A DNA stretch of 64,000 bases from NCBI RefSeq assembly GCF_001280425.1, contig NZ_LIUF01000001.1:1-64000 (forward strand). The letters run 5' to 3'. The DNA is from Haloarcula rubripromontorii. Its GTDB lineage: Archaea; Halobacteriota; Halobacteria; Halobacteriales; Haloarculaceae. This document shows positions 1 to 64,000 of the stretch, one piece after another (position 1 is the first letter of the stretch; each line of letters begins with the position of its first letter). The translations under genes were made by a program, and so were the position numbers. The notes below the pieces were generated by a model. The model saw only the letters and a list, made by a program, of their open reading frames with translations. It was not told the DNA's origin and did not search any database.

Positions 1-187
1 TGCCGGTCTTGTCGTTGAACGTGCGGTCGCAATCCTTACAGAGATACCGTTGATACTCTCGATAGCTGCCGTGTTTGATCACCGATTCAGACCGGCAGCG
101 CGGGCAACAGAGGCCCTCGCGCCAGCGAACCTGCTCCAGCAGGTTCGCGGCGCTCTCCTCTGAACTCAGCAATTCAAATGGGAACAT
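1..187 (-). CDS. IS1595-family (ISH4-like) transposase, N-terminal part
   Basis: The minus-strand frame starts at an ATG at 187 and stays open to the window edge, so only about 62 residues are visible. They start MFPFELLSSEE and carry a zinc ribbon: CCPRC around residues 27-31, then CKDC around 50-53, followed by a basic turn. This zinc-ribbon start is typical of IS1595-type transposases, including haloarchaeal ISH4-like elements. The DDE catalytic domain would lie outside the window. The family call rests on the ribbon alone. Confidence 0.75.
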   Translation of the reverse strand, partial: MFPFELLSSEESAANLLEQVRWREGLCCPRCRSESVIKHGSYREYQRYLCKDCDRTFNDKTG

Positions 188-194
188 TGCGTCC

Positions 195-216
195 GGGTGA
201 CGCGTTCGCGTCACCC
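195..216. repeat. Perfect 10-bp hairpin in the transposase leader
   Basis: GGGTGACGCG (195-204) and CGCGTCACCC (207-216) are perfect inverted copies with two bases between them, just upstream of the transposase ATG at 187. In RNA it would fold right before the start codon and could damp transposase translation or block read-through transcription. No clear terminal inverted repeat of the element was found. An 8-bp pair, CTCTACCC (244-251) and GGGTAGAG (327-334), is the only candidate. Confidence 0.5.
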
Positions 217-324
217 TTGCCCGCTACGCTTTCACAGCGACAGCTCTACCCGACCAACAATCTGCTTCGGAAGAGCGATGAACGTATTTGCGTCTGTATG
301 TGAGGGGCAACCAATCAGCTAAGG

Positions 325-820
325 GTGGGTAGAGGGACGCAAGTGCAGGTGGCGCTGGCGGCCGTCGTCGGATTTCTCTTCGTCGAGATGGGGACGCGGA
401 CAGCCATTTCGGCGGCGTCCGTCGGCGGTGCATTCGTTGCAGCGGCTGTCCTCACCGGCCCCGCAGCACCGCTCGGTGGGGTCGCTGGGCTTGTCATCCA
501 CGACGCCTTCCACGGGGTCATCGGCTACTGGACAGTCGCCACAGCGGTCTGGATACTGACCTTTGCCGGAGTCGTCGCATGGCTGGTCGTCGGCGGTGTC
601 AACGCGACAGCGTTCGCGGCGTGGCTGGTGCTGGTTCTGGGAGCCCAGCCGTTCTACACGGCCGTTATGAGCTACCTTCCGGGCGTCGCCGTGGCCGTGG
701 GCCTCTCTGTGGTCGGGCTGGTCGCTGTGGGGACGGCCGAGCGAGTCAAGCGACTACCCGACACTCACAATCGTTGCACTCGCGCTGAAGACGGCAGACC
801 ACATCGACGAGAAGTTGTGA
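325..820 (+). pseudogene. Membrane protein of unknown function, apparently frameshifted
   Basis: A GTG at 325 opens a frame encoding about 135 hydrophobic residues with four or five probable membrane spans. After the GGGG run at 729-732 the codons stop looking haloarchaeal: third positions become AT-rich and the peptide turns into Arg/His/Cys-rich sequence. In the +1 frame from there the coding character resumes (SSDYPTLTIVALALKTADHI, then DEKL) and ends at TGA 818-820. The original frame instead runs to 954, overlapping msrB. One extra G, real or a sequencing error, explains the pattern. I do not recognise the family. No good TATA box is visible upstream, which the neighbouring insertion sequence may have removed. 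Confidence 0.55.
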
Positions 821-915
821 CTGCCACACTGCAACCACTGTGCGCCTTCATTGACGACCCGGATACGCCGCATCGCTGGACCTGCAGTGTGGGTGAGACC
901 GCCAGATGGGTCTAC

Positions 916-922
916 GTTTTTA
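916..922 (+). promoter_or_regulatory. TATA-like box for msrB
   Basis: GTTTTTA is centred about 28 nt before the msrB ATG at 947, the spacing of leaderless haloarchaeal transcripts. This suggests msrB is transcribed independently of the broken gene before it. Confidence 0.4.
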
Positions 923-946
923 CCGCTGGAGGGCGTACGGTAGTGT

Positions 947-1351
947 ATGAGTGAATCCGAAGAAGAACTGCCGGGGACGGACGAAGAATGGCGCGAGATA
1001 CTCTCTGACGAGGAGTACCGAATCCTCCGCGAGTCCGGAACAGAGCCGCGGTTTAGCAGCGACCTCATCGACGTAGAAGGCGAGGGCGTGTTCACCTGTG
1101 CCGGCTGTGGGACGGAACTGTTCGATAGCGACCGGAAATTCGAATCAGAGACCGGCTGGCCGAGCTTCTGGGACGTGTATCAGGAGGGCAACGTCGAAAC
1201 ACGGGCGGACAACAGCCACGGGATGCAGCGAACGGAAGTCGTTTGTGCCGAGTGTGGCGGTCATCTGGGTCACGTGTTTGATGACGGGCCGGAGCCGACC
1301 GGAAAGCGGTACTGCATCAACGGTGCGGCGCTTGACTTCGAGTCGGAGTAG
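947..1351 (+). CDS. msrB: Peptide-methionine (R)-S-oxide reductase MsrB
   Basis: MsrB reduces methionine-R-sulfoxide in proteins, repairing oxidative damage in the cytoplasm. The 134-residue protein has the whole family pattern: zinc-binding CAGC (about 51-54) and CAEC (about 98-101), the GWPSFW substrate motif, GHLGHVF, and RYCING containing the catalytic cysteine near the C-terminus. Resolving thiols probably come from thioredoxin or glutaredoxin. A glutaredoxin is encoded about 1 kb downstream on the other strand. The acidic N-terminal stretch is a halophilic feature. Confidence 0.95.
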   Translation: MSESEEELPGTDEEWREILSDEEYRILRESGTEPRFSSDLIDVEGEGVFTCAGCGTELFDSDRKFESETGWPSFWDVYQEGNVETRADNSHGMQRTEVVCAECGGHLGHVFDDGPEPTGKRYCINGAALDFESE

Positions 1352-1399
1352 CGACCACCGGAACCCTTTTTTCCGTCATTGAAGTTGATACGGCTAGAC

Positions 1400-2113
1400 G
1401 TGACTGAACACGGGACCGACGAGGCGGGCGACGAGGGGGCCGGACCACCGGTCGACGAGTCGCTGGTCGACGAGCCGCCGACTGCCACCGCCGAACAGCC
1501 GCAGCCGGAGAGTCACTTGCTAGCCGAGAGCCTCCGGACGTTTCCGTGGCTCCGCGCGGCCGGTGTCGCAATCGGAACGCTGGCTGTCGAGTATTTGCTC
1601 GTCGCACTGCTGTTTCTCGTCGGCCCGTCGTCGGTCGACCTCCCGGAGCTGTCGGACCGACTAGTCCAGTACGGGTTCGTGCTGTACAACGCCCACCACG
1701 TGCCGACGTTGGTGACGGCGTCGGACGCAGAGGTGTACGGCTCGGCCGCCCGAAACGTCCTGTACGGCGCACAGGGTGCGAGCGTCCCGCCGTTCGTCTA
1801 TTTCCTGATTCCGGTTGTCGCGTTGCTCGTCGTCGGCGCGCTGTTTGAACGCTATCGCGGCGATACCCGGTCGGACAGCCTGCTCGAAGAGGCGGCGCTC
1901 GTCGGCACCGGCATCGGATTCGGTTATGTCGCAACGGGGTTCGCGGGGAGCTTCGTGTTCGTCCGGACGGTCATGTTCGACGGCGGGGGTGAGGGACAGG
2001 CCGCACCGGCAGTGCTGTGGCTCCTCATCCTGCTGTTTTTCTTCCCGCTCGTATTTGCGAGTCTCGGCGCGGCCGCCCGATATCTCTACGCCGACTGGGC
2101 TTCGGGCGCGTAG
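1400..2113 (+). CDS. Haloarchaeal multi-span membrane protein, unknown function
   Basis: About 237 residues from a GTG at 1400. An in-frame TTG at 1379 is possible but would add a basic stretch. An acidic, Pro/Thr-rich N-terminal tail of about 45 residues precedes four hydrophobic segments: around the VAIGTLAVEYLLVALLFLV region, PPFVYFLIPVVALLVVGALF, the GTGIGFGYVATGFAGSF region, and VLWLLILLFFFPLVF near the end. No catalytic motif is visible. Its 3' end overlaps the convergent glutaredoxin gene by 28 nt. Confidence 0.75.
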   Translation: MTEHGTDEAGDEGAGPPVDESLVDEPPTATAEQPQPESHLLAESLRTFPWLRAAGVAIGTLAVEYLLVALLFLVGPSSVDLPELSDRLVQYGFVLYNAHHVPTLVTASDAEVYGSAARNVLYGAQGASVPPFVYFLIPVVALLVVGALFERYRGDTRSDSLLEEAALVGTGIGFGYVATGFAGSFVFVRTVMFDGGGEGQAAPAVLWLLILLFFFPLVFASLGAAARYLYADWASGA

Positions 2114-2343
2114 GTCGTGTCGATGAATTCGAGGATGCGCTCGGACTCGGCCATCGTGACGCCGCGGTCGTCGTCGACCAGCACCGGGACGCCCCGCTGG
2201 CCGGAGACGCGTTTCACCTCGTCGCGTTTCGAGTGGAGCGCCTCAACCCAGACGCTGTCGTAGTCGATACCGAGTTCGTCCAGTCGGTCCGCAACCGTCT
2301 CACAGTACGGACAGCCGTCCAGTTGGTAGAGCGTCAGGCTCAT
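2086..2343 (-). CDS. Glutaredoxin family protein
   Basis: An 85-residue single-domain protein with the redox site CPYC at about residues 11-14, the cis-proline motif GVPVLVDDD around 51-59, and a C-terminal MAESERILEFI helix. Glutaredoxins catalyse thiol-disulfide exchange. Haloarchaea lack glutathione and use gamma-glutamylcysteine, so that thiol is the likely partner (inference). It lies 64 nt downstream of ndk on the same strand, so it may be expressed at the end of the ribosomal operon. Confidence 0.9.
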   Translation of the reverse strand: MSLTLYQLDGCPYCETVADRLDELGIDYDSVWVEALHSKRDEVKRVSGQRGVPVLVDDDRGVTMAESERILEFIDTTYAPEAQSA

Positions 2344-2407
2344 ACTGGCGATACGGTCGCCGTCCTCAAGGTGGTTGTGCTGGAAAAACGCAGCAGTCGA
2401 CCTGGCG

Positions 2408-2872
2408 TTACTCGTACAGCCAGGGCGCGTCGATCTGGTCCCAGTCGACGAGTTCGTCCTCGTCGAAGAACAGCTCGATTTCGCGCTCGTTTGCGCCCTC
2501 GTCCTCGTGGTCGGAGCCGTGGATGACGTTCCGACCGAGGTCGAGGCCGTAGTCGCCGCGGATGGTACCGGGCGCAGACTCGGCGGGGTCGGTCTCGCCC
2601 ATCATGTTCCGGACCTGCCGGGTCGCGTCCTGGCCTTCCCAGACCATCGCGAACACGGGGCCGGACGTGATGAAGTCGACGAGCCCGTCGAAGAACGGCT
2701 TGTCCTCGTGCTCGCCGTAGTGTTCTTCGGCGAGTTCCTGGTCGATCTGCATGAACTTGCCACCGACCATCTTCAGGCCGCGGTCCTCGAAGCGGGAGAC
2801 GATGTCCCCGATGAGGCCGCGCTGGACGCCGTCGGGCTTGACCATCACGAAGGTGCGCTCGTGCTCGGACAT
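2408..2872 (-). CDS. ndk: Nucleoside diphosphate kinase
   Basis: Transfers the gamma phosphate of ATP to other nucleoside diphosphates through a phosphohistidine. The 154-residue protein begins with the family's [16 protein letters not shown] motif and has the catalytic histidine in [11 protein letters not shown]. Its length is normal. Its ATG overlaps the rpl24e stop, making it the last gene of rpl7ae-rps28e-rpl24e-ndk, a neighbourhood conserved in haloarchaea. Confidence 0.97.
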
Positions 2873-3210
2873 CAGGCCTCAGCCTCCTCAGCTTCCTCGT
2901 CGTCTTCGGCCTCAGCCTCTGCGTCGGCCTCGTCGGCAGCGCCGTCTTCGGCAGCCTCGTCCGCAGCCGTCTCGGCCTCCGCTTCTGCCTCGTCAGCGTC
3001 AGCTTCGACTGCTTCGGCCTCGTCCTCACCGGCCTCGCCGCGGGCGGTGTCGGTCCATTCGAGGTTGCGGGCCTCGCGGCCCAGGTCGGCGTTGTTCTCG
3101 CACTTCGAGGAACAGAAGTGCGTGGTCGCGCCGTCCTTGTGGACGAACATCGTGCCCGTGCCGGGCTCGATGTCCGTGCCGCAGTAGTCACATTCGCGTG
3201 TCCGGGGCAT
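2872..3210 (-). CDS. rpl24e: 50S ribosomal protein L24e with acidic C-terminal tail
   Basis: Residues 1-62 form the L24e zinc-ribbon fold, with CDYC (7-10) and CSSKC (33-37) as the metal site. After LEWTDTARG comes about 50 residues almost entirely Ala, Glu and Asp, which is absent from non-halophile L24e. Similar low-complexity tails occur in halophilic ribosomal proteins. The gene sits 2 nt below rps28e and overlaps ndk by one base, indicating co-transcription. Confidence 0.93.
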
Positions 3211-3212
3211 GG

Positions 3213-3440
3213 TTACTGCCCTCCGATAGTGTCGGCCTCGCGGGCCGTCTCGCGGAGCTGGAGCACGTCACCTTCGCGGACCGGGCCGAGAACGTTGCGC
3301 GTGATGATGCGCCCTTGGTTCTCGCCTTCGCGGATGCGGCACTTGACCTGCATGGCCTCGCCGTGCATCCCCGTCCGGCCCACGACTTCGATAACCTCGG
3401 CGGGCGTGGAACCGCTGCTTTCGGATTCCTCAGCACTCAT
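3213..3440 (-). CDS. rps28e: 30S ribosomal protein S28e
   Basis: A 75-residue small-subunit protein. The conserved core reads [20 protein letters not shown], then [18 protein letters not shown], ending in the RETAREA motif typical of S28e. About ten extra acidic/Ser residues precede the core. It lies between rpl7ae and rpl24e with short spacers. Confidence 0.95.
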
Positions 3441-3451
3441 CCGAGGTCACC

Positions 3452-3814
3452 TCACCGAAGCTCCTCGACCTTGTCGGCGATGTCCTCGACATCGGCGTCA
3501 GCCTCACCGGCGTCGGTGACGGCTGCGGCAGCCGAGCCGACTTCGAGCCCGGCGGCGTGACCGAGGTCGTCCTGCTGCTCGACGAAGATGAAGGGAACGC
3601 CCTTCTCGTCAGCGAGCTCCGGAATGTGCATGACGATCTCCTCGGGCTGGACATCTTCGGCGACGAAGACGAGCTCGGCGGAGCCGCGCTCGATGGCTTT
3701 GGTCGTCTCGTTTGTACCCTTCTTTACTGCGCCTGTGTCCCGGGCAACCTCGAGCGCCTCAAGGGCGTCGTCTTCGAGGTCCGCGGGAACGTCGAAATCT
3801 ACGTATACTGGCAT
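3452..3814 (-). CDS. rpl7ae: 50S ribosomal protein L7Ae
   Basis: L7Ae binds kink-turns in 23S rRNA and in box C/D and H/ACA guide RNAs. The 120-residue protein shows the family pattern: [19 protein letters not shown] for RNA binding, [20 protein letters not shown], then the [17 protein letters not shown] core. The start at 3814 (MPVYVDF) is chosen because a full GGAGGTGA Shine-Dalgarno sits 8 nt upstream. A GTG at 3826 would overlap that site. First gene of the operon; its leader has a kink-turn-like fold listed separately. Confidence 0.95.
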
Positions 3815-3822
3815 TTGTATGT

Positions 3823-3830
3823 TCACCTCC
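3823..3830 (-). promoter_or_regulatory. Strong Shine-Dalgarno site of rpl7ae
   Basis: GGAGGTGA on the minus strand is an eight-base complement to the archaeal 16S rRNA 3' end, spaced 8 nt from the ATG at 3814. Most genes in this window lack such a site, so rpl7ae is a leadered, SD-dependent gene. Confidence 0.8.
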
Positions 3831-3832
3831 TG

Positions 3833-3932
3833 CGCGCGAGCTCAGGCTCCCCCGCCGTGTCCGGGCCGCGAGGCCCGTCACACCGTGATGGTGTGTATCC
3901 TGAAAAGGCTGGGAGCATCATCAACTCGGCGC
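3833..3932 (-). promoter_or_regulatory. Kink-turn-like (box C/D-like) element in the rpl7ae leader
   Basis: Read on the minus strand, CCGAGT (3929-3924) is followed by the box-C-like TGATGA (3923-3918) and GCTCCC (3916-3911). Then, after internal hairpins, come GGGAGC (3851-3846), the box-D-like CTGA (3845-3842) and GCTCG. GCTCCC pairs perfectly with GGGAGC, and CGAG pairs with CTCG outside the boxes, so the two boxes face each other as in a kink-turn. The outer stem ends a few bases before the Shine-Dalgarno. L7Ae binds kink-turns, and autoregulation through its own leader is known in some archaea. The geometry here is not perfectly canonical because one or two bases are unpaired. Confidence 0.5.
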
Positions 3933-3960
3933 AGGCTGTACCCCATTCTGTGCTACCGGC

Positions 3961-3969
3961 CCTAAAAGC
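3961..3969 (-). promoter_or_regulatory. TATA-like box of the rpl7ae operon
   Basis: CTTTTAGG on the minus strand would place transcription start near 3937, just before the kink-turn-like fold. This gives a leader of roughly 120 nt, unusually long for this genome. Confidence 0.45.
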
Positions 3970-4027
3970 GCTTTCGAAGCCGAAATCGCGTGCCAGCCCG
4001 CCACACAGGTGCTGTCGGGGGGTCTGC

Positions 4028-5041
4028 CTATTCCGCAGTCGCCGACGCATCGGCCAGCGCAGCCCGCGCGTCCGAGACAAGACGGGCCACCACCTCGCCG
4101 GCGGGTCGTACGTCCTGTGTGAGGCCGGCACTCTGGCCGGCGTAGTGTGGCAGGGCCTCGACATCGCCAGTCATCCCCGCAAGCGGTGGCATATCAGCAA
4201 ACCGACTGATCGGCTCGCAGTCGGGCGTCTGTGCAATCTGTTCGGGGTCGCTGGCATCGTCCAGTTCATCTGAGTCGTGTTCGGCCTGCTGTCGGACCTC
4301 GTCGGTCTCCAGCACCCGGTGTGGCTGGTCCGGCCAGCCCCGGTCGAACAGGTCGGTAAACCGCGTCGCCGTCTCGGGCGCGTCGACGATTCGTTGCCGG
4401 TATGTCTCGTGTGCGCCCGATTCTTCGGTCGCCACGAACCGAGTGCCGAACCAGCCGCCATCGGCTCCGAGCGTCAGCGCCGCCGCGAGGCCGCGGCCGT
4501 CGCCGAGACCGCCGGCCGCGACGACCGGCACCTCGACTGTATCGGCCACCCGCGGGAGCAACGCCATCGTGGTCACGTCGCTCTGGACGTGACCGCCGGC
4601 TTCCCGGCCCTGTGCGACCACCACGTCGGCCCCGGCGTCGACAGCGATCCTTGCCTCGGCGGCGCTCCCGACGGTGACCATCGCCGTCCCGCCGGCGGCG
4701 TGTACCCGGTCGATGTACTGCTCTGCGTCACCGAAGGAAAACGAGACGACCGACGCGCCGGCGTCCAGACAGGCATCGAGACATGCCGAGGGGGACAGGA
4801 CGCCCGTCGACTCGTCGAGGACGACGTTGACGCCGACCACGCCATCGGTCGCGGCTGCGGCGGCGGTGTACGCATCGCGAATCGAGTCGGCCTCGCGCCA
4901 CGACATCGCCAGCATCCCGAGGCCACCTGCGTCTGCAACTGCCGCGGCCAGGGCCGGCGTCGAGACGCTTCCGACCGGTGCCTGCACGACTGGGTGTTCG
5001 ATATTGATCTCGGAACAGAGCGGGGTCTGGAGGGGAGCCAT
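4028..5041 (-). CDS. Nitronate monooxygenase-like FMN enzyme
   Basis: A 337-residue TIM-barrel protein of the 2-nitropropane dioxygenase / nitronate monooxygenase superfamily, which also contains enoyl-reductase-like enzymes. Visible motifs are HPVVQAPVGSVSTPALAAAV at the N-terminus, DVVVAQGREAGGHV in the middle, VPVVAAGGLGDGRGLAAAL for FMN phosphate binding, and GTRFVATEES after it. The ATG at 5041 is the first start with family sequence. The longer upstream open frame is antisense to tmcA and not real. It diverges from tmcA across 90 nt. Substrate unknown. Confidence 0.85.
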   Translation of the reverse strand: MAPLQTPLCSEINIEHPVVQAPVGSVSTPALAAAVADAGGLGMLAMSWREADSIRDAYTAAAAATDGVVGVNVVLDESTGVLSPSACLDACLDAGASVVSFSFGDAEQYIDRVHAAGGTAMVTVGSAAEARIAVDAGADVVVAQGREAGGHVQSDVTTMALLPRVADTVEVPVVAAGGLGDGRGLAAALTLGADGGWFGTRFVATEESGAHETYRQRIVDAPETATRFTDLFDRGWPDQPHRVLETDEVRQQAEHDSDELDDASDPEQIAQTPDCEPISRFADMPPLAGMTGDVEALPHYAGQSAGLTQDVRPAGEVVARLVSDARAALADASATAE

Positions 5042-5131
5042 ACCGGCGACTGTGGCCGGTCGCGTGAAAAACACCGGTGGCTCCGTGGGCGGGACCGTCA
5101 GGCCCATACTGGCGCGTCTGCCACCTCCGGT

Positions 5132-7369
5132 ATGGACATCGCGCGGTCGCTCCGAGCGGAGGCCCGTCGCGCAAACGAGCGGCGGCTCCTCGTTCTGGCG
5201 GGCGACCCTGAAACGACGCGGGAGCGAGCGGCAGCAGCGCTCGACGCGGTGGACATCCCCAGCGCGGAGACGACTGTCGTCGGTCCGGAGCCGTTCCTCG
5301 ACTGTGAACACCACGAGCAGTCCCGCGCCGAGGAGCTTCTGGGCCGGACGCAGACAGCTGTCGTCCTCGATGCGCACGAGGAACTGCGACCGGACGCGGT
5401 CGGGCGGACCGTCGGTGCCGTCGACGGCGGCGGCCTCTACGTCCTCCTCGCGCCACCACTGGAAACGTGGCCCGAGAAACGCGACGGGTTCGACGCCTCG
5501 CTCGCAGTTCCGCCGTTCGGCGTCGAGGACGTGAGCGGCCACTTCCGCCGGCGGTTCGTCGAGACGCTCCGGGCACACCGGGGTATCGCCATCGTCGACG
5601 CAGACTCGGGAACTGTCGAGCAGGACGGTCTGACAGACCCGCCACCGAGCCGTCCGGTTCCGAGTCCGATCCCGCCCGCCGGCGCGCAGTTCCGCCCCGA
5701 GACCTACGTCCAGTGCCTCACCGACGACCAGCGGGACGCGGTCCGGGCGTTCGAGTCCCTGCAGCAGGACGACGAGGCAGTCGTGGTCGAGGCCGACCGG
5801 GGCCGAGGGAAATCCAGCGCCGCCGGGCTGGCCGCCGGGAACCTCGCCGCGGCGGGCAGAGACGTGCTGGTGACCGCGCCGCAGTACCGGAGCGCCGGCG
5901 AGGTGTTCACGCGGGCGACGCACCTGCTGGAGACGTTCGACGTTGAGTTCGTGCGCGACCGGGCGTCGAACCCCCAGCGGCTCGATGTTGCGGGCGCGGG
6001 CTGTGTGCGCTATGCGCCGCCGGACGAAGCTGCATTGCTTCCGGATGGTCCCGACGTGGTCATCGTCGACGAGGCCGCGGCCCTGCCAGTCCGACGGCTG
6101 GAGCAGTTCCTTGACGCACCGGCGGTCGCTTTCACCACAACTGTTCACGGCTACGAGGGAGCAGGCCGGGGCTTCTCCGTCCGGTTCCGTGACCACCTTT
6201 CCGAGAGCGACCGCGCTGTCACCGACGTGTCGATGACGACGCCGATTCGGTACGGCGACGCCGACCCCGTGGAGGTGTGGGCCTTCCGGGCGCTGTTGCT
6301 GGATGCCCGCCCGCCGGCCGACCAGCTCATCGCAGATTCGACGCCGGAGACCGTCGAGTACCGCCGGCTTTCCGCGGCGGACCTGCTCGCCGACGAACAC
6401 CTGCTCAGGGAGGTGTTTGGCCTGCTCGTGCTGGCGCATTACCGGACGGAACCCTCGGACCTGGCTCGGCTGCTCGACGCACCCAATCTCACTGTCCGGG
6501 CGCTGACCCACGATGGCCACGTCGTTGCTGTGGCGTTGCTGGCACAGGAGGGTGGGCTCTCGGCTGACACGCGAGCCACGATGTATGAAGGCGGACGGGT
6601 GCGGGGAAACATGCTCCCGGACGTGCTGTCGACGCAACTCCGTGACGAAGCCGCCGGGATCCCGGTCGGCCAGCGGGTCCTCCGTATCGCAACCCACGCC
6701 GCGGTCCGCTCCAGAGGACTCGGCTCCGAACTCCTCTCGAATATCAAAGCGGAGTTCGCCGACCACGTGGACTGGCTGGGTGTCGGCTACGGCGCGACGC
6801 CGGAACTGGTCCGTTTCTGGGCGGACAACGGATATCAAACGGTACACCTCGCCACCTCGCGGAACGCGACGAGCGGCGAGTACTCCGTCGTGATGGTGGA
6901 CCCGTGTTCCGATGACGGGGCGGCGCTCGCGGCGCGGCACGGTGCGTGGTTTCAGGACCGCATCGCCGCAGTGCTGTCGGACCCGCTCGACGACTGTGGC
7001 CCTGACGTGGTTCGGGCAGTACTTCGAGCGACCGCGAGAGCGCCCTCCCTCTCCCTCTCCAAGTGGGAGTGGCGACTGGTAGCCGGCGTCCCCGGCGGCG
7101 CGTCGGTTCTCGACACGAACCCGAAGCCGTTCCGCGAACTCGCCTGCCGGCACCTGTCGGACCCCATCGACCCGACCGCGCTCGCGCCGCGGGAGGAGCG
7201 CCTGCTGGTCAAGAAGGTTTTACAAGCACAGCCGTGGCCGACAGTCGCCGATGAACTGGGATTCGTCTCTGAGCGTGAGTGCATGCGGACACTCGGCGGA
7301 ATAGTCGAAAGGTTGACGCGTCTGTACGGCGACCCTTGGGTACAGGAGGAACTCGACAGACACCAATGA
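5132..7369 (+). CDS. tmcA: tRNA(Met) cytidine acetyltransferase TmcA
   Basis: Acetylates cytidine to ac4C in RNA using acetyl-CoA and ATP. The 745-residue protein has the full TmcA layout: an N-terminal domain, a helicase module with P-loop ADRGRGKSS (about 220-228) and Walker B VIVDEAAALP (about 310-319), then a GNAT module with RIATHAAVRSRGLGSELL (about 518-535) binding acetyl-CoA, and a C-terminal RNA-binding tail. The ATG at 5132 is chosen because upstream residues are antisense to the divergent gene. Its TGA overlaps the ATG of the DUF456 gene. Confidence 0.93.
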   Translation: MDIARSLRAEARRANERRLLVLAGDPETTRERAAAALDAVDIPSAETTVVGPEPFLDCEHHEQSRAEELLGRTQTAVVLDAHEELRPDAVGRTVGAVDGGGLYVLLAPPLETWPEKRDGFDASLAVPPFGVEDVSGHFRRRFVETLRAHRGIAIVDADSGTVEQDGLTDPPPSRPVPSPIPPAGAQFRPETYVQCLTDDQRDAVRAFESLQQDDEAVVVEADRGRGKSSAAGLAAGNLAAAGRDVLVTAPQYRSAGEVFTRATHLLETFDVEFVRDRASNPQRLDVAGAGCVRYAPPDEAALLPDGPDVVIVDEAAALPVRRLEQFLDAPAVAFTTTVHGYEGAGRGFSVRFRDHLSESDRAVTDVSMTTPIRYGDADPVEVWAFRALLLDARPPADQLIADSTPETVEYRRLSAADLLADEHLLREVFGLLVLAHYRTEPSDLARLLDAPNLTVRALTHDGHVVAVALLAQEGGLSADTRATMYEGGRVRGNMLPDVLSTQLRDEAAGIPVGQRVLRIATHAAVRSRGLGSELLSNIKAEFADHVDWLGVGYGATPELVRFWADNGYQTVHLATSRNATSGEYSVVMVDPCSDDGAALAARHGAWFQDRIAAVLSDPLDDCGPDVVRAVLRATARAPSLSLSKWEWRLVAGVPGGASVLDTNPKPFRELACRHLSDPIDPTALAPREERLLVKKVLQAQPWPTVADELGFVSERECMRTLGGIVERLTRLYGDPWVQEELDRHQ

Positions 7370-7863
7370 GCCTGCTTGGCCTCGAAACGCTGTTGTTTGT
7401 ACTCGCGTTTGCGCTCCTGATCGGCGGCGTCATCGGCAGTCTCACGCCACAGGTCCCCGGCGCGCTCGTCTCACTCGCCGGCGTGTACCTGTACTGGGTC
7501 GCGAGCGGCATGACCGACCCCGGGACGCTCTTGCTGGCCCTGCTGACGCTGGTCGGGCTGCTGACGTGGGCTGTCGATGTCGCGGGTGGGGCCGTCGCCG
7601 CACGCGTCGGCGGGGCGTCGAACTGGACGGCAGCCCTCGCCGGCGTCGTCGCGCTCGTTCTCTTCTTTGTCACCGGCCCGCTCGGCATCCTGCTGGGCGT
7701 CGCTGGCACGGTGTTCGTCGTCGAGTTCTATCGTCAAGAGGACGCCAGAGGTGGCCTGAAGGCGGCGCTGGTGACGACCGCGGGGATGCTGGCCTCCGGC
7801 GTTGTGCAGGCCATGCTGACCGCGTCGATACTGGTCACCATGATTGCCGTCGCGCTCCTATGA
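7366..7863 (+). CDS. DUF456 family membrane protein
   Basis: A 165-residue protein with five or six hydrophobic segments and the glycine-rich pattern of DUF456: LIGGVIGSLTPQVPGALVSL near the N-terminus, a GGASNW turn, then GPLGILLGVAGTVFVVEF. Function unknown. The start at 7366 overlaps the tmcA stop by 4 nt (ATGA), and its own stop overlaps the next small gene the same way, so the three form one transcript. Confidence 0.85.
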   Translation: MSLLGLETLLFVLAFALLIGGVIGSLTPQVPGALVSLAGVYLYWVASGMTDPGTLLLALLTLVGLLTWAVDVAGGAVAARVGGASNWTAALAGVVALVLFFVTGPLGILLGVAGTVFVVEFYRQEDARGGLKAALVTTAGMLASGVVQAMLTASILVTMIAVALL

Positions 7864-8024
7864 CACGGTGTGCGGAGGACGGTTGCGAAAACGAGGCCGC
7901 GGTCGAACTCCACATCCCCTGGGACGCGAACCGAACGGTATGTCCGGACCATGCCCGCGTCTGGGCGCAAAAAGACGGCGTCGTCCCGGCGCCGATAGAC
8001 GGCCACGAGGACAAGTGGCCGTAG
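7860..8024 (+). CDS. Small Cys/His protein of unknown function (54 aa)
   Basis: Translationally coupled to the DUF456 gene through an ATGA overlap at 7860-7863. The 54 residues contain CAEDGCENEA near the N-terminus and TVCPDHARVW in the middle, giving Cys-x4-Cys and Cys-x2-His pairs that could hold one zinc ion. The rest is acidic and ordinary in codon use, so it looks like a real gene. A zinc-dependent partner or RNA-binding role is possible but unproven. Confidence 0.7.
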   Translation: MTRCAEDGCENEAAVELHIPWDANRTVCPDHARVWAQKDGVVPAPIDGHEDKWP

Positions 8025-8100
8025 GCCGGTGTTGCCGGAAGTGACGCGTTACTTCACACGTGGGTACTGAATCAGCAGGCTGTCAACTGTTCTCGAAGAA

Positions 8101-8112
8101 AATATAATAATA
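8101..8112 (+). promoter_or_regulatory. TATA-like box of the acyl-CoA ligase gene
   Basis: AATATAATAATA lies about 40 nt before the ATG at 8148, predicting a leader of roughly 15-20 nt. Confidence 0.55.
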
Positions 8113-8147
8113 ATTGGGTTTGAATACGACAAGTGAGGCGTGTTATC

Positions 8148-9749
8148 ATGAAACGCGAGATGCTCACCACCGACTTCATCGACCGTGCAGCGGACATCTA
8201 TGGCGACGTGACCGGTATCGTCGCCCATGACGGGACCGAGTACACGTACGCGGAGGTAAACGAACGGGTCAATCAGTTGGCACACGCGCTGTCGGACCGC
8301 GGTGTCTCGAAGGGAAGTCGCGTGGCGCTCCTCGCGCCGAACACGCACTACTTTATCGAGACGCTGTACGCGGCAAACAAACTCGGCGCGGTGTTCGTTC
8401 CGCTGAACTACCGGCTCGATCCTGCGAAAATCGAGTATATTCTGAACGACTGTGAAGCCGCAACAGTCATCGCCGATTACGACTTCGCGGAGAAGGTCCA
8501 GCCGGTACGGAACGACATCCCTGCAGAGACGTTCATCGGCTACAAGCCCGACCGTATCGACGGGGAATGGGAGGGGTACAGCGATGTCCTCGACGGACAA
8601 CCGACAGCCGAACCGGACCGGCCGGACATGACCGAAGACGACGATGCCAGCATCAACTACACGTCCGGAACGACAGGGGACCCGAAGGGCGTGGTCAGGA
8701 CCCATCGGACCGAGAGCTGGCACGCGCTGGTGCTCAACCAACACATGGAGATACGCGACGACGACACGTATCTCTGGACGCTGCCGATGTTCCACTGCAA
8801 CGGCTGGGGCCACACCTACGCGATCACCGGGACAGGCGGGACACACGTCTGTCAGCGGACCTTCGACGCCGCGGACACCTTCCGCCGGGTCCGCGAGTAC
8901 GACGTGTCGTTCATGTGCGGCGCGCCGACGGTGCTGAACAAACTCATCCAGCACTACCGGGCCAACGACGGCGACGTAGTGACACAGGGTGACCGCGACG
9001 TGCGAATCGCGACGGCCGGCAGCGCCCCGGCAACGGCCACCATCGAGCGCGTCGAAGACGAGTTCGGCTGGCGCATCATCCACATTTACGGGCTGACCGA
9101 GACAGCACCCATCATCACGACCAGCAACTCTCCGCGACGTATCGCCGAACGGGGCCGGGAACTCAAGGTGAAGCAGGGCTCGGAGGCGCTGTGTACCGAC
9201 ATCCGGGTCGTCGACGAGGACGGCAACGACGTGCCACGCGACGGGGCGACCATCGGTGAGATCGTGGTGCAGGGCAATCAGGTGATGGACCGCTATCTCA
9301 ACAAGCCCGAAATCACCGAGGAGGCCTTCAACGACCGCATCGAGGGGTACTTCCACACCGGCGACCTCGCGACGTGGGACGACGACGGGATGATACAGAT
9401 CATGGACCGCCGGAAGGACATCATCATCTCCGGGGGCGAGAACATCTCCTCGATAGAACTGGAAGACGAACTGTACGACCACCCCGATGTCCTGAAAGCC
9501 GCAGTCATTCCGGCTCCAAGCGAGGACTGGGGCGAAACGCCGATGGCAATTGTCGTCCCGACAGCCGACAGTGATGCGACCGAACAGGATGTTCTGGATT
9601 TCCTCAGAGAACGCGTCGCGAGCTACAAGGTCCCATCAGGCATCGACTTCCGGGACTCGCTCCCCGAAACGGCGACCGGAAAAATCCAGAAATACGAGCT
9701 CCGCGAGGAGTACTGGCAGGAACAGGAGCGGATGATCGGCCAAGAGTAA
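8148..9749 (+). CDS. Long-chain acyl-CoA ligase (AMP-forming)
   Basis: Activates a carboxylic acid to its acyl-CoA through an acyl-adenylate. The 533-residue protein contains the AMP-binding P-loop YTSGTTGDPKGV (about 171-182), the HIYGLTETAP motif, YFHTGDLATWDDDG, the hinge DRRKDIIISGGENIS and the C-terminal catalytic lysine motif TGKIQKYELR. This set suits medium- to long-chain fatty acyl or aryl substrates. The ATG at 8148 starts MKREMLTTDFIDRAA, the usual N-terminus. It may work with the Fix electron-transfer operon in acyl-CoA oxidation (inference). Confidence 0.9.
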   Translation: MKREMLTTDFIDRAADIYGDVTGIVAHDGTEYTYAEVNERVNQLAHALSDRGVSKGSRVALLAPNTHYFIETLYAANKLGAVFVPLNYRLDPAKIEYILNDCEAATVIADYDFAEKVQPVRNDIPAETFIGYKPDRIDGEWEGYSDVLDGQPTAEPDRPDMTEDDDASINYTSGTTGDPKGVVRTHRTESWHALVLNQHMEIRDDDTYLWTLPMFHCNGWGHTYAITGTGGTHVCQRTFDAADTFRRVREYDVSFMCGAPTVLNKLIQHYRANDGDVVTQGDRDVRIATAGSAPATATIERVEDEFGWRIIHIYGLTETAPIITTSNSPRRIAERGRELKVKQGSEALCTDIRVVDEDGNDVPRDGATIGEIVVQGNQVMDRYLNKPEITEEAFNDRIEGYFHTGDLATWDDDGMIQIMDRRKDIIISGGENISSIELEDELYDHPDVLKAAVIPAPSEDWGETPMAIVVPTADSDATEQDVLDFLRERVASYKVPSGIDFRDSLPETATGKIQKYELREEYWQEQERMIGQE

Positions 9750-9792
9750 GCGCGGCGGGGCTGTGGAGCGCTAGGGCGAGATTAACACGATT

Positions 9793-9801
9793 CTTTATTA
9801 G
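9793..9801 (+). promoter_or_regulatory. TATA-like box of the F420-type oxidoreductase gene
   Basis: TCTTTATTA is centred 27 nt before the ATG at 9824, the leaderless spacing. Confidence 0.55.
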
Positions 9802-9823
9802 CTTTCCAACAGTCGGTCACACC

Positions 9824-10798
9824 ATGCATCTGGGAGTCGTCGTGCCACGCGTCGAGGACCACAGCACAATCGACCTGGCCGTCGAAGCCGAAGACCACGG
9901 CTACGACTCGGTCTGGCTGAACGAACTGTGGGGTGCTAGCTCCGTCGTCGAACTCACGGACATCGCAACCCGGACCGACGACATCGAGATCGGCAGCGCG
10001 ATACTCAACGTCTTCTCGCGGTCACCGGCCGTACTGGCGATGACAGCGACGACCCTCGACAGGGTTTCGGACGGGCGGGCAGTGCTGGGGCTGGGGACGA
10101 GTACAGCCCGGTCCATCGAGAACATGCACAGCATGGAGTTCGAGCGCCCGGTCCGTCGCGCCCACGAGACCATCGATATCATCAAACAGCTCATGACGAG
10201 CGACGAGCGGGTAACCTACGACGGCGAGGTGGTCTCGGTCAGGGGTGTTCCACCGCTGGACCGTGACGTGCCGGTGTACCACGCTGCCCTCGGGCCAGCG
10301 AACAGGCGAGTCGTCGCCCGACTCGCCGACGGCTGGCTCCCGCACATGGTTCCATTCTCTGAGCTCGAAGCGTCGTTCGACTACATCGCCGAGACTGCAC
10401 GCGATGCCGACCGCGACCCGAGCGAGATTACGGTCGCGCCGTACGTGCCGGCGGTGGTCCACGAGGACCCCGACCGGGCGACCGAGGAACTCCGGCAGCA
10501 CATCGCCTATTACGTCGGCAGCGGCGAGGGCTACCGCCGGGCTGTCGCAGAGACGTATCCGGACCGGGCGGAACGCATCGCCGACGCCTGGCAGGCGGGT
10601 GACCGCGGCGAAGCAACAGAACTCGTCACCGACGAAATGACGGCTGACCTCGGCATCGTAGGGACGCCGGAACAGGCGCGGGAGAAACGAGATAGTATTG
10701 CGGACAGAGCTGTCATCGACCGACTTCTGCTAACGGTACCACAGCAGGTCGACGGGGAGCTGGCTCGGGCGACGATTCGGGCGCTGGGACCGAGCTAG
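9824..10798 (+). CDS. LLM-class (luciferase-like) F420-dependent oxidoreductase
   Basis: A 324-residue TIM-barrel flavin/F420 protein. It begins MHLGVVVPRVEDHS, has YDSVWLNELW, the GSAILNVFSRSP strand, LGLGTSTARSIENMHSMEF, and the C-terminal GTPEQAREK motif of the luciferase-like monooxygenase family. Close archaeal relatives such as Mer use coenzyme F420. This genome encodes CofD at 39.8 kb, so F420 is the likely cofactor. Substrate unknown. It ends convergently with a GNAT gene, overlapping by 4 nt. Confidence 0.85.
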   Translation: MHLGVVVPRVEDHSTIDLAVEAEDHGYDSVWLNELWGASSVVELTDIATRTDDIEIGSAILNVFSRSPAVLAMTATTLDRVSDGRAVLGLGTSTARSIENMHSMEFERPVRRAHETIDIIKQLMTSDERVTYDGEVVSVRGVPPLDRDVPVYHAALGPANRRVVARLADGWLPHMVPFSELEASFDYIAETARDADRDPSEITVAPYVPAVVHEDPDRATEELRQHIAYYVGSGEGYRRAVAETYPDRAERIADAWQAGDRGEATELVTDEMTADLGIVGTPEQAREKRDSIADRAVIDRLLLTVPQQVDGELARATIRALGPS

Positions 10799-11526
10799 AG
10801 GTCGATCTCCATCATCACTTCGTCGGCGTACTCGTCGCCGAACTTGTAGTGGTCCTCGCGGACGGCTTCAGTGTCCCAGCCGTGGCCGTCGAGGAACTCG
10901 ATTGCGTCCTCGTTCGTCGATGGGACCGAGTTGTACAGTTTCTCGTAGCCGTTCGACGACGCCCATTCGGTGCCCCGGGCGAGCAACTGGGAGCCGATGC
11001 CGTGACCCCGATACCGTTCGAGCACACCCAGCGTTAGCTCTGCCGTGTGACTGAGCTTCTCGACTTCGGGGTGCTTGAGATGGACCCAGCCGACCACGTC
11101 GTCGTTGATGCAGGCGACAAAGAAGATGCGCGACTCCAGTTCGTTGTGCCGGAGCAGCACGCCCTCGCTGTCCACCACGTCGGCGACGGTCTCCGCGTCG
11201 ACGTACTCGCCGCCGCCGATAGCGGCCCGGATAGCCCCGACGAGGCCGGTCAGATCCTCCTGTCGCGCCTGGCGGATAGTGAACTCAATGTCGTCAGCCT
11301 CGAACTCTTCTTCGACAGTGTCGTTGTAGGCGACGCGGAGTTCCCCGTCGATCTCCTCCAGTACGCCGTCGCGTTTGAGTATCGCGACGTGATGGCCGAA
11401 CGGTCGCGGGTCCATCTGTAGCGCCGACCGGGCGGCCCTCGGTTCCACCGACCCGTGTGACTCGACGTACTCGTAGATGTCCCGTCGGTCCTCGTGGTCG
11501 AACTGCAGTGGCTCTGTTAACTCCAT
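10795..11526 (-). CDS. GNAT acetyltransferase with N-terminal winged-helix domain
   Basis: About 243 residues. Residues 1-75 resemble a winged helix (DRRDIYEYVESHGSVEPRAA, then GHHVAILKRDGVLEE). Residues 85-240 are a GNAT fold with acetyl-CoA motif LGVLERYRGHGIGSQLLARG and FLDGHGWDTEAV. The start at 11526 (MELTEPL) fits a TATA-like TTAAGTA near 11549. A start at 11541 would add five residues. The HTH-GNAT combination suggests regulated or DNA-linked acetylation, but the target is unknown. Confidence 0.8.
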   Translation of the reverse strand: MELTEPLQFDHEDRRDIYEYVESHGSVEPRAARSALQMDPRPFGHHVAILKRDGVLEEIDGELRVAYNDTVEEEFEADDIEFTIRQARQEDLTGLVGAIRAAIGGGEYVDAETVADVVDSEGVLLRHNELESRIFFVACINDDVVGWVHLKHPEVEKLSHTAELTLGVLERYRGHGIGSQLLARGTEWASSNGYEKLYNSVPSTNEDAIEFLDGHGWDTEAVREDHYKFGDEYADEVMMEIDL

Positions 11527-11594
11527 GGTATCTGCTACCACGACACAGTACTTAATCCTTTATCAAAAACCATGTAATTCTCACGGAGCGGCCG

Positions 11595-11957
11595 CTACCG
11601 CCCTGGAACGCCGGTTAGCACCTGCGCCACATCGCGGGCGTTGTGGGTGTCGACGAGCAGTTCCGCGGCTTCCCTGATGCCGTAAGTGCCGGCTAACTCC
11701 ACGCCGTAGCAGGCGGCGTAGCAGTCGAGCCAGTCGTTCATCGCTCCCTCAAGACGCTCGAACTCGGACTCGGAGAACCGGACCCACCTGCTCCCGGTGC
11801 GGGCCTCGCAGTACAGCGCGACGGTGGGGCCGAATCCGTCCCGAAGGACTTCCATGGCGCGCTCCTCGTCTGGGGGGTTGGGATCGAGCGACTTTCGGAC
11901 CGTCTCAGCGCGCCGGGAGAGCGTCTGAACACGGTCGTGGTACTGGCCGCTAGTCAT
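11595..11957 (-). CDS. Conserved-looking protein of unknown function after fixC
   Basis: 120 residues starting MTSGQYHDRVQTLSRRAETV. The protein is soluble, mostly helical, with WVRFSESEFERLEGAMNDWL and CYAACYGVELAGTYGIREAAEL. No catalytic motif or membrane span is seen. It starts 9 nt after the fixC stop and is therefore probably the last gene of the fixA-fixB-fixC transcript, suggesting an accessory or regulatory role for the electron-transfer complex. Confidence 0.7.
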   Translation of the reverse strand: MTSGQYHDRVQTLSRRAETVRKSLDPNPPDEERAMEVLRDGFGPTVALYCEARTGSRWVRFSESEFERLEGAMNDWLDCYAACYGVELAGTYGIREAAELLVDTHNARDVAQVLTGVPGR

Positions 11958-11965
11958 CGACGAGA

Positions 11966-13627
11966 TCACCCCTGCTCGAACTCGACCCCCTTGCCGCCGG
12001 CGGGGTGTTCCCACTCGGTGTCGGCGACGACCGCACAGGTCCCACACTCCACGCAGGGCTGGGTGTCCAGGCTCACGAGGTGCTCCTCGTGGCCGTTCGT
12101 CTGGACCCGCTCGTCGCGGTAACAGCCGCCGCCGAAGTCCTTCGCGCTGACCGGGCAGGCTGTGACCGCGGTCCCCGACGCCTCGAAGGACTTGTCGAGC
12201 AGTTCGATGTGGGGGTCGCCCACGTCGTAGGTCAGGTCACCGATGCGGTCGGCGAGGTCCGGCGGCGAGACGGTGTTCTCGTCCCCGACACGCTCGCCGA
12301 GTTCCTCGGCGATGACCGTCGGCAGGGTCACGTAGGGGAGCTTGGTGTCCGGTATCATCGACACCAGCGTCGGCGAGGAGTAGGCCCGTTCGAGCAGGCC
12401 CGACGCGGCCCGAACGCCGAATCGACCGAGGCCGGACTCGGCGACGCTGTTCGAGACGTCGTCGACCGGCCCGAGTTCGCCGAGCCGTCCGAACACCTCG
12501 TAGCGGGTCGGGCGGAGCTTGTCCATCACGCCCTCGTCGTGCAGTTTCTTCTCGTACAGTTCGCCGGCGCGGTGGGGTTCGTTGCGCGAGCGGGCGTCGG
12601 CGAAGGCCTCGGCGGCCAGCGCCCCCGCGGTGACGGCGTGGTTCATCCCCTTGATGATGGGCCCCTGGGCCTGCATCTGCCCGGCGGCGTCGCCGACCAG
12701 CACGAGGCGGTCCTCGTGGGGCGAGGGGTGGGCCGCCTTCTTCGAGTCCGGCACCAGTTTGGCGCTGTACTCGCGCTCGTCGTACTCGTCGCCGAGCCAC
12801 TGTGCCATGAGCGGGTGGGTAAGCAGGCCGTCAAGCAGTTCGTGGGGTTCGGCCTCCTCCTCCGCGATGGAGTCGAGGTGGAAGACGGTCCCGATTGAGA
12901 GCGACGACTCGTTGGTGTAGAGGAAGCCGCCGCCCCGGACGCCGTCGAAGAGGTCGCCCGAGAACAGGTGGGCCGCGCCGTCGTCGGGGTCCACGTCGAA
13001 GCGCTCGTTGATGACCTTGGGCTCCATTTCCACGACGGCCTTGACGCCCTGGAACCACTCCTCGGGTTCCTCCCAGTCCATCAGGCCCGCGTCCCGTGCC
13101 AGTTCGGAGTTGACGCCGTCGGCGGCCACGACGATGTCGGCCTTGATGGGGTCGAGTTCCTCCGTCGTCACGCCGACGATCTCGCCGCGCTCGCGCAGCA
13201 GGCCGGTGACGTGGACCTCGGTCAGCAGGCCGCCGCCGGTCTCGCGGGTGCGCTCGTGGACCTGCTGGGCGAGCCAGGAGTCCATCTTCCGACGGAGCAC
13301 CGAGTCAGCCCACGCCGTGTCGTGGTGGTGGAGGTCGCCGATGTCGAAGGTCTTGACCTTCTCGCCGGCGACGTTGTGGATGTAGTTCTCGGTGACCGGC
13401 CGCTCGGTCGCCGCCTCCCGGAAGTCGGGGAAGAGCCCGTCGATGGTGTAGGGGGCCGACTCCTCGGCGTAGATGAGGCCGCCGGAGACGTTCTTCGACC
13501 CGGCGTCGACGCCGCGTTCGAGCACGAGCGTCTCGACGCCGTTTCGCGCGAGGGTCGCCGCCGCCGCGGCCCCGCCGGGGCCACAGCCGACGACGACCGC
13601 CTCGTACTTCTCGGCTGGGTCAGTCAT
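11966..13627 (-). CDS. fixC: FixC-type ETF:quinone oxidoreductase fused to a FixX-like ferredoxin domain
   Basis: Takes electrons from electron-transfer flavoprotein and passes them to quinone. Residues 1-430 are the FAD-binding FixC part: VVGCGPGGAAAAATLARNG (about 12-30), the GLIYAEES loop, VVAADGVNSELAR, and LVLVGDAAGQMQAQGPIIKG. Residues about 465-553 are a FixX-like Fe-S domain: TACPVSAKDFGGGC, then PCVECGTC, four to five cysteines placed as in FixX. FixX is a separate gene in many bacteria. The ATG at 13627 overlaps the fixB stop by 8 nt. Confidence 0.92.
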   Translation of the reverse strand: MTDPAEKYEAVVVGCGPGGAAAAATLARNGVETLVLERGVDAGSKNVSGGLIYAEESAPYTIDGLFPDFREAATERPVTENYIHNVAGEKVKTFDIGDLHHHDTAWADSVLRRKMDSWLAQQVHERTRETGGGLLTEVHVTGLLRERGEIVGVTTEELDPIKADIVVAADGVNSELARDAGLMDWEEPEEWFQGVKAVVEMEPKVINERFDVDPDDGAAHLFSGDLFDGVRGGGFLYTNESSLSIGTVFHLDSIAEEEAEPHELLDGLLTHPLMAQWLGDEYDEREYSAKLVPDSKKAAHPSPHEDRLVLVGDAAGQMQAQGPIIKGMNHAVTAGALAAEAFADARSRNEPHRAGELYEKKLHDEGVMDKLRPTRYEVFGRLGELGPVDDVSNSVAESGLGRFGVRAASGLLERAYSSPTLVSMIPDTKLPYVTLPTVIAEELGERVGDENTVSPPDLADRIGDLTYDVGDPHIELLDKSFEASGTAVTACPVSAKDFGGGCYRDERVQTNGHEEHLVSLDTQPCVECGTCAVVADTEWEHPAGGKGVEFEQG

Positions 13628-15272
13628 CGCTTGCCTCCATCACCGCGCCGAGTTCACCCGCTTCGACCGCCTCGGTCAGCCGCGGCAACACCTCGAACAG
13701 GTCGCCCTCGATGAGGTAGTCCGAGAAGTCGCGGATGTCGGCGTCCGGGTCGGTGTTGATTGCGATGATGGTGTCTGACTCGTCGCAGCCGACCTTGTGC
13801 TGTATCGCGCCGGAGATGCCCGCTGCAATGTACACGTCCGGTTCGACCTCCTGTCCGGACTCGCCTATCTGGCGCTCCTCGGTGACGTACTGCTCGACGT
13901 GGCCGTCGAAGGAGTACGAGGAGGTGATGACGCCCCGCGAGAGGCCGAGGTCGGCCTCGTCGAAGGCGTCCACGAGGTCCAGCGCCAGTTCGATGCCCCG
14001 CGTCGGGTCGTCGCCGATGCCACGGCCGACGGCGACGACGACGTCGTTCCCGGTGAGATCGACGCCGCCCGAGAGGCGGTCGAACTCCTCGACCTCGACC
14101 TTGAACCAGTCCTCGTCTAACTCCATCTCGTAGTCGACGACCTCGGCCTCGCGCTCGTAGTCGGGGTCCGGAATCTCGAAGCTCCCCGGGATGACCGAGG
14201 CCCCCTGCGGATGGAAGTCGCGGTTGGGTTTGTCGATACAGAGGATAGTCGAGTACTCGAACCCGGAGAAGTCCGGGCGCTTCATGTGCAGGACCCGCTC
14301 GAACTCCTTCTTGTCGCCGGCCGTGCCGACCTTCGCGGGGTTGGATATCATCGCGTTCTCGATGTACAGCCCCGAGCAGTCCGACGCTAATCCGGAGTCG
14401 AGTTCGCCCTGGACGAGCGCCGAGAGGTCGCGGCCGTTGTTCGTGGCCGGGAAGACCGTGTAGCGCGGTTCGTGGTAGTCCTTCCAGTCCACGTCCTCCC
14501 GTCCCTCGGCGGCCAGGTCGCCGCCCGCGCGGGCCATGTCACAGAAGATTTCGGTGTAGGGCTGGTGGCGGAACCGCTCTAAGCGGTCGTCCTCGTGGTA
14601 GAGAACGAGGTCGGCCCCGTAGGCGATGACGTCCTCGACGTGGTCGCTGGCGTCGGCTCCGACGAGGACGGCGACGACGCGCTCGTCCTCGTCGTACTCG
14701 GCGTTGTAGGTGTCCATCAGTTCGCGGGCCTTTCCGAGCATCTCCCGCGACACGTCCACGAGGTCGCCGGCCTGGGTCTCGCAGTAGACCCACATGTCGC
14801 GGTACTCCGCGCCGACGGTCCCCTCGACCCACTGCTTGTCGTTGGTCGGGTGGTCGAGGTCGGGGTACTTCTCCTCCGGCGGGACGTACTCGACCTCGCC
14901 CGCCGCCTCCTCGGTCCCCTCGACTGACTCGATGCGGCTCTCTATCTGGGACTTCGCCGTCTTTCGGTCCTCGCCCGCCTGCTCGCGCTCCAGGAGGTCC
15001 CGGAGCACGTCCGCGTCGTCGACGTCCCGAACCATGTTCGCCACGTCGGCGACGGTCAGCGTGGCGAGGTCGACGGTCTCCGGGTCAATCTCCCCGTCGC
15101 CCTCGTCCTCGACCTTCTCGATGCGGTCCTCGATGAGCGTCTTGACGGGGACGCGGTCCTCGCCGCCTTCCTCCAGTTCCAGCATCGCCCGCAGTTCGCC
15201 GGCGTCGTCGACGTCCTTGATTTTCGGTCCGAGCTCCGCGATTTCGTACTCGGTGGGGTCGATATCGACCAT
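13620..15272 (-). CDS. fixB: Electron transfer flavoprotein alpha subunit FixB with duplicated N-terminal domain
   Basis: FixB binds FAD and pairs with FixA. The 550-residue protein is about 200 longer than usual. Residues about 14-55 and 77-118 are two copies of a short helical unit sharing VDDA-x-x-LR, GEDR and IE-x-RIE-x-VE. Residues about 150-550 are the ETF-alpha core, ending with the FAD-binding GRGIGDDPTRGIELALDLVD, AAGISGAIQHKVGC and IIAINTDPDADI motifs. It starts 3 nt after the fixA stop. Confidence 0.92.
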   Translation of the reverse strand: MVDIDPTEYEIAELGPKIKDVDDAGELRAMLELEEGGEDRVPVKTLIEDRIEKVEDEGDGEIDPETVDLATLTVADVANMVRDVDDADVLRDLLEREQAGEDRKTAKSQIESRIESVEGTEEAAGEVEYVPPEEKYPDLDHPTNDKQWVEGTVGAEYRDMWVYCETQAGDLVDVSREMLGKARELMDTYNAEYDEDERVVAVLVGADASDHVEDVIAYGADLVLYHEDDRLERFRHQPYTEIFCDMARAGGDLAAEGREDVDWKDYHEPRYTVFPATNNGRDLSALVQGELDSGLASDCSGLYIENAMISNPAKVGTAGDKKEFERVLHMKRPDFSGFEYSTILCIDKPNRDFHPQGASVIPGSFEIPDPDYEREAEVVDYEMELDEDWFKVEVEEFDRLSGGVDLTGNDVVVAVGRGIGDDPTRGIELALDLVDAFDEADLGLSRGVITSSYSFDGHVEQYVTEERQIGESGQEVEPDVYIAAGISGAIQHKVGCDESDTIIAINTDPDADIRDFSDYLIEGDLFEVLPRLTEAVEAGELGAVMEASDD

Positions 15273-15274
15273 CG

Positions 15275-16129
15275 TCAGTCACCCGCCGCGTACGGCGCGA
15301 GTTCGTCCACGACCTGTTCCATCGCCTCGTCCGCGCCGGCGTCGACGACCGTCGCCTCCCGCTCGGAGGGGGCCTTCGGAATCGGGTCGACGCCCGCGAC
15401 GATGGTCGGCGACCCGTCCAGCCCGATGTAGTCCGGGTCGAGGTTGAGGTCGGTGTGGTCCCAGACCGTCAGGTGGTCCTCGTAGTCCTCGGCCCGTGCT
15501 TTCGTCTCCGCGCGGAGGTCCTTGTGTTTCAGCCGGTGGCTCGCCTTCCGGTAGGTGGGTTCGAACTCCGGGTCGGCGACAATGAAACACGGCATCGGCG
15601 CTTCGACCGTCTCGATTTCGGAGACGTCGCCGTCGACCAGGCGCTTGGCCCGGACGGTCCGTTCGTCCTCGTCGATGTCCAGCGAGAGGACGTGCGTGAT
15701 TATCGGCCAGTCGAGACACCAGCAGGTCTGTGGCCCGGTGTGGCCGGTCTCGCCGTCGGCCGTCTTGAAGCCCGCGAACACGAGGTCGGGTTCCTCGTCC
15801 AGTTTCTGCAGGCCGGTGGCGACGGTCATCGCGGTGGCCCAGGTGTCGGCCGCGCCCATCTCCCGGTCCGAGAGGAGATACAGGTCGTCGGCGTACACGT
15901 CCGCCATTCCCTCCTGTAAGACCTCCTCGTAGCCCGGCGGGCCCATGCTCAGCAGCGAGACGTGCCCGCCGTTGCGGACCTTCGTCTGGAACGCGGCCCG
16001 TAGCGCGTGCTTGTCGTTGGGGTTCATCACCGTCGGTGTCTTTCCCCGTTCGAGGTGTCCCTCCTCGTCGAACGATACCTGTCCCTCCCGGAAGTCCGGG
16101 ACGCCTTTCGTCATCACGACTGTGTGCAT
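15275..16129 (-). CDS. fixA: Electron transfer flavoprotein beta subunit FixA
   Basis: 284 residues of the ETF-beta fold: MHTVVMTKGVPDFREGQVSF at the N-terminus, MNPNDKHALRAAFQTK, VSLLSMGPPGYEEVLQEGMA, and FAGFKTADGETGHTGP, followed by RLVDGDVSEIETVEAPMPCF. FixA forms the flavodoxin-like partner of FixB. The Fix type can be involved in electron bifurcation or quinone reduction. The start at 16129 is chosen because it begins the conserved sequence and lies a short distance below a clear TATA box. Confidence 0.93.
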   Translation of the reverse strand: MHTVVMTKGVPDFREGQVSFDEEGHLERGKTPTVMNPNDKHALRAAFQTKVRNGGHVSLLSMGPPGYEEVLQEGMADVYADDLYLLSDREMGAADTWATAMTVATGLQKLDEEPDLVFAGFKTADGETGHTGPQTCWCLDWPIITHVLSLDIDEDERTVRAKRLVDGDVSEIETVEAPMPCFIVADPEFEPTYRKASHRLKHKDLRAETKARAEDYEDHLTVWDHTDLNLDPDYIGLDGSPTIVAGVDPIPKAPSEREATVVDAGADEAMEQVVDELAPYAAGD

Positions 16130-16165
16130 GGTATCACGACCCTCGTGAGTGTATCTCACACAGGA

Positions 16166-16179
16166 TTCTATAATAAATG
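16166..16179 (-). promoter_or_regulatory. TATA-like box of the fix operon
   Basis: CATTTATTATAGAA on the minus strand predicts a start about 15 nt before the fixA ATG. It lies in the AT-rich part of the 206-nt gap below the ferredoxin gene. The rest of that gap holds no visible gene. Confidence 0.55.
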
Positions 16180-16335
16180 TATGTTTACAATTCCGAATGA
16201 CACGTTGGAAGGTCTGTCCCGACGGTCCCGGGAACTGGGCACGCGGTGTCCGCCAGCGGCCGGACGGCTACGTCGAGGGGCGTGCGCGCGACACAGAACG
16301 CTGTACTCCCGCAGAAACAGGCGGATCGGGCGGCC

Positions 16336-16677
<342 letters not shown>

Positions 16678-16690
16678 TCATCTTTGGGAG

Positions 16691-16700
16691 CTACTTAACT
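16691..16700 (-). promoter_or_regulatory. TATA-like box of the ferredoxin gene
   Basis: AGTTAAGTAG on the minus strand is centred about 30 nt before the ATG at 16665, consistent with a leaderless transcript. Confidence 0.5.
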
Positions 16701-16714
16701 TTTCGACCTCGGCG

Positions 16715-17662
16715 TCAGAACCCCGGGCCGTCGCGGCGGTCCGGACCCCTGTTGCCTCCCGGTCCGGAGCCGTCGATGCGGTCGGTCGGGTCCGGCAGGT
16801 CGCCGCCGGGGACGCCGGTTTCCTCGGCCGGGTCAGGCGCGTCAGCAGTATCCGGTCCGGCGACAGCCTGCCGGAGGAACTCGACGGTCCGCTCGTACAC
16901 GTCGTCGTAGTGAGCGCCGTGGAACGGGAACCCGTGGTCCGCCGGCACCAGTTCGTGAGCCACGTCGGTCATGGGCCCGAGGGCGTCGGCGAGCAGTTCG
17001 GACTGGGACGGCGGGACGGTCTCGTCCTCGCTGCCGTGGAGTAACAGCGTCGGGGGCGCGTCGGTGTCGACCTGTGCGACCGGCGAAGCGAGGTCGTAGG
17101 CCGCGGGTTCGTCGTCGGGCCCGCCGCCGAGGTACTGCCGGTGGAACTGTTCCCCCTCCGCCGTCACGGCGTCGAGCGACCGGAAGTCATAGACGCCGGC
17201 GTAGCCGACGGCGGCCGACAGGCGGGAAGACGCGCCGGGGTACAGCTCGGGTTCGAACCCGGGTTCGTCAGCCGTCAGCGCGGCCAGGACGACGAGGTTC
17301 GCGCCCGCCGAGTGGCCGACGCCGACGATTCGGTCGGCGGCGCCGTAGCCCTCGCCCTCGGACCGGGCCCACTCGATTGCGGCTTTCACGTCGACCAGCG
17401 CCGCCGGGAAGGTCCACTCCGGTGTGAGGCGGTACTGGGGCTCGGCGACGAGGAAGCCGTCCGCCGCGAGGTCGAGCGCGTGCCGGGCGAACTCGCCCTT
17501 GTCGCCGAACGTGAACGCGCCGCCGCGGACCAGCACGGCGACCGGCTCCGGGCCGCTGGTCGCCGGCGAGTCGTACAGGTCGAGCGTCAGCGTCTCGCCG
17601 TCCACCTCGTGGAACGGGATGTCGCGCTGGACGGTCACCGACTCGGGAGCGGGGTCTGTCAC
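16715..17662 (-). CDS. Alpha/beta hydrolase (esterase/lipase family)
   Basis: 315 residues. The nucleophile elbow is GVGHSAGANL (Ser about 118), the acid lies in LLLHGSEDETVP and the base in ADHGFPFHG, giving a full Ser-Asp-His triad. The oxyanion segment reads VLVRGGAFTFGD, where most hormone-sensitive-lipase relatives have an HGGG-type motif, so the first His is Arg here. The last 35 residues are Gly/Pro/Asp-rich and probably disordered. Monocistronic, with TATA-like GGCTTAAGCC near 17690. Substrate unknown. Confidence 0.85.
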   Translation of the reverse strand: MTDPAPESVTVQRDIPFHEVDGETLTLDLYDSPATSGPEPVAVLVRGGAFTFGDKGEFARHALDLAADGFLVAEPQYRLTPEWTFPAALVDVKAAIEWARSEGEGYGAADRIVGVGHSAGANLVVLAALTADEPGFEPELYPGASSRLSAAVGYAGVYDFRSLDAVTAEGEQFHRQYLGGGPDDEPAAYDLASPVAQVDTDAPPTLLLHGSEDETVPPSQSELLADALGPMTDVAHELVPADHGFPFHGAHYDDVYERTVEFLRQAVAGPDTADAPDPAEETGVPGGDLPDPTDRIDGSGPGGNRGPDRRDGPGF

Positions 17663-17761
17663 GGGTTGCAGTCGGGCCGTCTCCGGCTTAAGCCCGACGC
17701 TATTCGCTCTGAACGAAGCGAAAAAGCTCGATTATCGAGCGGTACGCCTGTGGCCCGACGG

Positions 17762-17878
17762 TTAGCCTTCGATCTCGATCTGCTTGCCTCGGGCCGTCGC
17801 GCCCGTCTCGACGAGCAGGCGCACTTCGAGGATACCGTTGTGTAGTTCGCGGCGAAACGAGCCGACGGCGCGACTGTG
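17762..17878 (-). pseudogene. C-terminal fragment of an Hsp20-type small heat-shock protein
   Basis: Directly after the gltX TGA (17881-17879), and in the same frame, the next 38 codons read GSFRRELHNGILEVRL, then LVETGATARGKQIEIEG and a TAA at 17764-17762. The NGILEVRL strand is the end of the alpha-crystallin domain and the ATARGKQIEIEG tail is typical of haloarchaeal Hsp20. No start codon or N-terminal domain is present. It is best explained as a remnant of an Hsp20 gene left after a deletion or recombination that brought it against gltX. Confidence 0.65.
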
Positions 17879-19618
17879 TCAGGGATGGGCGAAGTACGCG
17901 ACGGATTCCGTCTCGGGGTCCTCGGCAATATCGTCGAGACGGGCGAAGCCGATGCGCTCGAACTGGACCACGTCATCGGCGTCGTAGCCGAGTAGTCCGG
18001 GTTCAGCCACGCCGGACACGTCACCGTCCATGGTCCGCAGGCGGAGTCGTGGGCCGTCGGCCGGTGCCCAGTGAATCACGTCGACGCCCTCCTCGCGGAC
18101 GGCGTCGATGTCGTCGCCGGTGTACTCGAAGGTGTCGCGGGTGTGGCGCACGCAGCCGTACCCCTTGAGCCAGATTCGGTCGCCGTGGTCCGGCAGGTCG
18201 TCGCCCTCAACGGCGACGCCGCTGGCCACCGGAATCTCACGACGGCCGCGGTCCTCGTAGTCCGGATGCAGCGGCGGTTCGCCGGCGTCGGGGCCGCCGA
18301 CGATCTGACGTTCGACAATCCCACCGTGGTCGTCGCTGTCCCGGACGAAGAACGCCCGGTCCGAGTCGTCGTCGATCAGGTCACGGTTGTTCGAGTAGAT
18401 CGAGGACATCGCGAGGTCGACGTTCGAGGTCGACGTGCCCAGTTGGACCATCGCGTCGACGACGGCCTCCCCGCGGATACCGCGCCGTTCGAGGCTGGCA
18501 ACGGTCGGCGCGCGCGGGTCGTCCCAGCCCGCGAGGTCGCCGTCTGCGATGAGTTCGGCGATGCTTGAGGTGGAGAGTGGCACGTCGTACTCATCGACCT
18601 GGACGTGGCCCCAGTGGATGACCTCGGGGTACTCCCAGTCGAAGTAGTCGTAGACGAACTGCTGGCGCTTCGCGGAGTCCTGCAGGTCGATGCCGCGGAT
18701 GATATGGGTCACGCCCAGCAGGTGGTCATCCAGCCCGCTCTGGAAGTCCAGCATCGGCCAGCAGCGATAGTCGGCCGCCGTCTCGCGCGGATGAGGCGTG
18801 TCGATCATCCGGAAGGCGACGAAGTCCCGCAGTGCGGGGTTCTTGTGCGTGATGTCGGTCCGGACTCGCAGCACCATCTCGCCGCTGTCGTACTCGCCGT
18901 CGACCATCGCCTCGAACTCCTCTCGGGTGGTCTCGGCGTCCTTCTCGCGGTGCGGACAGGCCTCGCCGCTGTTTTTCATGTCGGAGAACTCGCCCTGCGG
19001 ACACGAGCAGGTGTAGGCCCCGCCCTTGTCGATGAGGTCGCGAGCGTACTCGTAGTACGTCTCGACGCGGTCGCTGGCTCTCACCACGTCGTCTGGCTCG
19101 AAGCCCAGATAGTCGATAGCATCCAGAATTGCGTCGTAGGCCTCCAGGTCTGGCCGCTTGGTTTCGGGGTCGGTGTCGTCGAAGCGGCAGATGAACTCCC
19201 CGTCGTAGCGCTCCTTGTACGTGCCGACGACGGCCGCCATCCGTGCGTGGCCGATGTGCCACGGGCCGTTGGGATTAGGCGCGACCCGCATCCGGACGGT
19301 GTCGTAGTCGTCGGCGTCGGGCAGGTCCGGCAGCGGGTGGTCTTCGCCCTCGTCCTCGCTCTCCAGTTCTTCGAGCTTATCTGGCGCTAGCTCCGCCAGC
19401 CGCTCACGGCGCTCCTCCGCGTCCATCCCGTTGACCCGCTCGACGACCGGTGCGATGACGCCCGGAATCTCGTCGCCGTACTCGCGGAACTCGGGGTTGT
19501 CGCCCATGAGTGGCCCCATTATTGCGCCGACCTGTGCCTCGCTGTCGTGTTTGACCGCGTTGAGGAGGGCGTTCGTCTCCGCCGCCTCCTTGACGCGGTC
19601 TCGCAGCTCGTCGTCCAT
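17879..19618 (-). CDS. gltX: Glutamyl-tRNA synthetase (archaeal, GlnRS-like type)
   Basis: Charges tRNA-Glu, and in archaea also tRNA-Gln with Glu, which GatDE then amidates; gatE is at 61.4 kb. The 579-residue class I enzyme has HIGH in PWHIGHARM (121-124), a zinc-like site CSC (204-206) plus CPH (221-223), and a degenerate KMSKS motif, VPLSTSS (346-352), without the usual lysine. The C-terminal half is the beta-barrel anticodon-binding part. About 100 N-terminal residues precede the catalytic core, normal for archaeal GluRS. The TGA is immediately followed by an Hsp20 remnant. Confidence 0.95.
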   Translation of the reverse strand: MDDELRDRVKEAAETNALLNAVKHDSEAQVGAIMGPLMGDNPEFREYGDEIPGVIAPVVERVNGMDAEERRERLAELAPDKLEELESEDEGEDHPLPDLPDADDYDTVRMRVAPNPNGPWHIGHARMAAVVGTYKERYDGEFICRFDDTDPETKRPDLEAYDAILDAIDYLGFEPDDVVRASDRVETYYEYARDLIDKGGAYTCSCPQGEFSDMKNSGEACPHREKDAETTREEFEAMVDGEYDSGEMVLRVRTDITHKNPALRDFVAFRMIDTPHPRETAADYRCWPMLDFQSGLDDHLLGVTHIIRGIDLQDSAKRQQFVYDYFDWEYPEVIHWGHVQVDEYDVPLSTSSIAELIADGDLAGWDDPRAPTVASLERRGIRGEAVVDAMVQLGTSTSNVDLAMSSIYSNNRDLIDDDSDRAFFVRDSDDHGGIVERQIVGGPDAGEPPLHPDYEDRGRREIPVASGVAVEGDDLPDHGDRIWLKGYGCVRHTRDTFEYTGDDIDAVREEGVDVIHWAPADGPRLRLRTMDGDVSGVAEPGLLGYDADDVVQFERIGFARLDDIAEDPETESVAYFAHP

Positions 19619-19675
19619 TACTGGGTTCTGCGACTGGGAGGGTCAAAACGCCGTCGGACCACCTTTTTGCTGCGA

Positions 19676-19713
19676 GGGGTGTCCTCGACCGCGGAGCGGC
19701 CTGCGGACACCCC
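19676..19713. repeat. 9-bp inverted repeat upstream of gltX
   Basis: GGGGTGTCC (19676-19684) and GGACACCCC (19705-19713) are perfect inverted copies with 20 nt between. It lies between the terminator of the Get3 gene and the gltX start, so it could be in the gltX leader or an operator. Confidence 0.4.
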
Positions 19714-19732
19714 CGCTTGCAAAAACGTGGGC

Positions 19733-19791
19733 GAAAAAGGCGGAAGCGCCGCGTCGCGGCGCTTCCGGGGAACCGGCGGCGAAGCCGCCGG
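19733..19791 (-). terminator. Two GC hairpins with a T-run after the Get3/ArsA gene
   Basis: On the minus strand after the stop at 19818 come CCGGCGGC/GCCGCCGG (19791-19773, 3-nt loop) and then GGAAGCGCCGCG/CGCGGCGCTTCC (19766-19742, 12 bp), followed by CGCCTTTTTCG and a second T-run. This is the strongest intrinsic-terminator-like structure in the window and should separate the Get3 gene from gltX. Confidence 0.6.
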
Positions 19792-19817
19792 ATGCTCGTC
19801 TCTGCATGTCGTTTTGT

Positions 19818-20747
19818 TCACCCGCCGAGATGTGTCCCTATCTTCTCCAGCGCCTCAATACCGGTCACCTCCCCGGATTCGTCGGGCACCGTCCACAGGT
19901 CCAGCTCCGGCAGCGATGCCCGCAGTTGGTCGATGGCGTCCGCCTGCACCGCCTGCTTCCCCAGACAACGCTGGCAGTCGCCGGCGTCCTCGATGACCTT
20001 GTTCACCACCAGCGTCGTCACCGGAACCTCGAACTCCCGGAGCTTCCCGACCAGCCGCTCCGTCTCGCGGACGGCCATCGTCTCGGGGATGGTGACGACC
20101 CGGAATGCCGTCCGCTCGGGGTCCCGCAACGCCGTGCCGACCCGCTCCATCCGCTCGCGCATCGCGGTGAAGTCGTCCGGGTCGTCGTCGCGGCGGCGCG
20201 CCATCGGGCCGAACATCATGGTCCGGGCGGTGTTGACCTTCCGGCGGACCTGGTCCCGGAGGTCCATCGCCGTCGCCACGCCGCGGTCCATCACCGACGG
20301 CAGGTCGAGCAGGCGCAGCGTGTGGCCGGTCGGCGCGGTGTCGAACACCACGCGGTCCCAGCGGTCGCTCTCGACGTACGTCGCCATACCCTCGATAGCC
20401 GCCAGTTCGTCGCTCCCGGGCATCACGCCCGACGTGAACAGCTCCGCGACCTCGTCTTCGTCGAGCCTGATACCGGCGTCGGAAAACTCCGCCGCCAGCG
20501 CCTCGAACAGTGACTGGTAGCGGTCGATGCCGGTCTGTGGGTCGACCTCGACGCCCCACAGCCCCGGCCGGATTTCCGTCGGGTCGCCGCCGACCGCCGT
20601 CTCGACGGCGTCGGCCAGCGAGTGGGCGGGGTCAGTAGAGACGACCAGTGTCTCGTGGCCCGCCGCCGCCAGCCGGTGGCCCGTCGCCGCCGCCACCGTC
20701 GTCTTGCCGACGCCGCCCTTGCCGCCGTAGAGGACGAATCGAGTCAC
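19818..20747 (-). CDS. Get3/ArsA family ATPase
   Basis: A 309-residue soluble ATPase with the deviant P-loop GGKGGVGKTT (about 8-17), switch I STDPAHSLADA, switch II DTAPTGHTLRLLDLP and the adenine motif VVNKV. The CQRC pair (about 262-265) matches the Get3 dimer zinc site, so a role in targeting tail-anchored membrane proteins is more likely than arsenite export. No arsenic genes are nearby. It lies inside the otherwise conserved idsA-gltX interval. TATA-like CTACTAAG lies about 27 nt upstream of the ATG. Confidence 0.87.
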   Translation of the reverse strand: MTRFVLYGGKGGVGKTTVAAATGHRLAAAGHETLVVSTDPAHSLADAVETAVGGDPTEIRPGLWGVEVDPQTGIDRYQSLFEALAAEFSDAGIRLDEDEVAELFTSGVMPGSDELAAIEGMATYVESDRWDRVVFDTAPTGHTLRLLDLPSVMDRGVATAMDLRDQVRRKVNTARTMMFGPMARRRDDDPDDFTAMRERMERVGTALRDPERTAFRVVTIPETMAVRETERLVGKLREFEVPVTTLVVNKVIEDAGDCQRCLGKQAVQADAIDQLRASLPELDLWTVPDESGEVTGIEALEKIGTHLGG

Positions 20748-20797
20748 GGGCGTCCTAGGGAGCGACGCGTCTTAGTAGCTGACCAGGGGCTATCAGG

Positions 20798-20832
20798 GTC
20801 GGAAAAGGCGGAAAACGGGCCGACGACGGCCC
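20798..20832 (-). terminator. Hairpin plus T-runs directly after idsA
   Basis: GGGCCG TCGT CGGCCC (20832-20817, minus strand) touches the idsA stop and is followed by GTTTTCCGCCTTTTCC. This is a probable terminator for the rnj-idsA transcript. Confidence 0.5.
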
Positions 20833-21873
20833 TCAGTAGTCGCGCTCGACGAGGTAGTTCGCGATGCCCTCAAGCAGGTAGCGGGCCTCGTTGTCCGGCA
20901 GGACTTCGAGGTTCTGCTTGCCGCTCGCGATGAGGTCTTGACCGGTCTGGCGGGCGTACTCGATCGAGCCCACCTCTCGCAGGCGCTCGACGGCGGCGTC
21001 GATTTCGGCCTCCGAGACGGCTTCGACAGAGTCCGTATCGACCAGGTCGCCGACATCGACGCCCTGCTGCCGGGCGTGCAGCGTCACCAGCGTCTGCTTT
21101 TCTTCGACAAGGTCCGATCCCCGTTGCTTGCCCAGTTTCTCCGAGGGGGTCGTCAGGTCGAGCAGGTCGTCCTGAATCTGGAACGCGCGACCCACGTCGA
21201 GTCCGTAGTTGTACAGGGCGTCAACGGTCTCCTCGTCGGCACCCAGCAGCGTGGCCGGAATCGAGGCGGCCGCGCCGTACAGCACTGCGGTCTTGAGTTC
21301 GACCATCTCCAGATACTCCTCCGGCGTGACAACATCGCGTTGCTCGAACTCGATGTCGAGTGACTGGCCCTCACAGATGCGGGTACACGTCGTCGCGAGT
21401 CGCTTGTTCGCGGCGACGGTCCGTTCGTGGGCCGCGCCCGTATCGAGCAGGAACTCGAAGGCCTTCGAGTACAGCGTGTCGCCGGCGAGAATCGCCGTCG
21501 AGAGGTCGTACTCCTTGTGGACGGCGGGCACTCCGCGCCGGAGCGCGTCGTCGTCCATGATGTCGTCGTGGATAAGGGTGAACGTCTGGATGACCTCGAT
21601 GGCGAGCGCGGCCGACATCATATCGGCCTGCCCGCCCGCAAGCGTCGGGAAGTCACGGTAGTCTGCCGTCAGCGGGTCGACATCGAGCAGCGACTCCGCG
21701 ACCAGCAGCAGGACCGTCGGGCGGAGCCGTTTTCCGCCCGCGTCCAGCAGGTACCGCGACGCCTCGTAGAGGTGGTCCGGCTTCTGTACCGGAAGGTCCT
21801 CGGGGAGGGCGTCGTTGACCCGGTCTCGTCGGGCGACAATCGCGTCTTCGACCTGCTGATGGCGTTCGGACAT
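20833..21873 (-). CDS. idsA: Geranylgeranyl diphosphate synthase (polyprenyl synthase)
   Basis: Chains isopentenyl diphosphate units to make farnesyl/geranylgeranyl diphosphate for archaeal ether lipids, quinones and carotenoids. The 346-residue all-helical protein has GGKRLRP near 47-53, the first aspartate-rich motif LIHDDIMDDD (about 96-105), LAGDTLYSKAFE, and the second motif QIQDDLLDL. It is 4 nt below RNase J, in line with the conserved mvk-ipk-rnj-idsA order in haloarchaea. Confidence 0.95.
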   Translation of the reverse strand: MSERHQQVEDAIVARRDRVNDALPEDLPVQKPDHLYEASRYLLDAGGKRLRPTVLLLVAESLLDVDPLTADYRDFPTLAGGQADMMSAALAIEVIQTFTLIHDDIMDDDALRRGVPAVHKEYDLSTAILAGDTLYSKAFEFLLDTGAAHERTVAANKRLATTCTRICEGQSLDIEFEQRDVVTPEEYLEMVELKTAVLYGAAASIPATLLGADEETVDALYNYGLDVGRAFQIQDDLLDLTTPSEKLGKQRGSDLVEEKQTLVTLHARQQGVDVGDLVDTDSVEAVSEAEIDAAVERLREVGSIEYARQTGQDLIASGKQNLEVLPDNEARYLLEGIANYLVERDY

Positions 21874-21877
21874 CGAT

Positions 21878-23224
21878 TTACTCGGTGAGCTTGATCATGT
21901 TGCCGTTGCGGGTGATGTGGAGGTCCCGTCCGGCTTTGTAGCCCATGTCTTCCGCGAGGTCGACGTACGGTGCGAACCCTTCGAGGCTCTGGTGGGCCGG
22001 AATGATGTTCTTCGGCTGGAGCGCGTCGATCATCTCGTAGTGACCTTCCTCGCGGAGGTGGCCCGAGACGTGGATATCGTCGTAGATACGTGCGCCCTGC
22101 ATGCCCAGGAGCTTCTCGGACTGGTAGCGCTGGCCCTCGTTGGTCGGCTCCGGAATGACCCGGGCCGAGAAGAGGACCTTATCGCCGTCGTCTAGCTCGT
22201 AGGGCGTCTCGCCGCGGCCCATGCGGGTGAGCATCGCGCGTGGCTCGCCCTGATGGCCGGTGACGATGGGGAGGAAGTTCTCCTTGCCCTCGTTCATGAT
22301 CCGCTTGAACGTCCGGTCGACGGATTTCCGGTGGCCGTACATCCCGAGGTCCTCGGGGAAGTCGACGAAGTCCAGTCGCTCCGCGGTGCCGGAGTACTTC
22401 TCCATCGAGCGACCCAGCAGCACCGGCTGGCGGCCGATGTCGTCGGCGAACTCGACGAGGCTCTTGACACGGGCGATGTGCGAGGAGAACGTCGTTGCGA
22501 CGATGCCGCCGTCGTAGTCAGCGACGCTGTCCATCACGTCTTTGAGGTGCCGACGCGCCACGGACTCGGAGGGGGTCCGGCCCTTCTTGCCCGCGTTCGT
22601 ACAGTCCTCGATGTAACAGAGGACGCCCTCGCCCTCGCGGCCGATCTCTCGGAACCGCTTCATGTCGATCGGGTCGCCGATGACCGGCGTGTGGTCCATC
22701 CGCTTGTCAAGTCCGTAGACGACCGCGCCCTCCGGCGTGTGGAGGACTGGGTTGATAGCGTCGATGATGGAGTGTGTCACGTTGACGAACTCCAGTTCGT
22801 TGCGCTCGCCGATGGACATCGTCTCGCCGGCCTCCATCTTCACGAGGTCGTTCTGGACGCCGAACTTCTCCTCGCTCTTGATCTGCTGTTTGACGAGTTC
22901 GATAGTAAAGGGCGTCGCGACGATAGGTGCGTCGTAGCGGTGGGCGAGCTTGGATATCGCGCCGATGTGGTCGAGGTGACCGTGTGTCGGCACGATGGCC
23001 TTCACGTCGCCCTCCAGGTCGGACATGACCCGGTCGTCCGGGATGGCACCCATGTCGATGAGGTCCAGCGAGTGCATCCGTTCCGTCTCGACGTTGTCGT
23101 GAATCAGTACCTTCGAGAGGTTCAGGCCCATGTCGAAGATGACGACGTCGTCCCCTGCACGGACGGCCGTCATCTGTCGGCCTACAGCCTCGTAACCGCC
23201 AATTGTCGCAATTTCGACTTCCAT
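21878..23224 (-). CDS. rnj: Ribonuclease J (metallo-beta-lactamase/beta-CASP)
   Basis: A 5'-to-3' exoribonuclease or endonuclease in RNA decay. The 448-residue protein starts [18 protein letters not shown], has the zinc motif [10 protein letters not shown], the second metal His in [10 protein letters not shown], and beta-CASP motifs including [20 protein letters not shown] and [14 protein letters not shown]. The start at 23224 is chosen because upstream codons do not look coding. The nearest TATA-like box then implies a leader of about 200 nt. Confidence 0.93.
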
Positions 23225-23365
23225 GGTTGTAGCTCCGAGTGGAAAGCCGGCCGCGGGCATCCGGTGGGGCACGGCAACGACGGTATCTGCAATGTAGGCG
23301 ACTTCGTCCGCGTCGGCGCTCCAGGCCAGTCGGGTACGCCCGTAGCCTGTGCAACCGCAGTGGGA

Positions 23366-23379
23366 GGGACTTCCGTCCC
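23366..23379 (-). promoter_or_regulatory. GNRA-capped hairpin in the putative rnj leader
   Basis: On the minus strand GGGAC GGAA GTCCC forms a 5-bp stem with a GNRA tetraloop about 145 nt before the rnj ATG. With the TATA-like GTTTTAAG near 23470 the leader would be about 200 nt. The 264-nt gap shows no gene. Confidence 0.3.
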
Positions 23380-23488
23380 GCAACTTACATCCGCCGTCTG
23401 CCGGCCGCCGAACCGCAGTCCACGGGCGGCCGTGCGCTCGGTTACTTCGGACTACAACGGCGCTTCTTAAAACGGTGTGGGTTCGTCG

Positions 23489-24973
23489 CTACTCGTCGTC
23501 TAAAGGGTCCGAGAGCGGATCGTCATCACCGGAGACATCAAAGCCAGTGACACCGTCGTCCGCGAGCGTCGAGTCCTCGTCAGCAGTTGTCTCCGCGTCC
23601 TGTGACTCCGGCTCGCCCTGCATGCTCTCGTCAGCTTCGGTACCGGAGTGTTCGGTATCAGTGCCGCCGAACAGGTCGTCCGTCGTTCGCGGCCCGTCAG
23701 ACGTGTCTGCTCCACCAGCTTCGTCGAGTAATCGGGTGTCCTGAGTCACCGCATCGTGCTGATCCGCCTCGTCAGCACCGGCTGAGCTGACGCCGGTGGG
23801 TTCAGTATCGCCTTCAGGTTCGGTTTCCCGGTCGTTGGCTGGTCCTGGCTCGTCCCCTCCCCAGTCGTCAGCCGCCGCGGGGTCCTCGCTCTGCGTGTCG
23901 AACTCCGCAGGGTCCGGCGGTGTCCATTCCTGTGGTTCTGTACTCGGCTCCGGTTCTTCGGTAGCGTCCTCAGCGAGCAGATCACGGTCCGACTGCTCGC
24001 TAGGTTCGGACTGGGGTGCAACCGGTTCCGAATCGTCGGCGAACTCCGTTGGGGATGGCTCCGGAGTGGGGTCGTCCACCGCCTCAGATTCCGGTCCGGA
24101 GACGTTTTCAGCTGGCTGTGGCTCCGATATCTCTTCATCCTGAGCCGCCGGGGCTGTCTCTCCATCTGTCGCCGGGGCCATCGTCTCGTCGGCCGACGGT
24201 GGTTCCGGAGTGGCATCGGCATCAAGACGGTCCGTCTCTGTCGCTGGCACATCGTCTGCCACCGGCTCGGCAGCCGTCAGTGAATCAGCATCTGCCGGCG
24301 GATTCTCGTCGGCTGCCGTCACCGCAGCGTCATCGGTCCCGGTCGCCGCAGTCTCGGACGTAGCAGATGGCGCTGCTGTGTCAGACGGGTCGGTGTGTTG
24401 TTCCGCGGACGCGTGGATTCCCGATTCACTGGACGGGTCAGCGTCTGGCTCGGAGTCAGCGACCGGTTCCGTCATTTCGGACTCGTCAGTCGCCGACTCG
24501 ACAGCCGTCGGGTCAGCAGCCGGACCGGTATCCTGTGAAACCGCCGGTTCAGACTCGGCCGACTCCGGTGTGGGTCCGTCAGACTTCGAAGCCGATTCGG
24601 TAGCGGGCGCAGCGCTGCCCTCGGCAGTGTCAGTCGCTGTCTGGTCGCTCGCCGAGGGACTTGCGGCTGGCACATCGCCCACATCGCGCTGTGCTGTCTG
24701 TGCCGCGAGCGTGCCCGCCATCGTCGCGTCGGCGATGAGCTTGTGGGTCAGGCCGAGCACTCCGGAGAGCAACAGGAGGCCACCGAGCGCACCGACGACG
24801 ATACCAAGTACCGCACGATAGCCCGCGGTCCCCGAAAGAGACCTGAGCGAGCCGTTCTGTATCAACACGTACCCTGCAGCGATGAGGCCGCCACCGACGC
24901 CGGCGACGACAAGCAATGTCCCAAGAAACCTCGTTCCGTATCGATAGACGTCGGTCAGACCTACTGCAGACAT
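23489..24973 (-). CDS. Membrane protein with about 390-residue acidic low-complexity tail
   Basis: About 494 residues. Two hydrophobic segments lie near the N-terminus (FLGTLLVVAGVGGGLIAAGY and AVLGIVVGALGGLLLLSGVL). The whole remainder is Asp/Glu/Ser/Thr/Pro/Ala with no Cys, very few aromatic or basic residues, and degenerate repeats of the type PATDGETAPA. The DPLSDPLDDE C-terminus is the only distinct tail. The start at 24973 fits a TATA box about 27 nt upstream. It interrupts the usual ipk-rnj adjacency. Function unknown; a surface spacer or crowding tether is conceivable. Confidence 0.8.
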   Translation of the reverse strand: MSAVGLTDVYRYGTRFLGTLLVVAGVGGGLIAAGYVLIQNGSLRSLSGTAGYRAVLGIVVGALGGLLLLSGVLGLTHKLIADATMAGTLAAQTAQRDVGDVPAASPSASDQTATDTAEGSAAPATESASKSDGPTPESAESEPAVSQDTGPAADPTAVESATDESEMTEPVADSEPDADPSSESGIHASAEQHTDPSDTAAPSATSETAATGTDDAAVTAADENPPADADSLTAAEPVADDVPATETDRLDADATPEPPSADETMAPATDGETAPAAQDEEISEPQPAENVSGPESEAVDDPTPEPSPTEFADDSEPVAPQSEPSEQSDRDLLAEDATEEPEPSTEPQEWTPPDPAEFDTQSEDPAAADDWGGDEPGPANDRETEPEGDTEPTGVSSAGADEADQHDAVTQDTRLLDEAGGADTSDGPRTTDDLFGGTDTEHSGTEADESMQGEPESQDAETTADEDSTLADDGVTGFDVSGDDDPLSDPLDDE

Positions 24974-24995
24974 AGTCGCATAATTGCTAACAGAG

Positions 24996-25008
24996 AACAA
25001 ATATGTTA
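24996..25008 (-). promoter_or_regulatory. TATA-like box of the acidic-tailed membrane protein
   Basis: GTAACATATTTGT on the minus strand is centred 28 nt before the ATG at 24973, supporting that start and a leaderless message separate from mvk-ipk. Confidence 0.5.
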
Positions 25009-25134
25009 CGACAGTTGCTGAAGTGATATTTAAGCTACCAGTCTGCCGAAGTCAAGCAGTGATACCGCTTCAGCAGCAAGTCTCGGGCCGACATCGACTA
25101 CAGCGTACTCTGGGATGAGGTTGTTGACGACAAG

Positions 25135-25887
25135 TCAGTCGGCGTCACCACCAGCGATGGTCGTCCCCGGACTCTCACCGGCGAGAAAGGCGGGCAACGC
25201 ATCGGGACCAAACACGAGAGCGGGGGCAGAGAGCGAAAGCAGCGCACGCACCTTGCCGGCCATCCCACCCGACACGTCCGTCGCCTCGCTCTCGCCCAGT
25301 GCCGCTGCGACGGCCTCGAACGTCTCGATGCGGTCGATGACTGTCCCGTCGTCGTCGAGAACGCCGGACACGGTCGAGCAGACGCCGACGCGGTCGGCGT
25401 CGACGGCCGGCGCGAGTTCGACGACCAGTTCGTCGCCGCTCAGAACTGTCGCGCCAGCGCCAGCGTGTGCGACGAGGTCGCCGTGCAACACCGGAACGAA
25501 CCCCTCGTCCAGCAGGGTCTCGACCTGCCGCGTCGGCAATGAAAGGTCCCCGTCAGCGTCGCGTGTGGCCGCCGAGAACGGATGGACCGGAACCGCCGGG
25601 ACGCCCGCGTCGGCGAGTGCGTCCACGACGGCGGCGTTGAGTCGGCACATCGCGCCGTGGATGGCCCGGACGCCGTCTACATCGTGCGTCCCCGCAGTCG
25701 TGCTGACGCCGTGTTCGGCGGCGTGGTGGTGGCCGAAACTCCCGCCGCCGTGGACGACGACGATATCGTCACCGACCGGCGACTCGGCGACGGCAGACAC
25801 TGCGGCCGACAGAGCGGCCCGGTCGACCGTCTCGGGTTCGTCCTTGTCGGTGATGACACTCCCCCCGAGTTTGAGAACGACCGTCAT
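25135..25887 (-). CDS. ipk: Isopentenyl phosphate kinase
   Basis: Phosphorylates isopentenyl phosphate to the diphosphate in the archaeal mevalonate pathway. The 250-residue amino-acid-kinase fold has KLGGSVITDKD at the N-terminus, the GGGSFGHHHA loop with the conserved catalytic His, LPVLHGD-like VPVLHGDLV, and DVSGGMAGKV near the end. Its ATG overlaps the mvk stop by 4 nt, so the two are co-translated. Confidence 0.94.
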   Translation of the reverse strand: MTVVLKLGGSVITDKDEPETVDRAALSAAVSAVAESPVGDDIVVVHGGGSFGHHHAAEHGVSTTAGTHDVDGVRAIHGAMCRLNAAVVDALADAGVPAVPVHPFSAATRDADGDLSLPTRQVETLLDEGFVPVLHGDLVAHAGAGATVLSGDELVVELAPAVDADRVGVCSTVSGVLDDDGTVIDRIETFEAVAAALGESEATDVSGGMAGKVRALLSLSAPALVFGPDALPAFLAGESPGTTIAGGDAD

Positions 25888-26867
25888 TCCTGCCGGACTC
25901 CGTCGGTGTCCAGTTCGGCCCGGAAGACATCCTCACACCCCGGCGTGTACTTCAGCGCCGTGAGCGCGTCGTCTGTCTCGTCCAGTGCGACGATACAGCC
26001 GCCGCCACCGGCTCCGGTGAGTTTCGCGCCGTGTGCGTCGGCGTCGCGGGCCGCCCACACCATCGAGTCCAGCGACCGCGAGGAGACGCCCAGCGCCGAA
26101 AGCAGGCCGTGGTTGAAATCCATCAGCTCTCCGAGCCGTTCGTAGTCGCCCGTTCCGAGCACTGCCTCGCCCTCACGGACGATGTCGCCGATTGCCGTGA
26201 CGGTGTCGGCGGCGAAACCGTACTTCCCACGGAGGTCCCGGACGCCGGCGACCAGCGCCCCGGTGTCGCCGGCCCCGCCGTCGTAGCCGATGACGAAGGG
26301 GAGGGTGTCGATGCCGTCCAGCCGCCGGCAGTCGTCGCCCTCCACGCGGACCGCCCCGCCCATCGCCGAGCAGAACGTATCCGCCCGCGAGGCCTGCCCG
26401 TCCTGTACCTCATGTTCGACCTGGTAGGCGCGGTCGGCGATCTCGCTCGCCGGCAGTTCGACGCCGAGTTCTCTGGTCGCCGCGTCTATCGCCGCGACGA
26501 CGAGCGCGGCCGACGAGCCGAGTCCCGCCCCGAGCGGGATGTCGCCCTCGACGGAGATCTCGAAGCCAGCCTCCGGCGCATCAGCCGCGTCACGGGCCTG
26601 TGCGACCGCTTCGTTGACGTATCCCATCCCAGCCTCGACAAGCGACTCGGCGACATCCACGTCCGGATGGCTCTCCCCGTCGCCGGAGTACTCGACGGTA
26701 AAGCCGTCCAGTTGCAAGTCGTTCGCGTGGATGCGTAACCCCTCGTCAATTTCGGTTGCCGTCACGTGCACCCGCCGCTCGATGGCGCAGGGCACCGCCG
26801 GCTCGCCGTAGACGACCGCGTGCTCCCCGAACAGGTACACTTTCCCGGGAGCGCTCGACGTGACCAT
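25884..26867 (-). CDS. mvk: Mevalonate kinase
   Basis: ATP-dependent phosphorylation of mevalonate at the 5-hydroxyl. The 327-residue GHMP kinase begins SAPGKVYLFGEHAVVYGEPA, has the ATP loop DIPLGAGLGSSAALVVA (about 109-125) and the C-terminal AKLTGAGGGGCIVAL. Its length is typical. First gene of the mvk-ipk pair, with an AT-rich patch near 26895-26905 as a possible promoter. Confidence 0.95.
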   Translation of the reverse strand: MVTSSAPGKVYLFGEHAVVYGEPAVPCAIERRVHVTATEIDEGLRIHANDLQLDGFTVEYSGDGESHPDVDVAESLVEAGMGYVNEAVAQARDAADAPEAGFEISVEGDIPLGAGLGSSAALVVAAIDAATRELGVELPASEIADRAYQVEHEVQDGQASRADTFCSAMGGAVRVEGDDCRRLDGIDTLPFVIGYDGGAGDTGALVAGVRDLRGKYGFAADTVTAIGDIVREGEAVLGTGDYERLGELMDFNHGLLSALGVSSRSLDSMVWAARDADAHGAKLTGAGGGGCIVALDETDDALTALKYTPGCEDVFRAELDTDGVRQE

Positions 26868-27003
26868 ACCCGCCCGTGTGCACCCAGGGCGTTAGGCGTT
26901 TTCGGAGTCGTCGGTCAAGACAGCAGTTGGGATACTGCGAAACGCTGCTGACATCGGAGAACTCGAACCGCACGCCACCGGAGTGGTCCCGTCGGAATCC
27001 GCG

Positions 27004-28341
27004 CTACCGCTCCTGCACGCGCATCGACATTTCCTGCCGGGGATGTGCAGTCAGCGACGGTAGCAGCTCCAGCGGCGTCTCGCCTTGGAACTCCAGTCGG
27101 TACTGGCTGGCCGTCGTTGCGGTGATAAGCTGCGCTTCCAGCATTGCGAGGTGCTTCCCGATGCAGTGACGCGGGCCGCCACCGAAGGGGAAGTAGGCGA
27201 ACCGGGGGCGCTCGCTCGCTCGCTCGGGCTTCCAGCGCTCCGGGTCGAACGCCTCGGGGTCGTCGTAGAACCGCTCGGATCGGTGGACGCCCCACTGTGG
27301 GACCATCAGCGTCGTCCCGGCCTCGACGTCGTAGCCCGACAGCGTCACGTCCTCGGTCGGCTCCCGGAAAATGGTGTACACCGGCGGGTAGAGCCGCATC
27401 GCTTCCTGAATTACCCATTCGAGATAGTCCAGTTCACGGACGTGTTCCATCCCCGGCCGGTCGTCGCCGATAACATCGTCCAGTTCCTCGTGGACCCGCT
27501 GTTCGACCTCGGGGTGTTCCGACAGCAGGAACCAGGTGTACGTCAGCGTCAGCGCCGTCGTGTCGTGGCCCGCGAGCAGCATCGTCATCATCTCGTCGCG
27601 GAGTTGGTCGGGCGACTGGTTCCCGTCGTCGCGTGCCCGCAAGAGTACTGACAGGAAGTCCATCGGGCCGTCTTCGGCTGTCCCGACCGAGTCCTCGCGG
27701 ACCTCGATAATGTCGTCCAGCACCTCGTCCAGCGTCCGCACGGCGCGGTTGAACTCGGCGTCATCAGGCATCGGCATCCACTGCGGCATGGCGAACCGAA
27801 TGGGGTCGGGCTCGAACCGCTGGCCCAGCGGCAACAGTTGTTCCTCGATTGTGCGGACCCGCTGTTCGGAGAGTTCGACGCCCATCATCAGGTCCAGAAT
27901 CACGTCCAGCGTCACTCGGGTCATCGACTGCTCGGCGTCGATGACGTCGCCGTGGGACCAGTCGGCGATGCGGTCCTCCGCGTGGCCGGTGATGCGGTCG
28001 GCCATCCCCGAGAGCCGAGCCATCGAGAACGCGGGGTTGGCGAGCTTTCGCTGCTGCTCCCACGTCTCGCCTTCACTCAACAGCAGTCCGTCACCCAGCA
28101 GGTCCCCGAGCGCATCTCCCTGAAAGTCGGGTTTGCGGAACCGATCGGCCTCTGAAACCAGTACTCGCTCGATTGCTGTTGGGTCACACAGCATGACCGT
28201 ATCCATCGGCCCCATGTCGAAGCGGGCGACATCACCATAGGCCCGCTCCAGCGCCGAGATGAACCGGAACGGGTCACGAGCGTACGTGCGACTACTGCCG
28301 AACAGCGGTTCGCCCTTCGGTCCGGGCGGCGTCTTTGACAT
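27004..28341 (-). CDS. Cytochrome P450 (CYP174-like)
   Basis: A 445-residue heme monooxygenase with all diagnostic motifs: I-helix AGHDTT (257-262), K-helix EAMR (313-316), FDPERW, and the heme loop FPFGGGPRHCIGKH with Cys393. No membrane anchor or fused reductase is present, so a ferredoxin partner is likely. It resembles the CYP174 group described in haloarchaea (recalled, not searched). It lies between mvk and the DUF5518 genes, within the ribosomal-isoprenoid block, so a terpenoid substrate is an attractive guess. Confidence 0.9.
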   Translation of the reverse strand: MSKTPPGPKGEPLFGSSRTYARDPFRFISALERAYGDVARFDMGPMDTVMLCDPTAIERVLVSEADRFRKPDFQGDALGDLLGDGLLLSEGETWEQQRKLANPAFSMARLSGMADRITGHAEDRIADWSHGDVIDAEQSMTRVTLDVILDLMMGVELSEQRVRTIEEQLLPLGQRFEPDPIRFAMPQWMPMPDDAEFNRAVRTLDEVLDDIIEVREDSVGTAEDGPMDFLSVLLRARDDGNQSPDQLRDEMMTMLLAGHDTTALTLTYTWFLLSEHPEVEQRVHEELDDVIGDDRPGMEHVRELDYLEWVIQEAMRLYPPVYTIFREPTEDVTLSGYDVEAGTTLMVPQWGVHRSERFYDDPEAFDPERWKPERASERPRFAYFPFGGGPRHCIGKHLAMLEAQLITATTASQYRLEFQGETPLELLPSLTAHPRQEMSMRVQER

Positions 28342-28411
28342 CGACTACTGTTAGTGTCGAACACGCTTGAATGGTGTGCCAAATGGCTGGAGGCGAGCGG
28401 TTCTGGGACGC

Positions 28412-28792
28412 TCAGAGCCAGCGGTCGGCGTCTAGGTCCCAGCTGGTGTGTACCGATATCCAGACGCCGCCGAGGCCACCGAGAGCGCTGAGTCCGACCG
28501 TGTACAGCAGAAAGAACGCGAACACGAGCGCCAGAAACAGGTCGTACCCCGGCGCGCCGGGCGGAATCCCGAACCCGAGGAGGCCAGCGATGTACAGCGC
28601 CGGGATGAAGAGAGCAAGTAAGGGGACCATCGCACAGACGCCGGCCAGCGTCCCCAGCCAGAGCCCCGCCCGGTAGCCGCCACCGTGGTTCGCCGCGGCC
28701 ACGGCACCGCCGGCTATCGACGAAAAGGGGATGAACGACAGCGCAATCGTGACGACTGCCCCGATAGCGGCGTTGGTCACCGACCCGCGCAT
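28412..28792 (-). CDS. DUF5518-type membrane protein (copy A)
   Basis: 126 residues with four hydrophobic segments: GAVVTIALSFIPFSSIAGGA, GLWLGTLAGVCAMVPLLALF, LFLALVFAFFLLYTVGLSAL, and a GGLGGVWI turn near the end. The order GAVVT...SSIAGGAVA then GLSALGGLGG is shared with the next gene upstream, indicating tandem duplication. Function unknown. Confidence 0.75.
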   Translation of the reverse strand: MRGSVTNAAIGAVVTIALSFIPFSSIAGGAVAAANHGGGYRAGLWLGTLAGVCAMVPLLALFIPALYIAGLLGFGIPPGAPGYDLFLALVFAFFLLYTVGLSALGGLGGVWISVHTSWDLDADRWL

Positions 28793-28849
28793 ATGCGTTC
28801 GCAGTAGTGGCAGCCGCAGTGATGTAGTTACCGACAGCGTTGTGAACGG

Positions 28850-29233
28850 TCAGTCGCCGATAGTCGTGTCGTGCTTGACGTAGTTGCCCAGCCAGCCCCC
28901 GAGCGCGCTCAGGCCGAGGAAGTACGCGGCGGTCATGATCGTTCCGACGACGAGTACGAGTAGCCCCATCGCGCCGAATACGCCGAGCGCGTCGGGAACG
29001 ATCGCCAGGAACGCGGTCAGGAAGACGAACACGACCGCAAAGAAGACCAGCGAGATCGCCAGCCCGATGACGCCGGACAGGAACCCGACACGGACCCCGT
29101 CGTCTCGTCCGCCCCCTTCGAGGTAGCCGGCGATTCCACCGCCGAGTAACGGCGCGAGTGGGACGAACCCGCTCAGCAGGGCGGTTGCAACGGCTCCGAT
29201 GACGGCGTTGACGAACGTGTCTCCCTCTCCCAT
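28850..29233 (-). CDS. DUF5518-type membrane protein (copy B)
   Basis: About 127 residues from ATG 29233; a GTG at 29293 would add a 20-residue polar leader. It matches copy A: TFVNAVIGAVATALLSGFVP, LLGGGIAGYLEGG, long hydrophobic LVFFAVVFVFLTAFLAIV, then YFLGLSALGGWLGNYV. The two lie head-to-tail, 57 nt apart. Function unknown. Confidence 0.75.
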   Translation of the reverse strand: MGEGDTFVNAVIGAVATALLSGFVPLAPLLGGGIAGYLEGGGRDDGVRVGFLSGVIGLAISLVFFAVVFVFLTAFLAIVPDALGVFGAMGLLVLVVGTIMTAAYFLGLSALGGWLGNYVKHDTTIGD

Positions 29234-29337
29234 TTCCCGATGCTTCTCCGGGCCTCGTGGTAGGTCTTGTGTTGGCGACACCGGCGTCGCCACTCGCGTC
29301 TCGACGGGCCGGAAAACGAAACGAAGCAGCAGCGACG

Positions 29338-30153
29338 TTAGATGTCGGACTCGAAGTCGTCGAGTCCGTACGTCGGCTCGGCACCGCGGCGGTCGAGCGT
29401 CTCGTTGGCCAGCAGCCAGTAGACGACCGACAGCGCCTTGCGCCCCTTGTTGTTCGTCGGGACGACCAGGTCGACGTTCGACGTGGTGTTGTTGGAGTCA
29501 CACATCGCGATGACCGGGATGCCAACCGTGATGGCTTCCTTGACAGCCTGGGCGTCACCGATGGGGTCGGTAACGACCACGATGTCAGGCTCGATGTAGC
29601 CGTCGTAGTCGGGGTTGGTCAGCGTGCCGGGGATGAACCGACCGGTGCGGACGCGCGCGCCGATCGCTTCGGCGAACTTCTCGGCCGGGAACCGTCCGTA
29701 CTGGCGCGACGATGCGGCCAGAATCTGCTCCGGTTCGTAGTTGGACAGGAAGTCCGCGGCGGTACGGATGCGCTCGTCGGTCATCGAGACGTCCAGCACG
29801 TAGAGCCCGTCAGTTCGGACGCGGTGGATGAACCGCTCCATGTCCTGGGTCTTCTGCTGGGTCCCGATGTGGACACCGGCGCCGAGGTAGTCCTCGACGG
29901 GGATGAGGAGGTCGGCCTCCGACTGCTCGTCGGGCATGACGTCCTCGTCCAGCTGTGGGCCGGCGGCCGAGTCGGCCGCTTCGTCGGCGTCTGCGTCTTC
30001 GTCAGTTGGTTCGGCCTCTGTCGCCTCTTCGGCGTCGTCGGCGGGCTGTTCGGCTTCCGTTTCGGTCTCCGCGTCGACCGCTTCGTCGTCCTCCTCGGAC
30101 GGGTCGAAGTCGGAGTCTGACGCGTCGAGACCTTCTTTTTCGTTGCCGCTCAT
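29338..30153 (-). CDS. rps2: 30S ribosomal protein S2 with acidic N-terminal extension
   Basis: About 80 residues of almost pure Asp/Glu/Ala/Ser/Thr precede the S2 core, which begins [20 protein letters not shown]. The core has the family motifs [44 protein letters not shown] and [15 protein letters not shown]. The extension is longer than in non-halophiles. The ATG overlaps the eno stop by 4 nt. Confidence 0.95.
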
Positions 30154-31355
30154 ACTGCGTTGTCCTCGATACGGATTAGTTCGTTCAGCTTGGCTGTGCG
30201 CTCGCCGCCGACCGCGCCGGTCTTGATGAACGGTGCGTCAGTGGCGACAGCGAGGTGTGCAATTGTCGTGTCTTCCGTCTCACCACTGCGGTGGGAAACG
30301 ACGGACTCGTAGCCGCTTGCCGTCGCCAGTTCGATGGCGTCGACGGCGTCGGTGAGCGTCCCGATCTGGTTCGGCTTGATCAGGATGGAGTTCCCGGCGT
30401 CGGCGTTGATGCCGGCCTGCAGGCGCTCGACGTTCGTGACGAACAGGTCGTCACCACAGACGAGCGTCTGGTCCCCGACCTGTGCGGTCAGGTCCGCGAA
30501 GGCCTCGTAATCGTTCTCGTCGAGGGGGTCCTCGACGTAGACGAGGTCGTACTCCTCGACCTTCCCGGCGATGTACTCGATCTGCTCCTCGGTGGATTTG
30601 ACGCCGTCGTCGTAGACGTAGCCGTCGGACTCGTCGTCGTAGAGTTCCGCGCCGGCGACGTCGAGTCCGAACGAAATTGCGAAGCCGAAGTCGTCGGCCA
30701 CAGTCTCGACGGCCTCGTCCATGATCTCGAACGCTTCGTCGTCCGAGACAGATGGTGCCCAGGCACCCTCGTCGCCTTTGCCCGCTGGCAGGTCGCGGTC
30801 GGCCAGAATGTCGTGGACCTCCTGGTGGACCGCGGCGTTGGCGAAGACAGCCTCCTCGACGCTCGGTGCGCCGACGGGGGCCGCGAGGAACTCCTGGATG
30901 TTGGTCGCGTCCGCGGCGTGCTCGCCGCCGCCGATGATGTTGCCCAGCGGCGTCGGGTACTCGTTGCCCCGGAACGTGCCGCCGAGGTGCTGGTACAGCG
31001 GTGCGCCCAGCACGTCAGCACCGGCCTTTGCGGCCGCCATCGAGATGGCGACCGCGCTGTTTGCGCCGATACCGGAGAAGTCGTCAGTGCCGTCAGCGGC
31101 GTGGAGCGCCGCATCGACATCGCGCTGGTTCCCGGCGTGGACTTCACCGATGAGTCGCGGGAGTGCTTCCTCGCGGGCCTTGGCGATGGCTTCGTTGGCG
31201 GGGAGTTCGATGGCCTCGTACTCACCCGTGCTTGCGCCGCTCGGTGCCTTGCCACGACCGAAGCCCCCACTCTCAGTGAGGACGTCGGCCTCGACGGTCG
31301 CGTTCCCGCGGGAGTCGAGGACGCGGCGGAGTCGGATGTCAGTGATGAGCGTCAT
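30150..31355 (-). CDS. eno: Enolase
   Basis: Interconverts 2-phosphoglycerate and phosphoenolpyruvate. The 401-residue enzyme shows [32 protein letters not shown], the metal ligands in [22 protein letters not shown] and CGDDLFVTN, and [19 protein letters not shown] near the C-terminus. Length is slightly below bacterial enolases, as usual in haloarchaea. Placed between rpoK and rps2, a conserved archaeal order. Confidence 0.97.
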
Positions 31356-31357
31356 CG

Positions 31358-31531
31358 TTAGTCACTCCTGTTGACCGTAAACGGTAGGACGCCAGCGTCG
31401 TACTCCTCGGCGGCGATGAGTATCGGCTGGGTGTGTTCCGTCTCGATGAGCACGGGAGCGCCGTGGGCCAACTGCAGCGCTCGTGCGCCGAGTTTGCGGG
31501 CCTTCTCGTAGCGGCTTTCCTGTGCGTTCAT
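31358..31531 (-). CDS. rpoK: RNA polymerase subunit K (Rpb6 homologue)
   Basis: 57 residues starting [20 protein letters not shown], then [18 protein letters not shown], and a C-terminal LPFTVNRSD. The [17 protein letters not shown] motif is the Rpb6/RpoK core that clamps the polymerase assembly. Coordinates were read directly from the sequence. It overlaps the rpoN stop by 4 nt and ends 3 nt before the enolase start. Confidence 0.93.
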
Positions 31532-31728
31532 TGGTAGGGTGAGACGATGTCGACGAGGTCTTTGTGCGAGACGAGCATCCGGCGACAGCAGTGCCGCTCG
31601 ACGCCGAGTTCGTCGAGGACCTTCTCCGGGTCCTCTGGCTCCTCGGCCTCGCGGGTGCGAGCCTTGAACTCCTCCCAGTGTTCGCCGACGACGTTACCGC
31701 ACGTGAAACACCGAACCGGTACCATCAT
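31528..31728 (-). CDS. rpoN: RNA polymerase subunit N (Rpb10 homologue)
   Basis: 66 residues with the RpoN zinc site: [11 protein letters not shown] (Cys at about 7 and 10) and RHCCRRM (Cys at about 47-48), plus [17 protein letters not shown]. It is a structural subunit linked to RpoD in the D-L-N-P assembly platform. It sits 12 nt below rps9. Confidence 0.95.
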
Positions 31729-31740
31729 ACCTGTATCACC

Positions 31741-32139
31741 TTAGCGGTACGATTTCTGGTAGCGGGCCCGCGCACCGGGGCCGCCCCACTTCTTGGGTTC
31801 GGACTGGCGAACGTCGTTGACCAGCAGCGAGCGGTCGAACTCCATGAACGCGTCGCGGAGTTCGGCGTCGTTGGTGTGGTCGACGAGCCCGCGAGCGATG
31901 GCGGTTCGGGCGGCATCTGCCTGCCCCATGACGCCGCCACCTTCGACGGACACTTCAACGTCAACCTCGCCGCGGAGGTCGTCCTCGGCGATGCGGAACG
32001 GTTCCAGCATCTTGAGCTGCGCCAGCTCTGGGTCGACGAGTTCGACCGGCTGCGAGTCGATACGCACGCGGCCCTCGCCCTCGCGTACGGTCGCGCGGGC
32101 GACGGCGGTCTTCTTCTTGCCAGACGTGTTCGTTACCAT
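31741..32139 (-). CDS. rps9: 30S ribosomal protein S9
   Basis: 132 residues. [18 protein letters not shown] opens the fold, [19 protein letters not shown] is the RNA-contacting core, and the C-terminus ends [11 protein letters not shown], the basic tail that reaches the ribosomal P site. It overlaps the rpl13 stop by 7 nt. Confidence 0.96.
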
Positions 32140-32570
32140 GTCTTGTTCGCTCCAAGCGTTTCGCTGATTTCGCCCAGCGTGACGAACTTGATGTTCGACA
32201 GTCGGTCAAGCGACGTGCCGTCTAGGACCTCGCCGTCCTCGTCGTACGGGTTGCCGAGGTAGACACGGACGTTCTCGAACGCCTCGCGGCCACGCTGCTT
32301 CTTGTGGGGCAGCATGCCGCGGATGGTGCGCTTGAAGATGCCGTCCGGTCGCTTGGGGTAGAAGTACCCGTTGTCGTTACCGATGTCGACACGTTTCTTG
32401 TACTTCTCCGTTATCTGCTCCTCTCGGCCGGTGATCACGGCGCGTTCGGCGTTGACGACAGCGACCGTCTCGCCGTCGAGTGCCTGTTCGGCGACCTGTG
32501 ATGCGACGCGGCCCATGATACAGTCGCGGGCGTCAATGATGACATCCGCGTCGAACTCTGCGACGCTCAT
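32133..32570 (-). CDS. rpl13: 50S ribosomal protein L13
   Basis: 145 residues with [58 protein letters not shown] and [18 protein letters not shown], the standard archaeal L13 pattern. Overlaps rpl18e by 4 nt. Confidence 0.96.
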
Positions 32571-32917
32571 CGGATCACCCGGACGTGGGAGCCTTCTGGG
32601 TTGTTTTCGATTGCCTGTTCGAGTGATACAGCCTCTCCAACCTGGTCGATCTTCGTCTCGGCGGTTCCGGAGAAGTCGACAGCGGCGACGGTGACATCCT
32701 TCTGCAGGACACCGGAGCCAAGCACCTTGCCGGGCACAACGACGGTTTCGTCTTCCTGGGCGTATCGTTCGATACGGCCGAGGTTGACTTCCGCGTGTGT
32801 GCGCCGTGGCTTTTCTAAGCGCTCGGCGACGTCGCCCCAGACAGCACCGCCCGAACTGCGGGCGGCTGACTTCAGGTCGGCGATGAGACTACTGAGTCTC
32901 GGGTTCGTCTTACTCAT
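32567..32917 (-). CDS. rpl18e: 50S ribosomal protein L18e
   Basis: 116 residues with [40 protein letters not shown] and [20 protein letters not shown]. The ATG at 32917 is chosen because a GGAGG box sits about 6 nt upstream. Earlier starts would run into the tRNA-Leu gene. It lies 25 nt downstream of that tRNA, so both are probably cut from one transcript. Confidence 0.95.
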
Positions 32918-32942
32918 ATGATTCCTCCGTTGTGGGAAAAGT

Positions 32943-33026
32943 GCAGGGAGCAGGATTTGAACCTGCGGACCCCTACGGGACAGCGCCCTGAACGCTGCGC
33001 CGTTGGCCAAACTTGGCTATCCCTGC
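32943..33026 (-). tRNA. tRNA-Leu (CAG)
   Basis: 84 nt on the minus strand. Acceptor GCAGGGA pairs with TCCCTGC; D arm GCCAAGTTTGGCCAACGGC; anticodon stem CAGCG/CGCTG with loop TTCAGGG giving anticodon CAG. A long variable arm and T arm GCAGG TTCAAAT CCTGC complete a class II tRNA. CCA is not encoded. It lies between rpoD and rpl18e as in other haloarchaea. Confidence 0.95.
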
Positions 33027-33130
33027 GCGCGATTGTTCGTTTTGCGTGCCCCGTAAAACCCCTTTCGGTCCTCGCGCTCGGGGAGCGGGCGGTCATCGGT
33101 GTCGATGGGGTGTGTCGGGGCATTGTGTCG

Positions 33131-33910
33131 TTACAGCTGGACTGCGTCTTTCAGTTCGGTCGCGCGGTCACGCAGCGTCTCGACCGCGCGCAGGACCAGT
33201 TCCTCGGTGGTGAACGACCCGTCCGTCTCGACGTGGAACACGAACGCGTTCGGCACGTCCGAAACCTCGACGTCTTTGCCGGGGTAGCGGTTCCGGAGGT
33301 CGTTGTCGAACTCGTCTGTCGCGACGAGTTCACCGTTGGTGGCGTCGCCGGCGGCGTGTTCGGCCGCCTGCTCTTCGATGACGCCACGCAGGATGTTCGG
33401 ATCGTCGTCCTCGAACTCGCCGAGGTCGCCGACGACCTCCACCTGCTGGAGGTGTCGGTAGCCGACGGCCACGCCGCCCTGATGTTTGGCGTGTTCCCGA
33501 CCGGTGTCGAGGACGGCGTCGGCCTCGACTTCGAGACGTTGGCCCTCCTTGAGGTCGATGATCGGGATGTTGTCGTCGGCCGCCTCGACCATCGGGTCCG
33601 AGGAGACGAGGTCGCTGGAGTAGGCCGTGGCCGGCCCGTCGACGGACAGCGACAGCGTCACCTCGTCGCCGATCTCGAAGTCGTCGAGGTCGGTCGTCAG
33701 CGGGACCAGTCCCAGTCGGAGACCGATCTGCTCGTTGAACATCACGCTGGTGTTCTCGATGACGCGGACGGTATCGATACTGAACGTCGGTACGTCCGCG
33801 ACCATCGCTCGGCGGATGCCGTTAGCGAAAGCCGGCGTGATGCCGCGCACGAGGATCCGCGCCTCGCGCTCGCCGCGTTCGACGAACTCAACCTCGTAGT
33901 CCTGTGTCAT
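33131..33910 (-). CDS. rpoD: RNA polymerase subunit D (Rpb3 homologue)
   Basis: 259 residues with [38 protein letters not shown] (assembly interface), the [16 protein letters not shown] motif and the C-terminal [17 protein letters not shown] dimer segment. No cysteine 3Fe/4Fe cluster motif is visible in the middle domain, as in many halophile forms. It starts 3 nt after the rps11 stop. Confidence 0.95.
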
Positions 33911-33913
33911 TGG

Positions 33914-34303
33914 TTAGAATCCGGAGTTCTTGGGTGCACGAGTACCGTCGTGCGGGGTCGGCGTGACGTCCTCGATGCGACCGATCTCCAGCCCCGCTCG
34001 GGCGAGTGCGCGGATCGTCGCCTGCGCACCCGGGCCGGGCGAGGTCTGGAGGTTGCCGCCGGGACCGCGGACCCGAACGTCGACGCCTTCGACGCCACGG
34101 TCGAGGGCCTTCTCCGCAACGACCTCGGCCATCTGCATCGCCGCGTACGGCGACGCCTCGTCGCGGTTCTGCTTGACGACCGTCCCGCCGGAGCTCTTCG
34201 CGAGCGTCTCCGCGCCGGTCTGGTCGGTGATGGTGATGATCGTGTTGTTGAACGATGCGTGCACGTGGGCGATGCCCCAGATGTCTTCAGTGTCTTCGCT
34301 CAT
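33914..34303 (-). CDS. rps11: 30S ribosomal protein S11
   Basis: 129 residues: [80 protein letters not shown] and the basic [18 protein letters not shown] end. Overlaps rps4 by 4 nt. Confidence 0.97.
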
Positions 34304-34815
34304 TCTTGGGCCTCCGCGCGCTCAGGGTGGAGTTCGTCCGACAGCGAGCTGTGCTCGTCGAAACCGACCGAGCTCTCGACAGCGGTTTCGACCGTCATGC
34401 CGGGCCGGGTGACGCGAGCGTCGTCCAGCACGATGTGTCCGTGGACGATGAACTGGCGGGCCTGCTCGGGCGTGTTCGCGTAGCCCTTGCGGTAGACGAC
34501 CGTCTGCAGGCGGCGTTCCAGCACGTCGGTCACGTCGAGCGACAGCACGTCGTCGAGCTGGTCCTGCTCGTTGAGGATGCCGTAGCGCTTGAGCCGAGCG
34601 AGGAACTCCTCGGACTCGGTCTCGTGTTCGCCAGCGCTGCCCAGCAGCTTCCGGGCCTCACGACGGTAGCCACGAAGCTCGGACTGTGCGCGCCAGAGCT
34701 CCTCCTTGTTCTTCAGGCCGTAGCGGCCGATGAGGTTGGCCTCGTCGGCGATGCGCTCGCCCTGGAAGGGGTGGTTCGGCGTCTCGTAGAACTTCGTGTT
34801 TGAGCCAAGTGCCAT
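34300..34815 (-). CDS. rps4: 30S ribosomal protein S4
   Basis: 171 residues with [40 protein letters not shown] and the S4 RNA-binding domain [20 protein letters not shown] followed by [18 protein letters not shown]. Its ATG overlaps the rps13 TAA by one base (TAATG). Confidence 0.96.
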
Positions 34816-35348
34816 TATTCGTCATCCTCCGCGGCGGCATCTTCGGCCTGCTCTTCTTTGATCGCCTCGACGTTGACGCCGATGGTCCCCTCCGTCCGGC
34901 CGGTGGACTTGGTACGCTGTCCACGAACCTTCTGGCCACGCTTGTGGCGGATACCGCGGTAGGAGTCGATCATCTTCATGCGGTTGATGTCCTGCCGGCG
35001 GGTGAGCTGGAGGTCGTTGCCGGTCTCGTGGGTGGTCTCACCAGTGAAGTAATCCTTCTGGTGGTTGGCCATCCACTCGGGCACCTCGTCGGCGAAGTTC
35101 TCGACGTGGTCGACGACGCGCTCGATGACGTCGTCGTCGAGCTTGCCGAAGACAGCGCGCCGGTCGACATCCGCTTTCTGGGCGATGATTCGGGCGGCCC
35201 GATGGCCGATACCGTTCAGTTCTGTCAGTGCTCGCTCGACGGATTTCGTCCCGTCGAGGTCTGTCTGTCCGATACGGACGAAATAGCGGATGTCCTCCTC
35301 CTCTTCGGCATCCGCGTCCTCGCCCGCGTTGGGGTCTTCTGCACTCAT
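34815..35348 (-). CDS. rps13: 30S ribosomal protein S13
   Basis: 177 residues. An acidic 18-residue start precedes the S13 core IRYFVRIGQTDLDGTKSVER. Core motifs include LNGIGHRAARIIAQKADVDR, LQLTRRQDINRMKMIDSYRG and IRHKRGQKVRGQRTKSTGRT. The C-terminus is again acidic. ATG 35348 is used because longer starts enter tRNA-Ser. First protein gene of the rps13-rps4-rps11-rpoD operon. Confidence 0.96.
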   Translation of the reverse strand: MSAEDPNAGEDADAEEEEDIRYFVRIGQTDLDGTKSVERALTELNGIGHRAARIIAQKADVDRRAVFGKLDDDVIERVVDHVENFADEVPEWMANHQKDYFTGETTHETGNDLQLTRRQDINRMKMIDSYRGIRHKRGQKVRGQRTKSTGRTEGTIGVNVEAIKEEQAEDAAAEDDE

Positions 35349-35370
35349 ATGTAGGTACTGATGGGTGAGC

Positions 35371-35454
35371 GTCGTGGCGGGGATTCGAACCCCGGAGGCT
35401 GTACGCCACAGAGTTAGCAACCCTGCGCCTTGGGCCAGGCTTGGCTACCACGAC
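35371..35454 (-). tRNA. tRNA-Ser (GCT)
   Basis: 84 nt on the minus strand. Acceptor GTCGTGG/CCACGAC, D arm GCCAAGCCTGGCCCAAGGC, anticodon stem CAGGG/CTCTG with loop TTGCTAA giving anticodon GCT (reads AGC/AGU), long variable arm, T arm CCGGGG TTCGAAT CCCCG. CCA not encoded. It heads the rps13 operon, 22 nt before the ATG. Confidence 0.95.
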
Positions 35455-35540
35455 ACGCGTTCTATGACACTCGCGCCCGCGGCACGCGGACTCGGGGGCC
35501 GGTCCCCCTACACGAGTCTATCCGATTCTATTCCGGGGTT

Positions 35541-35550
35541 GTATTTAAAC
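35541..35550 (-). promoter_or_regulatory. TATA-like box upstream of tRNA-Ser/rps13
   Basis: GTTTAAATAC on the minus strand lies about 90 nt before the tRNA 5' end, a strong match to the haloarchaeal TATA consensus and the likely promoter of the whole ribosomal block. Confidence 0.55.
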
Positions 35551-35668
35551 GCAACGAAGGTGGTCTGCCGCGTGAGTGTTCGACATGGCCACTGAGACAT
35601 GTAATACCAAGCCCCACCATGTGGACGGCGGGCTAAAGTATTCCCCCAGGGGCTGCATGGGTCCACAC

Positions 35669-35968
35669 ATGCCCCGGCGCGTCACTGATGGCGGCAGCAG
35701 CGTTGATCCGACCGACCGAGCGGCAGTCCGTGACCACCTCGAACGGTTCGCGGGGGCCGACGCCGTTACCGAGGCGGACGACGGAACGCTCCGGGCTGAG
35801 TTCAGTGGCCGCACACACGTCGCGGTGGCTCCCGACGGTGCGGTAGACACCGGCATGCCGCTGCACTCGTTCGATGGGACGCCGGAGCGACTCGTGTTCG
35901 ACCACGACAGCGGCGAGTTACGCGCAGAACTTGACGACGGCGGCGTCTACGTGTTTCGACGCCCCTGA
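35669..35968 (+). CDS. Small haloarchaeal protein of unknown function (99 aa)
   Basis: Starts at 35669 (MPRRVTDGG), about 30 nt after the TATA-like CTAAAGTATT. The sequence alternates short beta-like stretches (HLERFAGADAVTEADDGTLR, HVAVAPDGAVDTGMPLHSF, ERLVFDHDSGELRAELDDGG), suggesting a small beta-rich domain. No known motif. Divergent from the tRNA-Ser/rps13 operon. Confidence 0.7.
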   Translation: MPRRVTDGGSSVDPTDRAAVRDHLERFAGADAVTEADDGTLRAEFSGRTHVAVAPDGAVDTGMPLHSFDGTPERLVFDHDSGELRAELDDGGVYVFRRP

Positions 35969-36114
35969 GTCCAACTGGGCCGCTGTACCCACGGTAGCTC
36001 CGATCTGTGCGCCTTGGTACTGACCAGAACCCCAATACCGCTGGCGTCGTTCGATTGCTGGCGTGTCCGGCAGTGTCACAATCCTTATCGCACCTCCGGG
36101 ACCTACCCCTGTGC

Positions 36115-37176
36115 ATGAATACAGACGACGTACGCGAGCGCCTGCGAGCGGTCGAGGACCCGGACCTTGGGGACGATATTGTCTCGCTCGGGCTGATAAA
36201 CAGCATCGACGTGACCGACGACGAGGTCAGCATCGACCTGGCGCTCGGTGCGCCGTACTCGCCGACGGAGACGAGCATCGCGAACGAGGTCCGCGAGGCA
36301 CTTGGCGACACTGACCGCGAAATAGATCTCTCGGCGAGCGTCGACCGCGGTGTTCCGGAGGCGGAGGACCCGCTCCCGAAGGTCAAGAACGTCATCGCGG
36401 TCGCCTCGGGCAAGGGCGGCGTCGGCAAGTCCACCGTCGCGGTCAACCTCGCCGCCGGCCTCTCGCGGCTCGGTGCCCGCGTCGGCCTGTTCGACGCCGA
36501 CGTATACGGGCCGAACGTCCCGCGGATGCTCGACGCCGACGAACAGCCCCGCGCGACCGAAGACGAGGAGATAATTCCCGTCGAGAAACACGGGATGAAA
36601 CTGATGAGCATGGACTTCCTCGTCGGCAAGGACGACCCCGTCATCTTCCGCGGCCCGATGGTCGACAACGTCCTCACGCAACTGTGGGACGACGTGCTCT
36701 GGGGCGAACTCGACTACATGGTCGTTGACCTGCCGCCGGGGACCGGTGACACGCAACTGACGATGCTCCAGCAGGTGCCCGTCTCCGGAGCCGTCATCGT
36801 CACCACGCCCGAGGAGGTCGCCCTCGACGACGCCCGGAAGGGGCTGCGGATGTTCGGTCGCCACGAGACCCCTGTCCTGGGCATCGTCGAGAACATGTCG
36901 TCGTTCGTCTGCCCGGACTGTGGCGGCACGCACGACATCTTCGGTAGCGGCGGCGGCCGCGAGTTCGCCGACGAGACGGAGATGCCGTTCCTCGGCGAGA
37001 TTCCGCTCGACCCCGAAGTCAGGGAGGGGGGCGCGACCGGGGAGCCACTCGTGCTCGACGAGGACAGCGAGGTCGGCGAGTCGTTCCGCGATATCGCCGC
37101 CCGCACGGCGAATATGCAGGGCATCATCCACCGGAAACGCCAGAGTGACAACAAGCGTGCGCAGCCAGAACAGTAG
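36115..37176 (+). CDS. Mrp/NBP35-type Fe-S cluster carrier ATPase
   Basis: 353 residues. An N-terminal MIP18/DUF59 domain (1-80, DPDLGDDIVSLGLI) is followed by the Mrp P-loop ATPase: IAVASGKGGVGKSTVAVNLA (about 93-112), FDADVYGPNVPRML, and DLPPGTGDTQLT. The CPDCGG pair (about 264-269) is the bridging Fe-S site of this family. It delivers Fe-S clusters to apoproteins. Start at 36115 follows the family N-terminus. The 146-nt gap upstream holds only promoter-like sequence. Confidence 0.93.
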   Translation: MNTDDVRERLRAVEDPDLGDDIVSLGLINSIDVTDDEVSIDLALGAPYSPTETSIANEVREALGDTDREIDLSASVDRGVPEAEDPLPKVKNVIAVASGKGGVGKSTVAVNLAAGLSRLGARVGLFDADVYGPNVPRMLDADEQPRATEDEEIIPVEKHGMKLMSMDFLVGKDDPVIFRGPMVDNVLTQLWDDVLWGELDYMVVDLPPGTGDTQLTMLQQVPVSGAVIVTTPEEVALDDARKGLRMFGRHETPVLGIVENMSSFVCPDCGGTHDIFGSGGGREFADETEMPFLGEIPLDPEVREGGATGEPLVLDEDSEVGESFRDIAARTANMQGIIHRKRQSDNKRAQPEQ

Positions 37177-37238
37177 CGGGCAGTGACTGAGGAGAGCAGC
37201 CGCTCAGATGCCGCGGGAGACAGAGAGAAAGAACCGAG

Positions 37239-37430
37239 TTACGCTTCGACTGGGTTGTTCATCTTCCGGGTGACGTAGCCGGCGATGCGGTTGCGGACAC
37301 CCTTGGATTCGATGTTTGTCAGTTCCTCGACGACATCTTTGTTGTGTTCGAAGTCGGCACCGAAGGCGTCGGGGTATCGCTCCATGAGGAGCGTCCCGGT
37401 CTTCTTGACGTAGGCGGGTTTGATTGCCAT
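37239..37430 (-). CDS. rps17e: 30S ribosomal protein S17e
   Basis: 63 residues: [20 protein letters not shown], then [20 protein letters not shown] and [11 protein letters not shown], the complete archaeal S17e. The start at 37430 fits a TATA-like TGATAAACGT at 37486-37495, predicting a leader of about 30 nt. Confidence 0.96.
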
Positions 37431-37535
37431 GCGCGCTACTTGCTTGGTCGCACTCAAAAAGGGTTCGGAACGGACCACGCACGCGAACGTTTATCAGGAG
37501 GGGCGGGGCGACCCGTGACCGTGCGCTGACCGTCG

Positions 37536-37576
37536 CCGTGGCAGGTCCCGCGGGAGTGCGACACAGCCTGCCACGG
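37536..37576. repeat. 10-bp inverted repeat after the DUF447 operon
   Basis: CCGTGGCAGG (37536-37545) and CCTGCCACGG (37567-37576) pair perfectly with a 21-nt loop. It lies 28 nt past the end of the CofD-to-DUF447 operon. Without a T-run it is a weak terminator or a processing site. Confidence 0.35.
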
Positions 37577-37603
37577 GCCGACTGTGTCGCCTGTCCGCCC
37601 CGC

Positions 37604-38221
37604 CTACCACTCTGCGTCGACCAGGTCGCGAACGCGCTCGAATGCCGCCCGTTCGCGCTCGCTCCCAGCGGTCTCGACCACTGACTCGAAGTACGCAAGT
37701 CGGTCCAGCAGCGCCTCGCGGTCGTAGCTCGGCACGTCCAGCCGCGAGGCCGCGACGGTCGCCTCGACGACGGCGGCGTGGCCGCGGTTGGTCGTCGGCA
37801 CGACCCGCCGTTCAACGGCGCTGTCCACTGGCTGTAGCGCCCACTCGACCCACTGGGTGTCTCCCTCTGTACCGGCGTCTCGCCGCTTAACGTTTACTTC
37901 GACCCACGCGTCCGCGCTGTCGAGGACGGGGTCGTCTTCCTCGCGGACCGATAGCGCCGCCTCGGCGAAGTCCACCGGGTCACGCGTGAACTGGACGTAG
38001 CCGCCGCCGCGCTCCCGAAAGTTCCGCCAGGTCCGGGTCCGGCCCCACGTCGTCGCCGTGGCTGGTCCGTCGCCGTCGGGCGCGTGGACGCCGAGGGCAG
38101 CGACGTTCCAGCGCTCGTTCGGCCCCAGCGTGGTGACGACAGTCTCGGTGACGCCGGCGAGCGCGACGGGCCACGCCGTCTCGGAGTCCCGCCCGCCGCC
38201 TGCCGAGGAATCCGCTGTCAC
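37604..38221 (-). CDS. DUF447 family protein
   Basis: 205 residues from a GTG at 38221 that forms a GTGA overlap with the CitG-like gene. It has the flavin-reductase-like split-barrel character of DUF447 (ETVVTTLGPNERWNVAALGV, TWGRTRTWRNFRERGGGYVQ, VNVKRRDAGTEGDTQWVEWA, TTNRGHAAVVEATVAASRLD). Function unproven; in methylotrophs relatives are recalled next to tetrahydromethanopterin genes. Last gene of the four-gene overlapping operon. Confidence 0.8.
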   Translation of the reverse strand: MTADSSAGGGRDSETAWPVALAGVTETVVTTLGPNERWNVAALGVHAPDGDGPATATTWGRTRTWRNFRERGGGYVQFTRDPVDFAEAALSVREEDDPVLDSADAWVEVNVKRRDAGTEGDTQWVEWALQPVDSAVERRVVPTTNRGHAAVVEATVAASRLDVPSYDREALLDRLAYFESVVETAGSERERAAFERVRDLVDAEW

Positions 38222-39057
38222 ACTTCCAGCCCCCGCTCCAGCGCGACGAACAGCGCACCGGCAACGATATCCGCAGTCGTTCCAGGGTTGATGTCCCGCT
38301 CGACGAACTCCTCGGCGAGGTCGGTTGCGTCTTCGTCGCCGTCGAGAACGGCCTGTGCCCGCGTCTGGACCTCCTCTGCCGTCTCGCGGTCTTGCCGGGT
38401 GACGACGAAGGTGTCCGGGTCCGCCGCGAGCAGTTCGAGGAAGACATCGGAGGCGCGGTCGGCGACCGACCCGGACCCCTCCAGTAGCCACTCGCTGGCC
38501 TCGAACACACGTTCGAAGCCGGAAACCCACTCCGCGGCCACGCCGTCGACGTCGGCGCTCGACTCCATCACGTCGAACAGCGTCAGCTCACGCGCCCGGA
38601 GTTCCGGGACGGCGTCGCTTCCGCGGCGAACGTCGAGCGGCTCCAGCCCGTCCGGCGGGTCGTCGACGGCCACGTCAACGTGCTCGAAAGCACGGTAGAA
38701 CGCCGCCGCATCCTCGACGGTCGACTCACGGACCACAGTGTCCACGCCGGACGGTGACAGCCGCTCGTCAGCGGCCGCGGCGACTAGCGGCGTGAGCACC
38801 AGCAAAGCCCCGAACTGGGTGTTCCCACCCGACTGGCCGGCCATCCCCTCGACCGCAGCCTCGAACGCTGGACCGAGGGGGTCGCCCGCGGCTGCGCGGT
38901 CAAGCCCGGGTCGTGCTCCGACAGCGCCGGCCAGGAAGTGCTCGAATCGGAGGTCGTCGTACTCCCGCTCTCGGTCGACGTTGCCGGGCTTCGGCGTCCC
39001 GGAGACTTCCAGCAGCAGCGCTAGCTGGGCGTTCTGCCCGACCGACCGCTCGCTCAC
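38218..39057 (-). CDS. CitG-like (triphosphoribosyl-dephospho-CoA synthase family) protein
   Basis: 279 residues. The family motifs are visible: SGTPKPGNVDRE (about 24-35), MAGQSGGNTQFGALLVLTPL (about 82-101) and ERDINPGTTADIVAGALF near the C-terminus. CitG makes the prosthetic group of citrate lyase, but no citrate lyase genes are near. The start GTG at 39057 overlaps the previous stop (GTGA). The neighbours CofD and DUF447 suggest a cofactor-related nucleotidyl or ribosyl transfer instead. Confidence 0.82.
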   Translation of the reverse strand: MSERSVGQNAQLALLLEVSGTPKPGNVDREREYDDLRFEHFLAGAVGARPGLDRAAAGDPLGPAFEAAVEGMAGQSGGNTQFGALLVLTPLVAAAADERLSPSGVDTVVRESTVEDAAAFYRAFEHVDVAVDDPPDGLEPLDVRRGSDAVPELRARELTLFDVMESSADVDGVAAEWVSGFERVFEASEWLLEGSGSVADRASDVFLELLAADPDTFVVTRQDRETAEEVQTRAQAVLDGDEDATDLAEEFVERDINPGTTADIVAGALFVALERGLEV

Positions 39058-39800
39058 GGTGACACCTCCGACGCGAACCACGACGCGGTCGTCGCCCGCA
39101 CCTCGTCGAGGACTGCGGGCCGGTCGCTCGCGCGACCGACGCTGACGGCGTCCGCGCCATACGAGAGGTACTCACGCGCGGTTTCGGTCCCTCGGACCCC
39201 GTTGTTCGCAACGATGAACAGGTCGGCGGCGTCGGCCACGTCGGCGACGACCGGCTCCGAGTCCATCGCGTCGACGTGGAACATGTCCCCGCCGGCCGCT
39301 TCGATAGTCCGAGCGACGGCGGGGAGCGAGACGCCGTCGAGTTCGGCACGACCTTTCACCGAAACCGTCGCCCCTGTCGCCGCTGCTGCTTCCACGAGCG
39401 TCGCCAGTCGGTCCGGCTCACGGAGTAGTGACTCGCCAGCACCGGCGGCACACATCTCGTCTTGCCGGCAGTGGGCGTTAATTTCGAGGATTGCGCCGTG
39501 GCGCTGACAGACGGCGGCGGTCCGCGCTACGGGCGCTGTCGTCGCGCTCCGGACGTTGAACGCCGGGCGTAGCGGAGCGTCTTCGAGCGTGCCGAGCTGG
39601 TCGTCGACGAACGCGACCGGGTCGTCGGGCAGGAACTCGGAGCGGTCGCGGTCCCTCATCGCTCGGGCGGCCTCGCGGGTCTGGTCGTCAAGTGCGATAC
39701 CGCCGAGGAACGCACACCCGATGTGGGACTCGACCGCGCGGGCCCACGATGCGTCGGCCTCGCCGCTCAGACTCGCCAGAGCGACTCGCGGCTCGAACAT
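39054..39800 (-). CDS. Dihydrouridine-synthase-like FMN TIM-barrel protein
   Basis: 248 residues in the COG0042-like flavin barrel superfamily: EINAHCRQDEMCAAGAGESL (position of the catalytic Cys segment in Dus enzymes), ATVSVKGRAELDG, and the FMN phosphate site FIVANNGVRGTETAREYLSY then ADAVSVGRAS. It is shorter than true Dus proteins and lacks their C-terminal RNA-binding domain, so a small-molecule substrate is likely. ATGA overlap with cofD. Confidence 0.75.
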   Translation of the reverse strand: MFEPRVALASLSGEADASWARAVESHIGCAFLGGIALDDQTREAARAMRDRDRSEFLPDDPVAFVDDQLGTLEDAPLRPAFNVRSATTAPVARTAAVCQRHGAILEINAHCRQDEMCAAGAGESLLREPDRLATLVEAAAATGATVSVKGRAELDGVSLPAVARTIEAAGGDMFHVDAMDSEPVVADVADAADLFIVANNGVRGTETAREYLSYGADAVSVGRASDRPAVLDEVRATTASWFASEVSP

Positions 39801-40792
39801 CAGGTCACCTCCGAGAGCGCCGTCTCGACGGCGCGGCTCACCCGCTCGGCGTCGGCCGCGTCGTCGAGGGTCGTGTCGGTTCGGACGACGGGGACATCGA
39901 GTGTCGTCGAATCGTCATCGTCCAGTACGAACGCGTCGGCGAAGGGGTACGCCTCGGCCACGCCGGCGGTACTTGGCTCACGTCCGACGCCGGCCATCAG
40001 GTCCGCCGCCGGCCCCGAGAACACCGTGTCTTCGATGAATGGGGAGACGGCGACGACCGTTGTTTCGTGGAGTGCCTGTTCAATCTCATCGATGGCGAGC
40101 ATCGGTCCGAGCGAAGTCACAGGGTTCGACGGACCGATGACAACAGTATCGTCGAGCGCGGTCAGAACGGCGTCGGTCGCGCTGGCCGCCGCAGAGCCAC
40201 GAAACTCCACGTCCTCGACCGGCGGTTCCCCGCCGTGACCGACCCACCACTCCTGGAAGTGCATCGGGCCGTCGGGCGTGTGGACGATGGACGCGACGGG
40301 GTCGTCGCTCATCGGCAACAGCGACCGCTCCAGTCCGAAGGCGTCGGCGAGCGTGCGCGTCACCTCAGTCAGTGATCGGCCCTCATCGAGGAGCGAGGTG
40401 CGCGTGACGTGGACCGCGCGGTCCCGGTCGCCGATGTGCATGAACTCCGCAACGCCGGAGAAGCGCCGCCAGCGAGCGATGTCACGCCCCGCTGTCTGTG
40501 CGTCGTCGGGAAGGTATCGCGGCCCGCCGTCAAGCCCGGCGGCGTCAGCGAGTCGCGTCAGTTCAGTGTGTGTCTCGGTGGTGTCGCCGTCGATGCCCCA
40601 CCACGTCTCCCGGTCGAGGACGCCACCGTCTAGGAACAGGACAGTATCGAGGTCCGGGCACACGAGGTGGCCTCCCAGTTCGATATCGTCGCCGGTGTTG
40701 GCGACGACAGTCGTCGCCGCCGCGGAAAACACGTCGTCGGCACCGGCGAGGAGCTTCGGCGTTCCCGTCCCACCGGCGAGAAACGTCACCAT
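39800..40792 (-). CDS. cofD: 2-phospho-L-lactate transferase CofD
   Basis: Joins a phospho-lactate or phosphoenolpyruvate-derived group to Fo in coenzyme F420 synthesis. The 330-residue protein has [39 protein letters not shown], the [12 protein letters not shown] loop, and [15 protein letters not shown], all CofD motifs. First gene of the operon, with TATA-like TTTATACT near 40819 giving a leaderless message. Confidence 0.95.
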
Positions 40793-40815
40793 GTCTCGAC
40801 GTAGGGGGAACTGAC

Positions 40816-40823
40816 AGTATAAA
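40816..40823 (-). promoter_or_regulatory. TATA-like box of the cofD operon
   Basis: TTTATACT on the minus strand is centred 27 nt before the cofD ATG at 40792. Confidence 0.55.
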
Positions 40824-40953
40824 CGTGGTCACTGACGCTGGTCGGGGCTGTGAAGCGACCTTCCAGGAACGCCCTTCTATTCAGAGAATCACAGCTGAGA
40901 ACTGGGTGGGTAGAATCAAGAGGGTCGGTAAGATAGGCAGGGTAACGGGTGCT

Positions 40954-41493
40954 ATGCCCATCGTGAATCCACACCGCTTCGCGCCTGCAGCCTCCAACGA
41001 AGAGTACGTCTACGGCTCCTGTGCGCCGGGCTGGCATACGGCCGCCGCGCATCAGGACGCTCTCGATGAGTGGGTCGCACACATGCAGGCACACGACATC
41101 GAGCGGGTCTGCTGTCTGCTTCCCGGGCGACAGCTCGACGACGCTGGGGCCAATATCCAGCGCTATCGAGAGGCTTTCGGAGCGTCATCAGTCCGCCACG
41201 TACCGGTTCCCGACCACCGACTTATTCCTCAAGACCGCCTCCACGACGATATCTTGCCGTTCCTGGTTGACGCCTGTGAGACAGAGGAGCGGGTCGTCGT
41301 TCATTGCCTGGCCGGTATCGGCCGCACCGGCCAGGTACTCGCCGCCTGGCTGGTGTACCATTACGACTACGGCCCCGACCGCGCCATTGAGACCGCTCAG
41401 GAGATGGGCCGCGACCCCAGAGATGCTATCAAATCGGGGAACGCGACTGAAGCAGAACTGTCCGATCTGCTGTCATCAGTCGCACGCCTGTAG
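40954..41493 (+). CDS. Dual-specificity/tyrosine protein phosphatase family protein
   Basis: 179 residues with the phosphatase signature VVHCLAGIGRTGQVLAA (Cys about 113, Arg about 119), a preceding general-acid loop HRLIPQDRLHDDIL, and the C-terminal SVARL. The HC-x5-R motif is complete, so it should be active on phosphoprotein or phosphorylated small molecules. Start ATG at 40954 opens MPIVNPHRFAPA. It diverges from cofD. Confidence 0.87.
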   Translation: MPIVNPHRFAPAASNEEYVYGSCAPGWHTAAAHQDALDEWVAHMQAHDIERVCCLLPGRQLDDAGANIQRYREAFGASSVRHVPVPDHRLIPQDRLHDDILPFLVDACETEERVVVHCLAGIGRTGQVLAAWLVYHYDYGPDRAIETAQEMGRDPRDAIKSGNATEAELSDLLSSVARL

Positions 41494-41509
41494 TGGGGAG
41501 CGACGGAGC

Positions 41510-42250
41510 TCAGTCTGTCTGCGGGAGGAGGCGCGCACCGACCGCAAAGCCGACCACGGCACAGACCGTGAGAACAGCCAGCGGGCCGAGTGCATCGCCA
41601 GTGCCGGTCGTTGCCGCACGGACGCCACGCGAGAAGTACGTCAGCGGCGAGAGCCACGTCGGCAACCACGCGGGCAGGAGCGTCTGCGGGACGAATGTCT
41701 CCGAGAGAAAGAGCAGCGGGAGGGCGATACCGTTGCTCGCCGCGATGACGCCGTCCTGTGAGTCCGCGAGACTGCCCAGCATCGCGCCGACGGCACAGAA
41801 CAGCGCGACACCAAGGCCAACGAAGGGGAGCAACAGCCCCGAGAGGCGGATTGTTGCGCCGGTGAGCCACACCATCAGGCCCAGAATCAGGAGGCCGGCG
41901 ATGCCGATGATGACGACGTTGACGAGCGTCTGCGCCAGCAGCCACTCGGTCCGGGTCAGCGGCGTCGTCGCCAGTTTCTCGAAGCGGTTCCCGTCCCGGT
42001 GGCGGGCCACCTCGCTGCCGACGCGGGAGAGCGGCGTAAACAGGACGACGACAGCCAGATACCCCGGCGCGTAGAAGCTCGGCGGCTCGGTGAACAGCCC
42101 GCCGCCACCGGGCTGGGTCTGGACCAGCACGCCGAAGATGACGACGATGATGACCGGGAAGAAGAACGTGAAGAAGACAGCCGTCCGTCGCCGGAGGAAG
42201 GCCAGCGACGCCGCACGTGTCTCCGCTGTGAGTCGCCCCAGTCGGCTCAT
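41510..42250 (-). CDS. ABC-2 type exporter permease
   Basis: 246 residues with six hydrophobic segments: FFTFFFPVIIVVIFGVLV, YLAVVVLFTPL, ALVNVVIIGIAGLLILGLMV-like segment, SGLLLPFVGLGVALFCAVGA, and a final PLAVLTVCAVVGFAVGARLL. The ABC-2 signature SETFVPQTLLPAWL lies near residue 185. Its ATG overlaps the ATPase stop by 4 nt, so the two form an exporter. Confidence 0.88.
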   Translation of the reverse strand: MSRLGRLTAETRAASLAFLRRRTAVFFTFFFPVIIVVIFGVLVQTQPGGGGLFTEPPSFYAPGYLAVVVLFTPLSRVGSEVARHRDGNRFEKLATTPLTRTEWLLAQTLVNVVIIGIAGLLILGLMVWLTGATIRLSGLLLPFVGLGVALFCAVGAMLGSLADSQDGVIAASNGIALPLLFLSETFVPQTLLPAWLPTWLSPLTYFSRGVRAATTGTGDALGPLAVLTVCAVVGFAVGARLLPQTD

Positions 42251-43188
42251 TGGGCACCACCCGCGACCGGCCCCGTCTGCTGTGGTTCACCGCGCTGGCC
42301 GACGGCCGTCCCGGTGAGTTCGAGGTACACGTCCTCTAGGTCAGGCTGTTTCCAGGTGAGGCTGTCGTACTCGATGCCCGCCTCTCCGAGTTGCTCCGTG
42401 ATGTTGCCGATAGACTCTGGACGGATGCCGTAGACGACCAGCCGACCGTTCCGGGTCGCTGTCTCCGCCGGGTAGTCGATGGCTGAGACGGCGGCCTCGT
42501 CGAAGGACCCATCGACGATGAGCTGGCTGTCGCCGCCGTGTTCGGCCACGAGCCGGTCCGGTGAGTCGAGAGCGACAAGTGTCCCGTCGGCGAGCAGGCC
42601 GACGCGGTCCGCCAGGCGCTGGGCCTCCTCCATGTAGTGTGTCGTCACGAGTATCGTCACGCCGCGGTCGGCCAGACCTTCGAGCAGTCGCCAGAGGTCA
42701 CGACGACCTGCCGGGTCGATACCGGTGGTGGGTTCGTCCAGTACGAGAAGGTCCGGGTCGTTTATCAGCGCCGTCGCGACGCAGGTCCGGCGCTGCTGCC
42801 CACCTGAGAGGTTCTCGTAGGTCGTGCTGGCGGTGTCGGCCAGCCCCACATCATCGAGTACGGCCGCAACGTCGCGGGTCGCGTCGTACAGGCCAGCGTA
42901 GTATTCCAGCAATTCCCGCGCCGTCAGCCGCTCGTGGGGTGAAAACGACTGCGGTAACAGGCCGATTCGGTCACGAGCGACCGTTCTGGGCGACTGGCCG
43001 AACAGCCGGACGTCGCCAGTCGCGTCCGTCGTTCCGGTCAACGCCCGTACTAGGGTGGTCTTGCCAGCCCCGTTGGGACCGACCAGCGCGAGCACCTCTC
43101 CAGCAGTCGCCGTCAGCGACACGCCGTCGAGTGCGACCGTATCGCCGTAGCGCCGCCCGACATCCGACGCGACCAGTACCTCGTCCAT
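42247..43188 (-). CDS. ABC transporter ATP-binding protein
   Basis: 313 residues: Walker A LVGPNGAGKTTLVRA (about 36-50), signature YENLSGGQQRRTCVATAL, Walker B LLVLDEPTTGIDPAGR, H-loop ILVTTHYMEEAQRLADRVGL. The C-terminal extension is typical of ABC-2 exporters (NatA/DrrA type). Placed next to cytochrome-oxidase assembly genes; a link to heme or copper handling is a guess from context. Confidence 0.9.
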   Translation of the reverse strand: MDEVLVASDVGRRYGDTVALDGVSLTATAGEVLALVGPNGAGKTTLVRALTGTTDATGDVRLFGQSPRTVARDRIGLLPQSFSPHERLTARELLEYYAGLYDATRDVAAVLDDVGLADTASTTYENLSGGQQRRTCVATALINDPDLLVLDEPTTGIDPAGRRDLWRLLEGLADRGVTILVTTHYMEEAQRLADRVGLLADGTLVALDSPDRLVAEHGGDSQLIVDGSFDEAAVSAIDYPAETATRNGRLVVYGIRPESIGNITEQLGEAGIEYDSLTWKQPDLEDVYLELTGTAVGQRGEPQQTGPVAGGAQ

Positions 43189-43242
43189 GCGCCCTCGTCC
43201 GGTCGGGTGGCCGAAAGCAGTTCCGTTCTCGTGCGACAGTGG

Positions 43243-43350
43243 CTACACGTTGCGGCCACATTCCAGACAGACAGCGGGGAGCCACGGCTTGTCCGTGACG
43301 ACTGGTCTGGTGGTTTCACAGTGGTCACAGAATTCGGTTTTCGTCGCCAT
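43243..43350 (-). CDS. Tiny zinc-ribbon protein (35 aa)
   Basis: From ATG 43350 the frame reads MATKTEFCDHCETTRPVVTD, then PAVCLECGRNV and a TAG at 43245-43243. Two CxxC pairs (Cys 8/11 and 28/31) make a minimal zinc ribbon. A TATA-like CTATTTATTG is centred 28 nt upstream, so the message is leaderless. It is short but has its own promoter and a full metal site, so I consider it real. Many such small zinc proteins exist in haloarchaea. Confidence 0.7.
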   Translation of the reverse strand: MATKTEFCDHCETTRPVVTDKPWLPAVCLECGRNV

Positions 43351-43373
43351 ATGTCGGAAGTGTCACAGCAGAA

Positions 43374-43383
43374 CAATAAATAG
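43374..43383 (-). promoter_or_regulatory. TATA-like box of the tiny zinc-ribbon gene
   Basis: CTATTTATTG on the minus strand is centred 28 nt before the ATG at 43350, a strong TATA match. Confidence 0.55.
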
Positions 43384-43459
43384 CTTGTTGTGTGGCATAC
43401 CGCCACAAACAGCTAGTGGCTTCGCTACAGTGTTTCACGAACAGTGTTACTGTGGCCTG

Positions 43460-43699
43460 CTACATGACGTACGACCGTATCTCACGCACGATAGCGTCCA
43501 CGTCGAACTCGTCGCCGGCCTCGGCCTTGTCGTAGACCGTCTCGTCGTCGACACTGATTCTGAACACGCCGTGGTCACCCATGACCAGTCGGACGCTGTC
43601 GAGTTCGCGCTCAAGTCCCGAGAGGATGGCCTGCTGGGCACGTACTGCCCGCTCACGGAAGCCACAGGGAACGCAGTATTCGATTTCGACAGTACTCAT
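43460..43699 (-). CDS. Rdx/SelT-W-H family thioredoxin-like protein
   Basis: 79 residues from ATG 43699. The redox motif is EIEYCVPCGFRERAVRAQQA, a CxxC at about 9-12 as in SelW-related Rdx proteins, followed by MGDHGVFRISVDDETVYDKA and an acidic C-terminus. It probably handles thiol/disulfide exchange. Immediately downstream of the CxxC membrane protein gene in the oxidase-assembly cluster, so it may supply electrons there. Confidence 0.85.
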   Translation of the reverse strand: MSTVEIEYCVPCGFRERAVRAQQAILSGLERELDSVRLVMGDHGVFRISVDDETVYDKAEAGDEFDVDAIVREIRSYVM

Positions 43700-43730
43700 A
43701 CTGGCTTTCACGCCTGTCGGCCTGAAAGCT

Positions 43731-44432
43731 CTATCGTCGGCCGATCAGTGTTCTGAGTCGACCAACCAGCGTCATGTCGAACCGATGGACGCCGTACAGC
43801 AATCCGACCGAGGTGACGAACACCACCGTCGAGAGGCCATACGACTGAGACAGGGCCGCCTGCGACAGCGTTGCGCCAACACCCACGAACCCGCCCAGTA
43901 TCGACGCGATAATCGGGAGGACACAGGAGACACAGGAAAAGAGACCGACGATGCCGCCCACCGTACCGCCGCTCGCGTCGACGGCAGTCACGAATACCAG
44001 ATACGAGAGCGTCAGGTAGCCGGCGACCTTCCACGGGATGAGTACCACGCTAAGGGTCGCGCCGCTGAACACCACCGTCGGCGAGAATCCGGGCGGGGCT
44101 TGCGTGACAAGTCGGAGGCCGGTTCCCTGACCGCCCGTTCCGTACACGCCGCCGACGTACCCCAGCACGAACAGATAGCCTATCGCGACCACAGCACTGC
44201 CGACCGTCCGACGGCGGCCGGGCAGTGCCGGACGCACTCGCAGGAACACGAGGCCGGCGATGTTGAGCCAGATAAACGGGAACACCAGCAGAAACGGGTC
44301 CGTCGCCGGTTGGGCCGTGTTGACGATATAGCCCAGAATGAGGATGACCTCCGCGTTCAAGACGGCCGCCAAGATGACCAGCGAGCGCGTGTCCGGTATC
44401 GCGTCCCGGAGGGTCGCTGTCGTGGTGCTCAT
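43731..44432 (-). CDS. Six-span membrane protein with CxxC, oxidase cluster
   Basis: 233 residues with about six membrane segments. The fifth contains GIVGLFSCVSCVLPIIASIL, a CxxC inside a hydrophobic segment that could bind copper or act in thiol transfer. I do not recognise a named family. Its start overlaps the ctaAB stop by 4 nt, so the two are co-translated. Its role in cytochrome-oxidase maturation is inferred from position only. Confidence 0.75.
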   Translation of the reverse strand: MSTTTATLRDAIPDTRSLVILAAVLNAEVILILGYIVNTAQPATDPFLLVFPFIWLNIAGLVFLRVRPALPGRRRTVGSAVVAIGYLFVLGYVGGVYGTGGQGTGLRLVTQAPPGFSPTVVFSGATLSVVLIPWKVAGYLTLSYLVFVTAVDASGGTVGGIVGLFSCVSCVLPIIASILGGFVGVGATLSQAALSQSYGLSTVVFVTSVGLLYGVHRFDMTLVGRLRTLIGRR

Positions 44433-45820
44433 AGGGCCAGTGCATCGACGACGATGGCGATCAGGACCGCCCCGAGGTAGGCGTTCGACGCGTGGAACGC
44501 CCGGAACGCCGCCGCTTCGGTCTGCTCACGGTGGAGCAAGATGACGGTCCAGAGGAACACCGCACCCAGCAACACCGACGTGACGGCATACAGCCAGCCA
44601 AGCGGCGTGAGAACGCCCAGAACACCTGCTGCGATGAGTGTCGCTCCAAGATAGTAGACGATGTGCTTGCGCGTCTCCGTCTCGCCGCGGACGACCGGCA
44701 TCATCGGGAAGCCGCCCGCCTCGTAGTCGTCTTTGTACGCGAGCGCGAGATTGTAGAAATGCGCTGGCGTCCAGAGGAAAATGACCCCGGCGAGGACGAC
44801 ACCCGGCAGGCCGACCGACCCGTCGGCGGCGACCCAGCCGATGAGCGCCGGCAGTGCACCGGCGGCCCCGCCAAGAACAGTGTTCTGGACGGTGTTGGGC
44901 TTCAGCACGAGCGTGTAAATAACGCTGTAGAACACAATCGCGGTCAGTCCGAGCAGGGCCACGAGCGTGTTCACCTGCCAGAACAGCCACAGCGAGGCGA
45001 GCGACAGGAGCAGGCCGAAGGCTAACGCGTTCCGGACCGGAATCTGGTGGGTCGCGATGGGGCGGTCCGAGGTCCGGTCCATCCGCTTGTCGATATCGCG
45101 TTCGAGAACGTGGTTGAACGTCCCCGACGCACCGATAGAGAGGACGCCGCCCCCGAGCGTGAGCAACACCGTTCGAACGGTGAGCGTCTGGCCCGCCGCA
45201 AGCGCCATTCCGGCTGCGGCGACCAAGCACAGAAGCCACATCAGCCGAGGCTTCATCAGGCGGAAGTACGCAGACGCGGTCCCGACGAGGCGTTCGCGGA
45301 GGGAGAGTGTCGTGGGCCGGCCGGCGGCTTCGTCTCCGGTCGGTTCCGGCGCAGGTGTCGGGTTCTTCACCGGAGTCTCGTCGTCACTGCCCGTCTCAGC
45401 TTCGAGGTGCCACGCCAGAGCCAGCACGAACGAGCCGAAGATGCCCATCCCCAGCGCAAGGTGTGCCCCGGGGAGTGCTGTCTCGGTGCTCGTCGCGACG
45501 ACAGCCCCCAGCGCAATCTGGACCGGATATAGCGCAGTGCCGAGGAGGATCGCTGCCCTGACGCGGCCGCGACAGTCAGAGCGAAGGCCGATAGCGGCGA
45601 CGGCCACCACAAGGAGGCCGACGGCGGCCGCAACGAGTCGGTGGCCCCAGGCGACCAGCAGGGCCGTGTTTGTCACGTCGACCGGTCCGTCACACAGCGG
45701 CCAGGTCGTACAGGCTGCTGCCGCGTCTGTGAGCGTTGTAGTCGCGCCGGCGAGGACTAGCAAGTACACACCGACAGCAGTCGCGGCGAGCAGCCCGGTG
45801 AAGGTCCGGCTCTCTGCCAT
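44429..45820 (-). CDS. ctaB: Half-length CtaA fused to CtaB (heme A/heme O synthesis)
   Basis: 463 residues. Residues 1-140 are four spans of a half-length heme A synthase: CTTWPLC (37-43) and heme-ligand histidines His60 (WGHRL) and His120 (GAHLAL), the CtaA pattern. A linker of about 40 polar residues follows. Residues 185-463 are a UbiA-type heme O synthase with FNHVLERDIDKRMDRTSDRP (235-254) and the second motif YKDDYEAGGFPMMP. CtaB adds farnesyl to heme B and CtaA oxidises the product to heme A. Fusion would channel heme O to heme A for the oxidase. Confidence 0.9.
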   Translation of the reverse strand: MAESRTFTGLLAATAVGVYLLVLAGATTTLTDAAAACTTWPLCDGPVDVTNTALLVAWGHRLVAAAVGLLVVAVAAIGLRSDCRGRVRAAILLGTALYPVQIALGAVVATSTETALPGAHLALGMGIFGSFVLALAWHLEAETGSDDETPVKNPTPAPEPTGDEAAGRPTTLSLRERLVGTASAYFRLMKPRLMWLLCLVAAAGMALAAGQTLTVRTVLLTLGGGVLSIGASGTFNHVLERDIDKRMDRTSDRPIATHQIPVRNALAFGLLLSLASLWLFWQVNTLVALLGLTAIVFYSVIYTLVLKPNTVQNTVLGGAAGALPALIGWVAADGSVGLPGVVLAGVIFLWTPAHFYNLALAYKDDYEAGGFPMMPVVRGETETRKHIVYYLGATLIAAGVLGVLTPLGWLYAVTSVLLGAVFLWTVILLHREQTEAAAFRAFHASNAYLGAVLIAIVVDALAL

Positions 45821-45840
45821 TATTGTATCCTTCGATGCTG

Positions 45841-45850
45841 GCCACTTAGA
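45841..45850 (-). promoter_or_regulatory. TATA-like box of ctaB
   Basis: TCTAAGTGGC on the minus strand is centred about 25-27 nt before the ATG at 45820. Confidence 0.4.
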
Positions 45851-45930
45851 CCTCGCGATTCCGCTGTCTCTATCCGGAGCGGTGCTGCTACCCTATTGCT
45901 GCAAATCGAGGGGCTGCGGCGAAGACAGCA

Positions 45931-45940
45931 GTTATTTATC
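45931..45940 (+). promoter_or_regulatory. TATA-like box of coxB
   Basis: GTTATTTATC is centred 27 nt before the coxB ATG at 45963, the leaderless spacing. Confidence 0.6.
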
Positions 45941-45962
45941 TCCGAAATCCTAAGCCGCACCC

Positions 45963-46724
45963 ATGACCCGGAAACGCGCCGGTCTGGTCGCTCTGTTCGG
46001 TGCTGCGTTGCTCGCACTCGCCGCCGAGCCGGCCGCCGCCGCACAGATTCAGGACTCGACAACGGATAGCCTCATTTGGGGGCTGAACATGAATCTCCTG
46101 TACGTCGCTATCCCGATTACGGTCCTCGTCGAAGGGATTCTGATCTACACCGTCTGGCGGTTCCGTAATCAGGAGGAGGCGCTTCCCACGCAGGAGAACC
46201 GCCGACTCGAAGTGACCTGGACTATCGCGACGGCGATCATTCTCCTGTTCGTCGGCGTCGCTTCCTATCAGGTGATGGCGAGCCCGTACGTCACCGCCGA
46301 GGCCGGCGATCAGGCTGCACTGCAGGAGCAGGACACTGAACTCATTACCGTCGAGGCCCAGCGGTACGGCTGGACGTTCTACTACAACGAATCGAGCTGG
46401 GACGGCGAGGCAGAAGTGACCACTAGGACGGACCTGAAGATACCGGCCAATCAGGACGTATCTTTGCGGGTTACGTCGGCTGACTGGCTACACGCGTTCC
46501 ACGTTCCCGGACTCGGACTGAAATCCGACGCGTTCCCCGGCCAGTACAACCGTCTTCGAACCAGCGCGAGTAATACCGGCACGTACCAGCTCTACTGTGC
46601 TGAGTACTGCGGCTCGGGTCACTCACAGATGCTCGGGACCGTTGAGGTCGTCCCACAGGACGAGTACGAGGACTGGCTGGCAGAGCAAAAGAGCGGCGGC
46701 GACTCCGAAGGCAGCAGCGAGTAA
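45963..46724 (+). CDS. coxB: Cytochrome c oxidase-type subunit II (CuA)
   Basis: 253 residues. A signal-like N-terminus (LVALFGAALLALAAEPAAAA) is followed by two membrane spans and an outer cupredoxin domain. The CuA site is complete: HAFHVPGLGLKSD (His) and CAEYCGSGHSQM (two Cys, His, Met). This subunit accepts electrons from a soluble donor such as halocyanin. Catalytic subunit I is not in the window. Divergent from ctaB. Confidence 0.93.
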   Translation: MTRKRAGLVALFGAALLALAAEPAAAAQIQDSTTDSLIWGLNMNLLYVAIPITVLVEGILIYTVWRFRNQEEALPTQENRRLEVTWTIATAIILLFVGVASYQVMASPYVTAEAGDQAALQEQDTELITVEAQRYGWTFYYNESSWDGEAEVTTRTDLKIPANQDVSLRVTSADWLHAFHVPGLGLKSDAFPGQYNRLRTSASNTGTYQLYCAEYCGSGHSQMLGTVEVVPQDEYEDWLAEQKSGGDSEGSSE

Positions 46725-47369
46725 CGCGGTAACTGAGCGGCTTTTTTGTTTCGAGAAGAGACGACTACGAACTGGGACGCTCATCCAGCAGACTATACAG
46801 TTCTGTACGGAGAATGGGAGTCAGACCAATTCAAAGTACCACAAGAGAGTCGACGCTGCCGCCTAGTCCATTATCGGACGATCCATCTGTCAGTTACTTC
46901 GGCGTCCAAATCCACTATCGGGTCCACGCTTTGGTGGCTGTTGAGCGTTTCACTGAATGCTTGCTTGCCGTCGGCAGATAACACAACGGTACAGGTATCA
47001 GCGTCCGTGTCCGGTTGCGCTGGACTGATCTCCTGGGTGAATTGAAAACTCCGTATCATAGTGTGTGGCTACTGGGGCAGTGGCACCCGAGCGCCCGCCA
47101 ACACGTAGTATTCAACGAGCGTCGACTATCGACACCATTCTAGTGTCGACACCACCGAGGGCGCTGCCCCGGTTTCAGTGGCGGTTTTGCTCTGCGCCAT
47201 TATCGCCTTCGGTTCGGGGGGACGGGTCATCACAGAGAATGGCGAGATACCGATACCACTGCTCGCATGCGTAGAGGTGTAGCATTGAAACAGAGATGTG
47301 GGGCAGTGGCGGCAAGACAGCGCTCACAGATGACCCGGTGATCAGTGAGCCGATTCGCCCGTTCAGCCG
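46725..47369. other. 645-nt region between coxB and the CAP protein
   Basis: Apart from the doubtful 62-codon frame it holds no gene. GGGGCAGTGGC occurs twice as a direct repeat (47074-47084 and 47300-47310). TCGACAC/GTGTCGA (47129-47135 and 47143-47149, 7-nt loop) forms a hairpin. The patchwork suggests a decayed mobile element, but no transposase residue was recognised. Confidence 0.4.
46871..47059 (-). CDS. Possible small acidic protein (62 aa)
   Basis: A frame from ATG 47059 encodes MIRSFQFTQEISPAQPDTDA, then TCTVVLSADGKQAFSETLNS and a moderately acidic end. Composition is haloarchaea-like, but no TATA box, Shine-Dalgarno or family motif is seen, and it lies in a 645-nt region with unusual base composition. 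It may be a remnant of a larger gene. Confidence 0.35.
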   Translation of the reverse strand: MIRSFQFTQEISPAQPDTDADTCTVVLSADGKQAFSETLNSHQSVDPIVDLDAEVTDRWIVR

Positions 47370-48143
47370 TTAACCGCAGATGTTGGCGGTCGCGTACACG
47401 TTGCCGGTGTCGGTTATCTCCACACCGATGCCGACGAGATTGGCGTTGCGGAGTGTGAGTCGTTCACGGTAGTCCGGCCACGCCATCCAGTCATCGACAA
47501 TCTGCCTTGCGACTTCCTTGTCGGTGGCGTGGAACTCCTCCTCGCCGTTTTCTTCGTACGTTTGGCCGGCGACTGTCTTCTCAACTGCCTCGAACCGGTT
47601 CCGATCCGGTTGCTCTATGTACTCGCCCTCTGCAGAGTCGAACGTACACCGGTCATAGAGGCCGGTATTTTCGTATCGGTCTTTACTGGAGACACCGTCG
47701 ACCTTGTGGATTGCCTTCCCTTCGATGGCCATTTGCTTGCTGTGGTTCTTTGCCATCTCATTGAGGTCTTTTTCGGTCCGAAGCCCAGATTCGAACGGTG
47801 GGACACCTGCGGCCTCGCGTTCCTCGTTGAGGAACTTCCGGATGTAGCTCGAGACGTTCTGTTCGTTGAACTCCCGTGCGGGGATCGACTCCTGCTGTGG
47901 GGTCGCTGTCTCGGTCAGTGTTCCGTTTGATTCCGGCGTCGGTGTCGGTGTCGTGCTATTACCGGCTGTCGCCGTCGCCGTTGAACTACCGCCATTCCCG
48001 CCGTCGTTATTGCTCTGTGAATCGGCTGTCTGTGTCGGTGTCTCCGCTGTCCCGCCCGCAAACTGTGCTCCGATAAGAACTCCTGTCCCTAGAGCCACAA
48101 GGAGCACCACGGCGGCAATAGCGAGTAACCCTTTCTTTACCAT
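47370..48143 (-). CDS. Secreted or anchored CAP-domain (SCP/PR1-type) protein
   Basis: 257 residues. MVKKGLLAIAAVVLLVALGT starts a signal/anchor segment; then about 70 residues of Ser/Thr/Pro/Gly/Asn linker; then a CAP domain with FLNEEREAAGVPPFESGLRT, LNEMAKNHSKQMAIEGKAIH, DDWMAWPDYRERLTLRNANL and VGIGVEITDTGNVYATANIC. CAP proteins have varied extracellular roles. The start at 48143 fits a TATA box at about 48170. Divergent from srp19. Confidence 0.88.
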   Translation of the reverse strand: MVKKGLLAIAAVVLLVALGTGVLIGAQFAGGTAETPTQTADSQSNNDGGNGGSSTATATAGNSTTPTPTPESNGTLTETATPQQESIPAREFNEQNVSSYIRKFLNEEREAAGVPPFESGLRTEKDLNEMAKNHSKQMAIEGKAIHKVDGVSSKDRYENTGLYDRCTFDSAEGEYIEQPDRNRFEAVEKTVAGQTYEENGEEEFHATDKEVARQIVDDWMAWPDYRERLTLRNANLVGIGVEITDTGNVYATANICG

Positions 48144-48166
48144 ATGCCACGGGTAGATTACAGAGG

Positions 48167-48177
48167 TATGTAAGCTT
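48167..48177 (-). promoter_or_regulatory. TATA-like box of the CAP protein
   Basis: GCTTACATAC on the minus strand is centred 27-29 nt before the ATG at 48143. Confidence 0.5.
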
Positions 48178-48232
48178 GATTCTTCACATATATCATTCAA
48201 TAATCACCTTTCCACTGTCGGCGGTGACGATA

Positions 48233-48242
48233 ACCCATATAT
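48233..48242 (+). promoter_or_regulatory. TATA-like box of srp19
   Basis: ACCCATATAT is centred 27 nt before the ATG at 48265. This favours that start over the ATG at 48241. Confidence 0.5.
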
Positions 48243-48264
48243 GCCACGGGCGGCCACTGCCGGT

Positions 48265-48543
48265 ATGGTCGAGAACGTTATCTGGCCGGCAGCGCTCGAC
48301 GCCAACCGTTCGCGAAGCGACGGGCGTCGTGTGGCACTGGATTTGGCCGTCGAGAAGCCGACTGTCGACGAGATCGCGAAAGCGGTCCAGCAGGTCGGGT
48401 ACGACGCGGTCATCGAGCGAGACAAGACGTATCCACGAGAGTACGAGGCCCGCGGGCGAGTCGTCGTCAAGGACGCGGACGATGCGACGAAAAGCGACCT
48501 GCTCGGGGCCGTGGCAGCCTACATGCAGGCGCTCCGTGAATGA
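48265..48543 (+). CDS. srp19: Signal recognition particle 19 kDa protein
   Basis: 92 residues starting [20 protein letters not shown]. The basic [20 protein letters not shown] and [20 protein letters not shown] segments are the SRP19 RNA-binding core that prepares 7S RNA for SRP54. Start 48265 is preferred over 48241 for promoter spacing. Its stop overlaps the gar1 ATG by 4 nt. Confidence 0.94.
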
Positions 48544-48767
48544 AACGTATCGGCACTGTTTCACGGGTCGCACAGGGACTCGCAGTGGTCCGAGCGCCTG
48601 ACGACGAGTACGCGTCCGTGGGAACTGACGTAGTCGACGAGGAACTCCAGACTGTTGGCTCCGTCGTCGATGTGTTCGGCCCGGTCGAGCGGCCGTACCT
48701 TGCAGTCTCGCCGAACGACAGCGTGCATCTTCCAGCGCTGGTCGGGAAGGTCCTGTACGCGCGGTAA
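48540..48767 (+). CDS. gar1: H/ACA ribonucleoprotein subunit Gar1
   Basis: 75 residues, the minimal Gar1 beta-barrel: [40 protein letters not shown] and the [20 protein letters not shown] motif. Gar1 joins Cbf5, Nop10 and L7Ae in RNA-guided pseudouridylation; L7Ae is encoded at 3.4 kb. ATGA overlap with srp19. Confidence 0.94.
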
Positions 48768-48842
48768 CGGCCCTCCGAACCGCCGACGCCTGTCTACACC
48801 TGCTTCGTAACGCTCAAATCGGTTCCTGCAGGACGTGTGTGC

Positions 48843-49955
48843 ATGGAGCGACGGTGGCGAATCCTCGGCGGCTGTGGTCTTATCGCTGGTATCTTCCTGT
48901 TCGTCCAGCTCGGCGCGCTGGCGCTGGTCCAGCCCTTCGAATCGGCCGGTTACCAGGCCGTCGAAGACCCATCTGACCCCACGAATAGTCTCATGTACAT
49001 CGGGGCGATTCTGGTCGCGACGGCCGTTATGTTGCTTGCCTTCCGCTACGACGTTGACCAGCTCATCCGCGGGCTTATCGTCTTCTCGGCAGCCTGGCTC
49101 TCGCTGTACGTGTTTCAGGTGCTGGTGCCGCCGGTGTTGACCTTCGGCGGCATCAACGTCGTTGCCGGCCTGTTAGCGCTGGGCCTGGGGACGGCCCTGC
49201 TGGTCTATCCCGAGTGGTACGTCATCGACGGTGCCGGTGCGGTGATGGGGGCTGCCGCCGCGGGTCTGTTCGGTATCAGTTTCGGGATTCTACCGTCGCT
49301 GGTCTTGCTAACCGTGCTCGCGGTGTATGATGCGATTAGCGTCTACGGGACCGAACACATGCTCACGCTGGCCTCGGGCGTGATGGACCTCAAGGTCCCC
49401 GTCGTCCTCGTGATCCCGATGACGCTGTCGTACTCGTATCTCGACGCGACGACGCCGGACCCGATGGCAGGAGACGAGACGAGTGACGATTCCCCAGCGG
49501 CGGACGACGCGGCCGAGGGGCCGGCAACCACGGAATCCGGGGCCGACGGAGATAGTCCAGCAGTTGCGGACGGGAGCCAGGCGGCCGACCGTCCTGCCGA
49601 AGCGACGGACACCGACGAAGCAGACGACGGTGTCGACAGTCACGCCGACCCGCTGGAGCGCGACGCGCTGTTTATCGGTCTCGGTGACGCCATCATCCCG
49701 TCGATACTCGTCGCCAGCGCCGCGTTCTTCGCCTCGTCGGACGTACTGACGGTACTTGGCATCCCGCTACCGGCGCTGACCGCGATGGTCGGGTCCTACG
49801 TCGGCCTGACGATACTGCTGTGGATGGTGCTGAAGGGGCGCGCACATGCAGGACTCCCGCTGTTGAACGGTGGAACTATCGCCGGCTACATCATCGGTGC
49901 GCTCGCCGCCGGCATCAGTATCGTCGACGCTCTCGGACTCGGGCCGTACCTCTAA
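48843..49955 (+). CDS. Presenilin/signal-peptide-peptidase-type intramembrane aspartyl protease
   Basis: 370 residues with about nine hydrophobic segments. The catalytic aspartates are in VYDAISVYG (Asp163) and GLGDAIIP (Asp282). A third hydrophobic motif GLPLLNGG (about 337-344) stands where the PAL motif belongs. The loop between the two aspartates (about 200-272) is an extremely acidic Asp/Ala/Ser/Pro tract of about 70 residues, the region cleaved or masking the active site in presenilins. ATG 48843 is used. Haloarchaeal PSH proteases are models for human presenilin. Confidence 0.9.
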   Translation: MERRWRILGGCGLIAGIFLFVQLGALALVQPFESAGYQAVEDPSDPTNSLMYIGAILVATAVMLLAFRYDVDQLIRGLIVFSAAWLSLYVFQVLVPPVLTFGGINVVAGLLALGLGTALLVYPEWYVIDGAGAVMGAAAAGLFGISFGILPSLVLLTVLAVYDAISVYGTEHMLTLASGVMDLKVPVVLVIPMTLSYSYLDATTPDPMAGDETSDDSPAADDAAEGPATTESGADGDSPAVADGSQAADRPAEATDTDEADDGVDSHADPLERDALFIGLGDAIIPSILVASAAFFASSDVLTVLGIPLPALTAMVGSYVGLTILLWMVLKGRAHAGLPLLNGGTIAGYIIGALAAGISIVDALGLGPYL

Positions 49956-49967
49956 TTCCTGCGACTG

Positions 49968-50975
49968 CTACCGACCGGTCAGGGCTTTGCTCGCGGGTGC
50001 GAAGTCGATCTCCTCGCCTCGGCCTTCTGCCTTCGCCCGCTCGTACAGCAGATGGCCAGCAGCGACGGTTTCGATGGCTGTACCGCCGGAATCGAAGACT
50101 GTAATTTCCTCTGGAGACTGCCGCCCAGGTGCGTTTCCGGCGACGATATCACCGAGTTCAGCATGGACGTGGTCCTCGTCGACGACCCCCGCGTCGAGGG
50201 CGTTGATGAACGACCCGGCGTCCTGTGTCACCCGTTCGCGCAAGTCTGGAACGTACGTGGCGCGTTCGATTGTCGTCGCGTCCAGTTCGTTCTTTTCGGG
50301 GTGGTACTGGCCCATCGCAGTCACGTGGGTCCCCGGTTCGAGCAGGTCGCCGTCGAACACTGGTTCGCTCGCGTTGGTCGCCGTGATGACGACATCGGCC
50401 CCTTCGATTGCTGCCGCCGGAGACGCGACGGCCGCCACTGTGGGGTCCAGCGCGTCGTTCATCTCCGCGGCGAAGGACTCCCGGTTACTGGCCGTCGGCG
50501 AGTACACCTCGATGCGGTCGAAGTCGCGGACCGTCGCCGTCGCACGGACCTGACCGCGGGCCTGCGCACCGCTGCCGATGACCGCGAGGTCGCTGGCGTC
50601 GCGGCGGGCCAGTGCGTCGACACCGACGGCCCCGGCCGCGCCAGTCTTGTGGGGGTTCATGCTCGCACCGTCGAGGACAGCGAGCGGGTCGCCGCTGTCG
50701 GCGTCGAAGATCGGGAGCGTAAAGTGTGCATCCCGCCCGCTGAAGCCGGCCGCGTATGTGTACCCACCCATCGCGCCGGTATCTGGGAGAATCGCGAGAT
50801 AGCCCGTCAACATACCGGCGGGCTCGTCCGCGAACAGCGTTGTTCTGGGAGTCGCCGGGGCACCGTCGCCACGCTGGCGGTACCCCTCCCGGACGACATC
50901 GACGTACTCGGCGGGTTCAGCGAGGTCGGCAACCTCGTCACTCTGCAGGAACAGCGCCGTCGCATCTGTTGTCAT
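49968..50975 (-). CDS. Ornithine cyclodeaminase/alanine dehydrogenase family protein
   Basis: 335 residues with ALFLQSDEVADLAEP, the PHKTGAAGAVGVDALARRDA loop, the Rossmann motif DLAVIGSGAQARGQVRATAT (about 127-146), VYSPTASNRESFA, and MGQYHPEKNELDA, GHLLYERA near the end. Family members deaminate ornithine or reduce cyclic imines or pyruvate; the exact substrate is not decided by the motifs. It converges on the presenilin gene with a 12-nt gap. Confidence 0.87.
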   Translation of the reverse strand: MTTDATALFLQSDEVADLAEPAEYVDVVREGYRQRGDGAPATPRTTLFADEPAGMLTGYLAILPDTGAMGGYTYAAGFSGRDAHFTLPIFDADSGDPLAVLDGASMNPHKTGAAGAVGVDALARRDASDLAVIGSGAQARGQVRATATVRDFDRIEVYSPTASNRESFAAEMNDALDPTVAAVASPAAAIEGADVVITATNASEPVFDGDLLEPGTHVTAMGQYHPEKNELDATTIERATYVPDLRERVTQDAGSFINALDAGVVDEDHVHAELGDIVAGNAPGRQSPEEITVFDSGGTAIETVAAGHLLYERAKAEGRGEEIDFAPASKALTGR

Positions 50976-51092
50976 ACTCCGTCGTTTGGGCGACCGACTC
51001 TTATACTGTCCGGCGGTGACCAATCTGTTCGAGCGGGGACACGGTCAGCGGATATCTAACGAAAACAGGAGAGGTGATGGACGGGTAGCCGT

Positions 51093-51326
51093 CTAATCCG
51101 CGGTCTGTAGCGGGTCTGACTGCGCACCCTGCTGGGTCGACGCGTCGTTCGGGACCGGGTCGACGGGGGCACGGACGAACATCGCGTGGCCGATGAGGCC
51201 AACTGTTACGACAGATGCCATCGGAATCGCCGTCGTCAGTTCGAAGCCGGCAACGAGCAGCGAGGCGGTGATGCCGGCCATGGCGAGCGGGATGAGTCCG
51301 AGAATGATGTCGTAATAACCCGTCAT
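51093..51326 (-). CDS. Two-span small membrane protein of unknown function
   Basis: 77 residues: MTGYYDIILGLIPLAMAGIT opens the first span and GFELTTAIPMASVVTVGLIG leads the second, with a short acidic C-terminal tail (PNDASTQQGAQSDPLQTAD). A TATA-like CATATACTAC is centred about 29 nt before the ATG, supporting a leaderless message. Confidence 0.75.
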   Translation of the reverse strand: MTGYYDIILGLIPLAMAGITASLLVAGFELTTAIPMASVVTVGLIGHAMFVRAPVDPVPNDASTQQGAQSDPLQTAD

Positions 51327-51802
51327 AAGTATAATGTATTCTATGATAGCGTAGTATATGAATGTTTCCCTAAAATACGGAACAATGCACGCAATGGCCC
51401 CTGCAAATTTACTCAGTACCCGCCGGGTAACAATCTCATAAGTTATGAGTGGGATAATGGGAAAAGATTTATCTAGTACAATTCCTGTGGACAGTTCACA
51501 ATATAAGGACGAAGCGGACAGCTATCGCTAGCCCACGGCCACAGTCTGCCGGTGGTATCCTCACACAAAAACGAAACTAAGTGACGACAAACCGGTATAC
51601 GGTAGCCGTTGTAGCAGCTATCTGTTTCTCGGGAAAGGGGCCACTGACACGCCCTTTTTCAGAATTTGAGAACTAGATTAGCGGATTAGTGATGCGGTAA
51701 CGCCGACTATTTTCTCCGATGATAACTGGGTCCGTGTGCTTATTAGGTACGCCAGGATACGTTAAATCGGAGAAAAACGGAACACCGATTCCAAACGAGA
51801 CA
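51327..51802. other. 476-nt AT-rich region with palindromes
   Basis: No gene seen. TACCCG-C-CGGGTA (51417-51429) and CTCATAA-G-TTATGAG (51435-51449) are neighbouring near-perfect palindromes. ATCGGAGAAAA (51766-51776) is an exact inverted copy of TTTTCTCCGAT (51710-51720), 11 bp at 45-nt distance. Base composition is well below the genome average. Candidates are operator sites for the flanking genes or ends of a decayed element. Confidence 0.45.
51351..51360 (-). promoter_or_regulatory. TATA-like box of the small two-span protein
   Basis: CATATACTAC on the minus strand, about 29 nt before the ATG at 51326, inside the most AT-rich stretch of the window. Confidence 0.5.
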
Positions 51803-51970
51803 ATGAGCACGAACGCAACGGACAACACGACGGACGCCGCGACCGACGACGAAGAACGACGATACGCCGAACTGAACATCGGGGACGAGGAGTTCGTAAT
51901 TTACGACCGAGAGAACCACCAAGCATGGATCCAGTCGACAGAGTCGCTTGAAGTCGCCGACCTGCGATAG
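51803..51970 (+). CDS. Small acidic protein (55 aa), haloarchaeal type
   Basis: 55 residues starting MSTNATDNTTDAATDDEERR, then YAELNIGDEEFVIYDRENHQ and AWIQSTESLEVADLR. The short beta-rich centre and acidic start look like the small haloarchaeal DUF7331 type (recalled). The start at 51803 removes a hydrophobic leader encoded by upstream noncoding DNA. Confidence 0.6.
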   Translation: MSTNATDNTTDAATDDEERRYAELNIGDEEFVIYDRENHQAWIQSTESLEVADLR

Positions 51971-52005
51971 TCCGTCACCGACACTGCATCTCCGCTGCGA
52001 GCCCC

Positions 52006-52419
52006 CTATTTTGCGATTGCAATCGCGCCCCGCCAGAGCAACAGCAGCATACCACCGACGAGCATGGACACGAGTGCGAACGTCAGCGCCGCATTACCGG
52101 GGAACAGCGCCGTTGACCGGAGTCCCTGTGCGATTCCAACTGCCAGCGCCCACCCCACGATAGTACGGCCGAGAGCCGTTCGAACCGTCGCGGTTGCGGC
52201 GGCGGTGTACAGTCCCCCAAATCCCGCGACGAGGAGCCAGCCGATATAAAAAGGCGTCAGCGTCCCGGCGAACCGACCCGGATTGAGTATCGGATTGATG
52301 CCGTGGGTCACCTCGCCGACGCCGACGAACACGGCAATCGCCAGCAGGTCGCCGACAGCGAGCAGTGCCGTCCGAGTGGACAGTTCGATACGACCGTTCC
52401 CCACCGTCGAGACGCTCAT
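52006..52419 (-). CDS. DUF3054 family membrane protein
   Basis: 137 residues with four spans: TALLAVGDLLAIAVFVGVGE, FYIGWLLVAGFGGLYTAAAT, LGRTIVGWALAVGIAQGLRS and ALTFALVSMLVGGMLLLLWR. The GEVTHG motif after span one and the FAGTLTPFYIGW sequence match DUF3054. Start at 52419 (MSVSTVGN) is chosen; the longer frame is antisense to the GNAT promoter. Function unknown. Confidence 0.82.
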   Translation of the reverse strand: MSVSTVGNGRIELSTRTALLAVGDLLAIAVFVGVGEVTHGINPILNPGRFAGTLTPFYIGWLLVAGFGGLYTAAATATVRTALGRTIVGWALAVGIAQGLRSTALFPGNAALTFALVSMLVGGMLLLLWRGAIAIAK

Positions 52420-52530
52420 ACAGGCCGTTCCGGCTCCGGACACTTCGCTCTCCCGGATTCGACGACGGCGGCTGGAACCTTGGAACAGGGACCAGTACTG
52501 ATTACAGTGGGCGGCCCGTTCAGTTGGACA

Positions 52531-53079
52531 ATGGAGTTCACGCTGCTTGGCTGGCCCGAGGACGGACACCGACTCCGACTGGACCACGAGCAGTTCGCGT
52601 ACGCGGGGAAGTTCGTGATGACCTCGACCGGAAAGGCCGTCGTCGGCGACGATGGGGTGGTGGCCGCGGCTGCGTTCGATGCCGACCGGACGGACCCCGA
52701 CACCCTCTGTGTCCGGTACATCACCGTTCGGCAGGACCGGCAGGGGGACCGACTCGGTGCCCGTCTCCTCCGGTTCGTCCGAGAGCGGGCCACGGACCGG
52801 GGTTTCGAGCGTGTGTCCATCGGCGTCAACAACCCCTTTTCGTATCAGGCCGCCTACCGGGCCGGGTTCTGCTTCAGCGGCGCGGAGTCGGGGATGGCCG
52901 AACTCGACCTCATCTGGCCAGGCGACCGCAGTACCGAGCGGTATCAGGCCGGGCTTGACCTGTTTCGCGAGCGCGACCTCTCACCGGAAGAGGAGTCGTT
53001 CCTCACGGCAAAAGCCGACGCTGACCCGCCGTCTATTCTCGGCGACTGGGACGACCGGCCAGCCGCACGGACCGACTGA
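52531..53079 (+). CDS. GNAT family N-acetyltransferase
   Basis: 182 residues. The acetyl-CoA loop is RQDRQGDRLGARLLRFVRER (about 72-91), followed by GFERVSIGVNNPFSYQAAYR and AGFCFSGAESGMAELDLIWP. Substrate unknown. TATA-like ATTACAG lies about 27 nt before the ATG at 52531. Divergent from the DUF3054 gene. Confidence 0.82.
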   Translation: MEFTLLGWPEDGHRLRLDHEQFAYAGKFVMTSTGKAVVGDDGVVAAAAFDADRTDPDTLCVRYITVRQDRQGDRLGARLLRFVRERATDRGFERVSIGVNNPFSYQAAYRAGFCFSGAESGMAELDLIWPGDRSTERYQAGLDLFRERDLSPEEESFLTAKADADPPSILGDWDDRPAARTD

Positions 53080-53170
53080 GTCGCTCGCCGTTGTCGACCT
53101 GTCTCGTCTTGGAGCGGAGTAGTACCTCGTCTCCGAGGGATTCAAGCGGCTGTCGGCCAAAGGCCTGCCA

Positions 53171-54151
53171 ATGGGAAACGCTGATTTACGGTCGCTTGCG
53201 GCGCTGTCGGACGTGTCGTTCGGCGACCTCGGTGGGAGTGTCGTCGCCGTTGACGCCCACAACTGGCTCTATCGCTATCTGACAACGACGGTGAAGTTCA
53301 CCAGTGAGTCGAAATACACCACCAGTGACGGCGAGGAGGTGGCAAACCTCATCGGCGTCGTTCAGGGCCTGCCGAAGTTCTTCGAACACGACATGACGCC
53401 GGTGTTCGTCTTCGACGGTGCGGTCACCGACCTCAAAGACGACGAGGTCGAGAAACGCCGCGAACAGCGAGCGAAGTACGAGTCCGAACTCGAAGCGGCC
53501 CGCGAGGCGGGTGACAGCACCCGTGTCGCCAAGCTCGACTCTCGAACCCAGCGACTGACCGACACTATCGTCGACACGACGCGGGACCTGCTTGCGCTAC
53601 TCGACGTCCCTATCGTCGACGCCCCGGCAGAAGGCGAGGGGCAGGCGTCAGTGATGGCCCGGCGGGGAGACGTGGACTACGTCGGGACCGAAGACTACGA
53701 CGCGCTCCTGTTCGGTGCGCCGATGACGCTCCGGCAGATTACGTCGAAGGGTGACCCCGAGCTGATGGACTTCGAGGCCACGCTTGCGCAGCACGACCTC
53801 ACCTGGGAGCAGCTGGTCGACGCGGCGATTCTGATGGGTACAGACTTCAACGAGGGGATTTCCGGTATCGGGCCAAAGACAGCCGTCAAGGAACTCCACG
53901 AGTACGGCGACCTCTACGCGGTGCTTGAGGCCCGCGGAGAACACATCGACCACGCCGACCGTATTCGGACCCTGTTTCTCGACCCCGCAGCCACCGACGA
54001 CTACGAGATCCCGGACAGCATCGAGCCGGACATCGATGCCGCTAGGGCGTTCGTCACGGAGCAGTGGGAGGTCGACGCCGACGAAGTCGCTCGCGGGTTC
54101 GAGCGCATCGACGACTCGGTCGTCCAGACCGGGCTCGACCGCTGGTCCTGA
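53171..54151 (+). CDS. fen1: Flap endonuclease 1
   Basis: Removes 5' flaps in Okazaki-fragment maturation and repair. The 326-residue protein has [17 protein letters not shown], the flap region [69 protein letters not shown] (helix-hairpin-helix) and a C-terminal PCNA-binding motif, QTGLDRWS. The ATG begins [13 protein letters not shown] as in archaeal FEN1. Confidence 0.95.
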
Positions 54152-54204
54152 GGGCGAAGGCCTCCGGCTGTCCGACAGTACAGTAAAAGCGCGGCAGTTG
54201 CGGC

Positions 54205-55344
54205 TCAGACGACGGATTCGACCGTTTCGATCTCGTCGAGCGTGCGGTTCCGGATCGCCTGGCCGCTCTCCGTGTCGAAGAGGTGAATCGCGTTCTCGGG
54301 GAACCGGACTTTGACGCGCTGGCCGGCCTTGAGCTGTTTCATCCCACCGACTGTCGCGATGAACTGGTCGTCCATCGACTCATCGAACTGCAGGTGGGCC
54401 GTGTTCTCGTTTCCGCGTGGCTCGACGACGTGGACCGTCGAATCGAACACGTTCGGACTGGTGTCGCTCTGGACGAACTCGATGTCTTCGGGTCTGATGC
54501 CCAGCGTGATGTCGCTCGTCCCCTCGACGGCGGCAACCGTCTCGTCGCTGAGTTCGTACTCGAACCACTCGCCTTTGAGCGTCGACCCCTCCAGCGTCAT
54601 CGGGAAGAAGTTCATCGACGGCTCGCCGATGAAGCCGGCGACAAAGAGATTGTTCGGCTCGTGGTAACACTCGAGCGGCGTCGCACACTGCTGGAGGACG
54701 CCGTCGTTGAGGATGGCGATGCGGTCGCTCATCGTCATCGCCTCCGTCTGGTCGTGGGTGACGTACACCGTCGTCACGTCGAGGTCATGCTGGAGTTCCT
54801 GCAGTTCGGTCCGCATCTCGGCTTTGAGCTTCGCGTCTAGGTTCGCCAGCGGCTCGTCCATCAGGAACACTTCGGGGTCCCGGACAATCGCGCGGCCCAG
54901 CGCCACGCGCTGTTGCTGGCCGCCCGAGAGTTCGCCGGGCTTGCGGTCGATGAGCTCGAAGATGCCCATGTCCTTACACGCCTGCTCGACGCGCTCGTTG
55001 ATTTCGTCGTCGGGCATATCCGTCGACTCCTCCAGCCCGAAGGCCATGTTCTCCCGCACGGTCATATGCGGGTACAGCGCGTATGACTGGAACACCATCG
55101 CCACGTTCCGGCGGGCCGGCGGCTGATCGTTGATAATCTGGCCGTCCAGCCGGATCTCCCCGCGCGTGATGTCTTCGAGCCCGGCAATCATCCGCAGCGT
55201 CGTCGACTTGCCACAGCCGGATGGACCGACGACACAGAGGAACTCGCCGTCCTCGATGTCGACCGATACCTCGTCGACCGCGATGATTTCGCCGTCGTCG
55301 TCTTGGAACGTCTTCGTTACCTCGTCCAGTGTGAGTTGTGCCAT
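54205..55344 (-). CDS. Sugar-type ABC transporter ATP-binding protein (MalK/UgpC family)
   Basis: 379 residues. Walker A VVGPSGCGKSTTLRMIAG (about 38-55), signature LSGGQQQRVALGRAIV, Walker B VFLMDEPLANLDAKL, H-loop VYVTHDQTEAMTM, then a C-terminal TOBE/OB regulatory domain of about 140 residues (GIRPEDIEF, GQRVKVRFPENAIHLFD). Last gene of a permease-permease-ATPase operon. Sugar specificity is not encoded by motifs. Confidence 0.93.
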   Translation of the reverse strand: MAQLTLDEVTKTFQDDDGEIIAVDEVSVDIEDGEFLCVVGPSGCGKSTTLRMIAGLEDITRGEIRLDGQIINDQPPARRNVAMVFQSYALYPHMTVRENMAFGLEESTDMPDDEINERVEQACKDMGIFELIDRKPGELSGGQQQRVALGRAIVRDPEVFLMDEPLANLDAKLKAEMRTELQELQHDLDVTTVYVTHDQTEAMTMSDRIAILNDGVLQQCATPLECYHEPNNLFVAGFIGEPSMNFFPMTLEGSTLKGEWFEYELSDETVAAVEGTSDITLGIRPEDIEFVQSDTSPNVFDSTVHVVEPRGNENTAHLQFDESMDDQFIATVGGMKQLKAGQRVKVRFPENAIHLFDTESGQAIRNRTLDEIETVESVV

Positions 55345-55361
55345 TGTGAATGCCTCCGTGA

Positions 55362-56291
55362 TTATTCTCCAGCGACGCCTTTCGCGAACTGTTCGCCGAA
55401 CATGATGTAGACGAGCAGCGTCGGAAGTGCTGCGACGATGGCCCCTGCCATCGTGGTGTTGAACGACTGGACGACCCCGCCAGTGAGCGCCGCGAGGCGC
55501 TGGGTCGCCACCTGCGAAGCCGGTTCGTTGACGAGTACGAGCGCGAACAACAGGTCGTTGTACACCTGCGTGAACTGGTAAATGAGCGTCACCGCGAACA
55601 TCGGCAGCGACAGCGGAAGGATGATGTTGCGGTAGATGCTGAACGCGCTCGCGCCGTCGAGGCGAGCGGCCTCGATCATCTCGTCGGAGATGCTCTGATA
55701 GTACGACCGGAACAGCAGCGTACAGATCGGAATCCCGTACGCCGCGTGGGTGATCGACAGCTGCAGCAGCTGTACGTACCCGTTACGGCTCGGATACTGC
55801 CAGTTACCGCCCGTGATGAAGCCAAAGACGGTGTTGACGAAGCCGTTGAGCAGCCCCGGAAGCACCTGGAACCAGAACTGTGCCAGCGGGACCAGCACAG
55901 CCTGGTATGGGATGAAGATGCCTGCGATGATGAGGACGACCACGCCGACCTGGCCGCGCCAGCTAATCGTCGTCAGTCCGTACGCGGTCATACTGCCCAG
56001 CAGCGCCGACACAATTGTCGCGGGAATCGCCATCAGCAGCGAGTTCAGCAGTCCCGGCCGAAGCGTGTTCCAGGCAGTGGCGAGCGCATCGAGTGTGAAG
56101 CCGTCACCGCCCGGCGGCGCGAACGGGAGCGTTCGGGCGAACGCGCTCTCGGTCTTGAACATCGTCATCACGGCCGTCTCCACCGGGAAGAGGTAGAAGA
56201 CGATACCCGCCAGCAGGAGGGCATACAGGCCGAGACGGCTGTTCTCTGTACTGCGAAGTTCGTCGATGAAACCCCCATCTCTAATGCTCAT
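55362..56291 (-). CDS. Sugar ABC transporter permease (MalG type)
   Basis: 309 residues with six spans and the binding-protein-dependent permease loop EAARLDGASAFSIYRNIILP (about 205-224). It overlaps the preceding permease by 4 nt. Forms the second half of the channel with the MalF-like partner. Confidence 0.92.
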   Translation of the reverse strand: MSIRDGGFIDELRSTENSRLGLYALLLAGIVFYLFPVETAVMTMFKTESAFARTLPFAPPGGDGFTLDALATAWNTLRPGLLNSLLMAIPATIVSALLGSMTAYGLTTISWRGQVGVVVLIIAGIFIPYQAVLVPLAQFWFQVLPGLLNGFVNTVFGFITGGNWQYPSRNGYVQLLQLSITHAAYGIPICTLLFRSYYQSISDEMIEAARLDGASAFSIYRNIILPLSLPMFAVTLIYQFTQVYNDLLFALVLVNEPASQVATQRLAALTGGVVQSFNTTMAGAIVAALPTLLVYIMFGEQFAKGVAGE

Positions 56292-57352
56292 AGTTCACCC
56301 CGTCGGTATTCGCTGTAGAGGTACGGTCCGATGACCAGCAGTGCGAGCGCAAACAGCACGATAGCGACGGCGGACCCGTACGCCCACTGCAGGCTGTCGA
56401 ACGCGACCCGATACATCATCGTCGCCAGAATGTCCATGTTCGCCCCCGGCTGTGAGCCACGGAGCGCGTAGATGAAGTCGAACGCTTTCAGCGCAAACAC
56501 CATCAGCACCACTGACGCAGACACGGCGGAGGCTCGGAGTTGCGGGATGATTACCCGTGCGTACAGCCGAACCGTGGACGCGCCGTCGACCCGCGCAGCC
56601 TCGTAGTGTTCGGTTGGAATCGCCCGGAGGCCGGCGAGGAAGACGACCATCGCGTAACCGCTGAACTGCCAGATGAGCGCAAAGATGACCGCCGCCAACG
56701 CGGTCGTGTTCCAGGAGAGCCACTGAATAACCTCGGCGTTGACTCCGGCCGGGCGGAGCAGTCCCACGATGGCTCCTTCGAGGTTGAACAGCCGGAGGAA
56801 CTGATTGAGCACGCCGTTGCGGGCGTTGTACACCCACGCCCACATCGTCGCCGTGACGACGAACGAGAGGCTCATCGGGAGCAGGTAGATGGTCCGGAAC
56901 GTATTCTCGAAGCGTATCTGCTGATCGATAAGGATGGCCACGAACAGGCCAAGCGCCAGACAGAGGACAGTGAACACGACAAGTAACACCACCGTATTCT
57001 GTGCCGCCTGCCAGAACGCCCCGTCGCTCAGCAAACGGCTGTACATGCTGAGATCGAAAGTCTCGTACTGCGCACCGCCCAGGCCGTTGTAGTCAGTTAG
57101 CGACAGGAGGAAGTTCCAGGCGATAGCGCCGTAGACAAAAAAGCCCGCAAACAGGACTGGCGGCAGCCAGAACGGGGCGGATTCGATGAGTTCCCACTCG
57201 ACCGGCAGTGAGTTCCGGAGCGAGTCTCTCCGGGTCGTTTTCACCGTCGCTCCGCCGTCTGTTGCCAGTTGGTCGCCGTCCGATTCGTCTCTCGATACCG
57301 CCGACCGGAGCCGACCCCCGGTGGCGAGGAGTCTACTGAGTATCTCGCGCAT
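56288..57352 (-). CDS. Sugar ABC transporter permease (MalF type)
   Basis: 354 residues. About 50 cytoplasmic residues precede six spans; the ATPase-docking loop is EAARVDGASTVRLYARVIIP (about 257-276). First gene of the importer operon. No substrate-binding protein lies upstream within 560 nt, so the binding protein is encoded elsewhere or was lost. Confidence 0.92.
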   Translation of the reverse strand: MREILSRLLATGGRLRSAVSRDESDGDQLATDGGATVKTTRRDSLRNSLPVEWELIESAPFWLPPVLFAGFFVYGAIAWNFLLSLTDYNGLGGAQYETFDLSMYSRLLSDGAFWQAAQNTVVLLVVFTVLCLALGLFVAILIDQQIRFENTFRTIYLLPMSLSFVVTATMWAWVYNARNGVLNQFLRLFNLEGAIVGLLRPAGVNAEVIQWLSWNTTALAAVIFALIWQFSGYAMVVFLAGLRAIPTEHYEAARVDGASTVRLYARVIIPQLRASAVSASVVLMVFALKAFDFIYALRGSQPGANMDILATMMYRVAFDSLQWAYGSAVAIVLFALALLVIGPYLYSEYRRGEL

Positions 57353-57916
57353 GGTTTGTCAGTGGTTCGCCGACGTGAGTTCGCCGTCCATCGTCCCGAC
57401 GGATGTGTCGTCAGTCACATAGGCTCGCCAGCTAGCACGCGCGGAAACCACGCGACCCGCACAGCCTGTCGCACCAACACAGGCTGGCGGCCGACATGGG
57501 TACGCCGTGTGACGGGTGTGCCATCCCGTCGTCGTGCCGAGCGGGCGAGCGGTTGCAACGCGGCGGGTACACCGGCTGCGAGCGATCACGAGGGTCACGT
57601 CCGTCGGTGTCCCATTGGCCCCAACAGCCGACGACGGCAGCAACACACTGCAGTCACCGGATATCGTAGGGCATCAGTCATGAACGTCTCTGTGGCGTCG
57701 AACTCATGGTAAGTGGAGAGAGATTCTACTTAATATTTCCGAATGATAATACACGTTTATTCAAGTCCTGAGTTCTGAACCCCACGGTCTATGCTGGCCG
57801 ACTAGGGACTCGGTACAGCCCGTGAGTGATTGTCCCGGCGGTTACAGGGCTGTGCCGAGTGCTGTCCCGACTCGTACCGGTGGGTTTTACGACCGGGCGG
57901 ACCACCCCCCGGACGT
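57353..57916. other. 564-nt region upstream of the importer and fumC
   Basis: No convincing gene. GAAATATTAAGTAG (minus, 57744-57731) is a good TATA-like box for the importer, giving a leader of about 350-380 nt, far longer than usual here. TTTTACGA (57885-57892) fits fumC. An open frame on the minus strand (57646-57359) lacks haloarchaeal codon use and is not called. Confidence 0.5.
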
Positions 57917-59323
57917 ATGACCGACGAGTACCGGACAGAGCAGGATAGCCTCGGTGAGATGCAGGTGCCAGCCGACGCGTACTGGGGCGCACAGACGCAA
58001 CGCGCCGTCGAGAACTTCCCGATCAGCGACGTAACCTTCGGGCGGCGGTTCATCCGCGCCCTCGGCGTCGTCAAGAAGGCGGCCGCGCAGGCGAACCGCG
58101 ACCTCGGAACGGTTCCGGAGGACAAGGCGGACTGTATCGTCGAGGCCGCCGACGAGGTCATCGCCGGCGAGCACGACGACCAGTTCCCCGTCGACGTGTT
58201 CCAGACCGGCTCGGGCACGTCCTCGAACATGAACGCGAACGAGGTCATCTCGAACCGCGCCACGGAGCTGTACGGCGGCGACATCGGGACCCGTGAGATT
58301 CACCCGAACGACCACGTCAACTTCGGTCAGTCCAGTAACGACGTGATTCCGACGGCGATGCACGTCGCGGCCCTCGAAGCGGTCGAGAAGGACGTCATTC
58401 CCGGCCTGAAGACGCTACGCGACGAACTCGACGCCAAGGAAGACGAGTTCGAGAACGTCGTCAAGACCGGTCGAACGCACCTGCAGGATGCGACCCCGGT
58501 GACGCTCGGTCAGGAGTTCTCAGGCTACCGAACGCAGGTCGAGAAGGGCATCTCCCGCGTGCAAGACGTTCACGGTCGCCTCTCCGAACTCGCGCTCGGT
58601 GGGACCGCGGTCGGGACTGGCCTGAACACGCATCCCGAGTTCCCGGCGAAGGCAGCCGAGTACATCAGCGAAGAGACGGACCTGAGTTTCCGCGAGGCCG
58701 ACAACCACTTCGAGGCCCAGGCCGCTCACGACGCGATGTCCGAGGCCCACGGCGCGCTCCGGACCGTCGCCGGCTCGCTGAACAAGATCGCCAACGACCT
58801 GCGGCTGCTCGCCTCCGGCCCGCGCAACGGCCTCGGCGAGATCGACCAGCCGGAGAATCAGCCCGGCTCCTCGATCATGCCCGGGAAAATCAACCCCGTC
58901 GTCGCCGAGGCGGTCAATCAGGTCCACAAACAGGTCGTCGGCAACGACGCCGCCGTCTCGGCCGGCGCGGCCGAGGGCCAGATAGACCTGAACCTCTACA
59001 AGCCCGTGCTGGCCTCGAACTTCCTGCAGTCGGCACAGCTCATCGCCAACAGCAGCGCGGTGTTCGGCGAGAAGTTCGTCGCCAAACTCGAAGCTGACGC
59101 CGACCACTGCGCCGAACGCGTCGAGCAGAGCATGGCGCTGGCGACGGCGCTCAACCCAGCCATCGGCTACGACAAGGCCAGCAAGGTCGCGAAGAAAGCA
59201 CTCGCCGAGGAGAAGACCATCCGCGAGGTGGTCCTCGAAGAGGGCTATCTCGATGAGGACGAAGTCGACGATGTACTTGACCCCGAGAAGATGACGAAGC
59301 GTGGCATCCTCGGCGACGAGTAG
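57917..59323 (+). CDS. fumC: Fumarate hydratase class II
   Basis: 468-residue TCA-cycle enzyme. Motifs: MQVPADAYWGAQTQRAVENF, FQTGSGTSSNMNANEVISNR, HVNFGQSSNDVIPTAMHVAA, GRTHLQDATPVTLGQEFSGY and the signature GSSIMPGKINPV. These define class II fumarase rather than aspartase because of the downstream sequence. Start at 57917 follows the TATA spacing. Confidence 0.95.
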   Translation: MTDEYRTEQDSLGEMQVPADAYWGAQTQRAVENFPISDVTFGRRFIRALGVVKKAAAQANRDLGTVPEDKADCIVEAADEVIAGEHDDQFPVDVFQTGSGTSSNMNANEVISNRATELYGGDIGTREIHPNDHVNFGQSSNDVIPTAMHVAALEAVEKDVIPGLKTLRDELDAKEDEFENVVKTGRTHLQDATPVTLGQEFSGYRTQVEKGISRVQDVHGRLSELALGGTAVGTGLNTHPEFPAKAAEYISEETDLSFREADNHFEAQAAHDAMSEAHGALRTVAGSLNKIANDLRLLASGPRNGLGEIDQPENQPGSSIMPGKINPVVAEAVNQVHKQVVGNDAAVSAGAAEGQIDLNLYKPVLASNFLQSAQLIANSSAVFGEKFVAKLEADADHCAERVEQSMALATALNPAIGYDKASKVAKKALAEEKTIREVVLEEGYLDEDEVDDVLDPEKMTKRGILGDE

Positions 59324-59536
59324 GACGGCTGAGCGAAGCGAACCATCCGGATAAGCGAGCGGGAAGCGGTAGCGACTCGCGAGGGCGCGAACGGAGTGAG
59401 CAGCCCTCGGAAATGCGGGCGGCGCGAACGTCACGTAGCCCGGCGGTCGCGCCACCAAACTCGGCATGTCCCTCTGCTGGGACGGCGACGCACTCGGACC
59501 AGACGGCCCCGATAGTGGCTACGGCCGTCTCCGCTC

Positions 59537-60040
59537 TCAGATCAGTGACTCGTCGTCGAGGACGTAGCGGCTCTCGGGGTAGCGCTCGCCGCCGATTTCG
59601 GTTTCGCTTTCGTCGACGAACTCGAACCCGAAGCCCTCGTAGAACTCGGCTCCCGGCTCGTTCGCCGTGAGCATCATCGCGTTGATCCGCTCGATGTCGT
59701 ACTCGAATAGCTCCTCGCAGGTCCGTTCTAGCAGCGAGCGGCCGATTCCCTCGCGCCTGTAGTCGGGATGGACGTACAGCCGGAGAATATACCCCTCACG
59801 GTCGGTTTCATGCCACGTCGCGTGTGCGAATCCGACGACACGCTCTCCCCGCTCTGCGACCAGCAGGATGGTTTGCGATTCGGCCAGTTCCGATTCGATC
59901 TGTTCGGTCGAATACCAGTCTCGAACGCCGTCCTCGGCCGTCTCGCGGGTGAGGATATCCGGGTAATCCGTCTCCCAGGCCGCCGTCGCGACCTGACTGA
60001 TGGCCGGTACATCGTCCGGAGTTGCCAGCCTCATTGTCAC
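59537..60040 (-). CDS. GNAT family N-acetyltransferase
   Basis: 167 residues. LRLYVHPDYRREGIGRSLLE (about 89-108) is the acetyl-CoA loop and EFYEGFGFEFVDESE the C-terminal strand. RimI-like in length, but the target is unknown. An in-frame ATG at 60034 is a possible alternative start. The 213 nt between it and fumC carries only GC-rich inverted motifs. Confidence 0.85.
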   Translation of the reverse strand: MTMRLATPDDVPAISQVATAAWETDYPDILTRETAEDGVRDWYSTEQIESELAESQTILLVAERGERVVGFAHATWHETDREGYILRLYVHPDYRREGIGRSLLERTCEELFEYDIERINAMMLTANEPGAEFYEGFGFEFVDESETEIGGERYPESRYVLDDESLI

Positions 60041-60159
60041 ATGAAAACGTATGTCATAATCTGTGAAATGTTTTCCCGCGTCAAGTGGAGCGAAATAGCA
60101 GGTCTTCCCTCACCGACTGGGTATGGTCGGCGAAACCGAGTACCAGACACGCAGAATTC

Positions 60160-60172
60160 ATAATATTTTTTG
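60160..60172 (+). promoter_or_regulatory. TATA-like box of the DUF5789 gene
   Basis: ATAATATTTTTTG lies about 30 nt before the preferred ATG at 60199. Confidence 0.55.
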
Positions 60173-60198
60173 ATTAGGAATCCCGAGCTGTGGTACAG

Positions 60199-60495
60199 AT
60201 GCGTTACTCCGAAACGTTGCAGCTGTTCGACCAGGCCTGTGAGTTCCCCGCTGACCACGCCACTGTCGTTCAGCAACTCGGTGACGTCGAGCTGGTCGCC
60301 CAGAACGGCGACTCGGTCGAAATGGGTGAGGTATTGGCCCGGACCAGCGAGGCCACGTACCAGTCCCCAGAGGGGCTGTACAACTCTCTGGTCGGGAATC
60401 TGGACGACGACTTCATCGGCCGGAAGTACTACGACGACCGGGCCGGGAGCACGTCCGGAACCGACGAAGTTCGAACCGAGACAGACCGTCTGTAG
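60199..60495 (+). CDS. DUF5789 family protein
   Basis: 98 residues from ATG 60199: MRYSETLQLFDQACEFPADH, VVQQLGDVELVAQNGDSVEM, EVLARTSEATYQSPEGLYNS and a polar, acidic tail. The mixed beta/alpha pattern is the small haloarchaeal DUF5789 family. Function unknown; single-gene unit. Confidence 0.8.
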   Translation: MRYSETLQLFDQACEFPADHATVVQQLGDVELVAQNGDSVEMGEVLARTSEATYQSPEGLYNSLVGNLDDDFIGRKYYDDRAGSTSGTDEVRTETDRL

Positions 60496-60528
60496 CCGCC
60501 GGGCTGCGGTGCCGCGTGCTGTCCGCAC

Positions 60529-61323
60529 TCAGTTCGCTGGCGTCGATTCGTTGAGCCACGTCGGCCGCTGCACTGTCGTCTCGCCGATATCCTCGTACCA
60601 GAAGCTGTATTCGACGATGCGGTCTTCAGTCCGGTACCAGACGCTGAATCGGCGGACGAGGCCAGCAGGCTCGACCAGCAGTTCGACACGAAACTCCCTC
60701 AACTGTTCGGTCGCCGGAATCTCGCCGCCGGACCCGCGAATCCGGTAGGCTCGGCTGCCGTCCCGCGTGACGACGGTCGTGGTGCTCTGGTTGACCACCG
60801 CGTAACGATTCAGGTAGAATGCCGTCCGGTAGGCGTACTTGTCGCGGCTGAACTGGACCTCGCCGCGCTGGCGTTCGACAGTCCCGTTGTCACGGCGTTC
60901 GTACCAGTTGGTGCCGTCGGCGTAGGTCGACTGTTCGTACCGCTCGACGGTCGCATTCGAGTCGGTCGTTATTCTGACCAGTTCGTCGCGGTACCGCGTC
61001 GGCGATTCGACGGTAACGGTTTCGGCGCGCCGGACGGAACTACTGTCGTTCCCGATCCTGAATTCGCTGTAGCGTTCGTTCAGCGTGTATGTAGTGCCGT
61101 TGACCGCCTGCCGATGAGCCGCCGCCAAGAGGGCAATGTTTTCGAGCCGGTCGGTGGTCACGCCGGGCGGCGGGTCCAGCCTCGTTACCGTGTCCGACTC
61201 CGCTGCTGTCGGGACCGGGGCCGGCGTGACAGTGGGCCGGTCGGTGTTGTCAGTATCGGCGAAGGCGTTACAGCCGGCTGTCAGCAGAAGGACGGTCACC
61301 GCAGCTGTCGACAGCCAGCGCAT
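60529..61323 (-). CDS. Lipoprotein of unknown function
   Basis: 264 residues. The N-terminus ends in a lipobox, VLLLTAGCN, with the modified Cys at about residue 18, so it should be anchored outside the membrane. The rest is beta-rich with many Arg/Tyr (YEQSTYADGTNWYERRDNGT, AYRTAFYLNRYAVVNQSTTT), suggesting a large sandwich fold like other haloarchaeal DUF lipoproteins. Start 61323 removes a leader that is antisense to the gatE promoter. Confidence 0.82.
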   Translation of the reverse strand: MRWLSTAAVTVLLLTAGCNAFADTDNTDRPTVTPAPVPTAAESDTVTRLDPPPGVTTDRLENIALLAAAHRQAVNGTTYTLNERYSEFRIGNDSSSVRRAETVTVESPTRYRDELVRITTDSNATVERYEQSTYADGTNWYERRDNGTVERQRGEVQFSRDKYAYRTAFYLNRYAVVNQSTTTVVTRDGSRAYRIRGSGGEIPATEQLREFRVELLVEPAGLVRRFSVWYRTEDRIVEYSFWYEDIGETTVQRPTWLNESTPAN

Positions 61324-61411
61324 ACTGACAGTGAGGGAGACACGGGCAAAAGCGCGGCGCCGAGCGCGGGAAGGGTGCGTTTTTTGGCCCCCGGTCCCGG
61401 ACACCTCGACA

Positions 61412-63283
61412 ATGACTGAGTACGACTACGAGGAGCTGGGGCTCGTCGCCGGCTTAGAGATCCACCAGCAACTCGATACTGCGACGAAACTGTTCTGTGA
61501 CTGTCCGACGACGGTCCGTGAACCGGAGGAGAGCGACCGCTCGTTTACCCGCTATCTGCACCCGACCAAGAGCGAACTCGGGGAGATAGACGAGGCGGCG
61601 CTAGAAGAGAGCATGGTCGACCGAGAGTTCGAGTACCTCTCGTACGACACCACCTGCCTCGTCGAGGAGGACGACGAACCGCCCCACCGCGTCGACCGCG
61701 AGGCGATGGAGACGACGCTGGAAATCGCCCAGCTACTTGACATGGCCGTCGTCGACCAGGTGAACGTCATGCGGAAAATCGTCGTCGACGGCTCGAACAC
61801 GACTGGATTCCAGCGCTCGATGCTGGTCGCCAACGACGGGGCCATCGAGACGAGCGACGGCCCGGTCGGCATCGAGGACATGCTGCTGGAGGAGGAGTCC
61901 TGCCAGCGCGTCGAGGAGACCGACGACGGCGTCCGCTTTTCGCTGGACCGCCTCGGCATTCCGCTGGTCGAAATCGGCACGAAGCCGGACATCAGTTCAC
62001 CCGAGCAGGCCCGCGAGGCCGCCGAGCGCATCGGGATGCTGCTTCGTTCGACGGGGAAAGTAAAGCGCGGCCTCGGGACCATCCGCCAGGACGTGAACGT
62101 CTCCATCGCCGAGGGCGCACGCATCGAACTGAAGGGCGTCCAGAGCCTCGACGACATCGACGACCTGGTCCGCAACGAGGTCCGCCGGCAGGTCGAACTG
62201 CTGGACATCGCCGACGAACTCGCCGAGCGCGAGGCCTCGGTCGGCGAGCCACAGGACGTGACCGACGTGTTCGCGGACACGGACTCGGGAGTCATCGAGG
62301 GCGCGCTCTCGTCGGGCGGCGACGTTCAGGCGGTTCTGCTGGAAGGCTTCGACGGCCTCGTCGGCCGCGAGATTCAGCCCGACCGCCGGCTCGGCACGGA
62401 ACTGTCCGACCACGCCAAGCGCCACGGCGCGGGCGGCATCTTCCACACCGACGAACTGCCGGCCTACGGCGTCACCGAGGCGGAAGTCGAGGCGCTGCGG
62501 GACGCTGTGGGGGCCGGCCCCGAGGACGCCGTCGCCATCGTCGCCGACGACCCGGAGACGGCCGAACTCGCCATCGACGCCGTTGCCGAGCGGGCCGAGA
62601 CGGCGCTTGAGGGCGTCCCGGAGGAGACCCGGGACGCTAACGAGGACGCCACGTCGCGGTACCTCCGCCCGCTCCCCGGCGCGGCGCGGATGTACCCCGA
62701 GACGGACGTGCCGCCGGTCGAACCGGACGTGACCGAAGTCGAGACGCCGGAACTGCTCACCGAGAAAGTCGACCGGTACGAGAGCGAGTTCGGCCTCGGC
62801 TCCGGCCTCGCCGAGCAGGTCGCCTACGGCCAGCGGTGGCCGCTGTTCGAGGCGCTGGTCGAGGGCGAGGGCGTCGACCCGACGCTGGCCGCTGGCACGC
62901 TAGAGTCGACGCTGACGGAACTCCGGCGCGACGATGTCCCCGTCGAGAACCTCACCGACGAGCACCTCCGCGGGGCGATACTGCTGGTCGACGGCGGCGA
63001 CGTGCCCCGGGAGGGCATCGAGGACCTGCTGACGGCGCTCGCCGAGGACCCGTCGCTCTCGGCCGAGGCCGCCGTCGAACAGGAGGACCTCGGCGGCGTC
63101 GACGAGTCGGAGGTCAGGGACGCCGTCGTCGAGGTCGTCGAGCGCCACGAGGACCAGGTCGCCGAGGAAGGGATGGGCGCGTTCTCGGCGCTGATGGGCG
63201 AGTGCATGGGCGCGCTCCGTGGCAAGGCCGACGGCGATACGGTCAGTGACGTGTTGCGCTCGGAGATCCAGAAGCGGGCTTAA
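61412..63283 (+). CDS. gatE: Glu-tRNA(Gln) amidotransferase subunit E
   Basis: 623 residues. GatE with GatD amidates Glu-tRNA(Gln). It begins MTEYDYEELGLVAGLEIHQQ, has LDTATKLFCDCPTTVREPEE, the GatB/E core LVANDGAIETSDGPVGIEDM, RLGIPLVEIGTKPDISSPEQ, IRQDVNVSIAEGARIELKGV, and a C-terminal YqeY/GatB helical domain. GatD is outside the window. With gltX this supports an indirect route to Gln-tRNA. Start at 61412 fits the family N-terminus. Confidence 0.96.
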   Translation: MTEYDYEELGLVAGLEIHQQLDTATKLFCDCPTTVREPEESDRSFTRYLHPTKSELGEIDEAALEESMVDREFEYLSYDTTCLVEEDDEPPHRVDREAMETTLEIAQLLDMAVVDQVNVMRKIVVDGSNTTGFQRSMLVANDGAIETSDGPVGIEDMLLEEESCQRVEETDDGVRFSLDRLGIPLVEIGTKPDISSPEQAREAAERIGMLLRSTGKVKRGLGTIRQDVNVSIAEGARIELKGVQSLDDIDDLVRNEVRRQVELLDIADELAEREASVGEPQDVTDVFADTDSGVIEGALSSGGDVQAVLLEGFDGLVGREIQPDRRLGTELSDHAKRHGAGGIFHTDELPAYGVTEAEVEALRDAVGAGPEDAVAIVADDPETAELAIDAVAERAETALEGVPEETRDANEDATSRYLRPLPGAARMYPETDVPPVEPDVTEVETPELLTEKVDRYESEFGLGSGLAEQVAYGQRWPLFEALVEGEGVDPTLAAGTLESTLTELRRDDVPVENLTDEHLRGAILLVDGGDVPREGIEDLLTALAEDPSLSAEAAVEQEDLGGVDESEVRDAVVEVVERHEDQVAEEGMGAFSALMGECMGALRGKADGDTVSDVLRSEIQKRA

Positions 63284-63699
63284 TTGCTTCGCTCGGGCTG
63301 CAAGGAGTCGATATCGACGGCGTTCGAGGTCAGTCCGTTACCGCTCGCCGACAGATCGTGCTCGAGCGTCGATTCGAGCAGCGGGACGAGGGCCGGCGCG
63401 TTCGGCCCGATGTCGACCATATCTTCCGACTGGTTGTACTGGACGACACCGGCATCGACCAGCCGCGGAAGGTGGTTGTGATAGAGGGCCGTGTAAATCG
63501 TGAGCCGCTCGTCGCGGTGCTGTTCAGCCGGTGTCCCGTGTTCGAACTCGGTCACCGTGTCCGCGAGCACAGCCAGTGAAACCGGTGTCGTGTACTGTGA
63601 AAGCCCGTACAGGAGGTACCGCCGATAGTGCGACGACAGGAGCGACAGTCGGTCGTCCAGCGGAAGCGAGTCGGGGATCTCGGTTTGTTTCGTATTCAT
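63280..63699 (-). CDS. Winged-helix protein of DUF7344 type
   Basis: 139 residues: DDRLSLLSSHYRRYLLYGLS, HRDERLTIYTALYHNHLPRL and VDAGVVQYNQSEDMVDIGPN, the winged-helix layout of haloarchaeal DUF7344 regulators. The start at 63699 (MNTKQTEIPD) replaces a much longer, non-coding-looking frame. Overlaps the gatE stop by 4 nt in convergent orientation. DNA target unknown. Confidence 0.8.
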   Translation of the reverse strand: MNTKQTEIPDSLPLDDRLSLLSSHYRRYLLYGLSQYTTPVSLAVLADTVTEFEHGTPAEQHRDERLTIYTALYHNHLPRLVDAGVVQYNQSEDMVDIGPNAPALVPLLESTLEHDLSASGNGLTSNAVDIDSLQPERSN

Positions 63700-63745
63700 G
63701 TTGTATGGGGACAGATATCGTGTCAGATTCGGGGCGGTTCGAGTG

Positions 63746-64000
63746 CTATTGGACCACGGTACGCTCGTGCTCACGTTCCTCGGCAACGTCTGCGGTATCC
63801 CCGAGGGCGTTGACTCGGTCGACGACGCGGTGGACTGTTCCATCCCGCGTACAGGGCGCGACGTGCTGGAGGTCCCCGTCAACATACTCAGCGAGGGCAA
63901 GCGTCGGCAGCGTGATGACGGTGACCGACTCGTCGGAAACCATGTTCGTCACCGGGTGCTGCCAGTCGAAGGCGTCAAGCGAGGCATCGGAATCGCGTTC
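63746..64000 (-). CDS. Protein C-terminal part, cut by the window edge
   Basis: Open to position 64000 and ending TAG at 63746. The 84 visible residues start ERDSDASLDAFDWQHPVTNM and include VITLPTLALAEYVDGDLQHV, then VHRVVDRVNALGDTADVAEE. The family is not recognisable from this part. It lies 46 nt upstream of the DUF7344 gene and may share a transcript with it. Confidence 0.6.
   Translation of the reverse strand, partial: ERDSDASLDAFDWQHPVTNMVSDESVTVITLPTLALAEYVDGDLQHVAPCTRDGTVHRVVDRVNALGDTADVAEEREHERTVVQ

Follow-up and report, generated by a model that had tools for sequence, protein, structure and literature searches.

The four overlapping genes for CofD, a Dus-like flavin TIM barrel, a CitG-like protein and DUF447 in Haloarcula rubripromontorii form two separable modules, CofD with the TIM barrel (module A) and the CitG-like protein with DUF447 (module B), and do not constitute one pathway. 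We somewhat favour a model in which the operon joins an F420 module (CofD and the TIM barrel) to a module for a methanopterin-type arylamine (the CitG-like protein and DUF447), the two feeding an F420H2-dependent methyl-pterin branch leading to methionine.

The window analyzed is a stretch of 64,000 nucleotides, and all four open reading frames were found on its minus strand where the original prediction had placed them:

40818..40823, minus strand: TTTATA box read from the sequence, 26-31 nt upstream of the cofD ATG
39800..40792, minus strand: cofD, 330 aa, ATG start
39054..39800, minus strand: MJ0144-family Dus-like flavin TIM barrel, 248 aa, joined to cofD at TGATG
38218..39057, minus strand: CitG-like (PF01874), 279 aa, GTG start, 4-nt overlap with the stop of the TIM barrel gene
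37604..38221, minus strand: DUF447 (DUF447_N and DUF447_C), 205 aa, GTG start, 4-nt overlap with the CitG stop

As predicted, the genes overlap at every junction. The accompanying claim of ATGA or GTGA throughout did not hold for cofD and the TIM barrel gene, which share a single nucleotide in TGATG, while the TIM/CitG and CitG/DUF447 junctions are both 4-nt GTGA overlaps. The TTTATA box upstream of cofD suggests one leaderless transcript, of which, judged by usual haloarchaeal promoters, it would probably be the start.

In profile searches CofD scored 363.5 bits against TIGR01819 (equivalog cut-off 257.45) and 3e-42 against Pfam CofD, scores by which it is confidently predicted to be the ordinary 2-phospho-L-lactate (or enolpyruvyl) transferase of F420 biosynthesis. 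The TIM barrel matched Pfam Dus at 7e-10 and fell below the cut-offs of both TIGR00736 (101.6 bits, 5e-29, against 218.7) and the DusB equivalog (33.7 against 293.3 bits). DUF447 was matched by both of its Pfam halves (4.8e-27 and 3.3e-17) and has solved relatives in 2iml, 2ptf, 2nr4 and 3b5m. The CitG-like protein matched Pfam CitG at 4.6e-72, with 3h9p as the nearest solved chain (1.5e-24), and has the KPG..V, N..G and PG..AD motifs in common with E. coli CitG, features that would also suit a true triphosphoribosyl-dephospho-CoA synthase making an acyl-carrier prosthetic group. This identity was rejected as extremely improbable. The protein scored 45.4 and 45.0 bits against TIGR03125 and TIGR03132, whose equivalog cut-offs are 272.3 and 282.35; its invariable partner is DUF447; and no genes for citrate lyase or for a malonate lyase or decarboxylase were present among the flanking genes scanned, which for citrate lyase agrees with what had been predicted. 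In a tree of CitG sequences the haloarchaeal members grouped with archaeal ones, and E. coli CitG was an extreme outlier. What is held in common with the CitG/MdcB synthases is the Pfam fold family and some glycine and asparagine motifs, whereas the haloarchaeal proteins form a separate clade.

Presence and absence were profiled across 155 haloarchaeal genomes, and adjacency was scored in 70 sampled haloarchaea (69 for TIM-CitG). CofD and the TIM barrel were adjacent in 70/70, as were CitG and DUF447, and the full CofD-TIM-CitG-DUF447 order recurred in a non-haloarchaeal archaeon (G001, locus L060); the four-gene arrangement is far beyond chance. This identical order, together with the overlapping genes, speaks for the original prediction that all four proteins form one undescribed cofactor pathway, for a modified F420, pterin or CoA-like product. 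Such a pathway is nevertheless highly unlikely, because the modules have different loss patterns and separable loci. Only 48 of 69 haloarchaea had TIM and CitG adjacent. The CitG-like protein, DUF447 and a homologue of RFAP synthase (MptG) were lost from genomes that keep CofD and the TIM barrel, and the TIM barrel was not found in three others of the 155 (G017, G246 and G198) that keep CofD, CitG and DUF447. Furthermore, CitG and DUF447 occurred apart from CofD, an outcome that the original prediction had itself named as its refutation: they had no neighbouring CofD in the majority of the sampled methanogens or in methylotrophic bacteria, and the Sulfolobus acidocaldarius control had the module B families with no CofD over cut-off. 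The predicted cofactor types fared better when taken separately: a pterin best suits CitG and DUF447, and F420 suits CofD and, with less certainty, the TIM barrel.

Among the 155 genomes, those lacking the CitG-like protein, those lacking DUF447 and those lacking the MptG homologue were an identical set of three (G008, G049 and G104). These represent at least two independent losses, in genus g4 and in a single g5 member with sisters that retain the full set; with genomes treated as independent, the chance of one such coincidence was 1.6e-6 per family pair. RFAP synthase forms a ribosyl-aryl C-glycoside, the known precursor of the methanopterin arylamine. Its homologue in H. rubripromontorii lies away from the operon (G000:C4:75045-75992) and scored above the cut-off of the TIGR00144 subfamily (154.5 against 113.5) but below that of the NF040726 equivalog (173 against 328). 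Since MptG and Mer are on contigs other than that of CitG in this genome, and at separate loci in the g5 sisters, the co-loss was not one deletion. No F420-dependent Mer was found over cut-off in the same three genomes, nor in G207. G104 alone was without PF01717 methionine synthase, and G008 and G049 had one weaker copy, a partial loss, nearly all others having at least two. All three retained CofD, the TIM barrel beside it, and Mch. The presence of Mch in 155/155 ruled out its co-loss with module B, and its retention in these three genomes indicates that module B is unneeded for Mch and that not all C1 chemistry depends on it.

Gene neighbourhood, like co-loss, tied the CitG-like protein and DUF447 to the RFAP synthase homologue. 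A mer-CitG-DUF447-MptG cassette with a divergent MetE pair was found in two genomes (G288 and G259), and on a plasmid of Halobellus limi npdG is followed by mer-DUF447-MptG-MetE-MetE. In G001 the shared four-gene order continues with a dihydromethanopterin reductase, (PHP) and a DHPS-like gene. In bacterial plasmid records CitG lay 2.0-4.6 kb from MptG in 28/28, within H4MPT or methylotrophy clusters; those of Azoarcus and Paraburkholderia placed DUF447 with Mch, MtdB and Mfn-like genes, and that of Azospirillum had no DUF447 listed. Scanning the genome collection for bacterial CitG returned one locus only, in Methylocystis rosea, with Mch and a RimK-like gene beside CitG. The bacterial H4MPT clusters with CitG, MptG, DUF447, Mch and MtdB confirmed the link of DUF447 and CitG-like proteins to tetrahydromethanopterin genes that had been put forward; searching the literature for a connection of either family to methanopterin gave nothing relevant. 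The H4MPT clusters of methanogens and methylotrophic bacteria hold CitG-like, DUF447 and RFAP-synthase homologues together, alongside Mch, MtdB, DHPS-like and flavoprotein genes. In contrast, only the CitG/DUF447/MptG part was seen in haloarchaea, where CitG-DUF447 is joined to cofD-TIM and seems to serve Mer and methionine synthase in the end, not methanogenesis or formaldehyde oxidation.

Haloarchaea have been reported to use folate, without methanopterin-specific enzymes and H4MPT (PMC8305020). The CitG-like protein and DUF447 might then act to modify either ordinary folate or some other ribosylated compound, with the co-loss of Mer and MetE reflecting general methionine auxotrophy, as the lack of any methionine synthase in G104 would allow. 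We consider this rather doubtful: the co-loss takes in the RFAP-synthase homologue, whose known product is the precursor of the methanopterin arylamine, the cassettes include mer and MetE, and the bacterial partners are H4MPT clusters. Small genome size alone is also no explanation, since G240 (2.2 Mb) and G254 (2.3 Mb) keep CitG, DUF447 and the MptG homologue.

In the favoured two-module model, CofD would put a three-carbon phospho-acid on Fo and the FMN-dependent TIM barrel would reduce a C=C bond, with dehydro-F420-0 as the best candidate substrate. Module B and the RFAP-synthase homologue encoded elsewhere would build the arylamine, with its sugar decoration, for a methanopterin-type C1 carrier. 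In this series the RFAP synthase homologue would make the ribosyl-aryl C-glycoside, DUF447, a candidate FMN enzyme of the pathway, may open or reduce the ribose towards ribitol, and the CitG-like protein, a candidate phosphoribosyl transferase of the same arylamine, may use a nucleotide donor to attach a (tri)phosphoribosyl group at a hydroxyl of the ribitol. The model for the last step is CitG itself, which attaches such a group at the ribose of dephospho-CoA. Mer, supplied with F420H2 by module A, would reduce the methylene-carrier to the methyl-carrier used by the pair of MetE-type methionine synthases.

With respect to module A, a flavin protein following CofD is reminiscent of mycobacterial FbiA/FbiB, where dehydro-F420-0 reduction is the task of the FMN domain of FbiB; unlike that domain, the haloarchaeal protein is a Dus-like TIM barrel with no nitroreductase fold and is unfused to CofE. 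An archaeal dehydro-F420-0 reductase of unassigned identity has been predicted (PMC6450877), and context and flavin-barrel homology make the TIM barrel a candidate for it ('CofX'). If it were the only reductase of this kind in archaea, the barrel would be expected in every F420-making genome. Besides the three haloarchaea named above, it was missing from roughly one quarter of the sample taken across the phylum, the CofD-bearing loci of G006 and G024 among them, which indicates that it is dispensable for F420. The predicted loss of the barrel together with CofD was ruled out by the finding of CofD in 155/155. Archaeal CofC has been found to have 2-phospho-L-lactate as its best substrate (PMC8764529), a preference that would leave a reductase unneeded and so counts against this assignment.

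Alternatively, the TIM barrel could belong to the pterin module, for example in ribose or pterin reduction, its adjacency to CofD being incidental. It adjoins CitG-DUF447 in 74 of 81 non-haloarchaeal genomes (methanogens), adjoins DUF447 away from CofD in G116, and in the methanogen copies examined is fused to a methanogenesis-marker-9 domain. The three module B losers, however, retain a TIM barrel 61-62% identical to that of the window and still adjoining CofD, no TIM barrel was found in the module B-bearing Sulfolobus control, and the CofD-TIM pairing is constant in the sampled haloarchaea. We therefore judge membership of the pterin module to be unlikely and place the barrel in module A.

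The role of F420 in haloarchaea has been described as undetermined (PMC8498797), and of the non-pterin half of methanopterin, which takes at least nine steps, about seven proteins are unassigned (PMC3087415). As methanopterin biosynthesis is reportedly missing from haloarchaea, a methanopterin-like carrier there would be new. Our broader proposal, offered tentatively, is that haloarchaea make an undetected carrier of this type (a pterin whose arylamine is C-ribosylated and phosphoribosylated) for Mer and MetE, that CitG-like and DUF447 proteins are the missing phosphoribosyl transferase and a flavin step of methanopterin biosynthesis in all archaea and methylotrophs, and that the TIM barrel is the archaeal dehydro-F420-0 reductase. 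If true, haloarchaeal F420 would gain a likely job in reducing the methyl branch for methionine, and the accepted view that folate replaces methanopterin in these organisms (PMC8305020) would need correcting. The operon names candidates for the arylamine steps and for the reductase that are genetically accessible in Haloferax volcanii, whose mptG-like gene is HVO_2628 and whose mer is HVO_1937.

Within the Dus family, the TIM barrel keeps the catalytic Cys and Lys within an archaeal version of the motif, with NAHCR at residues 108-112 and KGR at 149-151; HCR of NAHCR, K and R of KxR, H and D of HxD, and NN were invariant in 24 relatives. Structure prediction from the single sequence gave a mean pLDDT of 59 and was set aside. 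The motifs fit the signature of the archaeal Dus subfamily, NxHC[K/R], KxR and HxD (PMC3674756), and would accord with a real tRNA dihydrouridine synthase standing in the operon by chance. We rejected this identity, which appears very improbable given the constant pairing with CofD or CitG-DUF447 and the missing C-terminal tRNA-binding domain; the predicted lack of this domain was upheld by the length of 248 aa and a Dus match confined to residues 88-237. Moreover, the family is present in H. volcanii, though its tRNA is reported to contain no dihydrouridine (PMC2584109). The haloarchaeal members share these motifs, and a barrel without the tRNA-binding domain, with the archaeal Dus subfamily and MJ0144 (TIGR00736), but differ in scoring below the TIGR00736 cut-off, in having no marker-9 domain, and in occurring, in H. 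volcanii, where tRNA dihydrouridine is reported to be absent.

All four predicted genes were found on the minus strand of the window (40792-37604), in the order listed here.

Gene 1, minus strand: CofD, an ordinary equivalog by profile score
Gene 2, minus strand: Dus-like TIM barrel of the MJ0144 family
Gene 3, minus strand: CitG-like, Pfam CitG
Gene 4, minus strand: DUF447 protein, both DUF447 domains matched

The original prediction had placed an ATGA or GTGA overlap at every junction. The overlaps are real and the last two are GTGA, but CofD and the TIM barrel meet at TGATG, a 1-nt overlap. A TTTATA box lies 26-31 nt before the cofD ATG, which would fit a single leaderless transcript. Just upstream of the cofD promoter lies a gene for a dual-specificity/tyrosine phosphatase-like protein (window 40957-41493, plus strand), which is read in the direction away from cofD. 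About 170 nt beyond DUF447 comes the ribosomal protein S17e gene (37239-37430, likewise on the minus strand), and S17e also lies just downstream of DUF447 in Natrinema thermotolerans (locus L035).

Loss profiles and synteny agree that the operon is composed of two modules, CofD-TIM and CitG-DUF447. Each family was searched in an identical draw of 155 haloarchaeal-order genomes. CofD and Mch were present in 155/155; the CitG, DUF447 and MptG (RFAP-synthase) families were each present in 152, with the same three absences, namely two genomes of genus g4 (G008 and G049) and, in genus g5, just one species (G104), its sisters having all three families. The TIM barrel was also found in 152/155, a different three genomes (G017, G246, G198) being without it. 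The chance of one same-three coincidence is 1.6e-6 with genomes treated as independent; counted as the two independent loss events on which the co-loss rests, the argument is weaker, yet valid for several families at once. A single deletion cannot account for the co-loss, since in the window's genome MptG and Mer, the F420-dependent methylene-H4MPT reductase, are on contigs C4 and C7 and CitG-DUF447 is on C1. Nor is a small genome its cause, as G240 and G254 (2.2-2.3 Mb) retain all families. Using coordinates from the family-search listings for 70 haloarchaea of three families, CofD-TIM and CitG-DUF447 were each no more than 1.5 kb apart in 70/70, and TIM-CitG in only 48/69. In G008, G049 and G104 the TIM barrel (61-62% identity to the window's) still directly adjoins CofD, and in G017, G246 and G198 CofD-CitG-DUF447 is retained with the TIM gene gone.

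Mer gave no match over cut-off in G008, G049, G104 and G207. The last, of genus g14, is the sole genome without Mer yet with CitG, DUF447, MptG and methionine synthase, and a gap in the assembly may explain the missing Mer match. Only G104 among the 155 has no methionine synthase domain PF01717; G008 and G049 have one weaker copy and nearly all other genomes at least two. Haloarchaea have been described as using folate, with methanopterin-specific enzymes absent and with HVO_2628, the MptG homologue of Haloferax volcanii, probably not making RFAP (PMC8305020). The gene profiles argue for joint retention of the RFAP-synthase homologue with CitG-like and DUF447, two further methanopterin-cluster genes, as well as Mer and MetE, and would fit a putative methanopterin-type carrier. 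Because Mch is retained in G008, G049 and G104, plain folate must be enough for some of their C1 metabolism; there may be two carriers, or a modified folate.

Module B (CitG-DUF447) also travels with these genes elsewhere. In genus g107 (G288 and G259) one cassette holds mer-CitG-DUF447-MptG with two divergent MetE genes, and in G259 the mer-CitG-DUF447-MptG-MetE cassette appears twice by coordinates (contig C8, 14812-20336; C2, 3177-8743). A Halobellus limi plasmid carries npdG, then mer-DUF447-MptG-MetE-MetE. MptG and a CitG relative are 2.0-4.6 kb apart in 28/28 bacterial plasmid records compared. In Azoarcus KH32C and Paraburkholderia this cluster also includes DUF447, together with MtdB, Mch, DHPS-like DUF6513 and Mfn-like genes; Azospirillum has CitG with MptG, MtdB, Mch and Fae, and DUF447 was not among the genes listed there. 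CitG adjoins DUF447 at every one of 30 loci retrieved from across the phylum. The non-haloarchaeal archaeon G001 has the order CofD-TIM-CitG-DUF447-dihydromethanopterin reductase (TIGR02700 over cut-off)-PHP gene (opposite strand)-DHPS-like TIGR00284. Sulfolobus acidocaldarius, a named control, has all three module B families, and family searches found neither CofD over cut-off nor Mch there; the title of Zhou and White 1992 (cited in PMC3261824) reports an aminophenyl-tetrahydroxypentane modified folate in Sulfolobus. From the co-loss, the cassettes, the bacterial and archaeal clusters and this control we therefore infer that CitG-like and DUF447 act in building the RFAP-derived arylamine. 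About seven methanopterin proteins are listed as unidentified, and the non-pterin part needs at least nine steps (PMC3087415). In archaeal methanopterin clusters the DUF447/flavoprotein genes are repeatedly separated from the DHPS-like gene by a PHP-domain gene, whose product may be a phosphatase of the pathway.

L060:10897-11562, minus strand: PHP-domain gene, Pfam PHP match
L076:12069-12740, minus strand: PHP-domain gene, similar N-terminal sequence
L068:8920-9555, plus strand: PHP-domain gene, similar N-terminal sequence

CitG moves a triphosphoribosyl group from ATP onto a ribose hydroxyl of dephospho-CoA, and the ribitol of methanopterin bears an alpha-linked ribose 5-phosphate. CitG-like, as a CitG relative found in methanopterin clusters, is thus a natural candidate for transferring the ribose 5-phosphate unit to a methanopterin-type ribitol. 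We take DUF447 to be an FMN split barrel; the annotations of its four solved relatives say no more than 'uncharacterised', and it matches an FMN-binding protein faintly. DUF447 would open the ribofuranose reductively, the weaker of the two assignments.

The TIM barrel retains the Dus Cys and Lys but has no tRNA-binding domain. Its profile matches are Dus first, then dihydroorotate dehydrogenase and FMN enoyl reductases, all of which catalyze C=C reduction or its reverse. It matches the archaeal Dus signature (PMC3674756); H. volcanii, whose genome contains the family, has tRNA without dihydrouridine (PMC2584109). CofC is able to use PEP, giving dehydro-F420-0, and an unknown archaeal dehydro-F420-0 reductase was predicted in a study that looked solely for nitroreductase folds near cofE (PMC6450877). 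As a flavin barrel constantly adjoining CofD, the TIM barrel is a good candidate for this reductase (CofX), which we put forward tentatively, the balance being somewhat against this role: CofD occurs in three haloarchaea and in other archaea that have no such barrel, methanogens have the barrel with CitG-DUF447 (74/81), the methanogen copies examined carry a fused methanogenesis marker 9 domain, and 2-phospho-L-lactate was the best CofC substrate in PMC8764529. The marker 9 fusion was seen in both non-haloarchaeal copies scanned (L060:7574-8680; L068:10949-12058) and in none of the haloarchaeal copies aligned.

One transcript for cofD-TIM and CitG-DUF447 would fit an F420H2-dependent Mer step. 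Since Mer consumes F420H2, F420 supply and carrier supply would serve one reaction, methylene-carrier to methyl-carrier, and then methionine. In G024 (L076:6929-8694, plus strand) genes for a DUF763 protein and a calcineurin-like phosphoesterase lie between CofD and CitG; G006 (L075:5921-8466, plus strand) has a similar arrangement plus a methyltransferase, with the DUF763 reading frame broken or split.
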